Below are positions 1 through 64,000 of a stretch of DNA of 64,000 bases, one piece after another. How positions within the stretch are numbered: the stretch's first letter is position 1; each line of letters starts with the position of its first letter. The stretch covers positions 90,829 through 154,828 of the forward strand of contig JAFKMZ010000006.1 of NCBI GenBank assembly GCA_017305055.1, written 5' to 3'. The notes under the pieces were generated by a model, which was not told where the DNA came from, did no database searches, and saw only the letters and a program-made list of their open reading frames with translations. A program made the position numbers and the translations under genes. The DNA is from Lysobacterales bacterium. GTDB taxonomy: Bacteria; Pseudomonadota; Gammaproteobacteria; Xanthomonadales; Rhodanobacteraceae.

Positions 1-515
1 AGTGCGTGCAGCAGGCGCACGTCGCCGGCGATGCGTGCCTCGATGTGTGGCCGCAGCACCTTGACCACCACCTCGCTGCCGTCGCGCAGCGTGGCTGCGT
101 GGACCTGGGCGATCGAGGCCGACGCCAGCGCGGCGTCGTCGAATTGCGCGTACAGCTGGTCCACCGGCATGCGCAGCTCGAACTCGACGATGGCGCGCGC
201 CTCACTGCCGGGGAAGGGCGGTACCTGGTCCTGCAGCAGGGACAGCTCGTCGGCGATGTCTGCCGGCACCAGGTCGCGCCGGGTGGATAGTACCTGACCG
301 GCCTTGACGAAGATCGGCCCCAATTCCACCAGGGCGAGGCGCAGCCGCGTACCGCGTGGCAAGCCAGCCACGTCCTGGCGCCGGCGCGCCAGCAGGGGCC
401 GCAACAGCTTCAGCGGCCGGTACAGGTGGGCCGCGTCGACCAGCTCGTCGAGGCGGTAGGCCAGCAGCACGGACGCCACCCGCAACAGGCGCGGGATGGT
501 CGAAAGTGAGGTCAT
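1..515 (-). CDS. ubiB: UbiB, ubiquinone biosynthesis ABC1-type atypical kinase (3' end cut by window)
   Basis: Only the first about 171 residues are in the window, translated from the ATG at 515. The KxGQ-type motif of the ABC1/UbiB family is visible (FVKAGQVLSTRRDLVP, about residues 70-85), followed by ASIAQVHAA and the VVVKVLRP strand expected to carry the nucleotide-site lysine. UbiB proteins are membrane-associated atypical kinases/ATPases needed for coenzyme Q synthesis. The ATG overlaps the TGA of ubiJ as ATGA, so the two are probably translationally coupled, and UbiJ is a known partner of the Ubi complex. The C-terminal membrane helices lie outside the window. Family assignment is secure. 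Confidence 0.95.
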   Translation of the reverse strand, partial: MTSLSTIPRLLRVASVLLAYRLDELVDAAHLYRPLKLLRPLLARRRQDVAGLPRGTRLRLALVELGPIFVKAGQVLSTRRDLVPADIADELSLLQDQVPPFPGSEARAIVEFELRMPVDQLYAQFDDAALASASIAQVHAATLRDGSEVVVKVLRPHIEARIAGDVRLLHA

Positions 516-1159
516 GCGGAGGTTCCGCGCGCCCGCGCGGCCAGCCGTGCCACCCGCGCCTGCAGCCGCTCGCTGCGCTCGCGCACGGCGTCCACCTCGT
601 CCAGGAAGCCTTCCAGCTCGCCTGGCCCCATGACCAGGCGGGCCTCGTCGCGCAACCAGTCGGCGCCATCCTCGCGCAGGTGCTCCGCGCTGTCGCGCAC
701 GTGCCGTAGGGCACCGTGCGCGACCCGCGCCACGGGCACACCAAGCACGTCGCCAAATACGCGCGTGAACGCTTCCTCGACATCGGGAGCGAAATTGCGC
801 AGGAGTTTTTCCAGTTGACGGGCCAGGCCCGCATCGCCGGAGATGTCGATCTTGCCGGGGGCGATGTGTCCGTCGTCCCGCTTGAACGCCAGGGCGAGGA
901 GCGCGCCAGGCGTGGTGGCGACGCGCAGGCTTTCCTCGCCCTGAGCGGGACCGACCCGCAGCCCGCCGTCCGTGGCCGTCACCGCGAACGCGAGTTCCGG
1001 TCCGCGCAAATGCATCTGCACGCTCCGGCCGTCCAGCGTGGCGAGCTCCCGCCGCGTATCGGGATCCAGCGCCAGCGCATGCGCGAGCGCGCCTTGCAGG
1101 GCACGCCCGGCCAGTTTGCGCAGCGGCTGCGGCAACCAGGCATTGGCTTCGGCACTCAT
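512..1159 (-). CDS. ubiJ: UbiJ, SCP2-domain accessory factor of ubiquinone synthesis
   Basis: A 215-residue protein with an N-terminal SCP2-like lipid-binding domain (about residues 15-120, including the region around LRVATTPGALLAL) and a C-terminal helical, charged tail predicted as coiled coil (VDAVRERSERLQARVARLAA). UbiJ is a non-enzymatic cytoplasmic subunit that binds ubiquinone intermediates in the Ubi metabolon. It lies directly before ubiB (4-base overlap) and after trmL (4-base overlap), the typical ubiE-ubiJ-ubiB setting except that ubiE is absent here. The start at 1159 (MSAEANAW) was chosen because it overlaps the trmL stop codon and fits the family length; the frame is open further upstream but those residues overlap trmL. 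Confidence 0.9.
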   Translation of the reverse strand: MSAEANAWLPQPLRKLAGRALQGALAHALALDPDTRRELATLDGRSVQMHLRGPELAFAVTATDGGLRVGPAQGEESLRVATTPGALLALAFKRDDGHIAPGKIDISGDAGLARQLEKLLRNFAPDVEEAFTRVFGDVLGVPVARVAHGALRHVRDSAEHLREDGADWLRDEARLVMGPGELEGFLDEVDAVRERSERLQARVARLAARARGTSA

Positions 1160-1632
1160 GCCGGGATTGTAACCGCGCCGCCGAAGTCGAGTTGGCGCCA
1201 GGCTTCGTAGACCGCGATCGCGACGCTGTTGGACAGGTTCAGGCTGCGGCTGTCCGGGCGCATCGGCAGGCGCAGGCGCCGATCGGCCGACAGCGCGTCG
1301 AGCACCTCGCCCGGCAGGCCGGCGCTTTCGCAGCCGAACAACAATGCATCGTCGGGGTGGAAGCGGACATCGCTGTAGCGGACGGCGTTGCGGGTGCTGA
1401 ACGCGAACACGCGTGGCGTCCCAAGCGCGTCGAGGCAGGTGGCGAGATTGTCGTGCACCGCCACATTGGCGTACTCGTGGTAATCCAGCCCGGCCCGGCG
1501 CAGGCGCGCATCTTCCATCGCGAAGCCCAGTGGGCGCACCAGGTGCAGGTCGGCGCCGCTGTTCGCGCACAGGCGGATCACGTTGCCGGTGTTGGCCGGA
1601 ATCTCGGGTTGGAACAGGATCACATGGAGCAT
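1156..1632 (-). CDS. trmL: TrmL, tRNA (cytidine/uridine-34 2'-O)-methyltransferase
   Basis: A 158-residue SPOUT-class methyltransferase, the usual length for TrmL (YibK). It begins MLHVILFQPEIPANTGN, a hallmark of the family, and carries the SAM-binding trefoil-knot segments LFGCESAGLP (about residues 97-106) and LPMRPDSRSLNLSNSVA near the C-terminus. TrmL methylates the wobble ribose of tRNA-Leu isoacceptors. It is the first gene of a coupled trmL-ubiJ-ubiB run: its TGA overlaps the ubiJ ATG. Confidence 0.95.
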   Translation of the reverse strand: MLHVILFQPEIPANTGNVIRLCANSGADLHLVRPLGFAMEDARLRRAGLDYHEYANVAVHDNLATCLDALGTPRVFAFSTRNAVRYSDVRFHPDDALLFGCESAGLPGEVLDALSADRRLRLPMRPDSRSLNLSNSVAIAVYEAWRQLDFGGAVTIPA

Positions 1633-1673
1633 CGCCCCATTATGCCGTGCGCAAGACGGCGGGTGTCCGGCGC

Positions 1674-1886
1674 TCAGCCTCGATCCTGCTGGGCGGCGGC
1701 GAGCTGACCCGGCAACACGCGGATTGGCGCCGTGCACTGGGTGGAGCCGGCCAGGGCGGTACCCGTCGGTGCCGTGTCGCTCGGCATGCGCGGCGCTCCG
1801 GCCAGCAGCATGTCGCCAAACGCCAGTACGCAGACCAGCAGGCTGCCGGCACACAACACGCGCAACATCAATGCTTCGAATTTCAT
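1674..1886 (-). CDS. Small secreted or membrane-anchored protein of unknown function
   Basis: A 70-residue reading frame with a good Shine-Dalgarno sequence (AGGAG seven bases before the ATG at 1886). Residues 5-25 are hydrophobic (LMLRVLCAGSLLVCVLAFGD) and look like a signal peptide or single membrane anchor; the rest is short, Pro/Thr/Ala-rich and ends QQDRG. No family is recognised. It stands alone between trmL and rsmB on the same strand. The ribosome site and hydrophobic N-terminus favour a real gene, but homologues would be needed to be sure. Confidence 0.5.
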   Translation of the reverse strand: MKFEALMLRVLCAGSLLVCVLAFGDMLLAGAPRMPSDTAPTGTALAGSTQCTAPIRVLPGQLAAAQQDRG

Positions 1887-2069
1887 GGTGTTCTCCTGGT
1901 CATTGCGGGGAATCCGCTGACCGGGTATCGCAAGCACCGTGCCAAACCTTGCGGCACGCGGAAATGGCGCTGTGATGCGCTTGGGGACGCAAGCGTGGGC
2001 AATCGCGAGCGTCCGCGGACAGCGCGGCCGTACGCTGCCGGACGGTTGTCCGGCGTACACCAGGTGGGC

Positions 2070-3395
2070 TCAGCCGGTTGGCTGGCCAACTGCCGCCGGG
2101 AGCTTTTCCAGCACGGCGTAATACATGCCGTCCAGGCCGTCGTCACCTGGCAGGATCTGCCAGCCCGGTCCGGAGCGCTGTCCGGCCGGAAGTGCGAAGT
2201 TGCGTGCACGGGCGTCAGGCTGCCCGTGCAGAACGGTCTCGACGATGGCCTCGTTCTCCCCGCGCAGCACTGAGCAGGTGGCATAGACCAGCACGCCACC
2301 CGGGGCGAGCAGGGGCCACAGCGCGGTGATGATGCGCCGTTGTTGCGCGCCCAGCGCCGCGAGGTCGCTGGCGCGCCGGTGCAGGCGCACGTCCGGCCGC
2401 CGCCGCAGTACGCCGGTGGCCGAGCATGGGGCGTCGACCAGGATGCGCTCGAAGGGCCTGCCGTCCCACCACTCCCGCGGCGCGCCCGCGTCACCGATCA
2501 ACAACTGAGCGTCCAGTCCCAGGCGCGCCAGGTTCTCGCGTACGCGCTGGCCACGCCCCGGGTCCCATTCCAGCGCGGTCAGCTCGACACGGGCGCGCTC
2601 CAGCACGTGGCAGGCCTTGCCGCCCGGCGCCGCGCAGGCATCCAGCACGCGCATGCCGTCGGTGGCGGCAAGCAGGTCGGCCGCCACCTGCGCCGCGCCG
2701 TCCTGCACCGCGAACGCGCCCTCGGCGAAGCCGGGCAGGCGGGAGACATCGACACTGTGCGGCAACACCAGGGCGTCGGCCAGCCAGGGATGTGCGGTGG
2801 CGGCGACGCCGGCTGCCGCCAGCCCGGCCCGCAGTTCCTCGCGGGGGGCATGGCGCCGATTCGCGCGCAGGGTCAGCGGCGGCTCGCGGTTGTTCGCGGC
2901 CATGATCGCCTCGGCTTGCCCGGGCCAGTCATGCTCCAGCGCGGCGGCCAGCCAGGCCGGGTGCGCATGCCGGGTGCGTGGCTGCGCATCGAGCGCGGCG
3001 TTGCGGCTGACGCGTTCGCGCTGCCAGCGCCGCAGCACGGCGTTGACCAGTCCGGCAAACCGCGGGCACCCCAGCGCACGCGCGGCCTCGACGCTCGCAG
3101 CCACCGCGGCGTAGGCGCTCAGATCCATCACTTCCAGTTGCACCAGGCCCAGCACCAGCAGGGCGTGGATGGCCGGCTCCTTGTGGCGCAGCGGTTGCGC
3201 CAGCAAGCCGTCGATGGCGGCGTCATAGCGCAGCCACCAGCGCGAGCCGTGGTGCGCCAGGGCGGTCAACAGTGCCCGGTCGCGGGCATCCGTCAGCTTG
3301 CCTGCATGCCGGGCGAGCACCTCGCGCAGGGAAGCGCCGTGCATGGCCACCTCGGCCAGCGCCAAGGCCGCGACAGCCCGCGCGTCCGGCCTCAT
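2070..3395 (-). CDS. rsmB: RsmB, 16S rRNA (cytosine-967 C5)-methyltransferase
   Basis: A 441-residue protein with an N-terminal NusB-like RNA-binding domain (about residues 5-135) and a C-terminal Rossmann methyltransferase. The SAM-binding motif is [13 protein letters not shown]; the two catalytic-loop cysteines of m5C methyltransferases are seen in [13 protein letters not shown] and [13 protein letters not shown]. It methylates C967 of 16S rRNA. The ATG at 3395 overlaps the fmt TGA (ATGA), giving the classical def-fmt-rsmB order. The frame is open far upstream, but that region is fmt. Confidence 0.96.
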
Positions 3396-4348
3396 GCAGG
3401 TTGGCGCAATTCGGGTCGCCCATTGAGGTAGTCGACGGCGCCGAGGCGTCGGCCGCCGGCCCTCTGCAGGACGGCGATGCGCAGCACGCCGCTGCCGCAG
3501 GCCACGTCGATGCCCTCGGCTCCAGCCGCGAGCACGCTGCCGGGGATCGCCGCGTGCTGGCGGTCGAGTGCCCGGGCCGCCCAAACCCGCACCGGCTCGC
3601 CGGCGATGTGCGTGGTGGCCACCGGCCAGGGATCGAACGCACGTACCTGGCGCTCCAGCGCGACCGCCGGCTGCTGCCAGTCGAGTTCGGCCTGGGACTT
3701 CTCCAGCTTGTGGGCGTAGCTGATACCCGTGTCCGCCTGGGCGTGTGCGGCGGGCGGGTGGCCGGTGAGCAGCGCGCGCAAGGCCTCGGCCAGCACCTGT
3801 GCGCCCAGCGCGGCGAGGCGGTCGTGCAGGCTGCCGCCGGTATCGTCGGCGTGGATCGGTGTGCTTTGCTCCAGCATCACGGCGCCAGTGTCCAGGCCGG
3901 CATCCATCTGCATCAGGGACACGCCGGTGACGCGGTCGCCAGCCAGGATGGCGCGTTGGATTGGCGCCGCGCCGCGCCAGCGCGGCAGCAGGCTGGCATG
4001 CACGTTCCAGCAGCCATGCGTGGGCAGGCCGAGCACGGCCGGCGGCAGGATCAGGCCATAGGCCACCACCACCAGCAGGTCGGGACGCAGCGCGGCCAGC
4101 GTTGCCTGCGCGCCGACCGCCTTCAACGTAGCGGGCTGTTCGATGGGGATGCCGGCCGCGACGGCCGCCTGCTTGACCGGGCTGGGGCTGAGCCTGCGGC
4201 CACGCCCGGCCGGGCGGTCGGGTTGGGTGTAGACGGCGACCACGTCGGCGCCGCTCTCCACGCACGCCGCCAGGCTGGGCAGGGCAAACTCCGGGGTACC
4301 GGCAAAAACCAGCCGCAGGCGCGGCTCAGCGCTGCCCGCCGTGCTCAA
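3392..4348 (-). CDS. fmt: Fmt, methionyl-tRNA formyltransferase
   Basis: About 318 residues, with the N-terminal formyltransferase domain ([16 protein letters not shown]) and the catalytic [19 protein letters not shown] segment with Asn-His and the downstream Asp ([10 protein letters not shown]). The C-terminal OB-like tRNA-binding domain follows. It formylates initiator Met-tRNA using 10-formyl-THF. The start is inferred to be TTG at 4348, whose TTGA overlaps the def stop; no ATG exists before the conserved core, and this start gives the usual family length. Sits between def and rsmB in one coupled operon. Confidence 0.93.
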
Positions 4349-4854
4349 GCACTCGCCGCCTGACGGCGTTGCTTGTCCAGGCGCTTGAGCAACATGGCGC
4401 GTTTCAGCGGCGACAGGTAGTCGACGAACATCTTGCCGTCGAGATGGTCGATCTCGTGCTGGATGCACACCGCCAATGGCCCCTCAAGTTCCAGTCGCAG
4501 CGCCTTGCCGTCGAGATCCAGGGCGGTGACGGTGACGCCCAGGGCGCGGGTCACGTTGGCGTAGATGCCAGGGAAGGACAGGCAACCTTCCTGGTAGACC
4601 TGCGAACCGTGGCGCTCCACGACCTCGGCATTGACCAGTACCAGCGGCTGGTTCCGCTCCTCGCTCATGTCCGCCACCAGGACGCGCTGCTGCACGTTGA
4701 CCTGGATCGCGGCCAGGCCGACGCCGTTGGCGGCGTACATGGTTTCCAGCATGTCGGCGCCGAGCTTTTTGAGCTGCGCGTCGAAGACCTGCACCGGCGC
4801 GGCATGCAGGCGCAGGCGTGGATCGGGGAACTCCAGGATGGAAAGCACGCTCAA
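4345..4854 (-). CDS. def: Def, peptide deformylase
   Basis: A 169-residue type 1 peptide deformylase, the same length as the E. coli enzyme. All three metal/active-site motifs are present: GVGLAAIQV (motif I), EGCLSFPG (motif II, Cys ligand) and QHEIDHLDG (motif III, two His ligands and Glu). It removes the formyl group from nascent proteins, reversing the product of the next gene, fmt. The start is inferred as TTG at 4854, which follows a GGAGAGGTGAG ribosome site and gives (M)[14 protein letters not shown], matching the family N-terminus. A GATAAT -10-like box lies on the minus strand at 4926-4931. Confidence 0.93.
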
Positions 4855-4976
4855 GATCTCACCTCTCCTGCCGAAATTGCGGGCAAGTGGGCGAAAACCA
4901 AGCCCTGCCGCAACATACAATCCGCATTATCTCACGGCTTTACCGACGACTGGCGGCGTGATGGGTACCGGCCCGC

Positions 4977-5011
4977 TTGACAGTTGCGCGGGTTAACGGT
5001 TCGGTTACACT
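4977..5011 (+). promoter_or_regulatory. Possible sigma-70 promoter for the LysM gene
   Basis: A perfect TTGACA (4977-4982) and a TACACT -10-like box (5006-5011) lie about 35 bases before the LysM-gene start. Their spacing of 23 bp is too long for a standard pair; TTGCGC at 4984-4989 gives a 16-bp spacer. Treated as a weak prediction. Confidence 0.3.
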
Positions 5012-5046
5012 CGATCGAGCGTCCGGGGAAGGGGGATTCCCGCCAC

Positions 5047-6186
5047 ATGAGCAAGAAAATTCTGATGTTGCTTGCCGGCATCCTGGCTACCGCCATGGTC
5101 TATGCGGCGGGCGTGCCGTTGCGCAGTGGCCACCCCGACAGCTACACCGTGCGTCGCGGCGACACCCTGTGGGACATCTCCGCGAAATTCCTGGCCAAAC
5201 CCTGGTTGTGGCCGGAGATCTGGCAGGCCAATCCGCAGGTCCACAACCCGCACCTGATCTATCCCGGCGACGTGCTCAACCTGTCGTTCATCGGTGGCAA
5301 CGGCGGCGTGCCGTCGTTGACCCTGCAACCAGCCGTGCACCGCGAGGATGACGCGGTGACCGCGATTCCCTTGTCTGACCTGCGCATGTTCCTGAAGGAC
5401 TTGCGGGTGATGGAGAGCAGTGCGGTCAGCTCCGCGCCGTACGTGGTGGGCCTGGAGGAGGCGCGCCTGCGCGGCGCGGTGGGCCAGAACCTGTACGTTC
5501 GCGGCCTGCATGGTGAAGCAGGGCAGCGCTGGGCCATCGTGCGCCCGACGCACCTGTTCCGCGCCTTCCCGCGTGACGTGTCCAAGCCGCCGGAGTCGCC
5601 AATTGCCGCCGATCGGCTGGACAGCAATGCAGCCATGGTCGGCACCCCCTGGGATGAGGACACCCGTCACGACGGCCACTGGCAGCGCGGCAAGGACATT
5701 GGCGTGGAGGTCAGCGTGATCGGCACGGCGGAAACCTTGCGCACGGGTGACCCGGCCACGCTGCTGCTGCTTGACTCGACGCGTGAAATCCGCAGCGGCG
5801 ACCGCATCATGCCGCTCGACGCCACGCCGTATGACCCCTATTACCTGCCGCACCCGCCGAAGTCCGTGCCCGCCACGGCCCGCGTGATTGGTCTCAACGA
5901 CGCGCTGCACGCGGTCGGCTCGCGCCAGGTGGTGGTGCTCTCGGTGGGCAGCAGGGACGGGATCGACAACGGCACCACGTTCACCATGGACGAGCCGGGG
6001 GAGACCATCCACGACGACGTGGCCAGCAGCAGTTGGGACCGTGGCGTCGGTCCCAAGGTGACCTTGCCGGACGAATACGCCGGCCATGTGATGGTGTTCC
6101 GCACCTTCGAGCGGGTGAGCTATGGCCTGGTCATGGACGGCCTGCGCCCGGTGCACATCGGCGCCAAGCTGCGCATGCCAGAGTAG
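5047..6186 (+). CDS. LysM peptidoglycan-binding secreted protein
   Basis: A 379-residue protein starting with a signal peptide (Lys-rich start MSKKILMLLAGILATAMVYA, cleavage expected near residue 20). A LysM domain follows at about residues 32-78 (YTVRRGDTLWDISAKFL through LIYPGDVLNL). The remaining 300 residues have no motif I recognise. It should act in the periplasm or outer-membrane face, bound to peptidoglycan. It is divergent from def and lies directly before dprA; LysM proteins often occupy this place next to dprA in proteobacteria. Start chosen at 5047 because the signal peptide begins there; the frame extends upstream to 4984 without a signal-like sequence. Confidence 0.88.
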   Translation: MSKKILMLLAGILATAMVYAAGVPLRSGHPDSYTVRRGDTLWDISAKFLAKPWLWPEIWQANPQVHNPHLIYPGDVLNLSFIGGNGGVPSLTLQPAVHREDDAVTAIPLSDLRMFLKDLRVMESSAVSSAPYVVGLEEARLRGAVGQNLYVRGLHGEAGQRWAIVRPTHLFRAFPRDVSKPPESPIAADRLDSNAAMVGTPWDEDTRHDGHWQRGKDIGVEVSVIGTAETLRTGDPATLLLLDSTREIRSGDRIMPLDATPYDPYYLPHPPKSVPATARVIGLNDALHAVGSRQVVVLSVGSRDGIDNGTTFTMDEPGETIHDDVASSSWDRGVGPKVTLPDEYAGHVMVFRTFERVSYGLVMDGLRPVHIGAKLRMPE

Positions 6187-6272
6187 GCAGCAGCAACCCA
6201 CGGAGCAGGCCTACAGGACGGCGCGGCAGATGCCGCGCCGTCCTGTTGTCGCCGGCTGCCTACACTGCCCGC

Positions 6273-7496
6273 ATGGCTGAGAGCGACGAGTTGCGCGCAT
6301 GGCTGATCACCATACGCACGCCGGGCCTGGGTCCGGGCGGGCTGCACTGGTGGCTCGAGCACGCCGGCGGGGACATGCGTCGCGTCCCTGCGCAGTTGTG
6401 GCGGCATCGGGGGACACTGGGCGACGCCGCCAGTGCGTGGCTGCGACGTCCGGACGAACGGCGCCTGGAGGCGGACCGGGCGTGGCTGTCGGCCCCGGGC
6501 CACCGCCTGCTGTGTTGCACCGATGCGGATTTCCCGCCGCAGCTCGAGCACATCCCGCAACCACCGGCGGCGCTGTTCGTCGACGGTGATGCCAGCGTGC
6601 TGCTCCTTCCCCAGGTCGCCTTGGTTGGCGCGCGGGCCGCCAGCGCCGGCGGCCTGCTCCATGCCGAGCGTTTCGCCCGCGCCCTGGTGCGCAGCGGCTT
6701 CACCATCACCAGCGGGCTTGCCGACGGCGTCGACGCGGCCGCGCACGGCGCGGCGCTGGCCGGTGGCGGCAGCACGGTGGCCGTGATGGGTACCGGCCCC
6801 GACCTGGTGTATCCGCGCAAACACCACGCCCTGGCCCAGGCGATTGCCGCGCGCGGTGTGCTGCTCAGCGAGTTTCCACCGGGCACGCCGGCGCGGGCCG
6901 ACCATTTCCCGCGGCGCAACCGGTTGATTGCCGGCCTTGCCCTGGGCACCCTGGTCGTCGAGGCTGGCATGCGCTCGGGCTCATTGATCACCGCCCGTCT
7001 GGCGGCCGAGCAGGGGCGGGAAGTGTTTGCCTTGCCAGGCTCCATCGACCATGCCCTGGCGCGCGGTTGCCATCGCCTGATCCGCGACGGCGCCTGCCTG
7101 GTGGAGGAGGCCGCGGAGCTCGTCGAACTGCTGGCGCCGGCCGCGCGCATGCTTGGCGCCGAGCTCGCCGCGCGGCTGGCCACGCCGCTGGCCGCGCCGC
7201 CCAGCACCGAATGGGCGCCACCTGGGTCAGACGCACGCAATGGCGCCGTTGCTGCCGAGGACGGGCCTGGTGAAACGCCGGCTGAGGTTGCCGCGCCCGC
7301 AGCGGCGGATCCGGCCCAGGCCGCACTCCTGCGCCACATCGGCTACGACCCGGTAGGTATGGATGAACTGGCGCGCCGCACCGGCTGGTCGTCGGCTGCG
7401 CTGGGCGCCCAGTTGCTGCTGCTGGAGTTGGCGGAGCAGGTGGAGAGGTTGGCCGGCGACCGCTATCGGCGCCGGGTGGTCCGGGTTTCCGAGTGA
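6273..7496 (+). CDS. dprA: DprA/Smf, DNA-processing protein (RecA loader in transformation)
   Basis: A 407-residue DprA with an N-terminal helical domain, the central Rossmann-like DNA-binding fold (VALVGARAAS, SGLADGVDAAAH, GTGPDLVYPRKH, SEFPPGTPARADHFPRRN) and a C-terminal winged-helix-like domain (about residues 345-405, DPVGMDELARRTGW). DprA binds single-stranded DNA entering the cell and loads RecA. A linker of about 60 residues rich in Ala, Pro and Glu joins core and C-terminal domain. Followed by topA after 132 bases; the smg gene often found between these two is missing. Confidence 0.94.
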   Translation: MAESDELRAWLITIRTPGLGPGGLHWWLEHAGGDMRRVPAQLWRHRGTLGDAASAWLRRPDERRLEADRAWLSAPGHRLLCCTDADFPPQLEHIPQPPAALFVDGDASVLLLPQVALVGARAASAGGLLHAERFARALVRSGFTITSGLADGVDAAAHGAALAGGGSTVAVMGTGPDLVYPRKHHALAQAIAARGVLLSEFPPGTPARADHFPRRNRLIAGLALGTLVVEAGMRSGSLITARLAAEQGREVFALPGSIDHALARGCHRLIRDGACLVEEAAELVELLAPAARMLGAELAARLATPLAAPPSTEWAPPGSDARNGAVAAEDGPGETPAEVAAPAAADPAQAALLRHIGYDPVGMDELARRTGWSSAALGAQLLLLELAEQVERLAGDRYRRRVVRVSE

Positions 7497-7628
7497 TGCC
7501 CAACAGGTGGCGTGCCTCGGCGCCCGCAATGGGGGCCGGCTTGACAGGACCGGTGGCGCATGGTTTCAACTATATAGGCCCGGCGCTGCTAAGGTGCCGT
7601 CAGATTTGCTTCGCGGAAACCCAGTTTC

Positions 7629-10187
7629 ATGGCAAAAAACCTGCTTGTCGTCGAGTCGCCGGCCAAGGCCAAGACGATCAACAAATACCTTGGCAGCGAC
7701 TTCCAGGTATTGGCCTCCTATGGCCACGTGCGCGACCTGCGGCCCAAGGAGGGGGCCGTCGACACCGAGCACGACTTTGCCATGGCCTATGAGCTCATCG
7801 AGCGCAACGCCAAACACGTCGATGCGATCGCCAAGGCGGCCAAGGCGGCGGACACCATCTACCTGGCCACCGACTTGGACCGCGAGGGTGAGGCGATCAG
7901 CTGGCACGTCAGCGAGATCCTGCGCCAGCGTGGCCTGCTCGACGGCAAACGCGTCTACCGGGTGGTGTTTTCCGAGATCACGCCAAAGGCGATCAAGGCT
8001 GCGGTGGAGCACCCCCGCGACCTGTCCTTGGACCTGGTGGACGCGCAGCAGGCGCGCCGCGCGCTGGATTTCCTGGTCGGCTTCAACCTTTCGCCGGTAC
8101 TCTGGCGCAAGGTGCAGCGCGGCCTCTCGGCCGGGCGCGTGCAGTCGCCGGCGCTGCGCATGATTGTCGAGCGCGAGGAGGAGATCGAGGCCTTCCAGAA
8201 GCGCGAGTACTGGACCGTCGCGGCGCAGCTGAACCATGCCGAAGGCGACTTCAGCGCGCGCCTGAGCAAGCTCAATGGGCGCAAGTTCGAGCAGTTCGAC
8301 CTGACCAGCGAAGCCGCCGCCCAGGCTGCCCGCCAGGCCTTGCAACAGGCGGCACATGGCCGGCTGGCCGTGAGCGACGTTTCCTCCAAAGAGCGCAAAC
8401 GCCGGCCGGCGGCGCCGTTCACCACCTCCACGCTGCAGCAGGAGGCCGCGCGCAAGCTCGGTTTCACCACCAGCCGCACGATGAAGGTGGCGCAGAGCCT
8501 GTACGAGGGCGTGGCGCTCGGTGCCGAGGGCAACGTTGGCCTGATCACCTACATGCGTACCGACTCGACCATGCTGGGCGCCGACGCGGTGGCCGAGATC
8601 CGCAGCCTGATAGCGCGTGACTTTGGTGCCAAGGCCTTGCCGGAGCAGCCGCAGGTCTACAAGACCAAGTCCAAGAATGCGCAGGAAGCGCATGAGGCCG
8701 TGCGCCCGACCTCGGCCCTGCGCACACCGCAGTCGATCGCCGCGGTGCTCAATGACGACCAGCGCCGGCTGTACGAACTGGTGTGGAAGCGTGCGGTGGC
8801 CTGCCAGATGGTCCACGCCACGCTGAATACCGTGTCGGTGGAATTCGCCCTGCGTGATGTGGACGGCTATCCGGTACCCGGGGAGGTTGCCGCCGGCGGC
8901 GGCGATGCCGCGTTCCGCGCCACCGGCACCACGGTGGTCGATCCCGGGTTCCTGGCAGTGTATGAGGAAGGCCGCGACCAGAAGGCTGCCGACGACGATG
9001 ACGAGGGGCGGCGCCTGCCGCGCCTGGCGGTCGGCGAGCAGGTGGCCTTGCGCGACATCCTGGCCGAGCAGCATTTCACCGAACCGCCGCCACGGTATTC
9101 CGAGGCGAGCCTGGTCAAGGCACTGGAGGAGTACGGCATTGGCCGGCCCTCGACCTATGCCAGCATCATCCAGGTGCTGCAGAACCGGGAATACGTGTTC
9201 CTCGACAGCCGCCGCTTCAAGCCCAGCGATGTCGGCCGCGCAGTCAGCCGCTTCCTCACCCAGCATTTCACCCGTTACGTCGATTACGATTTCACCGCCA
9301 GGCTCGAGGACGAGCTGGACGCGGTCAGCCGCGGCGAGACTGCCTGGCGGCCGCTCATGGAACGCTTCTGGAGCCCGTTCAAGCGCCTGGTGGAGGAGAA
9401 GACCGAGTCGGTGGACCGCAACGAGGCCACCGGCGCGCGCCAGCTCGGCACCGATCCCAAGACGGGCAAGCCGGTGTCGGTGCGCCTGGGCCGCTACGGG
9501 CCGTACGTTGCGCTCGGCACCAAGGACGACGAGGAAAAGCCGAAGTTCGCCAGCCTGCGTCCTGGACAAAGCATGCACTCGATTGGCCTGGCCGAGGCGC
9601 TGGAGCTGTTCAAATTGCCGCGCGAACTCGGCGCCGCGCCAAATGGGGATCCGGTCAGCGTGGGCGTGGGCCGCTTCGGCCCGTTCGTGAAACAGGGCAG
9701 CACCTACGCCTCGCTCAAGCCCGAGGACGACCCCTATACCATCGAGCTGCCGCGTGCCTTGCAGATCGTCGCGGAGAAACTGGAAATGCTGGCGAACCGC
9801 CTGATCCAGGATTTCGGCGATGGCGTGCAGGTGCTGAACGGGCGCTATGGCGCCTATATCACCGATGGCGAGAAGAACGCCCGCATCCCGAAGGACCAGG
9901 AGCCCCGGCTGCTGACCCATGACCAGTGCCTGGAACTGCTGGCCGCCGCACCGGTGCGCAGGCCGCGCGGCGCGAAGAAGGGCGGTGCCAGGGCGGCGAC
10001 GAAGAAAGCCACTGGTGCTGCGGTGACCGCCAACGAGACCAGGACGGCGCCCAGGAAGGCTGCCGCGAAGAAGGCTGCCGCGAAGAAAACCGTGGCAAAG
10101 AAGCCGGCGACACGCACCGCGACCAAGACCAAAAAGGCTGCCACGCGCAAGCCGGCGGGCAAGACCACGGGTGCCGGGAGCGCCTGA
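7629..10187 (+). CDS. topA: TopA, DNA topoisomerase I
   Basis: An 852-residue type IA topoisomerase. The TOPRIM domain opens the protein (LLVVESPAKAKTI, acidic triad in ATDLDREGEAI) and the catalytic tyrosine is Tyr308 in LITYMRTDS. After the core come topoisomerase C-terminal repeats (LGRYGPYVALG, VGRFGPFVKQG, NGRYGAYIT). The C4 zinc ribbons of the E. coli enzyme are absent; instead the last about 80 residues form a Lys/Ala-rich basic tail (repeated AAKKAAAKK). It relaxes negative supercoils. The ATG at 7629 starts the conserved MAKNLLVVES. The tsaC ATG follows the stop directly. Confidence 0.97.
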   Translation: MAKNLLVVESPAKAKTINKYLGSDFQVLASYGHVRDLRPKEGAVDTEHDFAMAYELIERNAKHVDAIAKAAKAADTIYLATDLDREGEAISWHVSEILRQRGLLDGKRVYRVVFSEITPKAIKAAVEHPRDLSLDLVDAQQARRALDFLVGFNLSPVLWRKVQRGLSAGRVQSPALRMIVEREEEIEAFQKREYWTVAAQLNHAEGDFSARLSKLNGRKFEQFDLTSEAAAQAARQALQQAAHGRLAVSDVSSKERKRRPAAPFTTSTLQQEAARKLGFTTSRTMKVAQSLYEGVALGAEGNVGLITYMRTDSTMLGADAVAEIRSLIARDFGAKALPEQPQVYKTKSKNAQEAHEAVRPTSALRTPQSIAAVLNDDQRRLYELVWKRAVACQMVHATLNTVSVEFALRDVDGYPVPGEVAAGGGDAAFRATGTTVVDPGFLAVYEEGRDQKAADDDDEGRRLPRLAVGEQVALRDILAEQHFTEPPPRYSEASLVKALEEYGIGRPSTYASIIQVLQNREYVFLDSRRFKPSDVGRAVSRFLTQHFTRYVDYDFTARLEDELDAVSRGETAWRPLMERFWSPFKRLVEEKTESVDRNEATGARQLGTDPKTGKPVSVRLGRYGPYVALGTKDDEEKPKFASLRPGQSMHSIGLAEALELFKLPRELGAAPNGDPVSVGVGRFGPFVKQGSTYASLKPEDDPYTIELPRALQIVAEKLEMLANRLIQDFGDGVQVLNGRYGAYITDGEKNARIPKDQEPRLLTHDQCLELLAAAPVRRPRGAKKGGARAATKKATGAAVTANETRTAPRKAAAKKAAAKKTVAKKPATRTATKTKKAATRKPAGKTTGAGSA

Positions 10188-10760
10188 ATGCTGCAGCGCT
10201 TTTCGGTGGAACACGTGGCTGCAGCCGCGGCCCTGCTGCACCGTGGCGGCGTGCTGGCCTATCCCACCGAGGCCGTGTTCGGCCTGGGCTGCGACCCGCA
10301 CGACGAGGCCGCATTCAAGCGCTTGTTCGCGCTCAAGCAGCGGCCAGCGACCCAGGGTGTGCTGCTGATTGCCGCCGATCTTGCCCAGGTCGAGCCGTAT
10401 ATCGACATGGCGTCGGTGCCGGCGGCAGTCATGCACGAGGTGCGGCAGAGCTGGCCCGGTCCGCATACCTGGATCTTTCCCCGCGCCGCCCATGTCCCGC
10501 CGTGGATTTGCGGCGCGCACGCCGGGATCGCCCTGCGGGTCACCGCGCATGCGCCGGCCGCGGCACTGTGCCGCGCCTTCGGCGCGCCACTGGTATCCAC
10601 CAGCGCCAATCCCCATGACGCGCCACCGGCCCGCGATGCCGACACGGTGGTCGGGTATTTCGGCGATGCGCTGGATGGCTTGCTGGATGGCCCGCTGGGC
10701 GGCCAGGCGCGGCCTACCACGATCCGCGATGCGCTTTCGGGTGCCACGGTGCGCGCCTGA
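10188..10760 (+). CDS. tsaC: TsaC/YrdC, threonylcarbamoyl-AMP synthase
   Basis: A 190-residue YrdC-domain protein, the short form lacking the Sua5 domain. It shows the conserved GGVLAYPTEAVFGLGCDP start and the KQRP nucleotide-binding motif (about residues 47-50), and ends with the STSANPHDAPPA region. It makes threonylcarbamoyl-AMP for the t6A37 modification of ANN-decoding tRNAs. The start codon follows the topA stop without a gap and its TGA overlaps the next ATG (TGATG), so topA, tsaC and the ligase gene are likely one transcript. Confidence 0.94.
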   Translation: MLQRFSVEHVAAAAALLHRGGVLAYPTEAVFGLGCDPHDEAAFKRLFALKQRPATQGVLLIAADLAQVEPYIDMASVPAAVMHEVRQSWPGPHTWIFPRAAHVPPWICGAHAGIALRVTAHAPAAALCRAFGAPLVSTSANPHDAPPARDADTVVGYFGDALDGLLDGPLGGQARPTTIRDALSGATVRA

Positions 10761-12109
10761 TGCCACCGGCGTGCCTTCCGCTGCTGGGCGGAAGTGATGC
10801 GGGACGCGTGCTCGCATGGCGCGCTGGCCGCGCGCTGGGCGTGCGCGAGTTCCTGGCCCACGTGCGGCAGGTGGCTGAGATGCTTCCGGTCCGGCCGGCG
10901 GCGGTCAATTTGTGCGTCGACCGCTATGCCTTCACCGTGGCGTTTTGCGCCGCCATGCTGCGCGGCCAGGTCACCCTGTTGCCGCCGTCGCGCGCACCGC
11001 GCGCGGTCGAGGAGGTGATGACCTTGCACGCCGGCGCCTATGCGCTTGGCGAGGAGGAGGCGCCCCCTGGCTTGGCGGGCTACTGGCGTCTGCCTGCCCT
11101 GGGGTGGGCGCCGCCCCTCGCGGCGGGCGACGGGGCGTATCCACAGGTGCCGGCAGACCAGGTGGTGGCAATTGCCTATACCTCGGGTTCCACCGGCAGC
11201 CCGCAACCCACACCCAAGACCTGGGCCAGCTTCCACGCCAGTACGGCGGGCAACCTGGCCATGCTGCACGCGGCGCTCGACGGCGCGCCGGCAATCCTTG
11301 CCACGGTGCCGCCCCAGCACATGTACGGAGTGGAGACTTCCGTGCTGCTGCCCTTGCTGGGGGGCTATGCGGTGCACGCGGGCAGGCCATTTTTTCCCGC
11401 CGACATCGCACTGGCGCTGGCGCAGCTGCCGACGCCGCGGATCCTGGTGAGCACCCCGGTGCACCTGCGTGCGTTGGTCGATTCGGGGATCGGGCTGCCG
11501 CCGCTGGCGTTGCTGTTGTCGGCCACCGCACCACTGCCACTGGACCTGGCGCGTGCGGTGGAAGCCCGTTTTGCGGCCCCACTGCGCGAGGTATTCGGTT
11601 CCACCGAAACCTGCGTGTTCGCCAGCCGGCGCGCCACGGTCAGCGAGGAGTGGCAACTGTATCCCGGCGTGACGTTGGAGCCGCAGCCGGACGGCACCGT
11701 GGTGCATGCGCCGCAACTCGCCCATGGGGTACGCCTCGCCGATCTCATGGAGCTGTCTGCCGATGGCGCCCGCTTCCACCTGCAGGGGCGGAACGCCGAC
11801 CTGCTGGAGATTGCCGGCAAGCGCGCCTCCCTCGGCGACCTCACACAGCGCCTGCTGGCCGTGCCTGGAGTGCGCGACGGGGTGGTATTCCAGCTGGACA
11901 CCCATGATGCACTCGGCGTGCAGCGCATTGCTGCATTGGCGGTGGCGCCTGGGCTGGACGAATCGGCCGTCATCGAGGTCCTGCGCCAGGCGCTCGACCC
12001 GGTGTTCCTGCCGCGTCCGCTGCGGGTGGTGGCGGCCCTGCCGCGCAACGAGACCGGCAAGCTGCCGCGTGCCGCCCTGCTGGCCGCGCTGCACGCACGC
12101 AGTCCATGA
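10760..12109 (+). CDS. ANL-superfamily AMP-forming acyl/aryl ligase
   Basis: A 449-residue member of the acyl-CoA synthetase/adenylation superfamily, shorter than typical acyl-CoA synthetases. Seen: the phosphate-binding loop YTSGSTGSPQPTPKT (about residues 138-152), the FGSTETC adenine motif, the GRNADLLEIAGKR hinge and the catalytic lysine in RNETGKLPRA near the C-terminus. This short type resembles the stand-alone ligases of aryl polyene (xanthomonadin-like pigment) clusters, but no other pigment gene is nearby, so the substrate is unknown. The ATG overlaps the tsaC TGA. Family certain, role open. Confidence 0.82.
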   Translation: MPPACLPLLGGSDAGRVLAWRAGRALGVREFLAHVRQVAEMLPVRPAAVNLCVDRYAFTVAFCAAMLRGQVTLLPPSRAPRAVEEVMTLHAGAYALGEEEAPPGLAGYWRLPALGWAPPLAAGDGAYPQVPADQVVAIAYTSGSTGSPQPTPKTWASFHASTAGNLAMLHAALDGAPAILATVPPQHMYGVETSVLLPLLGGYAVHAGRPFFPADIALALAQLPTPRILVSTPVHLRALVDSGIGLPPLALLLSATAPLPLDLARAVEARFAAPLREVFGSTETCVFASRRATVSEEWQLYPGVTLEPQPDGTVVHAPQLAHGVRLADLMELSADGARFHLQGRNADLLEIAGKRASLGDLTQRLLAVPGVRDGVVFQLDTHDALGVQRIAALAVAPGLDESAVIEVLRQALDPVFLPRPLRVVAALPRNETGKLPRAALLAALHARSP

Positions 12110-12176
12110 GCGACCGTGGCTGCATGCGGGTCTTGCCGTGCCCCGCATGAGCTGGGTAGCCGCCGCGGCTGGACGC

Positions 12177-12182
12177 TATAAT
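12177..12182 (+). promoter_or_regulatory. TATAAT -10 box before purD
   Basis: A perfect TATAAT lies 40 bases before the purD start. No convincing -35 hexamer is found at the usual distance (GGTAGC at 17 bp), so it is a partial promoter call. Confidence 0.4.
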
Positions 12183-12222
12183 ATGCGTTTGCGCCTCCCT
12201 CGGCGCGGCTGAGGTCATGCCC

Positions 12223-13515
12223 ATGCAGGTGCTGGTTGTTGGCCATGGCGCGCGTGAGCACGCGCTGGCCTGGAAGTTGATGCAATCGCCCAAGGTGAGC
12301 GGGGTGATCGTCGCGCCCGGCAATGCCGGCACGGCGGTCGAACCTGGCGTGCGCAATGCCAATATCGCGATCGACGACCTCGACGGCCTGCTGGCCTTGG
12401 CGCGCGCCGAGCAGGTCGGGCTTACGATCGTCGGGCCCGAGCTGCCGCTGGCCGCCGGCCTGGTGGACCGCTTCCAGGCCGCCGGCCTGCCCGTCTTCGG
12501 CCCCAACGCAAAGGCGGCGCGGCTGGAAAGCTCCAAGGCCTTTGCCAAGGATTTTCTCCTCCGCCACAACATCCCTACCGCCGGCTACGCAGTGTTCGAG
12601 GAAATCGAGCCGGCGCTTGCCCATGTGCGCCGGCAAGCCCGGCACAGCTCTGCGCCGATCGTGATCAAGGCCGATGGCCTGGCGGCAGGCAAGGGCGTCG
12701 TGGTGGCCCTCACCCTGGCTGACGCCGAACTCGCCCTGCACGACATGCTTGGCGCACACCGCTATGGCGCGGCATCGGCGCGGGTCGTGGTGGAGGAATT
12801 CCTCGAAGGAGAGGAGGCAAGCTACATCGTCATGAGTGATGGTCGCGACGTGCTGCCGCTGGCCAGCAGCCAGGACCACAAGCGTCGCGACGAGGGCGAC
12901 CTGGGACCGAACACCGGAGGCATGGGTGCCTATTCGCCGGCGCCGGTGGTCACTGCCGAGGTCGAACGGCGCATCCTCGACCAGGTCATCAAGCCGACCA
13001 TCCGCGGCATGGCTGACGAGGGCGCGCCGTTCGTCGGCTTTCTCTATGCTGGCTTGATGATCGACGCCAGCGGCGCGCCGCGGGTGGTGGAGTTCAATGT
13101 GCGGCTGGGCGATCCGGAGGCGCAGCCGTTGCTGCTGCGTCTGGAAAGCGACTTGCTGGAGCTGGTGCAGGCAGCGCTGGACAGCGGGTTGGCGCGTACC
13201 CGGGCAAGCTGGGATCCGCGCCCGGCGCTGGGCGTGGTGTTGTCTGCCGCCGGTTATCCGGAGCGGCCGCGCACGGGCGACCCCGTCGACGGGTTGGATG
13301 CCGCGGAGGAAGCCGGGGTCAAGGTGTTCCATGCCGGCACCCGCGCGGATCCTGACGGCATCGTGCGCACGGCCGGCGGCCGGGTGCTGACGGTATGCGC
13401 CTTGGGCGAGGACCTCGCCGAGGCGCGCCTGCGTGCCTATCGACGGGTCGACTCGCTGCATTTTGCCGACATGGCATATCGCCGGGATATCGCCGCCAGG
13501 GCCTTGCGGCGCTGA
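12223..13515 (+). CDS. purD: PurD, phosphoribosylamine-glycine ligase (GARS)
   Basis: About 430 residues, the normal PurD length. It starts MQVLVVGHGAREHALAWKL and shows the ATP-grasp elements IVIKADGLAAGKGVVV and GPNTGGMGAYSPAP. It performs the second step of purine synthesis, joining glycine to phosphoribosylamine. Two in-frame ATGs exist (12217 and 12223). The GAGGT ribosome site at 12211-12215 leaves one base before the first and seven before the second, so 12223 was chosen. It appears to have its own promoter and no close operon partner. Confidence 0.95.
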   Translation: MQVLVVGHGAREHALAWKLMQSPKVSGVIVAPGNAGTAVEPGVRNANIAIDDLDGLLALARAEQVGLTIVGPELPLAAGLVDRFQAAGLPVFGPNAKAARLESSKAFAKDFLLRHNIPTAGYAVFEEIEPALAHVRRQARHSSAPIVIKADGLAAGKGVVVALTLADAELALHDMLGAHRYGAASARVVVEEFLEGEEASYIVMSDGRDVLPLASSQDHKRRDEGDLGPNTGGMGAYSPAPVVTAEVERRILDQVIKPTIRGMADEGAPFVGFLYAGLMIDASGAPRVVEFNVRLGDPEAQPLLLRLESDLLELVQAALDSGLARTRASWDPRPALGVVLSAAGYPERPRTGDPVDGLDAAEEAGVKVFHAGTRADPDGIVRTAGGRVLTVCALGEDLAEARLRAYRRVDSLHFADMAYRRDIAARALRR

Positions 13516-13690
13516 GCCGGCCGGCGGCGCAAACCGCAATACGCTGGCGTACGGCAAGACGTTGTCGCGCTTGACTTTTCCCGCGTGCCAATTTTCCGCT
13601 ATGCTTGCGGCTTCGTCTTTTCAATTACTGCTGCTGATATGCCTAGTCGGCAGACCCTTGTTTTGTCCCCTGTTTGATCGAGGTCCAGCG

Positions 13691-14578
13691 ATGCGCAAGA
13701 TGGTTTTGTTGATATTGTCGGCGGCAGCGCTGACATTGGCCGGCTGCAACGGACAGTCGCCGACGGCATCCCCCGATGCCACCACTCCGGCCGGCACGAA
13801 GACTGCACCGGCGGCCGGTTCCACCGCGCCGATACCGAGCCAGGTCGAAGGCACCATCAAGCTGCAGAGCCCCGCCACCTTGTCTGACCAGGCGAAGCTG
13901 GAGATCAGCCTGCTCGACGTCACTGCCGGCGCCACGTCGGCTGGGCAGGCCGTTGCCACCAAGAACATCAGCCCGGCAACCCAATTTCCGGTGGACTTCC
14001 AGTTGACGTTCGATCCCGCCCAGATCAAGCGTGAGGACCTCTACGTGGTGCGCGCGGAGCTGGTGGATGGTGATCGCCACTACACCATGCCGATCCAGGC
14101 GCCCGTACTGACCAAAGGCAGCGCGGCGAAGGTGTCGATCGAGCTGGTTGCCCAGCAGACTCCGGGCGAATTGCTGCTGGCCAAATTCAATGCCGAGAAG
14201 GCCGACATTGGTGCGATGAAGATCACCAACGGCACCAAGCTCGAGAAGACCGATTCGCGCAGCTGGCAGGTGTTCCGCAAGGCCGGCGAGATCCGGATGA
14301 TCCGTGAACTGGTGGACTACAACGAGAAGAGCTTCACGGACAGCTACTACGCCTACCAGGATGGCAAGCCCTGGGCTGCAGTCCAGGAGACGAAGGCCTC
14401 GCGTGACGGCAAGGCGACCTCGACCGACCGTGCGGGTTGGGACGAGAGCGACACGCTGGTGCTCAAGGAGCACGAGGCGGCCGGCAAGACTGCCGAATTG
14501 AGCGCCAAGGATGCGCAGGACCTGAAGGATCAGGCCGTGGCGATCCTGTCGCTGGCCACGGGTGGCAAGAACAAGTAA
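13691..14578 (+). CDS. YbaY-like lipoprotein of unknown role
   Basis: A 295-residue lipoprotein: a short signal peptide ending in the lipobox LTLAGC (lipidated Cys about residue 19), a Thr/Ala/Pro-rich linker (residues 20-50), then a beta-rich domain at about residues 53-150 (GTIKLQSPATLSDQAKLEISL onwards) resembling the YbaY/YscW lipoprotein family. The C-terminal half (about 160-295) is of no family I recognise. No operon partner; it ends at a strong intrinsic terminator. The YbaY-type call is by pattern only. Confidence 0.65.
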   Translation: MRKMVLLILSAAALTLAGCNGQSPTASPDATTPAGTKTAPAAGSTAPIPSQVEGTIKLQSPATLSDQAKLEISLLDVTAGATSAGQAVATKNISPATQFPVDFQLTFDPAQIKREDLYVVRAELVDGDRHYTMPIQAPVLTKGSAAKVSIELVAQQTPGELLLAKFNAEKADIGAMKITNGTKLEKTDSRSWQVFRKAGEIRMIRELVDYNEKSFTDSYYAYQDGKPWAAVQETKASRDGKATSTDRAGWDESDTLVLKEHEAAGKTAELSAKDAQDLKDQAVAILSLATGGKNK

Positions 14579-14611
14579 GCCCGGGCGCGCTCCGCTCCAG
14601 AGCCCCCCTCC

Positions 14612-14645
14612 AAAAAGCCGCCTGCGACTGCAGGCGGCTTTTTTT
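14612..14645 (+). terminator. Rho-independent terminator after the lipoprotein gene
   Basis: A perfect 9-bp GC-rich stem (GCCGCCTGC at 14617-14625 with GCAGGCGGC at 14630-14638), a 4-base GACT loop and a run of seven T. An upstream A-run makes it partly bidirectional. Confidence 0.95.
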
Positions 14646-14671
14646 CGCGGCCCAGCATGGTGCACAAAAGA

Positions 14672-14695
14672 AAAACCCGCCTTGCGGCGGGTTTT
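14672..14695 (-). terminator. Bidirectional terminator ending the rpmB-rpmG operon
   Basis: The stem AAAACCCGCC (14672-14681) pairs with GGCGGGTTTT (14686-14695) around a TTGC loop. On the minus strand it is followed by T-rich sequence, about 100 bases after the rpmG stop. It also backs up the plus-strand terminator at 14612-14645 between the two converging units. Confidence 0.85.
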
Positions 14696-14796
14696 GAGCA
14701 CCTCACTGGATGACCAGACCTTCATCCGTTGAAAAGCACCTCCTGCGTTCGCAGGCTGGCAAAGGCGCACGCGCTACGCGCGAGCGCGCCTGAACG

Positions 14797-14964
14797 TCAC
14801 TTGATCTTGCCTTCCTTGTAGATGACGTGCTTGCGCACCACCGGATCGTATTTCTTGAACTCGAATTTTTCCGGCGTGTTCTTCTTGTTCTTGCGCGTGG
14901 TGTAGAAGTGGCCGGTGCCGGCCGAGGAGTTCAGGCGGATCTTGTCTTGTGATTTGCTGGCCAT
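14797..14964 (-). CDS. rpmG: RpmG, 50S ribosomal protein L33
   Basis: A 55-residue L33: [16 protein letters not shown] at the start, [22 protein letters not shown] in the middle (read in two parts) and [10 protein letters not shown] at the end, matching the family over its full length. It lacks the zinc-binding cysteines, so it is the Cys-free paralogue type. The gene lies 9 bases after rpmB in the usual rpmB-rpmG operon. Confidence 0.97.
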
Positions 14965-14973
14965 GATTTACCC

Positions 14974-15210
14974 TCAGACCTTGTTGCCACGGGCACGCAT
15001 CTCGGCGATCACCGCTTCGATGCCATTCTTGTCGATGGTGCGCAGCGCATGGTTGGAAACGCGCAGCTTGATCCAGCGCTTCTCGCTGGGCACCCAGAAG
15101 CGCCGTTCATGCAGGTTCGGCAACCAGCGCCGACGGGTATGGTTGTTGGCGTGCGAAACGTTGTTGCCGCTCTGCACACCCTTTCCAGTGACTTGACACA
15201 CGCGAGCCAT
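14974..15210 (-). CDS. rpmB: RpmB, 50S ribosomal protein L28
   Basis: A 78-residue L28 beginning [20 protein letters not shown], with the conserved [12 protein letters not shown] and [14 protein letters not shown] segments. A GGAGG ribosome site stands just before the ATG at 15210. First gene of the rpmB-rpmG operon; the upstream frame is open but not conserved. Confidence 0.97.
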
Positions 15211-15540
15211 GACTTTGCCTCCGTTGAATGGCCCAAGCAGGACGCAGCCTGATGAGACCGGGTTCGTCGCCCGTTGGCCAGGGCAACATCGGCCCAGCGT
15301 CGAACCCGCCTCGGCGGGCCGCATGCGCTGCTGGAGAGGTACATTGGCGCCTGATCGTGAGGTCCGCAGTGCACGACGGACTGCCGGTATTGCCCGGTCG
15401 ATGGCGCGAGCCGGCTATTCTCGCAGGAAATCAGTGTGCTGCGCAATCGCAGTGGTGATTCAAAGCATTGTCTGACGTGCGCCGGCCCTGGAAGTGTGGA
15501 ACAATCGTCCTCTTTTGACGATGCCCGCGAGGGATACCCG
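15211..15540. other. Divergent intergenic region rpmB/secB
   Basis: About 330 bases between divergent genes, which must hold the promoters of both. No reading frame here has a convincing ribosome site or codon pattern. A weak AACAAT box (15500-15505) could be the -10 of secB, but no matching -35 was found. Confidence 0.5.
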
Positions 15541-16047
15541 ATGGCAGAAGTGACGCCCGCCGACCAGTCCAATGGACAGTTCCAGGGCCAACAGTTGGTG
15601 GTGCAGAAGATCTACGTGAAGGACGTCTCGTTTGAAGTCCCCAATGCGCCGCATGTATTCCAGGAAATCGGCAACGAGGAGCAGCCGCAGGTCCAGCTGA
15701 ACCTTGCCCAGAAGGCCACGGCGATGGGCAACGACCTGTACGAGGTGGTGCTCAGCCTGACCCTTACCTGCACGGTGGGTTCGCGCACCGCGTATCTGGC
15801 CGAGGTGCAGCAGGCCGGCCTGTTCGGCATCGCCGGATTCTCCGATCCCGATCGCGAGAGCATTGTTGGCAGCTATTGCCCAAACCTGCTGTTCCCGTAC
15901 GCCCGTCAGCTGATTTCCGCGCTGGTGCTGGAAGGCGGCTTCCCGCCGTTCCTGCTGCAGCCGATCAATTTCGACGCCTTGTACGCCGAGCAGCAGCGTC
16001 GTCGGCAGGCCGGTGATGACGTGCCACCGCCTGTACTGAACAGCTGA
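15541..16047 (+). CDS. secB: SecB, protein-export chaperone
   Basis: A 168-residue SecB with the family core [38 protein letters not shown] and the conserved [16 protein letters not shown] block. SecB is a cytoplasmic tetramer that keeps precursors unfolded and hands them to SecA. The last about 15 residues ([16 protein letters not shown]) form a variable tail. It is followed after 8 bases by gpsA, as in many gammaproteobacteria. Confidence 0.97.
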
Positions 16048-16055
16048 TCCGCGCC

Positions 16056-17081
16056 ATGGCGGCACAGCCGATCGTCGCCGTCCTCGGCAGCGGCTCCTGG
16101 GGCACGGCGCTTGCCGCCTTGCTGGTACGCAATGGCACCGCGGCCCGTTTGTGGGGGCGCGACGCCCGCGTGCTGGCGGACATCGCCACCACGCATCGCA
16201 ACCAGCGCTATCTGCCGGACGTGGAGCTGCCGGAGGCGCTGGTCTGTACTGACGATCTGGCGTTGGCGCTGCGCGGTGCCACGATCGCGCTGATCGTGGT
16301 GCCCAGCCATGCCTTTGCCGCCGTGCTGGCGGCCATGGCTCCCCTGTTGGACGAGGGTACGGCAGTGGCTTGGGCCACCAAGGGCTTCGAGCCGGGCACG
16401 GGACGTTTCCTGCACGAACTGGTCGCGGCGCGGTTTCCGGGGCGGCAGGCTGCGGTGGTCACCGGGCCGTCCTTCGCGCGGGAAGTGGCCGCCGGCCTGC
16501 CCAGTGCCGTGACCGTGCATTCCGACGATGCCGGTTTTGCCGAACACCTGGCCAGCCTGCTCCATGCGCCAAACCTGCGCGCCTATTCCGGGGCCGACGT
16601 GCTGGGCGCCGAACTGGGCGGGGCAATGAAGAACGTGCTGGCGGTCGCCACCGGCATCGCCGACGGCATGGAGCTGGGATTGAACGCACGCGCCGGTCTG
16701 ATCACCCGCGGCATGAACGAGATGCTGCGTCTGGGCGTGGCCCTGGGTGCGCAGCCGGAGACCCTGATCGGCCTGTCCGGCCTGGGCGACCTGGTGCTGA
16801 CCTGTACCGGCGACTTGTCGCGCAACCGTCGTCTCGGCCTGGCCTTGGGCCGCGGCGTGTCCATGGACGAGGCACTGCGTGAGATCGGCCAGGTGGTGGA
16901 GGGCGTGCTCACGACCAACGAGGTCGTGCGCCTCGCTTCCCGGCACGCGCTGGACCTCCCGATCAGTGCCGCCGTGCATTCGGTGCTGCATGGCGCCGCC
17001 ACCCCGATTGACGCGCTGCGCACCTTGATGGCGCGCGAGCGCAAGGCCGAGTATCCGCGGGGCTTGTTCTGCCGACAGTGA
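16056..17081 (+). CDS. gpsA: GpsA, NAD(P)-dependent glycerol-3-phosphate dehydrogenase
   Basis: A 341-residue enzyme with the N-terminal Rossmann motif [15 protein letters not shown], the [13 protein letters not shown] segment, the catalytic lysine region [14 protein letters not shown] and the [12 protein letters not shown] motif. It reduces dihydroxyacetone phosphate to sn-glycerol-3-phosphate for phospholipid synthesis. Co-transcribed with secB (8-base gap). Confidence 0.97.
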
Positions 17082-17197
17082 GCGCCTGGTGCAACGCCAG
17101 GAGGACTGTCCTCTGTTGGGGTTCCAGACCGCGACTTCCGTCATCGGGGTACGGCGCTGCTAAGCTCAGGCATTTGACTGCAGCCAATCGCGTGTCA

Positions 17198-20224
<3,027 letters not shown>

Positions 20225-20294
20225 GCGTCCATCCCGGGCCGAAGGGAATTCCTTGTGGGCGGGCGATGCCTTCCGCCATATGCCCGGCAGAGTT

Positions 20295-21329
20295 CTATGG
20301 CCCAGGAGCCTGGTGGCCGTCGTCCTGCCGGGCGATTGCCGCCACGCCGAGCAGACCGGGCTCGGCCGCAGTCATGGCGGCGATCGGCACCTTGCGCACG
20401 ACATCGGCAAAACGCCCCTTGGCCTCGAAGCGGGTGACGAAGCCGCCGCGCTGCAGCCAGGGCAGCAGTACCGGCAACATGCCCCCGGTCAGATACACGC
20501 CATCCCAGGCACCAAGCGACAGCACCAGGTCCCCGGTCACGCTGCCGAAAATGCCGACCATCGTTTCCACCGCGCGCACGCAGCAAGGATCGCTGCCGGC
20601 ATTGGCACGCGCGGTGACATCCTCCGGTTGCAGCGGCTCGGCAGCCATGCCGGCGATGGCACACAGCGTCGTGTACACGTTGACCAGACCGCTGCCGCAC
20701 AGCACGCGCTCGTTGGAGACCCGCCCATGGCGTCTGGCCAGGTGCTGCAGCAGCTGGACTTCGGTCTGCGTGCCCGGTGCGAAGCCACTGTGGCCGCCTT
20801 CGGTTTCCAGCGTCTCCGGGCGACCCTTGCGTACCAGCAATGCGCCGATCCCGAGCCCCGTCCCCGGACCGATGACGGCAAAGGTCTGCGTGTCGCGTGC
20901 ACCTGGTGTCGGCAGCGCGTGGCCATCGAGCGCGAGCAGCTCGTCCCTGGCGAGCAGGGTGGGCGCCATGGACTGCGCGGCGAAATCGTTGACCAGACGT
21001 ACCGACTGCAGGGCCAGGCCGCGTTGCAGGGCGTGCGCGTCGATGGTCCACGCGTGGTTGGTGATCCTGACCGTCTGTTCCGCGCTGACCCGGCCCGCTG
21101 CGGCGACCAGCATGCTTTGTGGCTGCGCCCCGCTGTCGTCCAGGTATTGCCGGGTGGCGGCTTCCAGCGAGGGGTAGTCGGCGACGCGATAGCGCCGCAA
21201 GCTGCCGGCCTGCAGCGGCGTGGTGGCGGTGGGATCGCACGACGCGAAACGTACGTTGGTGCCACCCAGATCGACCAGCAGCGTGCCTGCGCAAGTCTGG
21301 TTGCCAGGGGTGGGAGTGGGGGGCGACAT
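20295..21329 (-). CDS. glk: Glk, glucokinase
   Basis: A 344-residue bacterial-type glucokinase. The ATP phosphate loop LLVDLGGTNVRFA is at residues 17-29, the second glycine-rich loop is GPGTGLGIGALL, the sugar-binding ETEGGHSGFAP follows, and the adenosine loop is near GVYLTGGMLP. It phosphorylates cytoplasmic glucose. It converges on the SNF2 helicase and diverges from hemB. The ATG at 21329 was chosen because it begins a plausible short leader just before the phosphate loop. Confidence 0.93.
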   Translation of the reverse strand: MSPPTPTPGNQTCAGTLLVDLGGTNVRFASCDPTATTPLQAGSLRRYRVADYPSLEAATRQYLDDSGAQPQSMLVAAAGRVSAEQTVRITNHAWTIDAHALQRGLALQSVRLVNDFAAQSMAPTLLARDELLALDGHALPTPGARDTQTFAVIGPGTGLGIGALLVRKGRPETLETEGGHSGFAPGTQTEVQLLQHLARRHGRVSNERVLCGSGLVNVYTTLCAIAGMAAEPLQPEDVTARANAGSDPCCVRAVETMVGIFGSVTGDLVLSLGAWDGVYLTGGMLPVLLPWLQRGGFVTRFEAKGRFADVVRKVPIAAMTAAEPGLLGVAAIARQDDGHQAPGP

Positions 21330-21463
21330 GTCCCTAGAGTGCCGCTTTGCTCCCTGGACGTCCATTCCTGGCCTGCCCCGATGCGCGGAGATGCCGGTGG
21401 CGTGGCGTCGCATGGCCGGGGGGTGGGGCGGTGCGCGCAGTACAATGGCGCCGTATCCATTGA

Positions 21464-22471
<1,008 letters not shown>

Positions 22472-22680
22472 GCGGGAGTTCCCGTGTGCCGGGCCGGCAC
22501 GGCCAATGCCACTGAGTCCGGTCCGGTAGCCTCGATTCGAGCCGCCTGACGCTCGTCATCATCAATACTTGCCGTCCCGATCGTCGACGGCCGGCCGGCC
22601 GCGGCATGCGCTGGCCGGTTCGTCGCCACTCCATGCGGCATGCAGCAGATGCGTCGTGAAAGGTTTCCCCGGCCCCGCAG

Positions 22681-24135
22681 TCAAGGCCTGGGCGTATCCG
22701 TCGGCCCCGCCTCCCAGCCGCCGCCGAGCGCGAGGAAGATGCGCACGCGGTCATTGGCCAGCGCCGTGTCGGAAGCAGCCAGTGCGGTCTCGGCGCTGGC
22801 CAGGCTGCGCTGCACGTCCAGCGCTTCCAGCTGCGATACCGTGCCACCCTGCAGCAGGCGCTGTTCCATGACGGCTGCCCTGTGGCTGTCGTCGCGCGCG
22901 GCACGCAGGCGCGCGTTGACGTCCAGGTCGTGTCCGTAGGTGGTCAGCGCGCTCTGTGCCTCGCGCAGCGAGTCCAGGACGACGCCATCGAAATGCGCCA
23001 GCGCGGCCTGTTGCGCCGCGCCGGCCTGGTCGATCTCCGCGCGGACGACGCGGGTGTTGGGAAAGGTCCACGAGATCAATGGGCCCAGGTCGAAATGCAG
23101 CGCGGAGCGGTCAGCCAGGGTGCTGATCTTGCGCGATGTGGTACCGATCGATGCCCCCAGGCTGACGCTGGGATACAGTTTGGCGGTGGTGACGCCGATG
23201 CCGGCGGTGGCAGCCGCGAGCTGGCGTTCGGCCTGGCGTATGTCGGGCCGGCGACGGATCAGGGCGGTGCCGTCGCCGACGGGTATGGGTTGCGCGAGGG
23301 TCGGGATGCGCTGGCAATGTGCGAGGTCTGCGGGATAGTCGTTCGGTGCGTTGCCGGTCAGCACCGCCAGCTGGTACAGCGCAGTCCGGCGCGCGCCCTC
23401 CAGTCCGGGCACGGCGGCCTGCAGCTGCGCGAGCAACGCGCGGGAGCGGGTGACGTCGAGTGGCGCGTACAAGCCGGCATGTGCGCCGCGTTCGGTCAGG
23501 GCGAGGCTCTGTGCCTGCAGGTCGGCCGAGTGCCGGGCCACCTGCAGGCTGGCCCCGGCCGCGCAGGCGTTCGTGTAGGCGCCCACGACGTTGGCCACGA
23601 CGGTGATGCGTGTCAGATCGGCAGCCGCAGCCTGGGCCTGGACGTCGGCCGCGGCGGCTTCGAGCTCGCGACGGATCCGCCCGACCACGTCCACCTCGTA
23701 GGAGACCCCGAAGCCTGCGTCGATCGACGGGTGCACGCCGGAGGTGGGTCCCACGCCGCCGTTCGAAACCTCACCCACCGCGAGGCCACCGCTGACGGTG
23801 GTCTGCACACCGGCCGCCGCTCGCGTCCCGCGTGCCAATGCGCGTGCCTGCTCCAGGTTGGCGGCGGCAACACGCAGATCGGTGTTGGCGGTGAGCGCCT
23901 GTCTGACCAGGGCATCGAGCCGGGGCTCGTGGTACAGCTGCCACCAGTCCTGGGTCAGCGGCGCGGCCGAGAACGCCGACGGATGCTCGCTGGTTTCGGC
24001 GAATGCGCCTGGCGGATGGTCCGCCAGGCTGCCTGGCAGGGGCGGTGGCGTGTAGTTCGGGCCGACGCTGGCGCAACCCGCCAGCAGGGAGAACGCGACG
24101 GGCCACAGTGCGTGGAAGGTCATGCCTGACGTCAT
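22681..24135 (-). CDS. NodT/OprM-type outer-membrane efflux lipoprotein
   Basis: A 484-residue outer membrane factor of the TolC/NodT family. The signal peptide ends in the lipobox LLAGC (Cys about residue 21), followed by the typical GPNYTPPPLP. Two outer-membrane efflux repeats follow, with RRRPDIRQAERQLAAATAGIG at the centre of the second repeat (read in parts). It forms the outer-membrane channel of a tripartite pump. Last gene of the marR operon; the ATG at 24135 overlaps the upstream TGA. Confidence 0.93.
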   Translation of the reverse strand: MTSGMTFHALWPVAFSLLAGCASVGPNYTPPPLPGSLADHPPGAFAETSEHPSAFSAAPLTQDWWQLYHEPRLDALVRQALTANTDLRVAAANLEQARALARGTRAAAGVQTTVSGGLAVGEVSNGGVGPTSGVHPSIDAGFGVSYEVDVVGRIRRELEAAAADVQAQAAAADLTRITVVANVVGAYTNACAAGASLQVARHSADLQAQSLALTERGAHAGLYAPLDVTRSRALLAQLQAAVPGLEGARRTALYQLAVLTGNAPNDYPADLAHCQRIPTLAQPIPVGDGTALIRRRPDIRQAERQLAAATAGIGVTTAKLYPSVSLGASIGTTSRKISTLADRSALHFDLGPLISWTFPNTRVVRAEIDQAGAAQQAALAHFDGVVLDSLREAQSALTTYGHDLDVNARLRAARDDSHRAAVMEQRLLQGGTVSQLEALDVQRSLASAETALAASDTALANDRVRIFLALGGGWEAGPTDTPRP

Positions 24136-25034
24136 GGGCGGATGCCGAACGGACCGCCCGTACCATCCAGCGTCACCGTGACGGTGCGTCCGGCGACCAG
24201 GTCGAAGCCCGCGGGCACCTTGTCGATGGCCACCCGGACCGGTACGCGCTGCGCCAGCCTTACCCAGTTGAAGGTCGGGTTGACGTTGGCCAGCAGCGTG
24301 CCCGCCGTCGTGCTGCGTTCGCTGTCGTTGATGCCCGCCGATATGCCGGCGACATGTCCCCGCAGTGGATGGTCGTAGCCCATGACCCGGATGGTCGCCT
24401 TGTCGCCGACGTGGATGCGCGCCAGCTTGGTCTCCTCGAAATATCCGGCGACATAGAAACTGTCGCTGTCGACCAGTGCCATGACCGCTTGTCCGGTGGT
24501 CGCGTAGTCGCCGGCGCGCAGCTGGAAATTGGTCACGATGCCGTTGGCCGGAGCACGTACCTGCGAACGCTCGAGGTTGATCTGCGCCAGATCGAGGTCG
24601 GCGACCGCCTGCGCGTACTGGGCGCGCGCAAGCTTCGCGGCGGATTCGCGGTCGGCAAGTTCCTGTTCGGGAACCACGCCGCGCAACTTCCGATAGCGGC
24701 GATTCTCGACATCGGCGGAATCCAGGGTGGCCTTGGCGGTTGCCAGCGTGGCCCTGGCCCGCTCGACTGCGTTGGCCAGGCGCACACGGTCGACTGTGAA
24801 CAGCAGCTCGCCGCGCCGGACGTGCTCGTCGTCATGCACCAGCACGCTGGCGACGCGCCCGGAGACGTCGGCGGCAAGCGGTATCACGTCGGCGCGGATC
24901 TTGCCGTCGCGGGTTTGCGGGGCATAGGTGTAGTACGTATAGATGTGCCACAGGACGAATGCGGCCAGCAGCGCAAGCAGCGCCGTGAGCGTCATCTTCA
25001 GGATCTGTGGCGCGATTTCTCGAACGGAGGTCAT
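24132..25034 (-). CDS. HlyD-family periplasmic adaptor (AaeA/EmrA-like)
   Basis: A 300-residue membrane fusion protein: one N-terminal membrane helix (about residues 12-32, LTALLALLAAFVLWHIY), the biotinyl-lipoyl-like start VIPLAADVSGRVASVLV, a short helical hairpin, and the beta-barrel domain (FYVAGYFEETKLARIHVGD). The adaptor should bridge the FUSC inner-membrane protein and the NodT channel. It lies 13 bases after the DUF1656 gene. The ATG at 25034 follows a GGAGGT-like site; upstream in-frame codons overlap that gene. Confidence 0.92.
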   Translation of the reverse strand: MTSVREIAPQILKMTLTALLALLAAFVLWHIYTYYTYAPQTRDGKIRADVIPLAADVSGRVASVLVHDDEHVRRGELLFTVDRVRLANAVERARATLATAKATLDSADVENRRYRKLRGVVPEQELADRESAAKLARAQYAQAVADLDLAQINLERSQVRAPANGIVTNFQLRAGDYATTGQAVMALVDSDSFYVAGYFEETKLARIHVGDKATIRVMGYDHPLRGHVAGISAGINDSERSTTAGTLLANVNPTFNWVRLAQRVPVRVAIDKVPAGFDLVAGRTVTVTLDGTGGPFGIRP

Positions 25035-25047
25035 GATCGGTTTGGTT

Positions 25048-25260
25048 TCAGCTCGTTGTGGCCATGCCCAGGGCGACGAAGGCGACGCCGACAAGCAGGA
25101 AGAACAGCGCGGTATCGAAGAGCGGCCGCTGCCATACGAAGCGATAGGCCCCGGTGGCGTGCAACAGCCTCGAGATCAGCAGGCGTGCGGCGAAGCCCGC
25201 GCCCAGGCACAGCAGCAGTGGCGATACGTAGATTCCGGCAATGTCGATCTCGCCGATCAT
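25048..25260 (-). CDS. DUF1656/AaeX-like small membrane protein
   Basis: A 70-residue protein with two membrane helices (about residues 10-30 and 48-67) separated by a basic loop (RLLISRLLHATGAYRF). It starts MIGEIDIAGIYVSPLLL, the pattern of the DUF1656/YtcA family that accompanies AaeAB-type pumps. It overlaps the FUSC stop (ATGA) and sits between the FUSC and HlyD genes. Function unknown; context suggests a pump accessory. Confidence 0.9.
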   Translation of the reverse strand: MIGEIDIAGIYVSPLLLCLGAGFAARLLISRLLHATGAYRFVWQRPLFDTALFFLLVGVAFVALGMATTS

Positions 25261-27179
25261 GGGTTCGAAGCCCAGGCCGTCGCGGGCCCAAAAAAGCCAA
25301 TACGCAGGCTGGCCAGCGACCGCAGTACGACGTGCTGGTCAGGGTGCGGCGCCTGCTGGTGTACTGCCGTCAAGGTCCGGTCGATCAGCGCCAGCAGCGT
25401 CGGCGTGGGTTCGTCCCGGCGGATCTGGCGACGGATTTCGGCCAGCAGATCCTCAGCCGCGATGCGCGCTTCACCCGACAGGCTGAGCGCGACCAGCCGC
25501 AAGCGCGCGACGCTGGCGCCGAAGCGCAGGGTGATGGCGGCAATGCGGTCCAGCGCGCGATTGATATAGGCATCGCGGTCGTAGTTGCTGGCGCGGCGGC
25601 TGAGTCGGATCACGTCATCCTGTTCCTGCCGGGCCAGGCGTGCGACGGTATGCGCCGGGCCGAGCGTGCGGAACAGGCTGCACAGGGCGAAGGCTGCGTA
25701 GATGCCGAACAGGTCGGCGAACATGGATTCGAGATAGGCACCGAAGTCCATGGGACTGTAGGCGCCCTGCAGGTTGATCGAGCTCAGGCCGAGGGCGAGC
25801 AGCAGCAGGGCCATCGGGTTGCTTGCCGCCCAGATGCCGAGCGGCAGCATGAACAGGCCCATGGCGATCACGAACGTCGGATAGTCCTGGGCCAGCGGAA
25901 GCAAGCCGTAGCTGAGAATGCCGACCGCGGCAAAGGCGAGCGTGGTGAACAGGCCGAATTTGGCGATGATCGGGCGCGGATCGTCACCGCTGCCGAAAAA
26001 GGCCAGGGCCACCGTCCCCAGCAGTACCGCGCCGGCACCGTACTGCCAGCCGGTCGCCCACCAGAAGCCGCACAGCACGGCATAGGCAACCAGGATGCCG
26101 CCGGCGATGCGCAGGGCCAGGCTCCAGTCGGGAGCCAGCGGGAACGGCACCGCCTGGCGCACCTTGCGTTCCAGGTCCGGCTCCAGCATCTCCCGACCGT
26201 CGAGTGCCGCGTCCAGCCTGCGCACTTCAGACCACAGCCGCAGGGTGTCGGCCATCAGGTCCGCCAAGGCACCGCGCATCACGCCGGACCAGATGGCGTC
26301 ACCGTCGGTGGCCAGCGGCAGGTGGCGCATGCGCTCCACCAGTTCGACGTGTCCTGAAGTGTCCTCGCCCAGCTGTTGCCTGGCCTCTTCCAACAGCGGT
26401 CTGACGATGGCGAGCTCGGCTGCGGAACTGACCGCCAGCCGCGACGTGATGGCGGAAAGCGTGGGCACCAGGCGCAGCAGCCGTTGCTGGATGGCCAGCG
26501 CCAGCTGGACGTCGCGCCGTGGCACCATCGGATCGTAGCGAAGCTGGCCGGTCAGCGTGGACAGCGCCGTGATGTCGGCAATGATCTTCAACCGGCCCTG
26601 TTCGGACACCACGTGGTCCGAGCGCCCGCTGAAGGCATCGTTCATCAGCGTCTCGATATCCGTCAGCCAGCCGTGCAACCGGCGTCGCAGGGTCGGCCCC
26701 AGCGAGCGCGGCACGATGACGCTGTCGACGATGGTCGCCACGATGATGCCCAGGCCGATCTCGCTGACCCGCGCCACCGCCGTGTCGAACATCGACTCGG
26801 CGTGGCTGGCGCCGGGAACGGCGACCAGCATCAGCGTGATGCCGAGCAGCCCGTAGCCGTATCCGCGCGGGGTGCGGTCGAGGATCGAGCAGACGAATGC
26901 CGCCGTGGCGACGATGCCGGCGCCGATGACGAGCAGCACCGGTACGCTGGCGAAAACGGCCGCCAATACCAGGGCGATGATGCCCCCGCAGGCGGTGCCG
27001 GTGAAACGGTAGACGGCCTTGGAACGAACCGCACCAGTCAGCGGGTTCATCACCACGCAGCAGGTGACGATGCACCAGTAGGGCTTCGGCAGGCCGATCC
27101 GGTCCGCGATGACGAACGCGACCATCGAGGCCAGGAACAGCTTGCCGGAGAAAAGCAGCGACAACGGTGTCAGCTTCAC
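25257..27179 (-). CDS. FUSC-family inner-membrane efflux protein (AaeB-like)
   Basis: A 640-residue protein with two membrane bundles, one at about residues 10-150 and one at about 355-490, each of several helices, separated by a cytoplasmic domain of about 200 residues, plus a cytoplasmic C-terminal domain. This is the FUSC/AaeB (aromatic acid exporter) layout. It starts with GTG at 27179, whose GTGA overlaps the marR TGA. With the HlyD and NodT proteins it should form a tripartite exporter for aromatic carboxylic acids or similar toxic compounds. Confidence 0.92.
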   Translation of the reverse strand: MKLTPLSLLFSGKLFLASMVAFVIADRIGLPKPYWCIVTCCVVMNPLTGAVRSKAVYRFTGTACGGIIALVLAAVFASVPVLLVIGAGIVATAAFVCSILDRTPRGYGYGLLGITLMLVAVPGASHAESMFDTAVARVSEIGLGIIVATIVDSVIVPRSLGPTLRRRLHGWLTDIETLMNDAFSGRSDHVVSEQGRLKIIADITALSTLTGQLRYDPMVPRRDVQLALAIQQRLLRLVPTLSAITSRLAVSSAAELAIVRPLLEEARQQLGEDTSGHVELVERMRHLPLATDGDAIWSGVMRGALADLMADTLRLWSEVRRLDAALDGREMLEPDLERKVRQAVPFPLAPDWSLALRIAGGILVAYAVLCGFWWATGWQYGAGAVLLGTVALAFFGSGDDPRPIIAKFGLFTTLAFAAVGILSYGLLPLAQDYPTFVIAMGLFMLPLGIWAASNPMALLLLALGLSSINLQGAYSPMDFGAYLESMFADLFGIYAAFALCSLFRTLGPAHTVARLARQEQDDVIRLSRRASNYDRDAYINRALDRIAAITLRFGASVARLRLVALSLSGEARIAAEDLLAEIRRQIRRDEPTPTLLALIDRTLTAVHQQAPHPDQHVVLRSLASLRIGFFGPATAWASNP

Positions 27180-27643
27180 TTGGGCGCGCGTCCTTCCGCG
27201 GCAATGAAGCAGTGTGCACGCTCCTCGAAGGCACGCAGCGTACGCGTGGCGATGTCGATGTCCTTTGCGGGGATGTCCTGCATCAGTGCCCTACGCAACG
27301 CCGTGAGCGACCGTTCCATTTTCATGGCCAGCCGACGGCCAGCCGGCAACAGGTAGATGCCCTTGATCCGGCGATTGCCTGGCATCACGCGCCGCTCCAG
27401 CAGCCTGGCCTCCTGCGCCTGGTCGAGCACGCGCACCATCGCCGCCGGATGCACGCCCACCTCCTCGGCGAGCACGTTCTGCTGCACGCCATCGCCCAGC
27501 CGCGAGACCAGCAGGATCGGCGTGGCCAGGGACACGGATATCCCGGAAACGGCCAATGCCGAGCCGGCGGCCTGGGTCCAGGCACGTTTCACAGGCTGCA
27601 ACGCGTTGGTGAGTGCGTAGAAGGAATCCGTCGTGGCGTTCAT
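27176..27643 (-). CDS. MarR-family transcriptional regulator of the efflux operon
   Basis: A 155-residue winged-helix regulator; the recognition region is about residues 60-110 (VLAEEVGVHPAAMVRVLDQAQEARLLERR) followed by the wing NRRIKGIYLLPAG. MarR proteins repress pump genes and are released by phenolic ligands, which fits the gene order marR-FUSC-DUF1656-HlyD-NodT. Its TGA overlaps the FUSC GTG. The ATG at 27643 was chosen because it has a purine-rich site upstream and starts at the first helix; a TTG at 27679 would add 12 residues. Confidence 0.9.
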   Translation of the reverse strand: MNATTDSFYALTNALQPVKRAWTQAAGSALAVSGISVSLATPILLVSRLGDGVQQNVLAEEVGVHPAAMVRVLDQAQEARLLERRVMPGNRRIKGIYLLPAGRRLAMKMERSLTALRRALMQDIPAKDIDIATRTLRAFEERAHCFIAAEGRAPK

Positions 27644-27700
27644 GGCTTGCCCAGCTTCCCGCAAGGTGCGGAAAGACAAATAATCAATAGTTGCCTTGTC

Positions 27701-28126
27701 AATTATACAGCGGAAAATCCGATAGCGGTCAAGGCCCGGCCGATCATGACCTGCTGATCGAGGTCGGGGGCGTGCCCGTCAATCCGGCGGACGTAAAAAT
27801 CCGGGGCCGCGGGACGCCGCCGGCAGGCCCGCCGCGTGTGTTTGGCCGGGATGCCGCGGGCGTGGTGCAGGCTGGCGGCAGGGTCCTCGGCTTCAACCCG
27901 GGCGATCGGGAGCAGTACGCCGGTGCCCACCGCTTCCCGGCAGCAAAGCCGGGCAGGTCGTGGACGAGCGCACCGTGCACCTCATGCCCGGGACGCTCTG
28001 CTTTGCCGAAGTGGCCGCGATGCCCTTGGACGGCGCCATCCACGCCAGTCGATGTTCGACACGGCGGTGGCGCGGGAACTGTTGTTCGATCGCCTGCGCG
28101 TGCGGCAGGCCAACCGGGGTCAGTAG
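27701..28126 (+). pseudogene. Remnant of an MDR zinc-type alcohol dehydrogenase/quinone oxidoreductase
   Basis: Three reading frames in a row spell the N-terminal part of a medium-chain dehydrogenase of the quinone oxidoreductase type. Frame one reads NYTAENPIAVKARP (27701-27742); the next DHDLLIEVGGVPVNPADVKI, then VFGRDAAGVVQAGGRVLGFNPGD; the third VVDERTVHLMPGTLCFAEVAAMPLDG; and a fourth ELLFDRL before a TAG at 28124. At least three frameshifts are needed, and the cofactor domain (about two thirds of the protein) is gone; the end overlaps gshA by 7 bases. Such genes often sit beside MarR regulators, so this may be the lost partner of the efflux operon. Confidence 0.8.
27702..27732 (-). promoter_or_regulatory. 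Promoter of the marR efflux operon
   Basis: On the minus strand TTGACC (27727-27732) and a perfect TATAAT (27702-27707) are separated by 19 bp, slightly long, about 60 bases before the marR ATG. The stretch 27680-27707 is unusually AT-rich for this genome and is a likely MarR operator. It coincides with the start of the decayed oxidoreductase gene on the other strand. Confidence 0.55.
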
Positions 28127-29490
28127 GCGAACTCGGTGAAGACCGGGTCCACGTTCCCCTGCCAGGGCCCGTGGAACAGCTCGAGCTTCTGCTCGGCCGG
28201 GGTCTGGTTGGACTCGACGATTCTCTGCAGCGGATCGAGGAAGATGGCCTCGTCGTTGCCCAGGGCGTTGAGCCGGGCGCGCCGACGCAGGCCGTGCTTG
28301 GCGATTTCCAGCGCCTGCGCGGCCAGCTCGCGGACGCTGGCCTTGCGGAACGGCAGCCTGAGCGCGTGCCTGGGCACGCCATCGCGCAAGGCGTGGCGCT
28401 CGTCGCGGGTGAAATCCTTGACCAGGTCCCAGGCCGCGTCCAGCGCCTCGTCGTCGTAGAGCAGGCCGACCCAGAACGCGGGCAGCGCACACAGGCGGTT
28501 CCATGGCCCGCCATCGGCGCCGCGCATCTCCAGGTACTGCTTGAGCCGCACTTCGGGAAATGCGGTGGTGAGGTGGTCGGCAAAGTCGGTCATGTTGGCG
28601 CGGATGCCGGGCAGCATCGGCAGTTCCCCGGCCATGAAGCGCTTGAAGTCCTGGCCGGCCAGGTCGACATAGCGGCCATGCTGCAGGCTGAAGTACATCG
28701 GCACGTCGAGCAGGTAGTCGACATAACGCTCGTAGCCGAAGCCGTCCTCGAACACGAAGTCGAGCATGCCGGTGCGTGCCGCGTCGGTGTCGGTCCAGAT
28801 ATGCGATCGATAGGACTGATAGCCGTTTGGACGTCCCTCGGTGAACGGCGAGTCGGCAAACAGCGCCGTGGCCACGGGTTGCAGGGCCAGACCTACGCGG
28901 AACTTCTTGACCATGTCCGCCTGGCTGCCGAAGTCCAGGTTGACCTGCACCGTGCAGGTGCGCGTCATCATGTCCAGGCCGAGCGAGCCGACCTTGGGCA
29001 TGTAGTCGCGCATGATCTGATAGCGGCCCTTGGGCATCCAGGGCATATCGTCACGGCGCCACTTGGGCTGGAAACCCATGCCCAGGAAGCCGATGCCGAG
29101 CGCCTCGGCCACCGAACGTACCTCTTTCAGGTGCCCGTTCACCTCGGCACAGGTCTGGTGCACGTTCTCCAGTGGCGCGCCGGACAGCTCGAGCTGGCCG
29201 GCGGGCTCCAGGGTGATGGCGGCCTTGTTCCGGGACAGGGCCACGGGGTTCTCGCCTTCGCGCGCGACGTCCCAGCCGTAACGCGTGGCCAGGGTTTCCA
29301 GCAGGAGCCTGATGCCGCGCTCACCCTCGAACGTCGGCGGCCGCAGGCTGTCGGTGAGGAAGCCGAACTTCTCGTGCTCGGTGCCGATGCGCCAGGCCTC
29401 GCGCGGCTTCTCGCCCGCCGCCAGGTAGTCGGCCAGCTGCCGGCGGCCACCAGTGATCGGGGTGTGCTTGACCGCACTGGGTATCGACAC
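28120..29490 (-). CDS. gshA: GshA, glutamate-cysteine ligase (plant-type, GCS2 family)
   Basis: A 456-residue enzyme of the plant/proteobacterial GCS2 type that makes gamma-glutamylcysteine, the first step of glutathione. Hallmarks: [12 protein letters not shown] (ATP/Glu site, about residue 37), [28 protein letters not shown] and the [18 protein letters not shown]-like loop (seen as [17 protein letters not shown]). The start is inferred as GTG at 29490, which follows a GAGG site and gives [19 protein letters not shown]; an in-frame GTG at 29520 is weaker. Alone on its transcript. Confidence 0.93.
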
Positions 29491-29692
29491 GGGCCATGCC
29501 TCACGAGGGGTGCGAACCACTATGGGGTTGCCGCATGGCGACCAAAAGGGTTGGCGAAGATTTATTGTACGACGCAGTATCGCGGGTGGCGCGGAAACGA
29601 CCAGTCCGGCACAAGGCCGGCCCGCTCAGGAACCCGCATCGGGCCTGGCCGGCTCTTGGTATTCCCTATTCCGATTCCCCATTCACGGCTCT

Positions 29693-31600
29693 TCAGCGCT
29701 TCATTGCATTGAAGAATTCGTCGTTGGACTTGGTGTTCTTCATCTTGTCGAGCATGAATTCCATGGCCGCCAGCTCGTCCATGGGGTGCAGCAGCTTGCG
29801 CAGGATCCAGATCTTGGCCAGCAGGTCCGGCTCGATCAGCAGGTCCTCGCGCCGCGTGCCGGAGCGGTTGATGTCGATCGCCGGGAAGACGCGCTTCTCG
29901 GAGATGCGCCGGGAGAGGTGGACTTCCATGTTGCCGGTGCCCTTGAACTCCTCGTAGATGATGTCGTCCATCTTCGAGCCGGTTTCGGTCAGCGCGGTGG
30001 CGATGATGGTCAGGCTGCCGCCCTCCTCGGCGTTGCGCGCCGCGCCGAAGAAGCGCTTCGGGCGCTGCAGCGCGTTGGCGTCGACGCCACCGGTCAGCAC
30101 CTTGCCGGAGCTCGGCACCACGGTGTTGTAGGCGCGGGCCAGGCGGGTGATGGAATCCAGCAGGATGACCACGTCGCGCTTGTGCTCGACCAGGCGCTTG
30201 GCCCGCTCGATCACCATTTCCGCCACCTGCACGTGGCGTACCGGCGGCTCGTCGAAGGTGGAGCTGATCACCTCGGCGCGCACCGAGCGGGAGATCTCGG
30301 TGACCTCCTCCGGGCGCTCGTCGATGAGCAGGATGATGAGGTGCGTGTCCGGATCGTTGTGCCTGATGGCCTGGGCGATGTTCTGCAGCATCATGGTCTT
30401 GCCGGATTTCGGCTGCGACACGATCAGGCCGCGTTGGCCCTTGCCGATCGGTGCGATCAGATCGAGGATGCGCCCGGTGATGTCCTCGCTGGAACCGTTG
30501 CCGCGCTCCAGGTGGAACATCTTGCGCGGGAACAGCGGCGTCAGGTTCTCGAACAGCATCTTGTTCTTCGACGTCTCCGGCGGGTCGCCGTTGATCGTCT
30601 CCAGGCGCAGCATGGCGAAATAGCGCTCGCCTTCCTTCGGGTGCCGCACGCGGCCGGTGATGTAGTCGCCGGTGCGCAGGTTGAAGCGCCGGATCTGGCT
30701 CGGGCTGACATAGATGTCGTCTGGACCGGCCAGGTAGGACTCGTCCGCGGAACGCAGGAAGCCGAAGCCGTCCTGCAGGATCTCCAGCGCGCCTTCGGCC
30801 CAGATGCCGCCGCCGGAGCGGGCGTGCGCCTTCAGCACGTTGAAGATCACGTCCTGCCGGCGGGCGCGCGAGACGCCTTCGGAGACGCCGACGGACTCGG
30901 CAAACTCAAGCAGCTGCACCGCATTCTTGCGCTTGAGCTCGGTCAGGTTGATGACGCGGTCGTTGCTGCCCGGGTCGGCGTTGTCGTCGTCCACCGGCAG
31001 GCCACTCGGGTTGTTGTGCCGCGGATTGTTGTTGCCGTGCTGCCGCTGCTGGCCGTTGCCGCCGCGTTCGTTGCGCCGGCGCCGGCCGCGGCCTTCGCGC
31101 TGGTTGTTGTTCCCACCTGGCCGGCCGTTGTTCGGGTTGGATCCGTCGGCCTGGGTCGTGGCCCGCTCCGGCTCCGCGTTGGCCGATGCGTCGGTGCCGC
31201 GCGGCGCGGCGTTGGCATGTGGCTGTGGGTTGGCGCCAGGTACTGCGTCGACGCTTTGGCCGGGTTGCCAGGACGGCTCCTGGTCTGCGCCCGGATACCG
31301 GGATTCGGCGTTCTCGGGGCGCTGTCCGCCGCCCTCGACGGACCGCGACGGGGCGGGCGGTTCAGCCTGTGCCTGCGCACGATCAGCCGGAGCTGCGGTC
31401 ACCGGGGTCGTCGCTGCAGGTGTTGCTGGCGCTGGTGCCGCCGCCATTGGCGCACGGTCTGCCGCAGCCGCGTCCTGCGTCTTCGGTGCGGTCTTGGCTG
31501 CCGTGCTGCGGCGCGTGGTCCGGGCGCGGGGCGCTTTGCTCTTGGCAGCGCTCGGGCTGTCGCCCTCGGGGTCGGGGGTGTGGTTGTCGGTATCAGACAC
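29693..31600 (-). CDS. rho: Rho, transcription termination factor with long disordered N-terminal extension
   Basis: A 635-residue Rho. The conserved protein starts only at about residue 218 ([16 protein letters not shown]); RNA-binding cold-shock-like domain follows, then Walker A SQPKSGKT (about 395-402), Walker [19 protein letters not shown] and the C-terminal R-loop and Q-loop elements. The first 217 residues are low complexity: first Ala/Pro/Thr-rich, then an Asn/Gly/Arg-rich stretch with runs such as [16 protein letters not shown]. Starts with GTG at 31600 after an AGGA site. Rho is an essential RNA-dependent ATPase; it follows trxA as in E. coli. Confidence 0.97.
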
Positions 31601-31700
31601 GGGCAGTCCTGGCGAGGGCCGTAGTAGTGCGGGGGGGAAGGAAGCAGGTCGCGCGGGGCGCGCGGCGGGATCGAAAGTCCCGACAGACGAGGTGAATCTA

Positions 31701-31739
31701 GCACCCGCCGCACACGGCCGTAAAGGGCGCGGCGGGTGC
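31701..31739 (-). terminator. Hairpin between trxA and rho
   Basis: An 11-bp perfect stem, GCACCCGCCGC (31701-31711) with GCGGCGGGTGC (31729-31739), and a 17-base loop, 24 bases after the trxA stop. There is no T-run, so it may be a weak terminator or an attenuator in the rho leader; rho leaders are known to be self-regulated in other bacteria. Confidence 0.5.
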
Positions 31740-31762
31740 CGGCAGATCAGATGGACGGGCGC

Positions 31763-32089
31763 TCAGATGGCGTGGTCGATCATTTGCGTGAGCTGGCGTT
31801 TGCCGACGGCACCGATCTGCGTGCCCTCGACCTTGCCGTTCTTTATCAGCATCAGCGTGGGGATGCCACGGACGTTGTAGTTGCGCGGGGTCTGTTGGTT
31901 TTCGTCGATATTCACCTTGACCACGCGCAGGCGTCCGGCGTATTCGGTGGCAAGCTCGTCGAGCATGGGCGCGATCGACTTGCACGGGCCGCACCATTCA
32001 GCCCAGAAGTCGAGCAATACCGGGGTCTCCGATTTCAACACCTCCTGCTCGAAGGCGGCATCACTTACGTGGGTAATCAGGTCGTTCAC
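31763..32089 (-). CDS. trxA: TrxA, thioredoxin
   Basis: A 108-residue thioredoxin 1 with the active site WAEWCGPCKSIAPML and the cis-proline segment VRGIPTLMLIKNGK. It keeps cytoplasmic disulfides reduced. The start is taken as GTG at 32089, because GGAGGT stands five bases before it; an upstream ATG (32101) lies inside that ribosome site. It sits between divergent rhlB and rho, the same neighbourhood as in E. coli. Confidence 0.95.
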   Translation of the reverse strand: MNDLITHVSDAAFEQEVLKSETPVLLDFWAEWCGPCKSIAPMLDELATEYAGRLRVVKVNIDENQQTPRNYNVRGIPTLMLIKNGKVEGTQIGAVGKRQLTQMIDHAI

Positions 32090-32463
32090 TGGAACCTCCA
32101 TGCTGCGACGGATGCCGCATTTCAAAAATACCGGATCGTCCACACGTGGGGTGTGCCGGTGTGCAATGCAAGCCGGCGCGACTGCCTGGCGGTGATCAGC
32201 TACACTCAACTGTCCACGATGCGCGGATCGGGCTGGGTAGCGTGTGCAAGGGCTCCATTCCAGCGCAACTGCGGGCGTGATTCAAGGGTGGTGAAGTCCG
32301 CCATCCGAGCAGCGGCCCTGCAACGCCGCGCCAAGCGGCGGGCCGGGTTGCCAAGCCGGCCTGCCCGTGCGGCCCGCCATTTCCCGTCTTGCTGTCCCGT
32401 GGCTCCTCCGGGGGTCGCCTGCTGCAGGGCGTCACGCTGTTGTCCAGCGAGGTTACCCGCTAC
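32090..32463. other. Divergent intergenic region trxA/rhlB
   Basis: About 370 bases carrying the promoters of trxA (minus) and rhlB (plus). A TACACT -10-like box is at 32201-32206 on the plus strand, with no clear -35. The part nearest rhlB is GC-rich and contains no supportable small gene. Otherwise nothing recognised. Confidence 0.4.
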
Positions 32464-34215
32464 ATGACCCAAACCGTTCTCACCGACACGCTTTTCTCCT
32501 CCTTTCCGTTGCATCCGCTGTTGCTGCAGGGCATTGCCGACAGCGGCTTTGTGCGCTGCACGCCGATCCAGGATCTGGCCTTGCCGATTGCCCTGTCCGG
32601 GCGCGACGTGGCCGGCCAGGCCCAGACCGGCACCGGCAAGACCGCGGCATTCCTGGTTGCGGTGATGAATCGCCTGCTCACCACGACGGCAACCCCCGAG
32701 CGCAAGGACAGCGATCCGCGTGCCCTGATCATCGCCCCGACCCGCGAGCTGGCGATCCAGATCGAGAAGGACGCGGTGGCCATCGGCCGGCACACCGGGC
32801 TGCGCATGGCGCTGATCTATGGCGGCGTCGACTACGAGCGCCAGCGCCAGGAGCTGCGCGAGGGCTGCGACATCATCATCGCCACGCCCGGGCGCCTGCT
32901 CGACTACTACAAGCAGCACGTGTTCGGGCTCAACGGCATCGAGGTGATGGTGATCGATGAGGCCGACCGCATGTTCGACCTCGGCTTCATCAAGGATGTG
33001 CGCTACCTGTTCCACCGCCTGCCGGCGCGTGAGCGGCGCCAGGTGCTGCTGTTCTCGGCGACGCTGAGCTACCGCGTGCTGGAGCTGGCCTACGAGCACA
33101 TGCGTGACCCTGCCAAGATCGTGGTGGAGAGCGACCACGTCACCGCCGACCAGGTGCGCCAGCTGGTGTATTTCCCGGCGCGCGAGGAAAAGCTGCCTCT
33201 ACTGCTGAACCTGATGGACCGGCTCAAGCCCGCGCGCAGCATCGTCTTCGTCAACACCAAGGTGGCGGCCGAACAGGTCACCGAGCGCCTGCGCCGGCAC
33301 GGTTGCCGGGTCGGCGCGGTGTCCGGCGACGTGCCGCAGCTCAAGCGGCAGAAATTGCTGCAGCGCTTCAAGGCTGGGCAGCTGGACATCCTGGTGGCCA
33401 CGGATGTGGCGGCCCGCGGCCTGCACATCCCGGGCGTCACCCACGTGTTCAATTACGACCTGCCGCATGAGGCGGAGGACTACGTGCACCGCATCGGGCG
33501 CACCGCACGACTGGGCGAGGAGGGCGACGCGATCAGCTTTGCCTGCGACCGCTATGCCATCGCGCTGCCGGACATCGAGGCCTACATCGGCCAGGCCATC
33601 CCGGTCGCGCACCTCGATCCGGAACTGCTGGTGATGCCCAGGCCGCGCGCGCCGGATCCCGAATACGTGGCCAATGTGGCGGCCGACAGTGCCTCGTTTG
33701 GCGACGTCGTGCCGGCGCATGCGGGACAGCCGCCGCGCCGCGGCGCGGCCGGTGGCGCACGCCGTGGCCCGGCACCGGTCCGTGCCGGTGCCGATCCCGC
33801 AGCTGGCGCCAGGCCCAGGCGCCGCCGCGGCAGGGGCGGCGTGGAAGCCGAAGCCGCGCCTGTCGAAGCAGGCAGCACGCCGGCCCAGGGCCCAGCCGTT
33901 GGCGCGCCGGCGCAGGCCGCGGCAGATACTCCGGCCCGCAAGCCGCGTCGCCACCGTGGCGGGCGGGGACGTCGGCGACCCGTGGAAGAAGGGCAGGCCA
34001 ACGCGGTGCAGGCTGACGCGGGCGCACCCACGTCAGCCGATGCCGGCGCACGCGGCAGCCGGCGGACATCGCGGCCGCGCGCCGAATCTTCGCCGACGCC
34101 GACAAGCCATCGTCCGTCGCGCCAGGTGGTGGTGACCGAGGGTGCCGCCGGTACGCATCGGGGCAAGAAGCCGGGGTTGTTCCGGCGCTTGACGCGTCTG
34201 TTCACGCGGCACTGA
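32464..34215 (+). CDS. rhlB: RhlB-type DEAD-box ATP-dependent RNA helicase with basic tail
   Basis: A 583-residue DEAD-box helicase. All core motifs are present: Q motif [13 protein letters not shown] (motif I), PTRELAIQ (Ia), DEAD in [12 protein letters not shown] (II), SAT (III) and [10 protein letters not shown] (VI). The core ends near residue 390; the remaining about 190 residues are Ala/Pro/Arg/Gly-rich with RRRRGRGG-like blocks and end in a basic [12 protein letters not shown]. It is probably the RNA-degradosome helicase RhlB, supported by the rhlB/trxA/rho neighbourhood. The ATG at 32464 opens [18 protein letters not shown]. Another DEAD-box paralogue is possible but less likely. Confidence 0.9.
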
Positions 34216-34348
34216 GGGCGCGGCGGGTGGCGCGTCGGTGGGCGTGCTGGCGCCGCAGACCCGTTCCGGCCTGGTCGGCGGCGCAGTCCGGTGAGGCTTT
34301 GGCTTATCCTCTGCGCCAGCGCAATCGCCACGGACCCCAGCCATCGCG

Positions 34349-35026
34349 ATGATTCACTTCGACCAGGTCAGCAAGCGTTACGCCGGCGGCCGTGAGGCGC
34401 TGTCCCAGCTTTCGTTCGACGTGGCGGCGGGCGAAATGGCCTTTGTCACTGGTCACTCCGGCGCTGGCAAGAGCACCCTGCTCAAGTTGCTTGGCGCCAT
34501 CGAGCGGCCCTCGGGCGGCAGCATCATGCTCGGCGGCAAGAACCTCGCCCGCCTGCGCCGGCGCGACATTCCCCGCCTGCGACGCAATATCGGCATGGTG
34601 TTCCAGGATCATCGGCTGCTGCTCGAGCGCACGGTGTATGCCAATGTCGAGCTGCCGCTGCTGATTGGCGGCACCGCGGTGCGCGAACGCCGCCTGCAGG
34701 TGCGCCGGGCACTGCAAAAAGTCGGCCTGCTGGCCTACGAGCAGCAATTGCCGGACAGCCTGTCGGCCGGTGAACAACAACGCGTAGGCATTGCCCGCGC
34801 CATCGTCACCCAGCCGAGCCTGCTGATTGCCGATGAGCCGACCGGAAATCTCGATCCCCAGCTCGCCGTGGACATCATGGGCCTGTTCGTCGAGGTGCAG
34901 ACGGCCGGGACCACGGTGTTGATCGCCAGTCATGACCTGCCGCTCATCAAGCGCATGAAGCGGCGCGTCATCGTGCTTGATCATGGCCATCTGGTGGCCG
35001 ACCTCGCTGCCCGGGAGATCCTGTGA
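34349..35026 (+). CDS. ftsE: FtsE, cell-division ABC transporter ATPase
   Basis: A 225-residue ABC ATPase with Walker A GHSGAGKSTLL, signature LSAGEQQRVGIARA and Walker B LLIADEPTGNLDP. With FtsX it forms the FtsEX complex at the division site that activates peptidoglycan hydrolases through EnvC. Its TGA overlaps the GTG of ftsX. The EnvC-like gene lies a few kb away at 40420-41604. Confidence 0.96.
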   Translation: MIHFDQVSKRYAGGREALSQLSFDVAAGEMAFVTGHSGAGKSTLLKLLGAIERPSGGSIMLGGKNLARLRRRDIPRLRRNIGMVFQDHRLLLERTVYANVELPLLIGGTAVRERRLQVRRALQKVGLLAYEQQLPDSLSAGEQQRVGIARAIVTQPSLLIADEPTGNLDPQLAVDIMGLFVEVQTAGTTVLIASHDLPLIKRMKRRVIVLDHGHLVADLAAREIL

Positions 35027-36000
35027 GCGCGCCGGAACAGGCAGTGACGCCAACGCTGTCGGCAGCGCCGGCCGCCGCACCGCGGCGCCGCCGTCTGGCG
35101 GGCTGGTGGGAGCATCATCGCTGGAGCGCCTTCACCAGCCTGGCACGCCTGGCCTCGCGTCCGCTGGGCAGCCTGCTGACCATTGCGGTCATGGGCCTGG
35201 CGCTGGCCCTGCCGCTGACCTTCTTCCTGCTGCTGGGCAACGTGCAGCGACTGGGAGCGACGTTGGGCCAGACCCAGGCGGTCAATGTGTTCCTGGCCAC
35301 GGGCCAGTCCGCGGTGCAGGCGCAGGCGCTTGCGACCCAGATCGGCACCCTGGCCGGGGTGGACACGGTACGCATCAAGACCCCGCAGCAGGGCCTGCAG
35401 GAACTTGGCGCCATGCAGGGCTTTTCGACCGCGCTGGATGTGCTGGACGACAACCCGTTGCCCTACGTGCTGCAGGTGCTGCCGGGTCCGCAGCAGGACG
35501 CGCCGGCGGTTGCGCGCCTGGTCAGCGAGCTGCGCAGCCTGGCGGGCGTCGCCATGGTGCAGGATGCCGGTGCCTGGCGGCAGCGCCTGGATGCCCTGCT
35601 GGCGATCGGCAACCGCGCGGTCCTGGTGTTGGCCTCGTTGCTGGCGCTGGCTGCCTTGCTGGTGGTCGGCAACACCGTGCGCGTGGATATCGCCAACCGC
35701 AGCCAGGAGATTGCCGTGCTGGTCCTGCTCGGCGCCAGCCCGCGCTTTGTGCGCCGGCCATACGTGTATGCCGGACTCTGGTATGGCCTGCTGGGAGGCG
35801 CCCTGGCGGCCCTGCTGGCCGCGGGCGTGGAATGGTCGCTGCTCGGGCCGGCGCGCCAGTTGAACCACGCCTACGCCGGCAAGCTGACGCTCGCCGGGCT
35901 GCCGTTGTGGCTGCTGCTGGGCATGCCGCTGGCCACCGCGCTGCTGGGTTGGCTGGCCGCGCGGCTGGTGAGCGGCTGGCAGCTGCGGCGCATGCCCTGA
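35023..36000 (+). CDS. ftsX: FtsX, cell-division ABC transporter permease
   Basis: A 325-residue membrane protein: a cytoplasmic N-terminal arm, a first helix (about residues 48-72, SLLTIAVMGLALALPLTFFLLL), a large periplasmic loop of about 110 residues where EnvC would bind, and three further helices at about 205-225, 250-270 and 295-315. It begins with GTG at 35023 overlapping the ftsE TGA. Works with FtsE as the inner-membrane switch for septal wall cleavage. Confidence 0.95.
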   Translation: MSAPEQAVTPTLSAAPAAAPRRRRLAGWWEHHRWSAFTSLARLASRPLGSLLTIAVMGLALALPLTFFLLLGNVQRLGATLGQTQAVNVFLATGQSAVQAQALATQIGTLAGVDTVRIKTPQQGLQELGAMQGFSTALDVLDDNPLPYVLQVLPGPQQDAPAVARLVSELRSLAGVAMVQDAGAWRQRLDALLAIGNRAVLVLASLLALAALLVVGNTVRVDIANRSQEIAVLVLLGASPRFVRRPYVYAGLWYGLLGGALAALLAAGVEWSLLGPARQLNHAYAGKLTLAGLPLWLLLGMPLATALLGWLAARLVSGWQLRRMP

Positions 36001-36151
36001 ACCACAGTGTGCATGCGGCGTACCGTGATCGGCATCACATTGACAACAGATGACGTCAGGGCATGATGGCATCGTAGGGCGGGCTGCCGAACACGGCGCC
36101 CGGGACGTGGGGCCGGGGCGATCGGCAGACTTGGGGATGGGTGGCGGGGAC

Positions 36152-36979
36152 ATGACGGGTGGCGCGGCCAGGCGGGTGCTGGTGGTCGATGGATCGCGCG
36201 TGGCGCGCCAGCTGATCACCCGCGTCCTGCTCGACGGTTTGCACGGTGTGCAGGTAAGCACATGCGCGTCGGGCGCCGAGGCGCAACAGCGGCTGGCCGT
36301 GGAGTCGTTCGACTTTGTCACCGTCGCGTTGCGGCTTCCTGACATGGATGGCCTGGAGCTGGTGCATTTCGTGCGCACCTCCACCGCACAGGCCTATATG
36401 CCCGTCATCGTGGTGTCTGGCGACGTCGACGACCGTCTGCGCCGGCGCATGCTGGGCGACGAGGTGACTGACTACTTCGACAAGAGCCAGGGCTACCCCG
36501 CGCTGGCCGACTTCGTGCGCGGCTATCTCGCGCCGCGCGCCACGGCCAGCGGCGAAGTGCTGTATGTGGAGGACAGCCGGGTCGTGGCCCTGGCGACCCG
36601 GCGTATGCTGGAAGCAAGCGGCATGAGCGTGCGCCATGTCACCAATGGCGAGGATGCGCTGGCGGTGCTGGAAACCGCCAGGGTGCAGGGCCGGATTGGG
36701 CCGGATCTGGTGCTTACCGACGTCAGCCTCAAGGGGGCAATGACCGGTGGCGACCTGCTCGCGCGCATCCGCGGCGCCCTGGGTTACAGTAAGGGGCGCT
36801 TGCCGGTGCTGGTCATGACTGGCGACGCGAACCGGGACAACCAGGCGGCGTTGCTTGCGGGCGGCGCCAACGACCTGGTCGAGAAGCCGGTCGAGGAGCG
36901 CCTGCTGATGACCAAATTGCTGTTTCAGGTCCGCGTGGCCCAGCGCCTGCGCGCAAACATCCAAACCCGCGCGGCGTGA
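36152..36979 (+). CDS. Double-receiver response regulator, first receiver degenerate
   Basis: About 275 residues made of two receiver domains and no output domain. Receiver 2 is intact: VLYVEDS, phospho-acceptor Asp in LVLTDVSLKG, Thr and the VEKPVE lysine. Receiver 1 has lost key residues: the acidic pair reads VVDGS and the phospho-acceptor position is Ala (VTVALRLPDMDG, codon gcg), while the lysine in YFDKS is kept. It is probably a pseudo-receiver. The start is unclear: ATG at 36152 begins just before the first strand, but ATGs at 36137 and 36050 are in frame. Its TGA overlaps the ung GTG, so both are co-transcribed. Confidence 0.88.
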   Translation: MTGGAARRVLVVDGSRVARQLITRVLLDGLHGVQVSTCASGAEAQQRLAVESFDFVTVALRLPDMDGLELVHFVRTSTAQAYMPVIVVSGDVDDRLRRRMLGDEVTDYFDKSQGYPALADFVRGYLAPRATASGEVLYVEDSRVVALATRRMLEASGMSVRHVTNGEDALAVLETARVQGRIGPDLVLTDVSLKGAMTGGDLLARIRGALGYSKGRLPVLVMTGDANRDNQAALLAGGANDLVEKPVEERLLMTKLLFQVRVAQRLRANIQTRAA

Positions 36980-37662
36980 GCGAGGTGCCGGTTCGGCTCG
37001 AGGCGTCGTGGAAGGCGCGGCTCGGCGATTACCTGCAGCGGCCGGAGATGCAGGAACTGAGCCGCTTCCTGCGCGGCCGGCAGCAGGCCGGCGCGCACAT
37101 CTACCCGCGTGGCGGGGAAATCTTCAATGCCTTTGCCCACACCCCGTTTGCGGCAGTGCGCGTGGTCATCCTCGGCCAGGATCCTTACCATGGCCCGGGC
37201 CAGGCCCATGGCTTGTGCTTTTCCGTCCGGCCCGGCATACGCGTGCCACCCTCGCTGCAGAACATTTTTCAGGAATTGCAGCGTGACCTTGGCCTGCCCA
37301 TGCCGTGTCATGGCTGCCTGGAGGCCTGGGCGGATCGCGGCGTGTTGCTGCTCAACAGCGTGCTCACCGTCGAGGAGGGTCGCCCGGGTGCGCACCAGGG
37401 CAGGGGCTGGGAGGGCTTCACCGATGCGGCGATTGCCGCGCTGGGACGCGAACGCGAGGGCCTGGTATTCCTGCTCTGGGGCTCCTATGCGCAGCGCAAG
37501 GGTGCCTTGATCGACCGCTCCCGGCATTGCGTGCTGCAGGCGCCCCATCCCTCGCCGCTCTCGGCCCATCGCGGCTTCATCGGCTGCGGGCACTTTTCCG
37601 CCGCCAATCGTTATCTCTCCGGTCGTGGCGAGCCCCCCATGGACTGGTCGCTACCTCCCTGA
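36976..37662 (+). CDS. ung: Ung, uracil-DNA glycosylase
   Basis: A 228-residue family 1 enzyme. Motifs: catalytic water-activating loop GQDPYHGPGQAHGLCFSV, LLNSVLTVEEG (uracil-binding Asn) and the leucine-loop HPSPLSAHRGF. It removes uracil from DNA to start base excision repair. It begins with GTG at 36976, overlapping the TGA of the response regulator. Confidence 0.97.
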   Translation: MSEVPVRLEASWKARLGDYLQRPEMQELSRFLRGRQQAGAHIYPRGGEIFNAFAHTPFAAVRVVILGQDPYHGPGQAHGLCFSVRPGIRVPPSLQNIFQELQRDLGLPMPCHGCLEAWADRGVLLLNSVLTVEEGRPGAHQGRGWEGFTDAAIAALGREREGLVFLLWGSYAQRKGALIDRSRHCVLQAPHPSPLSAHRGFIGCGHFSAANRYLSGRGEPPMDWSLPP

Positions 37663-37754
37663 AAGGTCCGTGCGCGGCGCTTCAACTGGCGCAAGCCGGC
37701 CGACCCGGGAACCCGGTGCCGCAGCCGCCCGGGGGATGAAGGACGTCGCGACAC

Positions 37755-37783
37755 TGGACCGCAGGGTCAAATACATGTACTAT
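37755..37783 (+). promoter_or_regulatory. Upstream promoter candidate for rpoH
   Basis: TGGACC (37755-37760) and TACTAT (37778-37783) with an ideal 17-bp spacer, about 115 bases before rpoH and outside the CIRCE element. It would give a HrcA-independent or roadblocked transcript. Confidence 0.4.
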
Positions 37784-37785
37784 GC

Positions 37786-37816
37786 AGTTCAATAAATGTT
37801 CATCCCATGTTGAACT
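37786..37816. promoter_or_regulatory. Inverted repeat AGTTCAA-N17-TTGAACT in the rpoH leader
   Basis: Perfect 7-bp arms (37786-37792 and 37810-37816) around a 17-base centre, between the upstream promoter candidate and CIRCE. The arms are about 24 bp centre to centre, a plausible binding site for a dimeric regulator. No factor is recognised. Confidence 0.45.
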
Positions 37817-37825
37817 AAATGCGCG

Positions 37826-37856
37826 TTTTAGCACTCCAATGGGCCGAGTGCTAAAA
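37826..37856. promoter_or_regulatory. CIRCE operator (HrcA binding site) overlapping the rpoH promoter
   Basis: TTAGCACTC (37828-37836), 9-base spacer, GAGTGCTAA (37846-37854): identical to the CIRCE consensus, and the arms extend to 11 bp with two extra T/A pairs. A TTAGCA -35 (37828-37833) and a TAAAAT -10 (37852-37857), spacer 18 bp, lie inside the arms, so HrcA binding would block RNA polymerase. The start codon of rpoH is about 42 bases downstream. Confidence 0.93.
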
Positions 37857-37897
37857 TAGCCCATCGATCATCACCTTTGATCAAGGAGACACTGTCC

Positions 37898-38758
37898 ATG
37901 TCCCAAGCTTTGGTGACTGCGAATTTTCCCTTGCCGAGTGTGGTTGGCAGCCTGGATGCCTATATCTCGGCGGTACACCGCATCCCGGTGCTGAGCGTCG
38001 AGGAAGAGCAGGAGCTGTCGCGCGAATACCAGCGTGACGGCGACCTGGCGGCGGCGCGCAAGCTGGTCATGTCGCATCTGCGTTTCGTGGTGCACGTGGC
38101 CCGCGGTTACAGCGGCTACGGCCTGCAGCTCGCCGACCTGATCCAGGAAGGCAACATCGGCCTGATGAAGGCGGTCAAGCGCTTCGATCCGGACCATGGC
38201 GTGCGCCTGGTGAGCTTTGCCGTGCACTGGATCCGTGCCGAGATGCACGAATTCATCCTGAAGAACTGGCGCATCGTCAAGGTCGCCACCACGAAGGCGC
38301 AGCGCAAGTTGTTCTTCAACCTGCGCAAGAGCAAGAAGCGCCTGGGTTGGATGAACGCGGCCGAGGTGCGCGGCGTGGCCGCGGACCTGGGCGTGCCGGA
38401 GGCGACGGTGCGTGAAATGGAGTCGCGGCTGTCCGGTCGCGACGTCGGTTTCGAGCTGCCAGTGGATGCCGACGAGGACACCAAACCGGCGCCGGCCGGG
38501 TTCCTGGTCGACGATGGCGCCGACCCCTACGACAGCCTGGCCGACGAGGACTATGCCGACAACCAGTCGCAGCTGCTGTCCGATGCGCTCGAGCACCTGG
38601 ATACGCGTTCGCGCGACATCATCCAGCGGCGCTGGCTCGACACCGAGAACAAGGCCACGCTGCAGGACCTGGCCGACGAATATGGTGTGTCGGCCGAGCG
38701 CATCCGCCAGGTCGAGGCGAACGCGATGAAGAAGATGCGCACCCTGGTTGCCGCCTGA
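37898..38758 (+). CDS. rpoH: RpoH, heat-shock sigma factor (sigma-32)
   Basis: A 286-residue sigma-70 family protein close to E. coli RpoH (284). Region 2 includes [19 protein letters not shown] and [16 protein letters not shown]; the RpoH-specific box [17 protein letters not shown] follows, and region 4 ends in [16 protein letters not shown] with the helix-turn-helix. The ATG at 37898 has a good AAGGAG site (37883-37888); an upstream TTG frame overlaps that site and is rejected. It directs heat-shock genes. Expression here appears controlled by a CIRCE operator in its promoter. Confidence 0.97.
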
Positions 38759-38821
38759 CCAGACGTGGTTGTCTGGGCTTTTCGACCCGGGTTTGACCGC
38801 CTGAGCTGATGAGCTTGCCCA

Positions 38822-38854
38822 CCGTGCCGCCGACGTCCCGGGTCGGCGGCACGG
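38822..38854 (+). terminator. Hairpin after rpoH
   Basis: Perfect 13-bp arms (38822-38834, CCGTGCCGCCGAC, with 38842-38854) around a 7-base loop, between converging rpoH and ctpA. Only a weak pyrimidine tail (CTTCCT) follows, so it is a likely but imperfect terminator for either strand. Confidence 0.65.
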
Positions 38855-38887
38855 CTTCCTGCGCTCAGGGTCGCTGTTGGCCCGAGG

Positions 38888-40288
38888 CTACCCGCGCCTC
38901 GCCGGGCGGCGCTCCAGCACCATGCCCTTGAGCACGTTCAGGCCCTGTGCCAGGACGTAGTCGTGCGTCGCCAGATCGGCCTCCGCCGCCGCGCCACTCG
39001 AGGCCGCAGCGGCCGGCTGGGCATTTTCATTGGCCAAATGGTTCGGTAGGTCGGCTTCGGAGCTGATCAGCGTCGGCGTGTCCCGGACGTTGTGCACGGC
39101 CAGGTCGTCGACGGCGACGTCGGGCGTGATGCCCTCGGCCTGGATCGAGGTGCCGTTCGGCGTGTAGTAGCGCGCGGTGGTGATTTTCACCGCGTGGTCC
39201 TGGTCCAGTGGCAGCACGGTCTGCACCACGCCCTTGCCGAACGTACGCTGGCCGACGATCAGCGCGCGATGGTTGTCCTTGAGCGCACCAGAGACGATCT
39301 CCGCGGCCGACGCCGTGCCGTTGTTGGTGAGCACGATCATCGGCGCGCCGTCCAGCTGGTCGCCGGGATGCGCGGCAAAGCTCATGTTGGCGTCGCGCAG
39401 CCGGCCGCGCGTGGTGACGATCGTGCCGCTGGAGAGGAAGTCGTCACTCACCGCCACCGCCGCGGTCAGGAGCCCGCCCGGATTGTTGCGCAAATCCAGC
39501 ACCAGGCCCTTGGGCGCGCCGTGCTTGTCGATCAGCTCGCCGAGCTTGCGCACCAGGTCGTCGGCGGTGTCGTCCTGGAACTGGCTGATGCGCACATAGG
39601 CGTAGCCTGGCTCGAGCTCGCGCACCTTGACGCTGCTGACGGTGATGTTCTGCCGCACCAGGCTCAGCTCGATCAGCTGGTCGCTGCCCTCGTGGGTGAT
39701 GGTCAGGGCGATCTTGCTGCCAGGCTTGCCGCGCAACTGCTTGAACATGGCATCGACGTTGTTGCCGTCGACCAGGGTGCCGTTGATCTTGACGATGCGG
39801 TCGCCGGGCCGGATACCGGCGCGTGCGGCCGGCGTGTCGTCGATCGGCGAGACGATGCGCAAGCCATCCTCGGTCTGCAGCACCTCGATGCCCAGGCCGC
39901 TGTACTGGCCCGAGGTTTCCTCGCTCAGCTGCTCCAGACCGGCCTTGTCCAGGTACTCGCTGTGCGGATCGAGCCCGGCAAGCATGCCTGTGATGGCCGC
40001 ATTGAGCAGGGTCTTGCTGGAGACTTTCTCCACGTAGGCCTGGCGTACCACCTCGAATACGCGGCTGAAGTTGCGGATGTCGTCGAGGTCGATGGCGTCA
40101 CCGGAAGTTGCTGCGCTGGCCGCCTTGGCCGGCGCCAATGTGGATGCGGGCGCATCGATGCTGCTGGCCGCTGCGGGCGCTCCGATGCCCAGCGCCGGTG
40201 CCGGTACCTGCGCCCAGGCCAAGGGCGCGGCCAGCGCCAGCGCTGTCGGCAGCCAACGGGCGGAGCGGGGACGAACCGGATTACACAT
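38888..40288 (-). CDS. ctpA: CtpA-type C-terminal processing periplasmic protease (S41A)
   Basis: About 466 residues. A signal peptide (RSARWLPTALALAAPLAWA) is followed by an Ala/Pro-rich linker, the N-terminal domain (FEVVRQAYVEKVSSKTLLNAA), a PDZ domain (GLGIEVLQTEDGLRIVSPID), and the S41 catalytic domain with the nucleophilic Ser in NNGTASAAEIVSGAL and the base Lys in TFGKGVVQ. It cleaves C-terminal regions of periplasmic proteins. The ATG at 40288 (MCNPVRPRS) has GGAG eight bases upstream. It lies next to the EnvC-like gene on the same strand, as in many proteobacteria. Confidence 0.94.
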   Translation of the reverse strand: MCNPVRPRSARWLPTALALAAPLAWAQVPAPALGIGAPAAASSIDAPASTLAPAKAASAATSGDAIDLDDIRNFSRVFEVVRQAYVEKVSSKTLLNAAITGMLAGLDPHSEYLDKAGLEQLSEETSGQYSGLGIEVLQTEDGLRIVSPIDDTPAARAGIRPGDRIVKINGTLVDGNNVDAMFKQLRGKPGSKIALTITHEGSDQLIELSLVRQNITVSSVKVRELEPGYAYVRISQFQDDTADDLVRKLGELIDKHGAPKGLVLDLRNNPGGLLTAAVAVSDDFLSSGTIVTTRGRLRDANMSFAAHPGDQLDGAPMIVLTNNGTASAAEIVSGALKDNHRALIVGQRTFGKGVVQTVLPLDQDHAVKITTARYYTPNGTSIQAEGITPDVAVDDLAVHNVRDTPTLISSEADLPNHLANENAQPAAAASSGAAAEADLATHDYVLAQGLNVLKGMVLERRPARRG

Positions 40289-40419
40289 GAGGCAACTCCA
40301 GGGGTGCAGGCCGCTATCTTGGCACGTTGGCCGACCGCGGCCCGCGCCCATGGCAACGTGCTGTCACCCAGCGGTGTGAACGCAGCCGGCCGTGCAGGTT
40401 CCCGCGGCGCCGGCAGGCG

Positions 40420-41604
40420 TCAATGCTGCCGGCGCAGCCACTGCCGCGGATCCACCGGCTTGCCGTCCTTGCGCATCTCGAAGTATTCGCCGGTATTGAC
40501 CCCCGTCGGCGCACTGGCGGTGGCGATCACCGTGCCGGCCGCGACCTGCGCGCCCACCTCGTGCAGCAGCGCCTCGTTGTTGCCGTACATGCTCATCCAG
40601 CCCTTGCCATGGTTGATGATGAGCAGCAGGCCATAGCCACGCAGGAAACCCGCATAGATGATCTTGCCCGCCGCCACCGCGCGTACCTCGCTGCCGCCGG
40701 GGGCCTTGATCAGCACGCCGTTGCCGTAGCTGTGCACGGCGCCGTTGGCCGGCCATGGCAGGTTGCCGCGAATATTGGCGCTGCCCATGTCGCCCGGCGC
40801 CGCAGCCGCCGTGCGCGACTCCTTGCCCTGGCCACGTGCGGCCTGGTCGATGGCCTGTTGCAGCCGGGCGATCAGCTGGTCGAGCGTCTTGGCGTCTTGC
40901 CGCAGCGCGGCGACCTTGTCCGCTTCACTCTGGTATTCGGCGTCAGCCTGTGCGGCCAGCTTCTTCTGTGCGTCGCGCTGCGTTGCCAGCGCCTTGGCCT
41001 GCTTCTCGCGTTCCAGCTTGTCCGCCTGCAGGGTCGCCTGCTGGGCGTTGATCTCGGTCTCGGTCTGCTGCAGCGTGTCCAGGTCGGCAAGCAAGGCACG
41101 CACGCGCCGTTCGCGATCCTCCTGGAAATAGCGCGAATAGACCAGCGCCCGCGCCATGCGCGCGACATCCTCGTCGTCGAGCAGCAGACGCAGGTCCGAG
41201 CCGTGGTCCAGGGCGTAGGTCGCGCGCAGCAGGTCGGCCACCGCGGCACGTTGCCGCTGCAGGCGCTCCCGCACGTCGGTGCGCCGCTCGCGCAACTGTT
41301 GCAATTGTTGTTCGCCGGTGGCAATGCGCGCGTCGGTATCGCGCACGGCGCGTACCGCGCGGCTGAGCTTGGCGGCCTGCTCGGCCAGCTGCGCATTGAG
41401 CTCGGTGCGTCGCGTGGCCATCGCTGCCTGGCGCTTGCTGGCGGTATCGATCTGGCGCTGCACGTCCTGCAGCTTCTTGCGCGCTTCTGCCTGCTGGCTT
41501 TGTTGCGCCTGGGCGGTGGCGGATGCGGCCGCGGCCAGGCCCAGCAGGGCGGTGAGCAGGCACGTGCGGACGGCGGACGCGGCACATCGCGGGCTAAAAG
41601 GCAT
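40420..41604 (-). CDS. envC: EnvC-like LytM-domain murein hydrolase activator
   Basis: A 394-residue secreted protein: signal peptide (LLTALLGLAAAASATAQA), two long coiled-coil stretches (about residues 30-125 and 170-255), and a C-terminal LytM/M23 fold (about 285-390). The zinc ligands are not intact: the usual H-x(n)-D is GVLIKAP, and the final HxH is replaced by MYGNN. This matches EnvC, which activates amidases rather than cutting wall itself. FtsEX, which regulates EnvC in E. coli, is encoded 5 kb away. The call as EnvC rather than another LytM protein is likely. Confidence 0.85.
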   Translation of the reverse strand: MPFSPRCAASAVRTCLLTALLGLAAAASATAQAQQSQQAEARKKLQDVQRQIDTASKRQAAMATRRTELNAQLAEQAAKLSRAVRAVRDTDARIATGEQQLQQLRERRTDVRERLQRQRAAVADLLRATYALDHGSDLRLLLDDEDVARMARALVYSRYFQEDRERRVRALLADLDTLQQTETEINAQQATLQADKLEREKQAKALATQRDAQKKLAAQADAEYQSEADKVAALRQDAKTLDQLIARLQQAIDQAARGQGKESRTAAAAPGDMGSANIRGNLPWPANGAVHSYGNGVLIKAPGGSEVRAVAAGKIIYAGFLRGYGLLLIINHGKGWMSMYGNNEALLHEVGAQVAAGTVIATASAPTGVNTGEYFEMRKDGKPVDPRQWLRRQH

Positions 41605-41733
41605 GCGGCGATTATCGCCGAGTCGGAGCGCTGTCGCGACTGCGCGGTGCGCGCCTCCTGGCACGACGGGTATGCTGGCGGCGTGGCGGTCCGGTGGCTG
41701 GTACCGCAAGTGCAGGAAGTGGCCAGCGAGCCG

Positions 41734-42495
41734 ATGTGCCTTATTGCCTTCGCCTGGAATGTGCATCCACGCTGGCGGCTGGTCCTGGCCGGCAACCGCG
41801 ACGAGCTGCATGCGCGACCGAGCGCCCCGCTGGCGCACTGGCCCGGCAGCCCGATCATGGCCGGCCGCGACCTGCTGGCCGGCGGTACCTGGCTAGGGGT
41901 GGCGGCCGGCGGCCGCTGTGCGGTGGTGACGAATGTGCGCGACCCCCACGCTGCGATGGATGGCCAGTCGCGCGGCCTGCTGGTCAGCGATTTCCTCGCC
42001 GGCGACGACACGGCCAGTATCCACGCCGGGCGCCTGCGGACCCGCGCCGCCGGCTACCGGCCATTCAACCTGCTGTTGTTTGCGGGTACGCAGGCGGCGT
42101 TCGTCGGCAACCGACCAGGGCCGCATGGGGCCACGCTGGAGCCTGGCGTGCACGCGCTGTCGAATGCGGACCTGGACACGCCCTGGCCCAAGGTGCTGGC
42201 GATCCGGCACGCCATGCAGGACTGGTTGACGCAGGCCGACGGCGCTCCGCAGGCCTTGTTTGCGGCTCTGGCCGACGAGCGCCTGGCGCCGGATGCGCAA
42301 CTGCCGGATACCGGTGTCGGCCTGGCGCACGAGCGCCGCCTGTCGGCCGCGTTCGTGCGTGGCGAGGCCTACGGCACGCGGGCCAGCACGGTGGTGGCGA
42401 TCGCCCACGACGGCAGTGGCTCGATCATCGAGCGCAGCTTCGGCCCCTCCGGGCGGCCAGATGTCGAGACGCGCCTGGATTTTGCAGCGGACTGA
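41734..42495 (+). CDS. NRDE/TANGO2-family protein
   Basis: A 253-residue protein of the NRDE (TANGO2) family, named for the conserved AGNRDELHARP motif, here at about residues 17-28 after the start MCLIAFAWNVHP. Bacterial members are suspected to handle heme or metabolite stress; the molecular role is not established. The ATG at 41734 is the first that begins at the conserved Cys2. It is isolated, between divergent envC and the inverted-repeat element. Confidence 0.88.
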   Translation: MCLIAFAWNVHPRWRLVLAGNRDELHARPSAPLAHWPGSPIMAGRDLLAGGTWLGVAAGGRCAVVTNVRDPHAAMDGQSRGLLVSDFLAGDDTASIHAGRLRTRAAGYRPFNLLLFAGTQAAFVGNRPGPHGATLEPGVHALSNADLDTPWPKVLAIRHAMQDWLTQADGAPQALFAALADERLAPDAQLPDTGVGLAHERRLSAAFVRGEAYGTRASTVVAIAHDGSGSIIERSFGPSGRPDVETRLDFAAD

Positions 42496-42508
42496 TAGGT
42501 AAAGGGGG

Positions 42509-42595
42509 TAAAAGGGGGTCAGGTTCACTTTCCGCCGAAGTGCACTTTGACATTCACGCGTACGACAGGCGGAAAGTGAACCTGACCCCCTTTTA
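42509..42595. repeat. Palindromic MITE/REP-like element with 28-bp perfect inverted ends
   Basis: The left arm 42509-42536 (starting TAAAAGGGGGTCAGGTTCAC) and right arm 42568-42595 are perfect reverse complements over 28 bases, with a 31-base centre containing AAGTGCACTT. The motif GGGGGTCAGGTTCACTTTC is of the kind mobilised by REP-associated tyrosine transposases. It sits 14 bases after the NRDE gene and 2 bases after the ychJ stop, so it may serve as a terminator for both. The whole element is 87 bp. Confidence 0.85.
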
Positions 42596-42597
42596 CA

Positions 42598-43050
42598 TTA
42601 GTCACCGTCCACGTAGTACCAGCGCTGCGTCTCGCGCACGAAGCGGCTGGTTTCGTGCAGGCGCCGGGCCGGGCCGCCGCCGAGGCGATAGCGGGCCACG
42701 AATTCCACGATGGCGTGGTCGTCGTCGATGATGCGATGCGCCCGCACGTCGAGCCCCAGCCACGTCGGCGCGGGGTGCTGCGCGGCGAGGAGCGATGCGT
42801 CAGGCCGCGTTGAGGGGTGCCAGGTGGCCAGCAGATAGTCTTCGCTCCCTAGCACGTACGCGCTGTAGCGCGAGCGCATCAACGCTTCGGCCGTGGCCGC
42901 GGCGGCGCCGGCATGCAGCGGTTCGCAGCAGCACGCGTAGCCGCCTGGATGGCCACATGGACAAGGTGGCACGGTGGCGGCGGACTTCGGGTCGGCGGTT
43001 CGCGCGGGAAGGCTGGTGGAGCCCGTGAATTTCGCCGCGCGCCGCTTCAT
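42598..43050 (-). CDS. YchJ-family (UPF0225) SEC-C zinc protein
   Basis: A 150-residue protein with the N-terminal zinc-binding CPCGHPGGYACCCEPLHAG (SEC-C-like, about residues 29-47) and the YchJ core SRYSAYVLGSEDYLLATWHP and YRLGGGPARRLHETSRFVRE. Function unknown. Its ATG overlaps the TGA of the DUF938 gene, so the two are coupled. The stop codon lies 2 bases from the palindromic element. Confidence 0.9.
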   Translation of the reverse strand: MKRRAAKFTGSTSLPARTADPKSAATVPPCPCGHPGGYACCCEPLHAGAAAATAEALMRSRYSAYVLGSEDYLLATWHPSTRPDASLLAAQHPAPTWLGLDVRAHRIIDDDHAIVEFVARYRLGGGPARRLHETSRFVRETQRWYYVDGD

Positions 43051-43646
43051 GCGTGCCGCTGCCAGATGCGGCAGAAATTGTTGGCGGGCATGGCGACGCT
43101 CGCCAGCAGGCTGAAGCCGGCGGCTGCGGCTAGTGCGTCCACGGCTTCGGCATCGCGGATGCCCATGTGCGGGGCGGCGTCGCGCAGCGAGCGGTCGAAC
43201 GCCGCATTGCTCTGGCTGGTGAAGCCGCCACCGAACTTGAAGGGACCGTAGATGACGACTTTCGCCTGAGGGCCGGTGCAAGCCGGCAGATGGGCAAACA
43301 GCGACTGCACCTCGGGCCAGGCCATGATGTGCAGCGTGTTGGCGCTGAACACCACGTCGAATGCCACGCTTGGCCAGGGCCCGGAGGCGACGTCCAGGGA
43401 CAGCGGCGCGGGCGTGTTCGGCAAGGCCGCGTCGCGCAGCCAGGCGCGGATGCCGGGAAGGTTCCGTGCCTGGTCGGAGGTCTGCCAGGTCAGCTGCGGC
43501 AGCGCCGCCGCGAAGTGCACCGCGTGCTGGCCGCTGCCGCTGCCGATTTCCAGTACCTGGCGGCGGTCGGCGCAGTGGACGCGGAGGACCTCGAGAATGG
43601 CGTCGCGGTTGCGTTCGCAGGCGGCGCTGAAAGGCTTGCCGCTCAT
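43047..43646 (-). CDS. DUF938 class I SAM-dependent methyltransferase
   Basis: A 199-residue protein of the DUF938 family. The SAM-binding glycine motif is VLEIGSGSGQHAVHFA (about residues 31-46) and the second acidic region is LSLDVASGPW. The end FCRIWQRHA matches the family pattern. Substrate unknown. First gene of a pair with ychJ (ATGA overlap). Confidence 0.88.
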   Translation of the reverse strand: MSGKPFSAACERNRDAILEVLRVHCADRRQVLEIGSGSGQHAVHFAAALPQLTWQTSDQARNLPGIRAWLRDAALPNTPAPLSLDVASGPWPSVAFDVVFSANTLHIMAWPEVQSLFAHLPACTGPQAKVVIYGPFKFGGGFTSQSNAAFDRSLRDAAPHMGIRDAEAVDALAAAAGFSLLASVAMPANNFCRIWQRHA

Positions 43647-43665
43647 GCGCGGGCGGACGCCGACC

Positions 43666-43866
43666 TCACCACGCAGGTCGGCCGCGCAGCAGGCGCGCTG
43701 GCAACATGAGCATGGCCGCAAGCAGGGCGAACACGGCGCCCACGGTGATTCCGAGCAGGCGCAGCGGCAGCATCAGCAGCCACACGATCGGATACAGCAC
43801 CAGCGCAAGCAGCGCCAGGGGCCAGCACAGCACCAGGAGCAGCAGCCAGAGCAGGAAAGCGGCCAT
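43666..43866 (-). CDS. Small two-helix membrane protein
   Basis: A 66-residue, very hydrophobic protein: helix 1 at residues 3-32 (FLLWLLLLVLCWPLALLALV) and helix 2 at about 36-56 (LGITVGAVFALLAAMLML), ending in a basic RLLRGRPAW. A GAGG site lies eight bases before the ATG at 43866. It lies 19 bases before the DUF938 gene. No family recognised. The good ribosome site and membrane pattern support a real gene. Confidence 0.6.
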   Translation of the reverse strand: MAAFLLWLLLLVLCWPLALLALVLYPIVWLLMLPLRLLGITVGAVFALLAAMLMLPARLLRGRPAW

Positions 43867-43956
43867 GAGTCGTTCCTCGCGACGAGGTGGGCGCGGAGAT
43901 CGCACTGTAGCGCACGTCGCCAGTCCCGTGCCGGGGTTGCCGACGAGCGATTCAGG

Positions 43957-44535
43957 TCAGGACATGGGGTTGACGCCGATCAACCACAAGTGCAACCACA
44001 GCATGAAGATCGCCCACGCCACCACACCGATGATCACGCTTGCCGCGTCGCCGCCCAGCGTGGCGCCCGGATAGACCGTGCCGGCCAGCCGGTCGCGCCG
44101 CCGCGACACCACGTACAGCACCATCGCCCACAGCAGGAACGCGCCGAACAGCACCACGTCGTGCAGCATGCCCGTGGCCAGCAGGTGGCCGAACGCCCAC
44201 ACCTTGACGCCGAGCAGCATCGGATGGCCAAACCGGGCCTTGAGATGGTTGCGCGGTACATAGGCGGCGGCCAGCAGGACGAACGCGATCAGGGTGAACA
44301 GCGCATTGAGGTGCCTGAGCGCGAGTGGCGGTGTATACAGCAACACCGGCTGCGCACGGGCCAGGCCGAAGCCCCAGCACAACAGCACGAAGCCGAGCAG
44401 GGACGCCAGCGTGAACAGCCCTTTCCACGGCTTCTCGCCGAACCGCGCGATCTGCCGCGTGCGCCAGTCGTCGGCAAACACACGCAGCGAGTGCACGCCG
44501 AGGAAAACCAGCAGACCGAGGATCAGGATAGGCAT
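43957..44535 (-). CDS. NnrU-family membrane protein
   Basis: A 192-residue protein with about six membrane helices and the NnrU signature LGVHSLRVFADDWR near the N-terminus and HPMLLGVKVWAFGHLLATG in the middle. NnrU was linked to nitrite/nitric oxide metabolism; some relatives act in phospholipid or sterol metabolism. Its precise role is unknown. No operon partner overlaps; nearest is the small membrane protein gene. Confidence 0.88.
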   Translation of the reverse strand: MPILILGLLVFLGVHSLRVFADDWRTRQIARFGEKPWKGLFTLASLLGFVLLCWGFGLARAQPVLLYTPPLALRHLNALFTLIAFVLLAAAYVPRNHLKARFGHPMLLGVKVWAFGHLLATGMLHDVVLFGAFLLWAMVLYVVSRRRDRLAGTVYPGATLGGDAASVIIGVVAWAIFMLWLHLWLIGVNPMS

Positions 44536-44602
44536 GGCCGGGGCCTCTGGCGGGAATCCCGCAGAGTATAGGCGAGGGCGATTCGGCCGGTCGCGGTCGC
44601 CG

Positions 44603-45163
44603 TCACGCCAGGTGCGGCATGATGCGCGCGACCAGTGCCAGTGCGCCTTCGTGCAGGCTCATGGAGGCGATCGCCGGTGCCGCAGGACGCCAGGCATCGC
44701 CGGCGTGCAGGCGGCCCTCGTCGGTGTCGATCATGCCGCGGGCACAGAACACCAGCACGGTCGCCTCGTCGGTCATGCGGGTGGTGGGCTGGTGCCACAC
44801 TTGCAGGTCCCCGCGCGCGTACATGCGGCGCACCATCAGGTTGAAGTCACGCGTCGGGCCGCCGGCCAGGGCCACCGTGACTCCGGCCTCGCCGGGAAAG
44901 TCGAACGGCTCGAAAGGCGTGGTCAAGGCATGTTCGCACCTTCCGTCCAGGGTCATCGTGAAGCCGGCGCCGTCGAGCAGCACGATCGTGCGGTCGACGC
45001 CAGGGAACGCGGAAAACGGCGCGGCGCTGTCGACCTCGGCGATGCTCACCCGCCAGAGGAACCCGGCGCCACCGTCGACGGACGGCTGAACGGCCAATTC
45101 ACGGGTGCGGCCGAGGCCGTTCTTCCATGGCTGCGGCGGACACTGGTCGAGCCTGATCAACAT
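44603..45163 (-). CDS. HutD/Ves-family cupin protein
   Basis: A 186-residue cupin of the HutD/Ves family, recognised by PQPWKNGLGRTRELAV at the start, FLWRVSIAEVDSAAPFSAFPGVDR and the FNLMVRRMYARG segment near the C-terminus. HutD is linked to histidine utilisation regulation; no hut genes lie near. The ATG at 45163 (MLIRLDQCPPQPW) follows a GGAGG site about eight bases upstream. The function in this organism is unknown. Confidence 0.87.
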   Translation of the reverse strand: MLIRLDQCPPQPWKNGLGRTRELAVQPSVDGGAGFLWRVSIAEVDSAAPFSAFPGVDRTIVLLDGAGFTMTLDGRCEHALTTPFEPFDFPGEAGVTVALAGGPTRDFNLMVRRMYARGDLQVWHQPTTRMTDEATVLVFCARGMIDTDEGRLHAGDAWRPAAPAIASMSLHEGALALVARIMPHLA

Positions 45164-45265
45164 GCGCCTGCAACCTCCGGAGCTGGTCCGCTGCGGTCCC
45201 ACGGCGGACGATGATTGCAGCGCTCCATGTCCCCTGTCCATCGGGGAAGCTGGCAAAGCGACGCC

Positions 45266-47380
45266 TCACGCGCTGGCGGGGCCGCGTTCGATGACGCGGC
45301 GGAATGGCGGCAGCGCGCGAAGTATGACGCTGCCGTAGCGCCGGGTCACCACCCGCCGATCAAGCAGCACGATGCGCCCCTGGTCGCTTTCGTTGCGGAT
45401 CAGGCGGCCGCAGTACTGGATCAGCAGGCGCGTGGCCTCGGGCACGCTGACCTCGAGAAGCGGGTTGCGGCCATGCGCCTCCAGCCACTCGGCATAGGTC
45501 GCGCCGACCGGGTCGGTGGGTACCGCAAACGGCAGTTGCGTGATCACCACGGTCTCGCAAAGTTTCCCTGGCAGATCCAGGCCCTCGCCAAACGAGGCCA
45601 GGCCGAAAACGGTGCTGCCCTTGCCGGCGGCGATATCTTCGCCGTGCGCGGCGAGCAGATCGGCCTTGGGCAGCGATCCCTGCGCACGCACCCTGCGCAC
45701 CTGGGCGATGGGCAGGCGTTGCAGCACGCGCTGCAGCTTGGCGCGCGAGGTGAACAGCACCAGGTTGCCGGTGTCCCAGTCCAGGTGCTCGGCCAGCCAG
45801 TCGCCGATTTCGTCGGCGTGCGCCTCGCGTGCATCGGGCAGGTGACGCATGGCCGGTACTTCCAGCCGCGCCTGGCGGTCGAGGTCGAACGGCGAGGGCA
45901 GGCTCAGGGTCAGCGCCTCCCCGGGCAGCCCGACCGCGTCCGCGTAGCTGTGGAAATCGCCGCCCGCGCTCAGCGTGGCGGAGGTGAGCAGCACGCCGCC
46001 GGCGTGGCCCCACAGCACGCTGCGCAACAGTCCGGCCGCCGACACCGCCGAGGCATGACAGGTGAGTTGACGCTCGGCGTTCAGCGTCGCCCAGCGCGCC
46101 AGTGGCGGTTCGTCCTTGGCATCCGGGCCACCCCAGGCCTCCCAGCAGGCGGCATGGCGGGCGAGGCGTTCCATGGCCAGGCCCAGGTCGCCGGCCAGGG
46201 ATTCCTGCAGCGGGCCACCTTCGGGTGCTTCCAGCACGCCGCGGCGTACGGCTGCCAGCCAGCGTTGCATCTCGGTCGTGACCATGCCCAGCGCGCGCGC
46301 TTGTTCCAGCCAGGGCTCCGGCAGGCAGCCCAGCGAGCCACGGTAGACGGCAGTGCCGTCGTCCGGGTCGGGGACCCAGTCGCGGCGGATGGCCGTATCC
46401 AGCAGCTCCAGGGCCTGGCCGAGCTGCTCCAGCTTCTCCGTTCCCTGGGCCACGTCCATGCCACCCAGCGAGGCCTTTCCGGCAAAGGCGTAGGCGGCCT
46501 GGGCCAGGCGGCCCAGGCGTTCGAGCTGGCGCGCCGCGGCGGCCAGCTGCACCTCGCTGGTGCCGCGTGCAATGGCCTTGCCGGGCAGGCGATGGGCCTC
46601 GTCAAACACGTACAAGGTGTCGCCGGGGGGTGGCAGGATCACGCCGCCCGGGCGGTCCGGCTCGCCGGACATGGTGAGGTCGGCCAGGACCAGGTCGTGG
46701 TTGGCGACGATGATTTCGGCATCGTCCAGGCTGCGCCTGGCGGTGAAGAACGGACATTGCGCGAAATACGCGCATTTGCGCCCGCTGCAGCCGCCGGCGC
46801 TGGTGGTCACCATTGGTCGCAGCAGGTCACTGACTGGTGCCGGGGCAGCGTCGAGATCGCCATACCAGCTGCGCTCGGCAAATGCCGTGGCCAACTGCTC
46901 CAGGGATTGCCGCTCGGCGGCGGATGGTGGTTTGGTCCACAGTGCGGTTTCCGCCTCGAAGCCGGTCAGGCCCAGCTGTTCGCCGGCATCCAGGCCACGC
47001 AGGGCCAGCGCAAGGTTGCGCGGGCACAGGTAGCGGCCCCGGCCCTTGGCCAGCGCTACCGCCGCAGTGTCATCGGTCAGCGCCAGGTATTGTGGGATGT
47101 CGTTGCGCAGCAGCTGCTCCTGCAAGGCCACCGTGGCCGTGGCGATCAGCAGGCGCTTGTGCTGTGCGCGGGACAAGGCGACACCGGCAAGCAGGTAAGC
47201 CATGGATTTGCCGGTGCCGGTCGGGGCTTCAATGACGGCCACTGCGCCGGCCTCACCGAAGATCTTGGCTACTTCGGCAATCATCCGCCGCTGCGCGGCG
47301 CGCGGGCGAAAGCCCGGCAGGCCGGCTTGGATCTGTGCGTAGGCGGCGCGAAGGGCGTCCTTGGCAGCCTGCTCAAGCAT
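45266..47380 (-). CDS. dinG: DinG-like ATP-dependent DNA helicase (XPD family)
   Basis: A 704-residue XPD-type superfamily 2 helicase. Walker A is APTGTGKSMAYL (about residues 52-63), the iron-sulfur cluster cysteines are CPRN (about 118) and CSGRKCAYFAQC (about 210), and the DEAH box is VFDEAHRL. C-terminal helicase motifs include LFTSRAKLQRVL and QYCGRLIRNESDQGRI. DinG/YoaA proteins unwind DNA during repair and resolve R-loops. The frame starts MLEQAAKDALRAAYAQ at 47380. No LexA-type box was seen upstream. Confidence 0.93.
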   Translation of the reverse strand: MLEQAAKDALRAAYAQIQAGLPGFRPRAAQRRMIAEVAKIFGEAGAVAVIEAPTGTGKSMAYLLAGVALSRAQHKRLLIATATVALQEQLLRNDIPQYLALTDDTAAVALAKGRGRYLCPRNLALALRGLDAGEQLGLTGFEAETALWTKPPSAAERQSLEQLATAFAERSWYGDLDAAPAPVSDLLRPMVTTSAGGCSGRKCAYFAQCPFFTARRSLDDAEIIVANHDLVLADLTMSGEPDRPGGVILPPPGDTLYVFDEAHRLPGKAIARGTSEVQLAAAARQLERLGRLAQAAYAFAGKASLGGMDVAQGTEKLEQLGQALELLDTAIRRDWVPDPDDGTAVYRGSLGCLPEPWLEQARALGMVTTEMQRWLAAVRRGVLEAPEGGPLQESLAGDLGLAMERLARHAACWEAWGGPDAKDEPPLARWATLNAERQLTCHASAVSAAGLLRSVLWGHAGGVLLTSATLSAGGDFHSYADAVGLPGEALTLSLPSPFDLDRQARLEVPAMRHLPDAREAHADEIGDWLAEHLDWDTGNLVLFTSRAKLQRVLQRLPIAQVRRVRAQGSLPKADLLAAHGEDIAAGKGSTVFGLASFGEGLDLPGKLCETVVITQLPFAVPTDPVGATYAEWLEAHGRNPLLEVSVPEATRLLIQYCGRLIRNESDQGRIVLLDRRVVTRRYGSVILRALPPFRRVIERGPASA

Positions 47381-47553
47381 GCTGCGGTCGTTGCGTGATT
47401 CGCCTTGGGCGGCCGGTGTTTGCGGCAGTCCGGTACTGGGCGGGTTGGCCGGGTCCTTGCATAGGGTCTCTTGCGCGACGGGGGCGGTACGCCGCCAGTA
47501 TCCGCCCCGGTCAGGGTGGGGGCGCGTTTTCCGATCAGGTTACCCACTTTGAC

Positions 47554-47769
47554 ATGAGCAAGCTCCCTGAAGTCGCTACGGTTGCGCTGGACAATCTGAG
47601 GCAAACCGCCTGGTTTGCGCGGCTCCAGGTGGCGACCACCCCGTCGCAGGCCGCAGCGTTGGTGATCGAGCTGGTCGACGCATCCGGTCTGGCGGTCGAC
47701 GTCCTGCTGCGTTGGTCCACCGACTCCGGCACGGCAGCGGCGACGGCCAATGTGTCCGGCGCCGCGTGA
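47554..47769 (+). pseudogene. 5' segment of the GGDEF-EAL gene, cut off by an in-frame TGA (or a short leader gene)
   Basis: A 71-residue frame (MSKLPEVATVALDNLRQTAW to NVSGAA) ending in TGA at 47767-47769. The following GGDEF-EAL gene is in exactly the same frame: after the TGA, 26 codons without stop lead into its GTG start, and their composition looks coding (AAGEHLARSALASADG). One base change, for example TGG to TGA, would split a longer gene. A separate leader peptide is possible but less likely. No ribosome site is clear at either start. Confidence 0.5.
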
Positions 47770-47847
47770 AGCGCCGCTGGGGAACACCTCGCTCGCAGCG
47801 CGCTCGCTTCAGCCGACGGCACGGCGCACGCACAGGGTCTGGTCGCC

Positions 47848-50559
47848 GTGCGCCTGCAGGAATCCGGTCAGGTCGTCCTGCTTTGCCGGCTGCTTGAGGA
47901 AGTGTCGGTGCCGGCTTTGCTCGAGGCGCTTGGCGGCCGTCTGTCCCTGGCCCTGGTGCGGCTGTCGTGTGCCGTCCATGGCTCGGCCGTGCCGCCGGCA
48001 CAGCGTCAGCTGGAACGGGCCGAGCACATGCGGCATGCACTGCTCGCCATCGCCGACGTCACCGGATCGGCGCTGGGCGTGCGCCATCTGCTGCCCGGCG
48101 TGCACCGCGTGTTGGCCACGCTGATGGCCGCACCCGGTCTGCTGGTGGTGCAATGCACGGATGCCGCGGGTGCCGTACAGCTGCTTTACGGCGGCCAGCC
48201 GGGCGATGGACGTCCCGGCTCGGAACCGGCCGACCATATCTTGCAGGCGTTGCCCGGGTCGCCGCTGTGGCAGGTGCTGGGCCAGGGACGGACCTTGGCC
48301 GGGCAGGGGCAGCCGTTGCTTCCCGTCGCCACCGCGCGCGGGGCCGGCACGGCAGCGCAACCAATCTGGTTGGGTACGCCGCTGCGCCGTGGTCCACGGG
48401 TCGAGGGTGCTTTGCTGGTGTACGACCCGATGGGTGGGGCATGGTATCGGGCCGAGGATCGCCAGCTCCTGGAGTTTGCCGCCAGCCACATCTTGTTGGC
48501 ACTCGAGCAGCGGCGGGCCCAGGCCGATCCGGAACGGCGCGCGGGGACACGTGCCGGGCCCGCGGACGAACGCAATGGCCAGCTGCTGCAGCAGGTGCTG
48601 GAGCAGCAGCACGCGCGGAAGGTGCAGGGCGTGTTGTTGCAGCTGGCGCAACTGGCCAGCGCGGAAATCGACGACAGCGCGTTTTACGCGCGTGCCCATG
48701 TCGTCATCGGCAGTCTGCTCGATGCGCGGAGCTTTTCCATCGCGCTGCAGTCGGCAGACGCCTCCCGGCTCGAATTCCATTATTGCGTGAGCGCCGGCAA
48801 GCGCCTGTTGAAGACCCGGGTCAACGGCCATGGTCTCAACGAGTATGTGCTGCGCCGGGGTGAGCCCGTGTTGCTGCAACGGCTGCATATCGAGAGCCTG
48901 CGTGCGGCCGGCGAGATCGGTCCCGAAACCGCCAGGCACACGACTTCGTGGTTGGGCGTGCCGCTATGCCACGGCGGCGATGTCGTGGGCGTCATGGCGG
49001 TGGGGTCCCGCGATACGATGCGGAGCTATGGCACGGGGGACGAGGCGCTGCTGGCCGGTGTGGCCCAGCAGGTCGCCAATGCGATTTTCCTGCGCCGCGA
49101 GATGCGCGCCCTGCGCGAGGCGCGGACCAGGCTCGAGCACCAGATCGGCCTGCACCAGCGCGAACTGCGCCAGCAGCAGCTGCGCCGCACGCGCGTACAG
49201 CAGCAGTTGGAGCACCAGTTGCTGCACGACCAGCTTACCGGGCTGCCGAATCGTTGGGCCCTGCGCGTGCACATGGGCCGCGTGCTCGAGCACGTGCGGG
49301 CAACCCCCGGGCGCCGCTGCGCCCTGCTGTACATGGATATCGACCGTTTCAAGGTGGTCAATGGCAGCCTTGGCCACGCGCATGGCGATGCCGTGCTCAA
49401 GGAAGTGGCCTCGCGCCTGGTGGCCAGCGTCACGCCGCCGGCGATGGTGGCGCGCCTGTCCGGCGACGAGTTTGTCATCCTGCTTGACGCGGTCGACTCG
49501 CCAGATGCCGCGGTCGCGGTGGCGCACAGCACGCTGGATGCGGTAAACCGGAACTTGTCGGTGGCGGGTGAGGAAATCTCACCATCGGTCAGTGTCGGCA
49601 TTGCCGTGGCCGAGGGCAGCGGCGCAGAGGCCGACGACCTGGTGCGCCACGCGGACATGGCCCTGAACCGGGCCAAGCGTCTGGGGCGCCGTCGGGTCGA
49701 GCTGTTCAGCCCAGCCTGGGCTCCCGAGGTCACCGGCATGCTGGGCATGGAGGCGCGCCTGCGCCATGCCTTGCAGCATGCGCAGTTCGAACCGCATTTC
49801 CAGCCGTTGCGGCGCCTCGCCGACGGCAAGCTGGTCGGCTTCGAGGCCTTGTTGCGTTGGCACCACCCCCAGCGTGGCCTGCTGCTGCCGCAGGAGTTCC
49901 TCAAGGTGGCCGAGGACAGCGGGCTGATCGAGGCCATCGACTGGCAAATCTTCGAGCAGAGCTGCCAGCGCCTGGCCGAGGATTGCCCGGCGGACACCTT
50001 CCTCACCATCAACGTATCCGGTCGCCATCTCGCCAATCCGGACTTTGCCGCCCGCCTGCTGGCCCTGCTGGAGCGCACTGGGGTGGCGCGCGAGCGCCTG
50101 ATCATCGAGGTCACAGAAGGCACCCTGCTCGGCGATCCGGACCAGGTGCGCGCGGTGCTGCAAGGGTTGCGCGAGCAGGGCATCGGTGCGGCACTGGACG
50201 ATTTCGGTACCGGCTATTCCTCGTTGAGCTACCTGCATTCGCTGCCATTGTGCCTGGTCAAGATCGACCAGGCCTTCGTGCATGCGTTGAGTGCCGACGA
50301 CCATGGCAATTCCTCCACCATCATCGCCGCGATCATCGCGCTCGCCGCCGGTCTCAACATGCAGGTGATCGCCGAGGGCATCGAGACCCAGGAACAGTTG
50401 AACATCCTGGTGGCCATGGGCTGCGGCATTGGCCAGGGTTTCCTCCTCGGCCGGCCGGCAGCCAAGAAGCGCTGGCGCGATCTGTACCCGCGCGTATTGC
50501 AGCGCGCGGTGGGCAAGCGCCTGCAGATGCGCACCCGCACCGCCCGTGGCCGCGGCTGA
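47848..50559 (+). CDS. GAF-GGDEF-EAL c-di-GMP signalling protein
   Basis: A 903-residue protein. Domains: an N-terminal region of unclear fold (1-240), a GAF-like sensor (about 265-415), a coiled coil (415-455), GGDEF (about 460-620) and EAL (about 650-890). The diguanylate signature reads SGDEF (about 532), first Gly replaced, with no RxxD inhibitory site upstream. The EAL domain keeps GFEALLRW, the DDFGTGYSS loop, the lysine in LVKIDQAF and AEGIETQEQ, so it should be an active phosphodiesterase. The start is uncertain: a GTG at 47848 with a weak site, because of the upstream TGA at 47767. Confidence 0.87.
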   Translation: MRLQESGQVVLLCRLLEEVSVPALLEALGGRLSLALVRLSCAVHGSAVPPAQRQLERAEHMRHALLAIADVTGSALGVRHLLPGVHRVLATLMAAPGLLVVQCTDAAGAVQLLYGGQPGDGRPGSEPADHILQALPGSPLWQVLGQGRTLAGQGQPLLPVATARGAGTAAQPIWLGTPLRRGPRVEGALLVYDPMGGAWYRAEDRQLLEFAASHILLALEQRRAQADPERRAGTRAGPADERNGQLLQQVLEQQHARKVQGVLLQLAQLASAEIDDSAFYARAHVVIGSLLDARSFSIALQSADASRLEFHYCVSAGKRLLKTRVNGHGLNEYVLRRGEPVLLQRLHIESLRAAGEIGPETARHTTSWLGVPLCHGGDVVGVMAVGSRDTMRSYGTGDEALLAGVAQQVANAIFLRREMRALREARTRLEHQIGLHQRELRQQQLRRTRVQQQLEHQLLHDQLTGLPNRWALRVHMGRVLEHVRATPGRRCALLYMDIDRFKVVNGSLGHAHGDAVLKEVASRLVASVTPPAMVARLSGDEFVILLDAVDSPDAAVAVAHSTLDAVNRNLSVAGEEISPSVSVGIAVAEGSGAEADDLVRHADMALNRAKRLGRRRVELFSPAWAPEVTGMLGMEARLRHALQHAQFEPHFQPLRRLADGKLVGFEALLRWHHPQRGLLLPQEFLKVAEDSGLIEAIDWQIFEQSCQRLAEDCPADTFLTINVSGRHLANPDFAARLLALLERTGVARERLIIEVTEGTLLGDPDQVRAVLQGLREQGIGAALDDFGTGYSSLSYLHSLPLCLVKIDQAFVHALSADDHGNSSTIIAAIIALAAGLNMQVIAEGIETQEQLNILVAMGCGIGQGFLLGRPAAKKRWRDLYPRVLQRAVGKRLQMRTRTARGRG

Positions 50560-50738
50560 CCCGAGCCTTCGGCCACCCGCTTCCCGCCCTGCCTTTAGCT
50601 CTCGCTGGACTTCGCCAAATCAACAGCGTTTCGGGCGCCGCGGGCGCACGAAAGCTCTCGAAGCTGCCGGTCCAAGAAGCTCGGTGCAAGCTGGGACGAG
50701 GGCAGCGGGAGCGTCAACCGGATGGGCCGGCGCAGCGC

Positions 50739-52373
50739 CTATGGCGGTGTGGCCAGCAGGGCCTCGGCGACGCGGATGCCGTCGACGGCAGCCGACAGGA
50801 TGCCGCCGGCATAGCCGGCGCCTTCGCCGGCCGGATACAGGCCGCGGGTGTTCGTGCTCTGCAGTCCGTCATCGCGCAGGATGCGCAGCGGCGAGGACGT
50901 GCGTGTCTCCACCCCGGTGAGGACGGCGTCAGCCATGGCGTAGCCGGCGAGTTGCCGCCCGAACGCCGGCAGCGCCTCGCGGATCGCTGCCAGTGCATAG
51001 TCCGGCAAGGCCGCGTCCAGGCTGCCCAGGCTCACACCGGGGCGGTAGGACGGCTGCACCGCGCCGAGCGCGTGCGAGGGGCGCCCAGCGAGGAAGTCGC
51101 CTACCAACTGCGCCGGCGCGTTGTAGTTTCCGCCGCCGAGGCGAAAGGCTTGCGCCTCCAACGCATGCTGCAGGGCGATCCCGGCCAGCGGGCTGCCGCT
51201 GGCGTCGAACGGCCGGAAATCGGCCGGGTCGATGCCGACCACCAGCGCCGCGTTGGCGTTGCGCTCATTGCGCGAGTACTGGCTCATGCCGTTGGTGACC
51301 ACATGGCCGTCCACGCTGGTGGCCGCCACCACGGTGCCGCCGGGGCACATGCAGAAGCTGTACACCGTGCGTCCGGTCGCCGCGCCGGTGCAATGGTGCA
51401 CCAGCTTGTAGTCGGCCGCGCCGAGCAGCGGGTGGCCGGCCTGCGGTCCCCACAGCGCCGCATCGATCACCGATTGCGGATGCTCGATACGCAAGCCGAT
51501 GGAAAACGGCTTGGCCTGAATGGCCACACCGCGTGCATGCAGCATGGCGAAGGTGTCGCGCGCGCTGTGCCCCACCGCCAGCACCACCTGGTCGGCGCGC
51601 AGTTCCATGCCGTCGGCCAGACGCAGGCCGCGAATGCGCATCTGGCCATCCATACGGCCGTCCAGAAGCAGGTCGTCGACGCGGCTGCCGAACCGCACCT
51701 CACCGCCCAGGGCCTCGATCGTGGCGCGCATGTGCTCGACCATGCCCACCAGGCGAAAGGTGCCGATGTGCGGCTTGCTCAGGTAGAGGATTTCTTCCGG
51801 CGCGCCGGCCTTGACGAACTCCTCCAGCACCTTGCGTCCATGGTGCCTCGGATCGCGGATCTGGCTGTGCAGCTTGCCGTCGGAAAACGTGCCGGCGCCG
51901 CCCTCGCCGAACTGCACGTTGGACTCGGGGTGCAGCGCGCGTTTGCGCCAGAGATCCCAGGTGTCCCTGGTGCGCTCGCGTACCGCCTTGCCGCGCTCCA
52001 GCACCAGCGGGCGCAGCCCCGCCTGGGCGAGGATCAGTGCGGCAAACAGGCCGCAAGGGCCCGTGCCGATGACTATCGGGCGCGGGCCGGCGGCCGGCCC
52101 GGCATGGCGCACCGGGTGGTAGCTGGTGTCCGGCGTCGGGCGCACATGGGGGTCGTCGACAAGGCGCCGCAGCACCGCGGCCTCGTCCGGGGTCTCGACG
52201 TCCACGGCGTAGATCAGCATGATCGCGCCGTGCCGGCGCGCGTCGATGCCGCGCCTGGCCACCGTGCAGCGGGTCAGCGCCGCCGGGGCGAGGTGCAGCC
52301 GGCGCGCGACCGCCGCCGCCAGGGCCTCGGGCGGGTGCGTGAGCGGCAGGCGCAGGTCGGTCAGGCGCAGCAT
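50739..52373 (-). CDS. FAD-dependent oxidoreductase (COG2509-like)
   Basis: About 544 residues. After an N-terminal domain of about 95 residues comes the FAD dinucleotide loop IVIGTGPCGLFAALILAQAG, an ERGKAVRERTRD segment and ESNVQFGEGGAGTFSDGKLH, the signature of an uncharacterised FAD dehydrogenase family. The C-terminus (GLYPAGEGAGYAGGILSAAVDG) closes the FAD site. Substrate unknown. The ATG at 52373 opens MLRLTDLRLPLTHPPEALA; upstream in-frame sequence overlaps the DUF1993 gene. Confidence 0.87.
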   Translation of the reverse strand: MLRLTDLRLPLTHPPEALAAAVARRLHLAPAALTRCTVARRGIDARRHGAIMLIYAVDVETPDEAAVLRRLVDDPHVRPTPDTSYHPVRHAGPAAGPRPIVIGTGPCGLFAALILAQAGLRPLVLERGKAVRERTRDTWDLWRKRALHPESNVQFGEGGAGTFSDGKLHSQIRDPRHHGRKVLEEFVKAGAPEEILYLSKPHIGTFRLVGMVEHMRATIEALGGEVRFGSRVDDLLLDGRMDGQMRIRGLRLADGMELRADQVVLAVGHSARDTFAMLHARGVAIQAKPFSIGLRIEHPQSVIDAALWGPQAGHPLLGAADYKLVHHCTGAATGRTVYSFCMCPGGTVVAATSVDGHVVTNGMSQYSRNERNANAALVVGIDPADFRPFDASGSPLAGIALQHALEAQAFRLGGGNYNAPAQLVGDFLAGRPSHALGAVQPSYRPGVSLGSLDAALPDYALAAIREALPAFGRQLAGYAMADAVLTGVETRTSSPLRILRDDGLQSTNTRGLYPAGEGAGYAGGILSAAVDGIRVAEALLATPP

Positions 52374-52380
52374 GCGGACT

Positions 52381-52884
52381 TTATGCGCCGAGGAAATCCT
52401 TCTTGCCAATGTCTGTGCCGATCTGGCGCAGGATGTCGTAGGCCGTCGTGCAATGGAAGAACACGTTCGGCAGCACGTAATCCAGCAGGTAGGGTTGGCC
52501 GAGGAATTGGCGCTCACCGCTGCGCATGCGCAATACGATGGCACGCTCCTCGCTGCCGTCGATCTGCTCGGGTTTGAACGTGCCGAAGTACTCGATGACG
52601 CGCTTGATCCGCGCGTCCAGCTGCGCAAGCGTGGTCTCGTCGTCGGCGATCTTCAGCGGCTCGACCCCGGCCAGGCGGGCCACGCCGCCCTTGGCCATGT
52701 CGGTCGCGGTCTGCACCTGGCGCACCAACGGGAACATGTCCGGTGTCAGTCGCAGCTGCAGCAACACCTCGTCGCTGACGCCCTTGGCCTTGGCGTGTTC
52801 GCCGCCCTTCTGCAGCACGTGGGCGAGGTTGGTTAGCGCGCGCGACAGCACCGGCACGCTGGCCTGATACATGGAAAGCGACAT
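52381..52884 (-). CDS. DUF1993 family protein
   Basis: A 167-residue helical protein beginning MSLSMYQASVPVLSRALTNL, with the family-typical RLTPDMFPLVRQVQTATD and YLLDYVLPNVFFHCTTAYDILR (read in parts). DUF1993 proteins have a DinB-like four-helix fold; their role is unknown. The ATG at 52884 has a strong AAGGAGA site. It lies 7 bases before the FAD oxidoreductase gene on the same strand. Confidence 0.9.
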   Translation of the reverse strand: MSLSMYQASVPVLSRALTNLAHVLQKGGEHAKAKGVSDEVLLQLRLTPDMFPLVRQVQTATDMAKGGVARLAGVEPLKIADDETTLAQLDARIKRVIEYFGTFKPEQIDGSEERAIVLRMRSGERQFLGQPYLLDYVLPNVFFHCTTAYDILRQIGTDIGKKDFLGA

Positions 52885-53248
52885 GGACGTCTCCTTGGGA
52901 TGATGATGAAGCGGCAGCCGTCCTGTAGCCGGATGCTGCATCTGCGCAGGGGCCGCGGTTGCCTGCGCCCATGATACGACGCCGGTGTCGACCGAAGGCC
53001 GGCGGCTTCAGCGTGCAGCGCGCTTCATGCCAATTGGTCATCGAACGGCATCGCCTTGGCTGCGAAGCGACTCTTCATCATTCCCGCGCCTCCCTGATCA
53101 TTCCCGCGGAGCGTCCTCTCGTCATTCCCGCGAAGGCGGGAATCCATTGCTCTTGTTCTCAGGCCGCCCTGGCGAAAAGCCCTGGATTCCCGCTTTCGCG
53201 GGAATGACGCCGAGGGGCGCGGGACTGACGGAGAACGTGGTTTCGCGC
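52885..53248. other. Intergenic region with REP/BIME cluster
   Basis: About 360 bases, the DUF1993 promoter side at one end and the downstream end of the hydrolase gene at the other. It holds the paired palindromes of 53121-53208 and two partial copies of the same unit (TCATTCCCGCG at about 53087 and 53098). No gene is supportable. Confidence 0.6.
53121..53208. repeat. Paired REP palindromes (BIME)
   Basis: Two units in opposite orientation: GTCATTCCCGC with GAAG loop and GCGGGAATCCA (53121-53146), and GGATTCCCGC with TTTC loop and GCGGGAATGAC (53183-53208). Each unit is itself a hairpin (8-bp stem ATTCCCGC/GCGGGAAT), and the two together form a large inverted repeat differing at one base. 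Another copy ends the window (63961-63986). Confidence 0.9.
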
Positions 53249-54112
53249 TCAGGCGCATGTCATTCCGTGCACGATCCAGTCCGCCACGGCCTGCGGGTGC
53301 TCCAGGTGCAAGTGGTGGCAGCCGGCCATCCAGCTGACCGCGATGTCCGGCACGCACGCGGCCCGCTCGCGCAACTGCGCGCCGGGCAGGTAGGGCGACT
53401 CCGGCTGTGCCAGGAGCAGCGCGGTGGGCGTGTCGATACCGGCCAGCAGGCTGCGCACCTGACTTTCGGCCAGGCGGCTGGCGGAGGGCTGGGTCAGGCG
53501 CGGGTCGCTGCGCCAGCGCCAGCCGCCGTCCACCGCAAGCAGGCCGCGCTCGACGATGGGCCGGGCCAGGTCGGCGGCCAGGCCGCTGGCGGCACTGCGC
53601 GCGGCCACCGCCTGCTCGATGCTGGTGAACAGGCGCAGCGGCCGCCTGCGCTCCGGTCGCGGCACGAGGGCCTTGCGCCAGCGCTCGAGGGTGTGGCTGC
53701 CGTCGTCGGCCAGCGGACCCAGGCCCTCGATCAACCACAGGCGCTCGATGCGCGCCGGCGCGGCCGCGGCCACCAGGGAGCTGATCCCTGCGCCCAGCGA
53801 ATGCCCGAGCACCCTGACACGCTCGGTGCCCAGCGCGTCCAGAACTTCCAGCAGCGTGCGCACGTGGTCGCCGTAGTGGTAACCCATGCCCGGCGGCAGA
53901 TGCTGCGCATGCCCGTGGCCGGGGAGGTCCAGGGCAATGACCTGGAAGCGCGTGGCCAGCAGCGGGCCCAGCCGCGCAAAGCTGCCGGCGTTGTCCAGCC
54001 AGCCGTGCACGGCGAGCAGCGGTGGCAGGCCATCCTCACCCCAGACCTGCGCCGTCAGCTGCAGGTGCGGCAGCGTGAGCGTGCGCTCGCGGGGCTGGAG
54101 TGGCGCGTTCAC
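53249..54112 (-). CDS. Alpha/beta-hydrolase
   Basis: A 287-residue alpha/beta-hydrolase: HGWLDNAGSFA (oxyanion region, about residue 36), the nucleophile elbow GHSLGAGISSLVA (Ser about 102) and the catalytic His in GCHHLHLEHP near the C-terminus. It likely acts as an esterase or lipase-type enzyme; substrate unknown. It starts with GTG at 54112 overlapping the hemH TGA (GTGA). No secretion signal. Confidence 0.86.
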   Translation of the reverse strand: MNAPLQPRERTLTLPHLQLTAQVWGEDGLPPLLAVHGWLDNAGSFARLGPLLATRFQVIALDLPGHGHAQHLPPGMGYHYGDHVRTLLEVLDALGTERVRVLGHSLGAGISSLVAAAAPARIERLWLIEGLGPLADDGSHTLERWRKALVPRPERRRPLRLFTSIEQAVAARSAASGLAADLARPIVERGLLAVDGGWRWRSDPRLTQPSASRLAESQVRSLLAGIDTPTALLLAQPESPYLPGAQLRERAACVPDIAVSWMAGCHHLHLEHPQAVADWIVHGMTCA

Positions 54113-55170
54113 GCCGCGTCGCCCGCTTCCGGCCAGCCCTGCAGGTGCCGCCGGACCAGCGCCGCCAGGCTGCGCACCTGCCCGTCGCCGGCGTTGAGCG
54201 CCGGGATGTAGTTCAGCTCGTCGCCGCCGGCGGCGACGAAGGCGTCGCGGTTCTGCATGGCGATTTCTTCCAGCGTCTCCAGGCAATCGACGGCAAAGCC
54301 GGGACAGGCCACGTCGAGCCGGTGCACACCGGAGCGGGCCAGCTCGCGCACCACCACGTCGGTGTACGGATGCAGCCAGCGCTCGCGGCCGACGCGCGAC
54401 TGGAAGCTCAGTTGCAGCTCGTCCGCACCGAGGCCGAGACGCTCGCGCAGCAGGTCCGCGGTCTGCCGGCACTGCTCGGGGTAGGGGTCGCCGAGGCGCG
54501 CATAGCGTTCGGGGATGCCGTGGAAGGACAGCAGCAGCCGTTCACCCCGGCCGTGGCGCTGCCAGCTGTCACGGATGCTTGCGGCCAGCGCCTCGATATG
54601 TCCGGGGTCGTCGTGGTAATCGTTGACCAGCCGCAGCTCCGGCGGCCAGCGCAAGGCCTTGAGGCCGTCGGCCACCGCGTCGATGACCGAGCCGGTGGAA
54701 GTGGCCGAATACTGCGGATACAGCGGCAACACCAGCAGGCGACGCACGCCCTCGCGCTGCAGCCGGGCCATGCTGGCCTCCACCGCCGGCTCGCCGTAGC
54801 GCATGGCCAGTTCCACGCGCAGCTTCCCGGGTACCTGGGTCTGCAGCTCGGCCTGCAGCGCCGCGGCCAGCGCCTCGCTGTGGACCCGCAGCGGCGAGCC
54901 TGCGGCGCTCCAGATCTTCGCATACGCCCGCGCCGAACGCGGCGGCCGGGTGCGCAGCACGATGCCGTGCAGGATTGGCCACCAGCGCCAGTGCGGGTAG
55001 TCGATCACCCGCCGGTCGCCCAGAAACTGGGCCAGGTAAGGCCGCAGCGCCGCTGCGGTGGGGGCGGTCGGCGTGCCCAGGTTGACCAGCAGCAGCGCTG
55101 CCTGAACGGCGGCCGTGGCAGTAGCGTGGGATTCGGCGGCAACGCCGGTATAGTGAGGTTTGCGTGGCAT
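54109..55170 (-). CDS. hemH: HemH, ferrochelatase
   Basis: A 353-residue enzyme that inserts iron into protoporphyrin IX to make heme. The core starts at LLLVNLGTPTAPT, with LPLYPQYSATSTGSV, the metal-binding His in LLSFHGIPERY, and the C-terminal CPGFAVDCLETLEEI. The first about 35 residues are not conserved. The ATG at 55170 is the one in frame that starts near the core, but later starts cannot be excluded. Co-transcribed with the following hydrolase gene. Divergent from the SYLF gene. Confidence 0.94.
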   Translation of the reverse strand: MPRKPHYTGVAAESHATATAAVQAALLLVNLGTPTAPTAAALRPYLAQFLGDRRVIDYPHWRWWPILHGIVLRTRPPRSARAYAKIWSAAGSPLRVHSEALAAALQAELQTQVPGKLRVELAMRYGEPAVEASMARLQREGVRRLLVLPLYPQYSATSTGSVIDAVADGLKALRWPPELRLVNDYHDDPGHIEALAASIRDSWQRHGRGERLLLSFHGIPERYARLGDPYPEQCRQTADLLRERLGLGADELQLSFQSRVGRERWLHPYTDVVVRELARSGVHRLDVACPGFAVDCLETLEEIAMQNRDAFVAAGGDELNYIPALNAGDGQVRSLAALVRRHLQGWPEAGDAA

Positions 55171-55261
55171 CGTGGGAGTTCGGTCCAGACCGCCAGTCTG
55201 CCACAGCTCGCTGCCTTGCCCGTCGTTGCCGTCCACCTTGTCGACCACCGTGGAGCCACCC

Positions 55262-55951
55262 ATGTCCAAGCCCAAGCTGCACCACCTGCTGCTGGCCGCC
55301 GTGCTCTTGCTGCTGCCGCTGAGTGCGGTGCAGGCCGAGGATCCGCCGCTGGTGCGTGCCGACAATGCCGTGCGCGTGCTGAACGAAATCATGCAGGCCC
55401 CGGACAAGTCGATCCCGCACGACTTGCTGCGCGACGCGCGCGCCATCGCGGTGATCCCGGGCATGATCAAGGCCGGCTTCATCTTCGGTGGCCGCCGTGG
55501 TGAGGGCCTGATCTCGGTGAAGACCGCCGAGGGCACCTGGTCCGACCCCAGCTTCATCACCATGACCGGCGGCAGCATTGGCTTCCAGGCCGGCGTGTCC
55601 TCCACGGACGTGATCCTGGTGTTCCGCACCCAGCGTGGGGTGGATTCGATTGTCAACGGCAAGTTCACCCTGGGCGCCGACGCCTCGGCGGCGGCCGGCC
55701 CGGTGGGACGCACCGCCGCCGCCGCCACTGACGCCCAGCTCAACGCGGAAATCTATTCCTACTCGCGCAGCCGCGGCCTGTTTGCCGGCGTGGCGCTGGA
55801 TGGCTCGGCGCTGCGCATCGACTACGATGCGAATGCCGCCATCTATGGTGCCGGGGTGACCCCACGACGCATTTTCGAGGGCGGCGTGAGCAACGTGCCG
55901 GCCGCGGTGGTGAAGTTCCGCGACCAGCTCGAAGAATATACTGCGCGTTGA
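55262..55951 (+). CDS. SYLF-domain (YSC84-like) exported lipid-binding protein
   Basis: A 229-residue protein with a Sec signal peptide (HLLLAAVLLLLPLSAVQA, cleavage near residue 25) followed by a single SYLF domain (about residues 35-225, including AIAVIPGMIKAGFIFGGRRG and YSYSRSRGLFAGVALDG). SYLF domains bind phosphoinositides in eukaryotes; the bacterial role is unknown. Lies 59 bases before tatA, same strand. Confidence 0.9.
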   Translation: MSKPKLHHLLLAAVLLLLPLSAVQAEDPPLVRADNAVRVLNEIMQAPDKSIPHDLLRDARAIAVIPGMIKAGFIFGGRRGEGLISVKTAEGTWSDPSFITMTGGSIGFQAGVSSTDVILVFRTQRGVDSIVNGKFTLGADASAAAGPVGRTAAAATDAQLNAEIYSYSRSRGLFAGVALDGSALRIDYDANAAIYGAGVTPRRIFEGGVSNVPAAVVKFRDQLEEYTAR

Positions 55952-56010
55952 CAGCGCTACACGATGGCGAGCGCACTTTGGCTGCGCCAACACCGTCTAC
56001 GAGGTGAAAC

Positions 56011-56280
56011 ATGAGTATTTGGCATCTGATCATTTTGCTGGTGGTGGTGGTGTTGCTGTTCGGCACCGGCAAGCTGAGCAAGATCGGTCCCGATCTTGGC
56101 GCCGCGATCCGCGGGTTCAAGAAAAGCATGAACGGCGAGGACGAGCCTGCCGCCAAGCCGACCCAGCCGGAGAGCCTGCGCGCCGATCCGGCGCGTCCTG
56201 AAGCGGCGCGCAATGAAGCGCCGCACGCTGATGCCGCCCAGGCCGCGAAGCAGCAGCACGACGACGCGCCACGCCAGTAA
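56011..56280 (+). CDS. tatA: TatA, twin-arginine translocase subunit
   Basis: An 89-residue TatA: one N-terminal membrane helix (residues 4-18, WHLIILLVVVVLLF), the FGTGKL hinge, an amphipathic helix (IGPDLGAAIRGFKKSM) and a charged disordered tail. It forms the size-fitting pore for folded exported proteins. A GAGGTG ribosome site precedes the ATG. First gene of the tatABC operon, 9 bases before tatB. Confidence 0.97.
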   Translation: MSIWHLIILLVVVVLLFGTGKLSKIGPDLGAAIRGFKKSMNGEDEPAAKPTQPESLRADPARPEAARNEAPHADAAQAAKQQHDDAPRQ

Positions 56281-56289
56281 TCCGCGCCA

Positions 56290-56871
56290 ATGATCGAGAT
56301 CAGCTTCGGCAAGCTGCTGCTGCTCGCGCTGATTGCGTTGATCGTGTTGGGGCCGGAAAAGCTGCCCGGTGCCGCGCGCACCGCAGGCGCCCTGATACGC
56401 CGTCTGCGCCTCAGCTGGGACAGCGTGCGCGCCGAAGTCGAGCGCGAGCTGCAGGTGGAGGAAATCCGCCGCACTGCGCGTGAGAGCGTGGCTCGCATGG
56501 ATGCCGCCCAGGCCGAGCTGGATTCCACGCTGAAGCAGGTGCGCGAGGTGGCTGCCGACATCGCCGACATCGATGATGTGGCGCCGGCAGCCGCGGAGCA
56601 GCCGGTCGCGGCCGCTACGGCCAGTCTCGGACACCCCGCAGGCGATCAGTCCGCCGCTGCACCGGCGCCCAGCCTCGAGCCATCCGCAAGCCACCAGCCG
56701 GTCGCGGCCAGCGTGGACCAGTCCGCTGCGCCGACCGCGGCCGACGTCCCGGTCGCGACTGCCGATACGCGCACCGGCGACCTGTTTGCCGGCACCGTCG
56801 CTGCGCCGCCGTCTGCTGTCACCCAAGCCCCCGCTCCTGTCCCCGCGGAGCGCGTCGATGGCGTCGCCTGA
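56290..56871 (+). CDS. tatB: TatB, twin-arginine translocase subunit
   Basis: A 193-residue TatB: membrane helix (residues 5-21, [17 protein letters not shown]), the PEKLP hinge, an amphipathic helix, and a long Ala/Pro-rich tail, about 80 residues, of low complexity. The tail is longer than the E. coli one. It binds twin-arginine signal peptides together with TatC. It overlaps the tatC start by 14 bases. Confidence 0.96.
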
Positions 56872-57604
56872 CCCGGACGCCGGCATCGACCTCGAGCAGG
56901 GTCTGTTCTCGCACCTGCTGGAGCTGCGCTCGCGCCTGCTGAAGGCCACGCTCAGCGTGTTCGTGGTGCTCGTGGCGCTGGTGCCGTTCGCCAACCGCCT
57001 GTATGCCGAGCTGGCCGCGCCGCTGGTCGCCCGCCTGCCCAAGGGCGCGCACCTGATCGCCACCGAGGTCGCCAGTCCGTTCATCACGCCGCTCAAATTG
57101 GCCGCCTATACGGCCTTGTTCATCTGCATGCCGGTGATCCTGTACCAGCTCTGGGCCTTCGTCAGCCCGGGCCTGTACAAGAAGGAGAAGCGCCTGGCCC
57201 GCCCGCTGCTGATAGCCGCCATGGTGCTGTTCTACCTCGGCTGCGCGTTTGCCTATTTCCTGGTGCTGCCGGCCGCGTTCCGCTTCCTCACCGCGGTCAC
57301 CCCCGAGGGCGTGGAAATGATGACCGACATCACCCACTACCTCGATTTCGTGATGCTGATGTTCTTCGCCTTCGGTCTGTGTTTCGAGGTGCCGGTGGCG
57401 GTGGTGGTCCTGGCCGCGGTCGGCGTGGTCGATGTGGCCAAGCTGCGCAGCGCCCGGCGCTACGCCATCGTTGGCGCCTTCGCCGTGGCCGCCCTCATCA
57501 CGCCACCCGACATCACCTCGATGATCATGCTGGCCATCCCGATGTGCCTGCTTTACGAGCTCGGCATCCTTGCCGTGCGCTGGCTCCGCGCCGGCCAGCC
57601 CTGA
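56858..57604 (+). CDS. tatC: TatC, twin-arginine translocase core subunit
   Basis: A 248-residue protein with six membrane helices and the family motifs [14 protein letters not shown] near the start, [13 protein letters not shown] and [19 protein letters not shown] near the end. The ATG at 56858 lies inside the tatB frame with a GCGGAG site upstream. It is the signal-peptide receptor of the Tat system. Confidence 0.97.
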
Positions 57605-57632
57605 ACTCCGCACCCGCCCTTCAGACTCCGCC

Positions 57633-57757
57633 GCAGGCTCGACCCCCTTTTCCCCGACAAGCCAGGGGAGAGGAGCAGGTTGCAGCGCGGCAGTTTGGAC
57701 GTCCAACGCGGCTGCAGGCTTTGACCCCCTCAACTCCGACAAGCCGGGAGGGGCAGG
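57633..57757 (+). repeat. Imperfect direct repeat between tatC and priA
   Basis: Two related copies of about 45 bases (57633-57679 and 57713-57757), each running GCAGGCT, GACCCCCT, CCGACAAGCC and GGGGCAGG or a close variant, with period about 80. Between converging genes; origin unknown. Confidence 0.5.
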
Positions 57758-57767
57758 CGGCGGTGGA

Positions 57768-59945
57768 TCAGTACAGGTCGATGGGGTCGACGTCCACCGA
57801 CCAACGTACCTGGCGGGCCTCGGGCAGGGCGTGCAGCGTCAGCCACCAGGGGCGCAGGATGGCGTGCAAGGACGCGCGGCGCGGCGCCTCCAGCAGCAGT
57901 TGCCCGCGCTGGCGGCCGGCGCGCACCGGCATGGGTGCCGGCATCGGGCCAGCCACCTGGACCGTGCCCAGCTCGGGCGGCAGGGCTGCGCAGGCGGCGG
58001 CCAGGAAGGCATCCACGGCCTCGCGCCTCGCCGCTTCGGCGCGCAGCAGGGCCTGGTGGCCATAGGGCGGCAGCGCCACCGCCTGGCGCTCGGCCAGCAG
58101 TTCGCGTGCCGTCGCCGCATAGCCGTGGGCGAGCAGGCCGCGCAGCAACGGATGCTCCGGCTGGTGGGTCTGCAGGATGACCCGGCCCGGCTTGCGCGCG
58201 CGGCCGGCGCGGCCGGCCACCTGCACCACCAGTTGGGCCAGGCGCTCGCCGGCACGGAAGTCCACGCTGAACAGGCCTTCGTCCACGCCGACGATGGCTA
58301 CCAGGGTGAGGTTGGGCAGGTCGTGGCCCTTGGCCAGCATCTGCGTGCCGACCAGGACCGCGGCCTCATCCTCGCGCAGGCTGGCGAGCAGCTCGGCAAA
58401 GGCGTCGCGGCGCTGCATGGTCTCACGGTCCACGCGCCGGATCGGTACGCCCGGGAAGCGCGCGAGCAGTGCCTCCTCCAGGCGCTCCGTACCTTGGCCG
58501 TGGGCGCTCAACCCTGGTGCGCCACAGGCAGGGCAGGTCGCCGGCACCGCGCGTTGCAGACCGCAGTGATGGCAGACCAGGCGCCGCGTGCGCGCATGCA
58601 GGGTCAGGGGCCGCTCGCAGCGGGCGCATTCGGCGTGCCAGCCGCACTGGTGACACAGCAGCACTGGGGCGTAGCCGCGGCGGTTGCGGAACACCAGCGC
58701 CTGCTCGCCACGGGCCAGGGTGTCGGCCACGGCGCCGAGCAGGGCAGGCGACATGCCGTGTTCCAGGCGTTGCGCGCGCATGTCGACCACGTCCACCTGC
58801 GGCGCGCGTGCGGCGCCGGGGCGGGCACGCAGGTGCAGCAGGCGGTAGCGCCCGGCCGCAGCGTTGGCCAGCGATTCCAGCGACGGTGTACCGGAGCCGA
58901 GCACCACCGGCACGCCCAGGGCGCGGGCGCGCACCAGGGCCAGGTCGCGGGCGTGGTAGCGGAAGCCGTCCTGCTGCTTGAACGCGCTGTCGTGTTCCTC
59001 GTCGACGATGATCAGCCCGGCCTTCGGCAGGGGCGTGAACACCGCCGAGCGCGTGCCCAGGATCACCCTGGCGCTGCCGTTGCCGGCGCGCAGCCAGGCG
59101 CGGGCGCGTTCGCCCTCGGCCAGATTGGAATGCAGCACCTCCACCGCCACGCCGAGGCGTTCGCGCAGGCGCAGCAGGGCCTGCGGCGCCAGGCCGATCT
59201 CCGGCACCAGCAGCAGGGTTTGCTGGCCGCGGGCCAGCACCTGCTGGATCAGCGCCAGGTACACCTCGGTCTTGCCGCTGCCGGTCACGCCATCGAGCAG
59301 GAAGGGCTGGTAGTGGCCGAGGCTGGCGCCAACCGCGGCAACGGCCTGGCGCTGCTCGGCGTTCAACGCCGGCGCGGCGGAAGCGGTGGCTGGAGTGTGA
59401 TCGGGCAGTTGCTCGCTGCGTTCCAGCAGGCCAGCGCCAGCCAGCCGCCGCGCTGCGGCGCGCCAGCCGGGCAGGCGCAAGGAGAGCTCCGCCGCGCTCA
59501 GGCCACCGCCGGCCAGTGCCGTGAGCAGAGCCGCGCTGCCGCCGCGGCGTATGCCTGCCTGCAGCGCCTGGTGACCGTCGGCGCTGAGCTTCCAGTATTC
59601 GGTGCCCAAGGCGGGCAAGGACCGCGTGCTGCGCAGTGCTTGTGGCAGGGCCGTGGCGTAGGCTTCGCCGGGCGCGGCCAGCCAGTAGTCGGCAGCCCAC
59701 GCCAGGGTGCGCATCAGTTCGGCATCGAGCAGGGGGGCGTCGTCGGGCAGCGCCAGCGCCGGCTTCAACCTTGAGCCGGCCACCTCGCTGTCGCCGTCGA
59801 TGGCCACCACGATGCCGACTTGCTGGCCGCGCCCGAATGGCACCACCACGCGCGATCCGACCCGCGCCTCGCCGTGTGCGGGCGGCAGGTAATCGAACAC
59901 ATGCGGCAGGGGCACCGGCAGGGCGACGTGCAGGACGACGGACAT
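57768..59945 (-). CDS. priA: PriA, primosomal replication restart helicase
   Basis: A 725-residue PriA: N-terminal 3'-DNA-binding domain (HVALPVPLPHVFDYLPP), winged helix, helicase with Walker A GVTGSGKTEVYL and DEEH box VDEEHDSAF, the inserted zinc-binding region (CHQCGWHAECARC, then CHHCG and CPACG), and the C-terminal domain. It reloads the replisome at collapsed forks. The ATG is at 59945. Downstream it converges on tatC; upstream is a DnaA-box cluster. Confidence 0.96.
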   Translation of the reverse strand: MSVVLHVALPVPLPHVFDYLPPAHGEARVGSRVVVPFGRGQQVGIVVAIDGDSEVAGSRLKPALALPDDAPLLDAELMRTLAWAADYWLAAPGEAYATALPQALRSTRSLPALGTEYWKLSADGHQALQAGIRRGGSAALLTALAGGGLSAAELSLRLPGWRAAARRLAGAGLLERSEQLPDHTPATASAAPALNAEQRQAVAAVGASLGHYQPFLLDGVTGSGKTEVYLALIQQVLARGQQTLLLVPEIGLAPQALLRLRERLGVAVEVLHSNLAEGERARAWLRAGNGSARVILGTRSAVFTPLPKAGLIIVDEEHDSAFKQQDGFRYHARDLALVRARALGVPVVLGSGTPSLESLANAAAGRYRLLHLRARPGAARAPQVDVVDMRAQRLEHGMSPALLGAVADTLARGEQALVFRNRRGYAPVLLCHQCGWHAECARCERPLTLHARTRRLVCHHCGLQRAVPATCPACGAPGLSAHGQGTERLEEALLARFPGVPIRRVDRETMQRRDAFAELLASLREDEAAVLVGTQMLAKGHDLPNLTLVAIVGVDEGLFSVDFRAGERLAQLVVQVAGRAGRARKPGRVILQTHQPEHPLLRGLLAHGYAATARELLAERQAVALPPYGHQALLRAEAARREAVDAFLAAACAALPPELGTVQVAGPMPAPMPVRAGRQRGQLLLEAPRRASLHAILRPWWLTLHALPEARQVRWSVDVDPIDLY

Positions 59946-60623
59946 GTTCTCCTCGTGCTGGACAGTGTACCTGCGACCGGACGCGCCACCGACCGTGTCG
60001 AGGCAGTACGCGCACCTGGGGGCGCGGCGATCTTCTTGTCGTTGATCAGCGTGGCATCAGGCCAAGAAGCATCGGCAATCCAAAAAGGGACTTCCCATGG
60101 TCGCGGGTGACCAGCGCCGCGACGGTGCCGACCGTACCGCGAACGCAGCTTTCGCTGCCGGGGCGGCTCCGGCAAATCAAATGGTGCGCGCTTAGCCGCT
60201 CTTGCTGGCCGCGAGCCTGAGGAGTGGGCGGTAAGCTGCTCTGGTTGGTGGGGTTTTGGTCTTATCCACATGAATTGTGGATAAGTCTGTGGATGGCCGT
60301 CGCGCATCGCCCCGCAAAGCCCGCTGTGGCGGCTTCCATGACGCCTTGATGACATTTTGAGCAACTGGCAAAGGCCTTTCGATTCAATGACCTGCAAAAA
60401 ACGTTCAGGGGCGGTGCAGGCGCCCTTGACGACTGCTTGACATCCCGGCGTTGCGCCGCTGGCGTTGTGCAAAACCCGCGTTGCGGCAGGCGTCTGGACG
60501 GCTCGACGGCTACCCACGCAGGCTGCCGGAATCTTCGATGGCGGCTGCCCGGAGACGGCCTTTCGGCGGCGAACCGTGCATCCGGTCCGCTAGAATAGGC
60601 GACGTCTGCATGCGTCTGTGTCC
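59946..60623. other. Large intergenic region priA/norM
   Basis: About 680 bases, the longest gene-free stretch in the window. It must hold the priA promoter (minus) and the norM promoter (plus), and carries the DnaA-box cluster at 60262-60296. The part 60350-60410 is relatively AT-rich. No supportable gene or RNA gene was seen. Confidence 0.5.
60262..60296. promoter_or_regulatory. Inverted pair of perfect DnaA boxes plus a third partial box
   Basis: TTATCCACA at 60262-60270 and TGTGGATAA at 60276-60284 are both exact matches to the DnaA box, facing each other across 5 bases with 10-bp arms including flanking C/G. A third TGTGGATGG (60288-60296) follows. dnaA itself is not in the window. May be a DnaA-controlled promoter, a titration or restart site, or an origin. 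Confidence 0.7.
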
Positions 60624-62021
60624 ATGAACTTTTCCCTGCCCGAGCGTGCCCGCTTTGTCGGCGAGGTACGCGCCACCGTGCGCCTGGCCCTGCCGTTGAT
60701 CTGCGCGCAGCTTGCTGCCATGGGCAGCAACGTGGTTGATGCCGTGCTTTCCGGACACGTGAGCGCGCACGTGCTCGGCGCGGTGGCGGTGGGCGCCAGC
60801 GTCTGGACCCTGGCCATCGTCACCGGCATCGGCATGATGATGGCCGTACCGCCGGCGGTGGCCCAGCTGGATGGCGCCGGGCGCCGCGCCGAGGTCGGCG
60901 GCGTCTTCCACCAGGCGCTGTGGCTGGCGCTGGGCATGGGCGCGGTGCTGTGGTTCGCGGTGCGCCACGCCGGACCGCTGATCGACCTCATCGGGGTGAC
61001 ACCCAGCCTGCGCCACGACGTGCAGCGCTTCCTGCTCGCGATCAGCTGGGGCGCGCCGGCACTCACCTCGTACTTCGCGCTGCGTGGCCTGTCCGAAGGC
61101 CTGTCGCTGACCCGGCCGTCGATGTATTTCAGCCTTGGCGGCCTGCTCGTGCTGGTGCCGCTGGGCTACGTGCTGATGTTCGGCAAGCTCGGCATCCCGC
61201 CGCAGGGTGCGCATGGCTGCGGCATGGCCACCGCGCTGGCCTTGTGGCTGGAGGCGCTGGGCTTCGGCATCTACGTGCTCCGCCACCGCAACTATCGCGG
61301 GCTGGGCCTGTTTGCGCGCCTCGAGCGCCCGGACTTCGCGCGCATTGGCGCCCTGGCGCGCGTGGGCGGCCCGATCGCGACGACCCTGCTGGCCGAGGCT
61401 GGCCTGTTCGTGGCCACCGCGCTCATCATCAGCACGCTCGGCGAGGATGTGATTGCCGGCCACCAGGTGGCAATGAACATCGCTTCGCTGTTCTTCATGA
61501 TCCCGCTCGGGCTGGCAATGGCCATCACCGTGCGCGTCGGCAACGCGGTCGGGCGTGGTGACGAGCGCGGCGTGCGCTACGCCGGCCTGTGCGGCATTGC
61601 CCTTACCCTGGTGACCCAGCTGGTTTCGGCCAGCGTCATGCTCGGCCTGCCGCACGCCATCGCCAGCCTGTACACGCGCGACCCGGTGGTGCTGGCCCTG
61701 GCCGCGCAGCTGATCATGCTGGCAGGGGTGTTCCAGCTCTCCGACGGCATCCAGGTCGCCTCCAACGGCGCGCTGCGCGGGCTCAAGGATACCCGGGTGC
61801 CCATGGCCATCACCTTGTTTGCCTACTGGCTGGTTGGCATGCCGGTGGGCTGGTGGCTCGGCATCCACCGCGGCCTCGGCGCGCACGGCATGTGGATTGG
61901 CCTGATTGCCGGGCTCTCGGTGGCTGCGGTGATGCTGTTCACGCGCTTTTGCCGCAGCGCCTGGAAGCTGCGCTGGCGCCTGCCGCCGCTGCCGGCGAAC
62001 GCCAAGACCGGTTACGCTTGA
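60624..62021 (+). CDS. norM: MATE-family multidrug/sodium efflux pump (NorM-like)
   Basis: A 465-residue MATE transporter with about 12 membrane helices in two related halves. The N-terminal half shows ARFVGEVRATVRLALPLIC and the first-half motif near GVTPSLRHDVQRFLLAISWG; the second half starts with FARIGALARVGGPIATTLL. It exports cationic drugs in exchange for Na+ or H+. The ATG at 60624 (MNFSLPERARF) is preceded by an in-frame GTG two codons upstream, and the exact start is uncertain by those two residues. Gene symbol given by family similarity only. Confidence 0.9.
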   Translation: MNFSLPERARFVGEVRATVRLALPLICAQLAAMGSNVVDAVLSGHVSAHVLGAVAVGASVWTLAIVTGIGMMMAVPPAVAQLDGAGRRAEVGGVFHQALWLALGMGAVLWFAVRHAGPLIDLIGVTPSLRHDVQRFLLAISWGAPALTSYFALRGLSEGLSLTRPSMYFSLGGLLVLVPLGYVLMFGKLGIPPQGAHGCGMATALALWLEALGFGIYVLRHRNYRGLGLFARLERPDFARIGALARVGGPIATTLLAEAGLFVATALIISTLGEDVIAGHQVAMNIASLFFMIPLGLAMAITVRVGNAVGRGDERGVRYAGLCGIALTLVTQLVSASVMLGLPHAIASLYTRDPVVLALAAQLIMLAGVFQLSDGIQVASNGALRGLKDTRVPMAITLFAYWLVGMPVGWWLGIHRGLGAHGMWIGLIAGLSVAAVMLFTRFCRSAWKLRWRLPPLPANAKTGYA

Positions 62022-62056
62022 GCCGTATCCCCTGGCATTTCCCGGAACAACGCTGC

Positions 62057-63934
62057 ATGTCACCACCACCATTTCCGCCGCGCCGACGAGGCTTTGCCGG
62101 TTTCCTGCGCGACCTCGGCCGCGGCATCAACCTGCTGCGCCTGGTCATCATCAACCTCGTGTTCTTCGCCGTGCTGGCGCTGATCGTGCTGTTGGTCACC
62201 GCGGGCATTGCCGGCACGCGTGCCGAGCGCATGGTGCAGGAAGGCAGTGTGCTGGTGCTGCAGCCGCAGGGCGCGCTGGTCGAGCAATACAGTATCGACC
62301 CGCTGCAACGGGTCATGCGCGGATTCTCCGATGAAGGCCCGCGCCAGATCCAGCTGCGCGACCTGGTTGCCAGCATCGACCGCGCCGCGCGCGACAGCCG
62401 TATCAGTCGCATCCTGCTCATGCCCGGAGAGCTGCAGGCCGGTGGCTTTGCCGCGCTGCGCGAGGTCGGTGCGGCGCTCGACCGCTTCCGCGCCACCGGC
62501 AAGCCGGTGCTGGCCTGGGGCGTCAACCTCGACCAGAGCCAGTACTACCTCGCCGCCCACGCTGACCGCGTGCTGCTCGACCCGCAGGGCGGACTGATGC
62601 TCACGGGCCTGGCCAACTACCGCCTGTACTACAAGGACCTGCTGGACAAGCTCGGCGTGGACGTACACCTGTTCCGCGTCGGCGAGTACAAGAGCGCGGC
62701 CGAGCCCTACATCCTCGACCACGCCTCGGAGGACGCCAAGCGCGCCGACGCCTACTGGCTGGGCGGGTTGTGGGACACCTGGCTGGACGAGGTGGGCGCG
62801 TTGCGCAAGCTCGACCCGGCCGTGCTGCGCGCCGATGTCGACGGCCTGCCGCAGCGCGTGGCCGACGCCCAGGGTGACCTGGCCCAGCTCGCCGTCGACG
62901 GGCACCTGGCCGATGGCCTGGCCACGCGCGCCCAGCTCATCGCCGAGCTGCGCAAGGCCGGCGTGCCGGCCGGCAAGCGGGGCCATGGTTTCCGCCATGT
63001 CACCCTGGCTGACTACGTGCCGAGCGAAACCGCTGCCAGCCGCGGCGGCACGCCCGGGGTCACCGTGGTGGTCGCCGAGGGCGAGATTGCCGGTGGCAGG
63101 CAGCCACCCGGCGCGATCGGCGGCGAGTCCACCGCGGCACTGATCCGCGCCGCGCGCGAGGACCACAAGACCAAGGCCCTGGTGCTGCGGGTCGATTCCC
63201 CCGGCGGCGAGGTCTATGCCGCCGAGCAGATCCGCCGCGAGATCGTGCTCACCCGTGAGGCCGGCATTCCGGTGGTGGTGTCCATGGGCGATGTGGCCGC
63301 CAGCGGCGGCTACTGGATCGGCATGAACGCGGACCGCATCTTTGCCGAGCCCAACACCATCACCGGTTCGATCGGCATCTTTGGCTTGTTCTATACGCTG
63401 CCTGACACCCTGGCGAAGCTCGGCGTGCACAGCGATGGCGTCGGTACCGGGCCGATGGCAGGCGCCTTCGACCTCAGCCGGCCGCTCGACCCCGGCGTCG
63501 GCGCGCTGATCCAGGCCATGATTGACAAGGGCTACCGTGATTTCGTCGGCAACGTGGCCAAGGCGCGCAAACAGAGTGCCGCGGCGATCGACACCGTGGC
63601 CCAGGGCCGGGTGTGGACCGGCCAGCAGGCGCTGGAGCGCGGCCTGGTCGACACGCTGGGCGGCATGGGGGCGGCCACCGACTACGCGGCCGGGCTTGCC
63701 CACCTGGGCAAGGGCTATCCCGTGCGCTACGCCGAGCCGCCGCTGGGCGGCGTCGAGCGCCTGCTGCTGAGCTTCAACCAGAGCGCCAGCGCCTACGTGC
63801 TGCGCTCGGCCGGGCTGCGCCTGCCGGCCGCCTGGCTCGCCGCCGCGCCCGCCCTGCTGCCGCCGCTTGCCTGGCTGCGCCACGCCAGGCCCGGCACACC
63901 CAACATCTACGCCGACTGCCTCTGCCGCCTGTAG
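62057..63934 (+). CDS. sppA: SppA, signal peptide peptidase (67-kDa type)
   Basis: A 625-residue membrane-anchored protease of the long SppA type with two ClpP-like S49 domains. An N-terminal helix (about residues 28-50, LVIINLVFFAVLALIVLLVT) anchors it. The catalytic lysine is in VGEYKSAAEPY (first domain) and the serine in MGDVAASGGYW (second domain). It degrades cleaved signal peptides. The gene follows norM by 35 bases. The tail after about residue 590 is hydrophobic and Ala/Leu-rich. Confidence 0.95.
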   Translation: MSPPPFPPRRRGFAGFLRDLGRGINLLRLVIINLVFFAVLALIVLLVTAGIAGTRAERMVQEGSVLVLQPQGALVEQYSIDPLQRVMRGFSDEGPRQIQLRDLVASIDRAARDSRISRILLMPGELQAGGFAALREVGAALDRFRATGKPVLAWGVNLDQSQYYLAAHADRVLLDPQGGLMLTGLANYRLYYKDLLDKLGVDVHLFRVGEYKSAAEPYILDHASEDAKRADAYWLGGLWDTWLDEVGALRKLDPAVLRADVDGLPQRVADAQGDLAQLAVDGHLADGLATRAQLIAELRKAGVPAGKRGHGFRHVTLADYVPSETAASRGGTPGVTVVVAEGEIAGGRQPPGAIGGESTAALIRAAREDHKTKALVLRVDSPGGEVYAAEQIRREIVLTREAGIPVVVSMGDVAASGGYWIGMNADRIFAEPNTITGSIGIFGLFYTLPDTLAKLGVHSDGVGTGPMAGAFDLSRPLDPGVGALIQAMIDKGYRDFVGNVAKARKQSAAAIDTVAQGRVWTGQQALERGLVDTLGGMGAATDYAAGLAHLGKGYPVRYAEPPLGGVERLLLSFNQSASAYVLRSAGLRLPAAWLAAAPALLPPLAWLRHARPGTPNIYADCLCRL

Positions 63935-63960
63935 ACAGAGCCAGGACGACCGGCCCACTC

Positions 63961-63986
63961 GTCATTCCCGCTTTCGCGGGAATGAC
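63961..63986. repeat. REP palindrome copy after sppA
   Basis: GTCATTCCCGC, a TTTC centre, and GCGGGAATGAC: the same unit as in 53121-53208. It lies 27 bases after the sppA stop and may help end the transcript. Confirms the unit is dispersed in this genome. Confidence 0.9.
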
Positions 63987-64000
63987 GCCAAGGGGTAGTT

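Follow-up and report, generated by a model that had tools for sequence, protein, structure and literature searches.

The window (the whole 64-kb stretch of DNA that was analysed) derives from a genome of 3.5 Mb that is 97% complete. It contains the rpoH gene, which encodes sigma-32; the product matches TIGR02392 (406.7 bits, relative to a cut-off of 323.1) and also NF005143. Genes for a response regulator and a uracil-DNA glycosylase are situated 5′ of rpoH on the same strand, and an S41 peptidase gene is found 3′ of it on the opposite strand, convergent with rpoH. An AAGGAG motif is placed 9 nt ahead of the rpoH ATG. Among 80 named loci, a set from which records very close to the window may be absent, the nearest relative of this RpoH is that of Dyella flagellata (85%), a member of the family Rhodanobacteraceae, order Lysobacterales (NCBI).

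Upstream of rpoH there is a perfect 11-bp inverted repeat, TTTTAGCACTC-CAATGGGCC-GAGTGCTAAAA, whose left arm (TTTTAGCACTC, 37826–37836) and right arm (GAGTGCTAAAA, 37846–37856) are separated by an N9 centre. Within it, TTAGCACTC-N9-GAGTGCTAA (37828–37854) is the CIRCE consensus and matches all 18 consensus positions with 0 mismatches; the initial annotation described it correctly as a perfect CIRCE with 11-bp arms. The distance from the repeat to the rpoH ATG is 41 nt, and not 42 bp as first given. The window has no second CIRCE match at three or fewer mismatches. A chance origin of the repeat was rejected, as none of 100 dinucleotide-shuffled versions of the window yields a CIRCE at this threshold and none is expected. 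The features of the region are listed in Table 1.

Table 1. Positions of features in and around the rpoH upstream region (window coordinates)
Feature	Position	Strand	Basis
Distal sigma-70-like promoter, TGGACC-N17-TACTAT	37755–37783	+	Counterparts in 12/19 family genomes, including this one
Sigma-E-type -35, TGAACTA (order consensus GGAACTT)	37811–37817	+	2 mismatches to GGAACTT
CIRCE-type inverted repeat, putative HrcA operator, 11-bp perfect arms, N9 centre	37826–37856		Consensus match and order-wide conservation
Sigma-E-type -10, TCCAA (last 2 nt of left arm and first 3 nt of N9 centre)	37835–37839	+	N17 from -35
Extended -10-like element, TGCTAAAAT, formed by right CIRCE arm	37849–37857	+	Conserved T at third base past arm
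Shine-Dalgarno-like AAGGAG of rpoH	37883–37888	+	Sequence
rpoH, sigma-32 (ATG at 37898)	37898–38758	+	Open frame and TIGR02392, NF005143

For its proposal that HrcA controls rpoH, the initial annotation looked to an hrcA gene elsewhere in the genome and to the same repeat at rpoH in relatives, and both are found. The genome has one copy of hrcA (353 aa, 213.8 bits); the C-terminal domain of HrcA scores 212.7 bits and the DNA-binding domain 19.6 bits, slightly under the cut-off of 21. The rpoE gene, which encodes sigma-E, is also present (317 bits, relative to a cut-off of 236.15). At three or fewer mismatches the genome holds two CIRCE sites, one at rpoH with 0 mismatches and one at groES with 2 mismatches.

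The same-genus sample comprised 24 genomes, of which two without a whole rpoH were left out; all 22 with upstream sequence have an rpoH CIRCE with 0–1 mismatch, and the N9 centre is variable. The order sample comprised 121 genomes, 59 of them with hrcA. Five were dropped for having no rpoH match at E≤1e-80, among them one with hrcA (G057), and CIRCE was counted on all 116 remaining rpoH upstream regions themselves. With up to four mismatches, the site is present in 54 of 58 hrcA-positive genomes and in 0 of 58 hrcA-negative genomes; with up to two, in 50 of 58 and 0 of 58, and the best match among the hrcA-negative genomes has six mismatches. The association has a Fisher p of 2e-28 over the 116 genomes, a value that ignores kinship and overstates the case.

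The exceptions among hrcA-positive genomes are of several kinds. Two (G039 and G058) have perfect arms but an N8 centre, an unusual spacing (L041, L123), and G085 has a site with five mismatches. G043 (L277) is the only hrcA-positive genome of the order without any rpoH operator. The left arm has decayed (CCGGCAGTC) in G085 (L055) and in Xanthomonas pisi (L145), and hrcA is present in both. In family f2, 8 of 17 sites from hrcA-positive genomes have the symmetric variant TTAGCAGTC-N9-GACTGCTAA. As a separate observation, the RpoH of G043 seems, as an impression only, unlike that of the rest of the order, and gene transfer or misplacement is possible.

Trees were built on RpoH and include G043, L203 and L204. 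For order genomes, CIRCE was scored as present with up to four mismatches or with perfect arms and an N8 centre; for named genomes the limit was three mismatches. The order tree, of 59 rows, needs five changes of hrcA and seven of CIRCE. It offers four independent hrcA contrasts on supported branches, of which CIRCE follows a mean of 3.7 and opposes 0.0 (median p 0.125). When the 50 named genomes described below are added (109 rows), there are nine pairs, with 5.3 in the same direction, 0.2 opposite and 3.5 without difference (median p 0.0625). The kinship-corrected sign tests keep the trend and do not reach 0.05 in either tree, which is why the Fisher value is to be read as too strong. Since the site is kept by nearly all sampled hrcA-positive genomes of the order and by no hrcA-negative one, the CIRCE at rpoH is very probably functional and tracks hrcA among the sampled relatives. 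The initial proposal of HrcA control of rpoH is thus still the best reading of the sequences, because hrcA is present and the site is conserved and tracks it, and HrcA repression of rpoH is likely.

Instead of being a DNA operator, the repeat could act mainly at the RNA level, as a 5′-leader hairpin with a stabilizing or temperature-sensing function. With its perfect 11-bp arms it would indeed fold into a hairpin in transcripts that start at the distal promoter. The left arm, however, would be outside transcripts from the two near promoters, and it is the CIRCE letters themselves that are conserved, beyond mere pairing. An RNA thermometer or hairpin as the main role was rejected because the repeat is limited to hrcA-positive genomes in the order sample, with 0 of 58 hrcA-negative genomes carrying it, and because the region 37600–38400 has no Rfam match at E≤1; this role is considered highly improbable.

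The site is also found outside the order. CIRCE with three or fewer mismatches is present upstream of rpoH in 40 of the 80 named loci, many of them betaproteobacterial; all 80 are counted, although at least one of them (L193) has almost no upstream sequence. Carriers include Pandoraea, Trinickia, Nitrosomonas, Polynucleobacter, Pseudacidovorax, Uliginosibacterium, Methylocaldum and a Geobacteraceae MAG. The 50 named genomes checked for hrcA were hand-picked and non-random (36 of the 40 loci that carry CIRCE, 14 of the 40 that do not), and in this set the rpoH CIRCE is present in 33 of 37 genomes with hrcA versus 3 of 13 without. Thus 4 of the 37 hrcA-positive genomes are exceptions that lack the rpoH CIRCE, and the three carriers with no detected hrcA are all MAGs. 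The checked genomes of Aeromonas, Photobacterium, Kluyvera, Dickeya, Shewanella and Haemophilus have neither hrcA nor an rpoH CIRCE. The putative HrcA operator at rpoH is therefore widely conserved wiring and not peculiar to this order. Pseudoalteromonas luteoviolacea (L165) has a perfect rpoH CIRCE, but its only HrcA match, at 46.6 bits, is very divergent; separate acquisition is possible.

Sigma-E promoters have the consensus GGAACTT-N16/17-TCnAA, and the extended -10 consensus of sigma-70 promoters is TGnTAnnnT. Both types of element are seen when rpoH upstream regions are aligned on the operator (55 sites from hrcA-positive genomes, five or fewer mismatches). GGAACTT is common to most of these regions; with at most one mismatch it occurs within 60 nt upstream of 47 of the 55 sites, whereas shuffled sequences give a mean of 3.7 and a maximum of 9. 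The spacing from the best GGAACTT match to the TC that ends the left arm is N16 in 35 sites, N17 in 9, N14 in 7 and other in 4. This TC and the first bases of the centre read TCCAA, TCTAA, TCTCA and similar, i.e. a sigma-E-type -10. In the seven sites of family f12 the operator is displaced by 2 nt and is still a CIRCE with 0–2 mismatches; the sequences found at N16, as read by eye from the alignment, are TCCAA (2), TCGAA, TCTAA, TCCCA and ACTAA (2). The constant promoter spacing, while the operator slides, indicates two elements and not one.

Scored anywhere in 200 nt, GGAACTT-N15-17-TCnAA with at most one mismatch is present in 72 of the 116 order upstream regions versus 0 of 116 shuffled ones. 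The genomes concerned are 38 of 58 with hrcA and 34 of 58 without, and this similarity argues that the promoter is independent of the operator. In the family of the window the match is weaker (3 of 19 genomes have at most one mismatch across the 11 positions scored), and in this genome it has two mismatches and the N17 spacing.

The initial annotation had placed a TTAGCA/TAAAAT promoter over the repeat (37828–37833 and 37852–37857, spacer 18). The TAAAAT half stands, as part of an extended -10: in the motif TGCTAAnnT, the T three bases past the right arm is present in 52 of 55 rpoH sites versus 0 of 20 groES sites, and this genome matches the extended -10 consensus with TGCTAAAAT. The groES set had 23 rows, three of which repeat other sites in the wrong reading direction; L260, one of 20 non-rpoH sites retrieved, showed no groES start and was left out, and the site of this genome completes the 20. 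The TTAGCA ‘-35’ coincides with the operator arm, so that no separate judgement of it is possible. The more widely conserved promoter in the order is the sigma-E type, even though in the window's own family this type is a weaker signal than the TAAAAT extended -10. From the GGAACTT spacing and TGCTAAnnT, TTAGCA/TAAAAT as the sole promoter was replaced by a sigma-E-type and extended -10 pair, and the operator appears to be nested within these two promoter-like elements. It should be pointed out that in much of f2 the rpoH ATG is only about 12 nt past the operator, and transcripts from TGCTAAGAT would therefore be nearly leaderless (e.g. L066, L071, L075).

Portions of both arms also serve as promoter parts, and this raises the question of whether the conserved letters reflect the overlapping promoters only, with HrcA having no real role at rpoH. 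Genomes that lack hrcA speak against this. G036, G035 and G045 retain promoter-like parts and have lost the left arm: an extended -10 is kept in all three (TGCTAAAAT in G035 and G045, TGCTAAGAT in G036), and G036 also retains GGAACTT-N16-TCCAA and the right arm, with a decayed left arm, in a genus whose remaining seven sampled genomes are all hrcA-positive. In f12, moreover, the operator stays a CIRCE despite its 2-nt slide against the sigma-E-type promoter. Promoters as the sole reason for the conservation would be very surprising. Both arms are absent from G086 and G050, which are hrcA-negative and come from families with hrcA.

The distal sigma-70-like promoter suggests a different mode of action, in which HrcA would be a roadblock to polymerase from this promoter and the sigma-E-like and extended -10 elements would be minor or unused. 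TGGAC[ACG]-N17/18-TAC[TCG]AT is present in 12 of 19 genomes of the window's family, ending 33–44 nt before CIRCE, and G091 has TTGACT-N16-TACTAT at a comparable position; the weakness of the sigma-E match in this family also fits. However, the distal element, which was sought in this family only, is absent from 6 of the 19 genomes, and the sigma-E-type spacing and TGCTAAnnT are kept across more families. The roadblock is regarded as unlikely, if less so than the two alternatives above. In genus g23, the distal promoter runs into CTGTAC-N6-GTACAG, a possible site for another regulator.

The control of hrcA itself was looked at in 20 upstream stretches, for which the first 240 nt were taken and only about 110–190 nt are truly upstream. 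None has a CIRCE under seven mismatches within these about 110–190 nt, where sites farther away could be missed, and no CIRCE at four or fewer mismatches is found within the 3.7 kb surrounding hrcA of this genome (L003). A sigma-32-like promoter, CTTGCAA-N14-CC[CT]TATT, is present upstream of hrcA in 8 of the 20, all among the 14 from the window's family, and in none of the six regions outside it. In this genome it reads CTTGCAA-N14-CCCTATT. The initial annotation had envisaged a cascade from HrcA to RpoH. The coupling is supported, but its one-way form may not hold: since hrcA has no nearby CIRCE and has a sigma-32-like promoter in part of the family, a closed negative loop, in which sigma-32 raises HrcA and HrcA represses rpoH, is plausible in the family of the window.

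HrcA is kept active by GroEL. In the unstressed cell, a HrcA dimer would occupy the operator and keep RNA polymerase off two overlapping rpoH promoters, one of the sigma-E type with its -10 beneath the operator, and the other of the extended -10 type, with the right arm as its -10. Misfolded protein would engage GroEL and release HrcA, so that rpoH and groESL would be derepressed together. Sigma-32 would then yield more hrcA-grpE-dnaK, and repression would be restored. The sequences show the operator, how it is conserved and goes with hrcA, and the promoter-like elements with their spacing; HrcA binding, repression, sigma-E use and the loop are inferred from them. Taken together, a genuine HrcA operator at rpoH whose occupation blocks two overlapping promoters is the probable arrangement, with good but not full confidence, and sigma-32-driven hrcA plausibly closes the loop.

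A wider proposal is offered tentatively, at somewhat below even chances: HrcA might gate the sigma-E input to rpoH, with a sigma-32-driven hrcA loop, in a wiring that is old in Beta- and Gammaproteobacteria and was lost with hrcA, the enteric circuit being derived. With the operator nested in the sigma-E promoter, envelope stress would then increase sigma-32 only in cells whose GroEL is saturated as well. In the standard picture from Escherichia coli, control of sigma-32 is mostly translational and proteolytic, and HrcA is a separate system. Should many hrcA-positive Proteobacteria have HrcA placed within the rpoH sigma-E promoter, the three heat-shock systems would be one circuit, and natural losses of hrcA would provide ready-made comparisons for testing it.

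The closest published parallel is in Geobacter sulfurreducens, where the accessible part of a 2004 paper predicts a consensus CIRCE at rpoH, at position -51 (Table 8; PMC545781). Operator, target gene and a similar distance to the start codon are shared with the present locus. Unlike here, where none was found near hrcA, the hrcA-grpE-dnaK-dnaJ genes of G. sulfurreducens also carry a CIRCE, and an overlap with a sigma-E-type promoter, as seen here, is not described in that part of the paper (PMC545781). In Xylella under nitrogen starvation, the available text reports a four-fold rise of hrcA at 2 h and a two-fold rise of rpoH at 8 and 12 h (PMC3224663); induction of both is contrary to simple HrcA repression of rpoH. 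A link between HrcA and rpoH is not stated in the accessible portions of PMC11764788, PMC3989490 and PMC4989314, and neither name occurs in the main text of PMC5343134. The accessible open-licence literature gave no statement that HrcA controls rpoH in this order, and none of an overlap between CIRCE and a sigma-E promoter. A 2003 study of beta-, gamma- and epsilon-proteobacteria by Permina and Gelfand may well describe such a link already. In the parts of the literature available to us, the rpoH CIRCE is thus in print for Geobacter only, and the apparent nested sigma-E-type/extended -10 architecture was not found described.

HrcA/CIRCE control of groESL uses the same operator, which at groES of this genome has the two mismatches mentioned. 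In relatives, the groES sites are unlike the rpoH sites, as GGAACTT is rarely upstream (2 of 23 rows) and TGCTAAnnT is found in 0 of 20; the operator is therefore placed differently relative to the promoter. The named enterobacterial loci differ in having no rpoH CIRCE, and hrcA is absent in the three checked. The P3 promoter of E. coli rpoH is sigma-E-dependent and of the GGAACTT/TCnAA type, and the rpoH upstream regions of the order resemble it in their sigma-E-type promoter.
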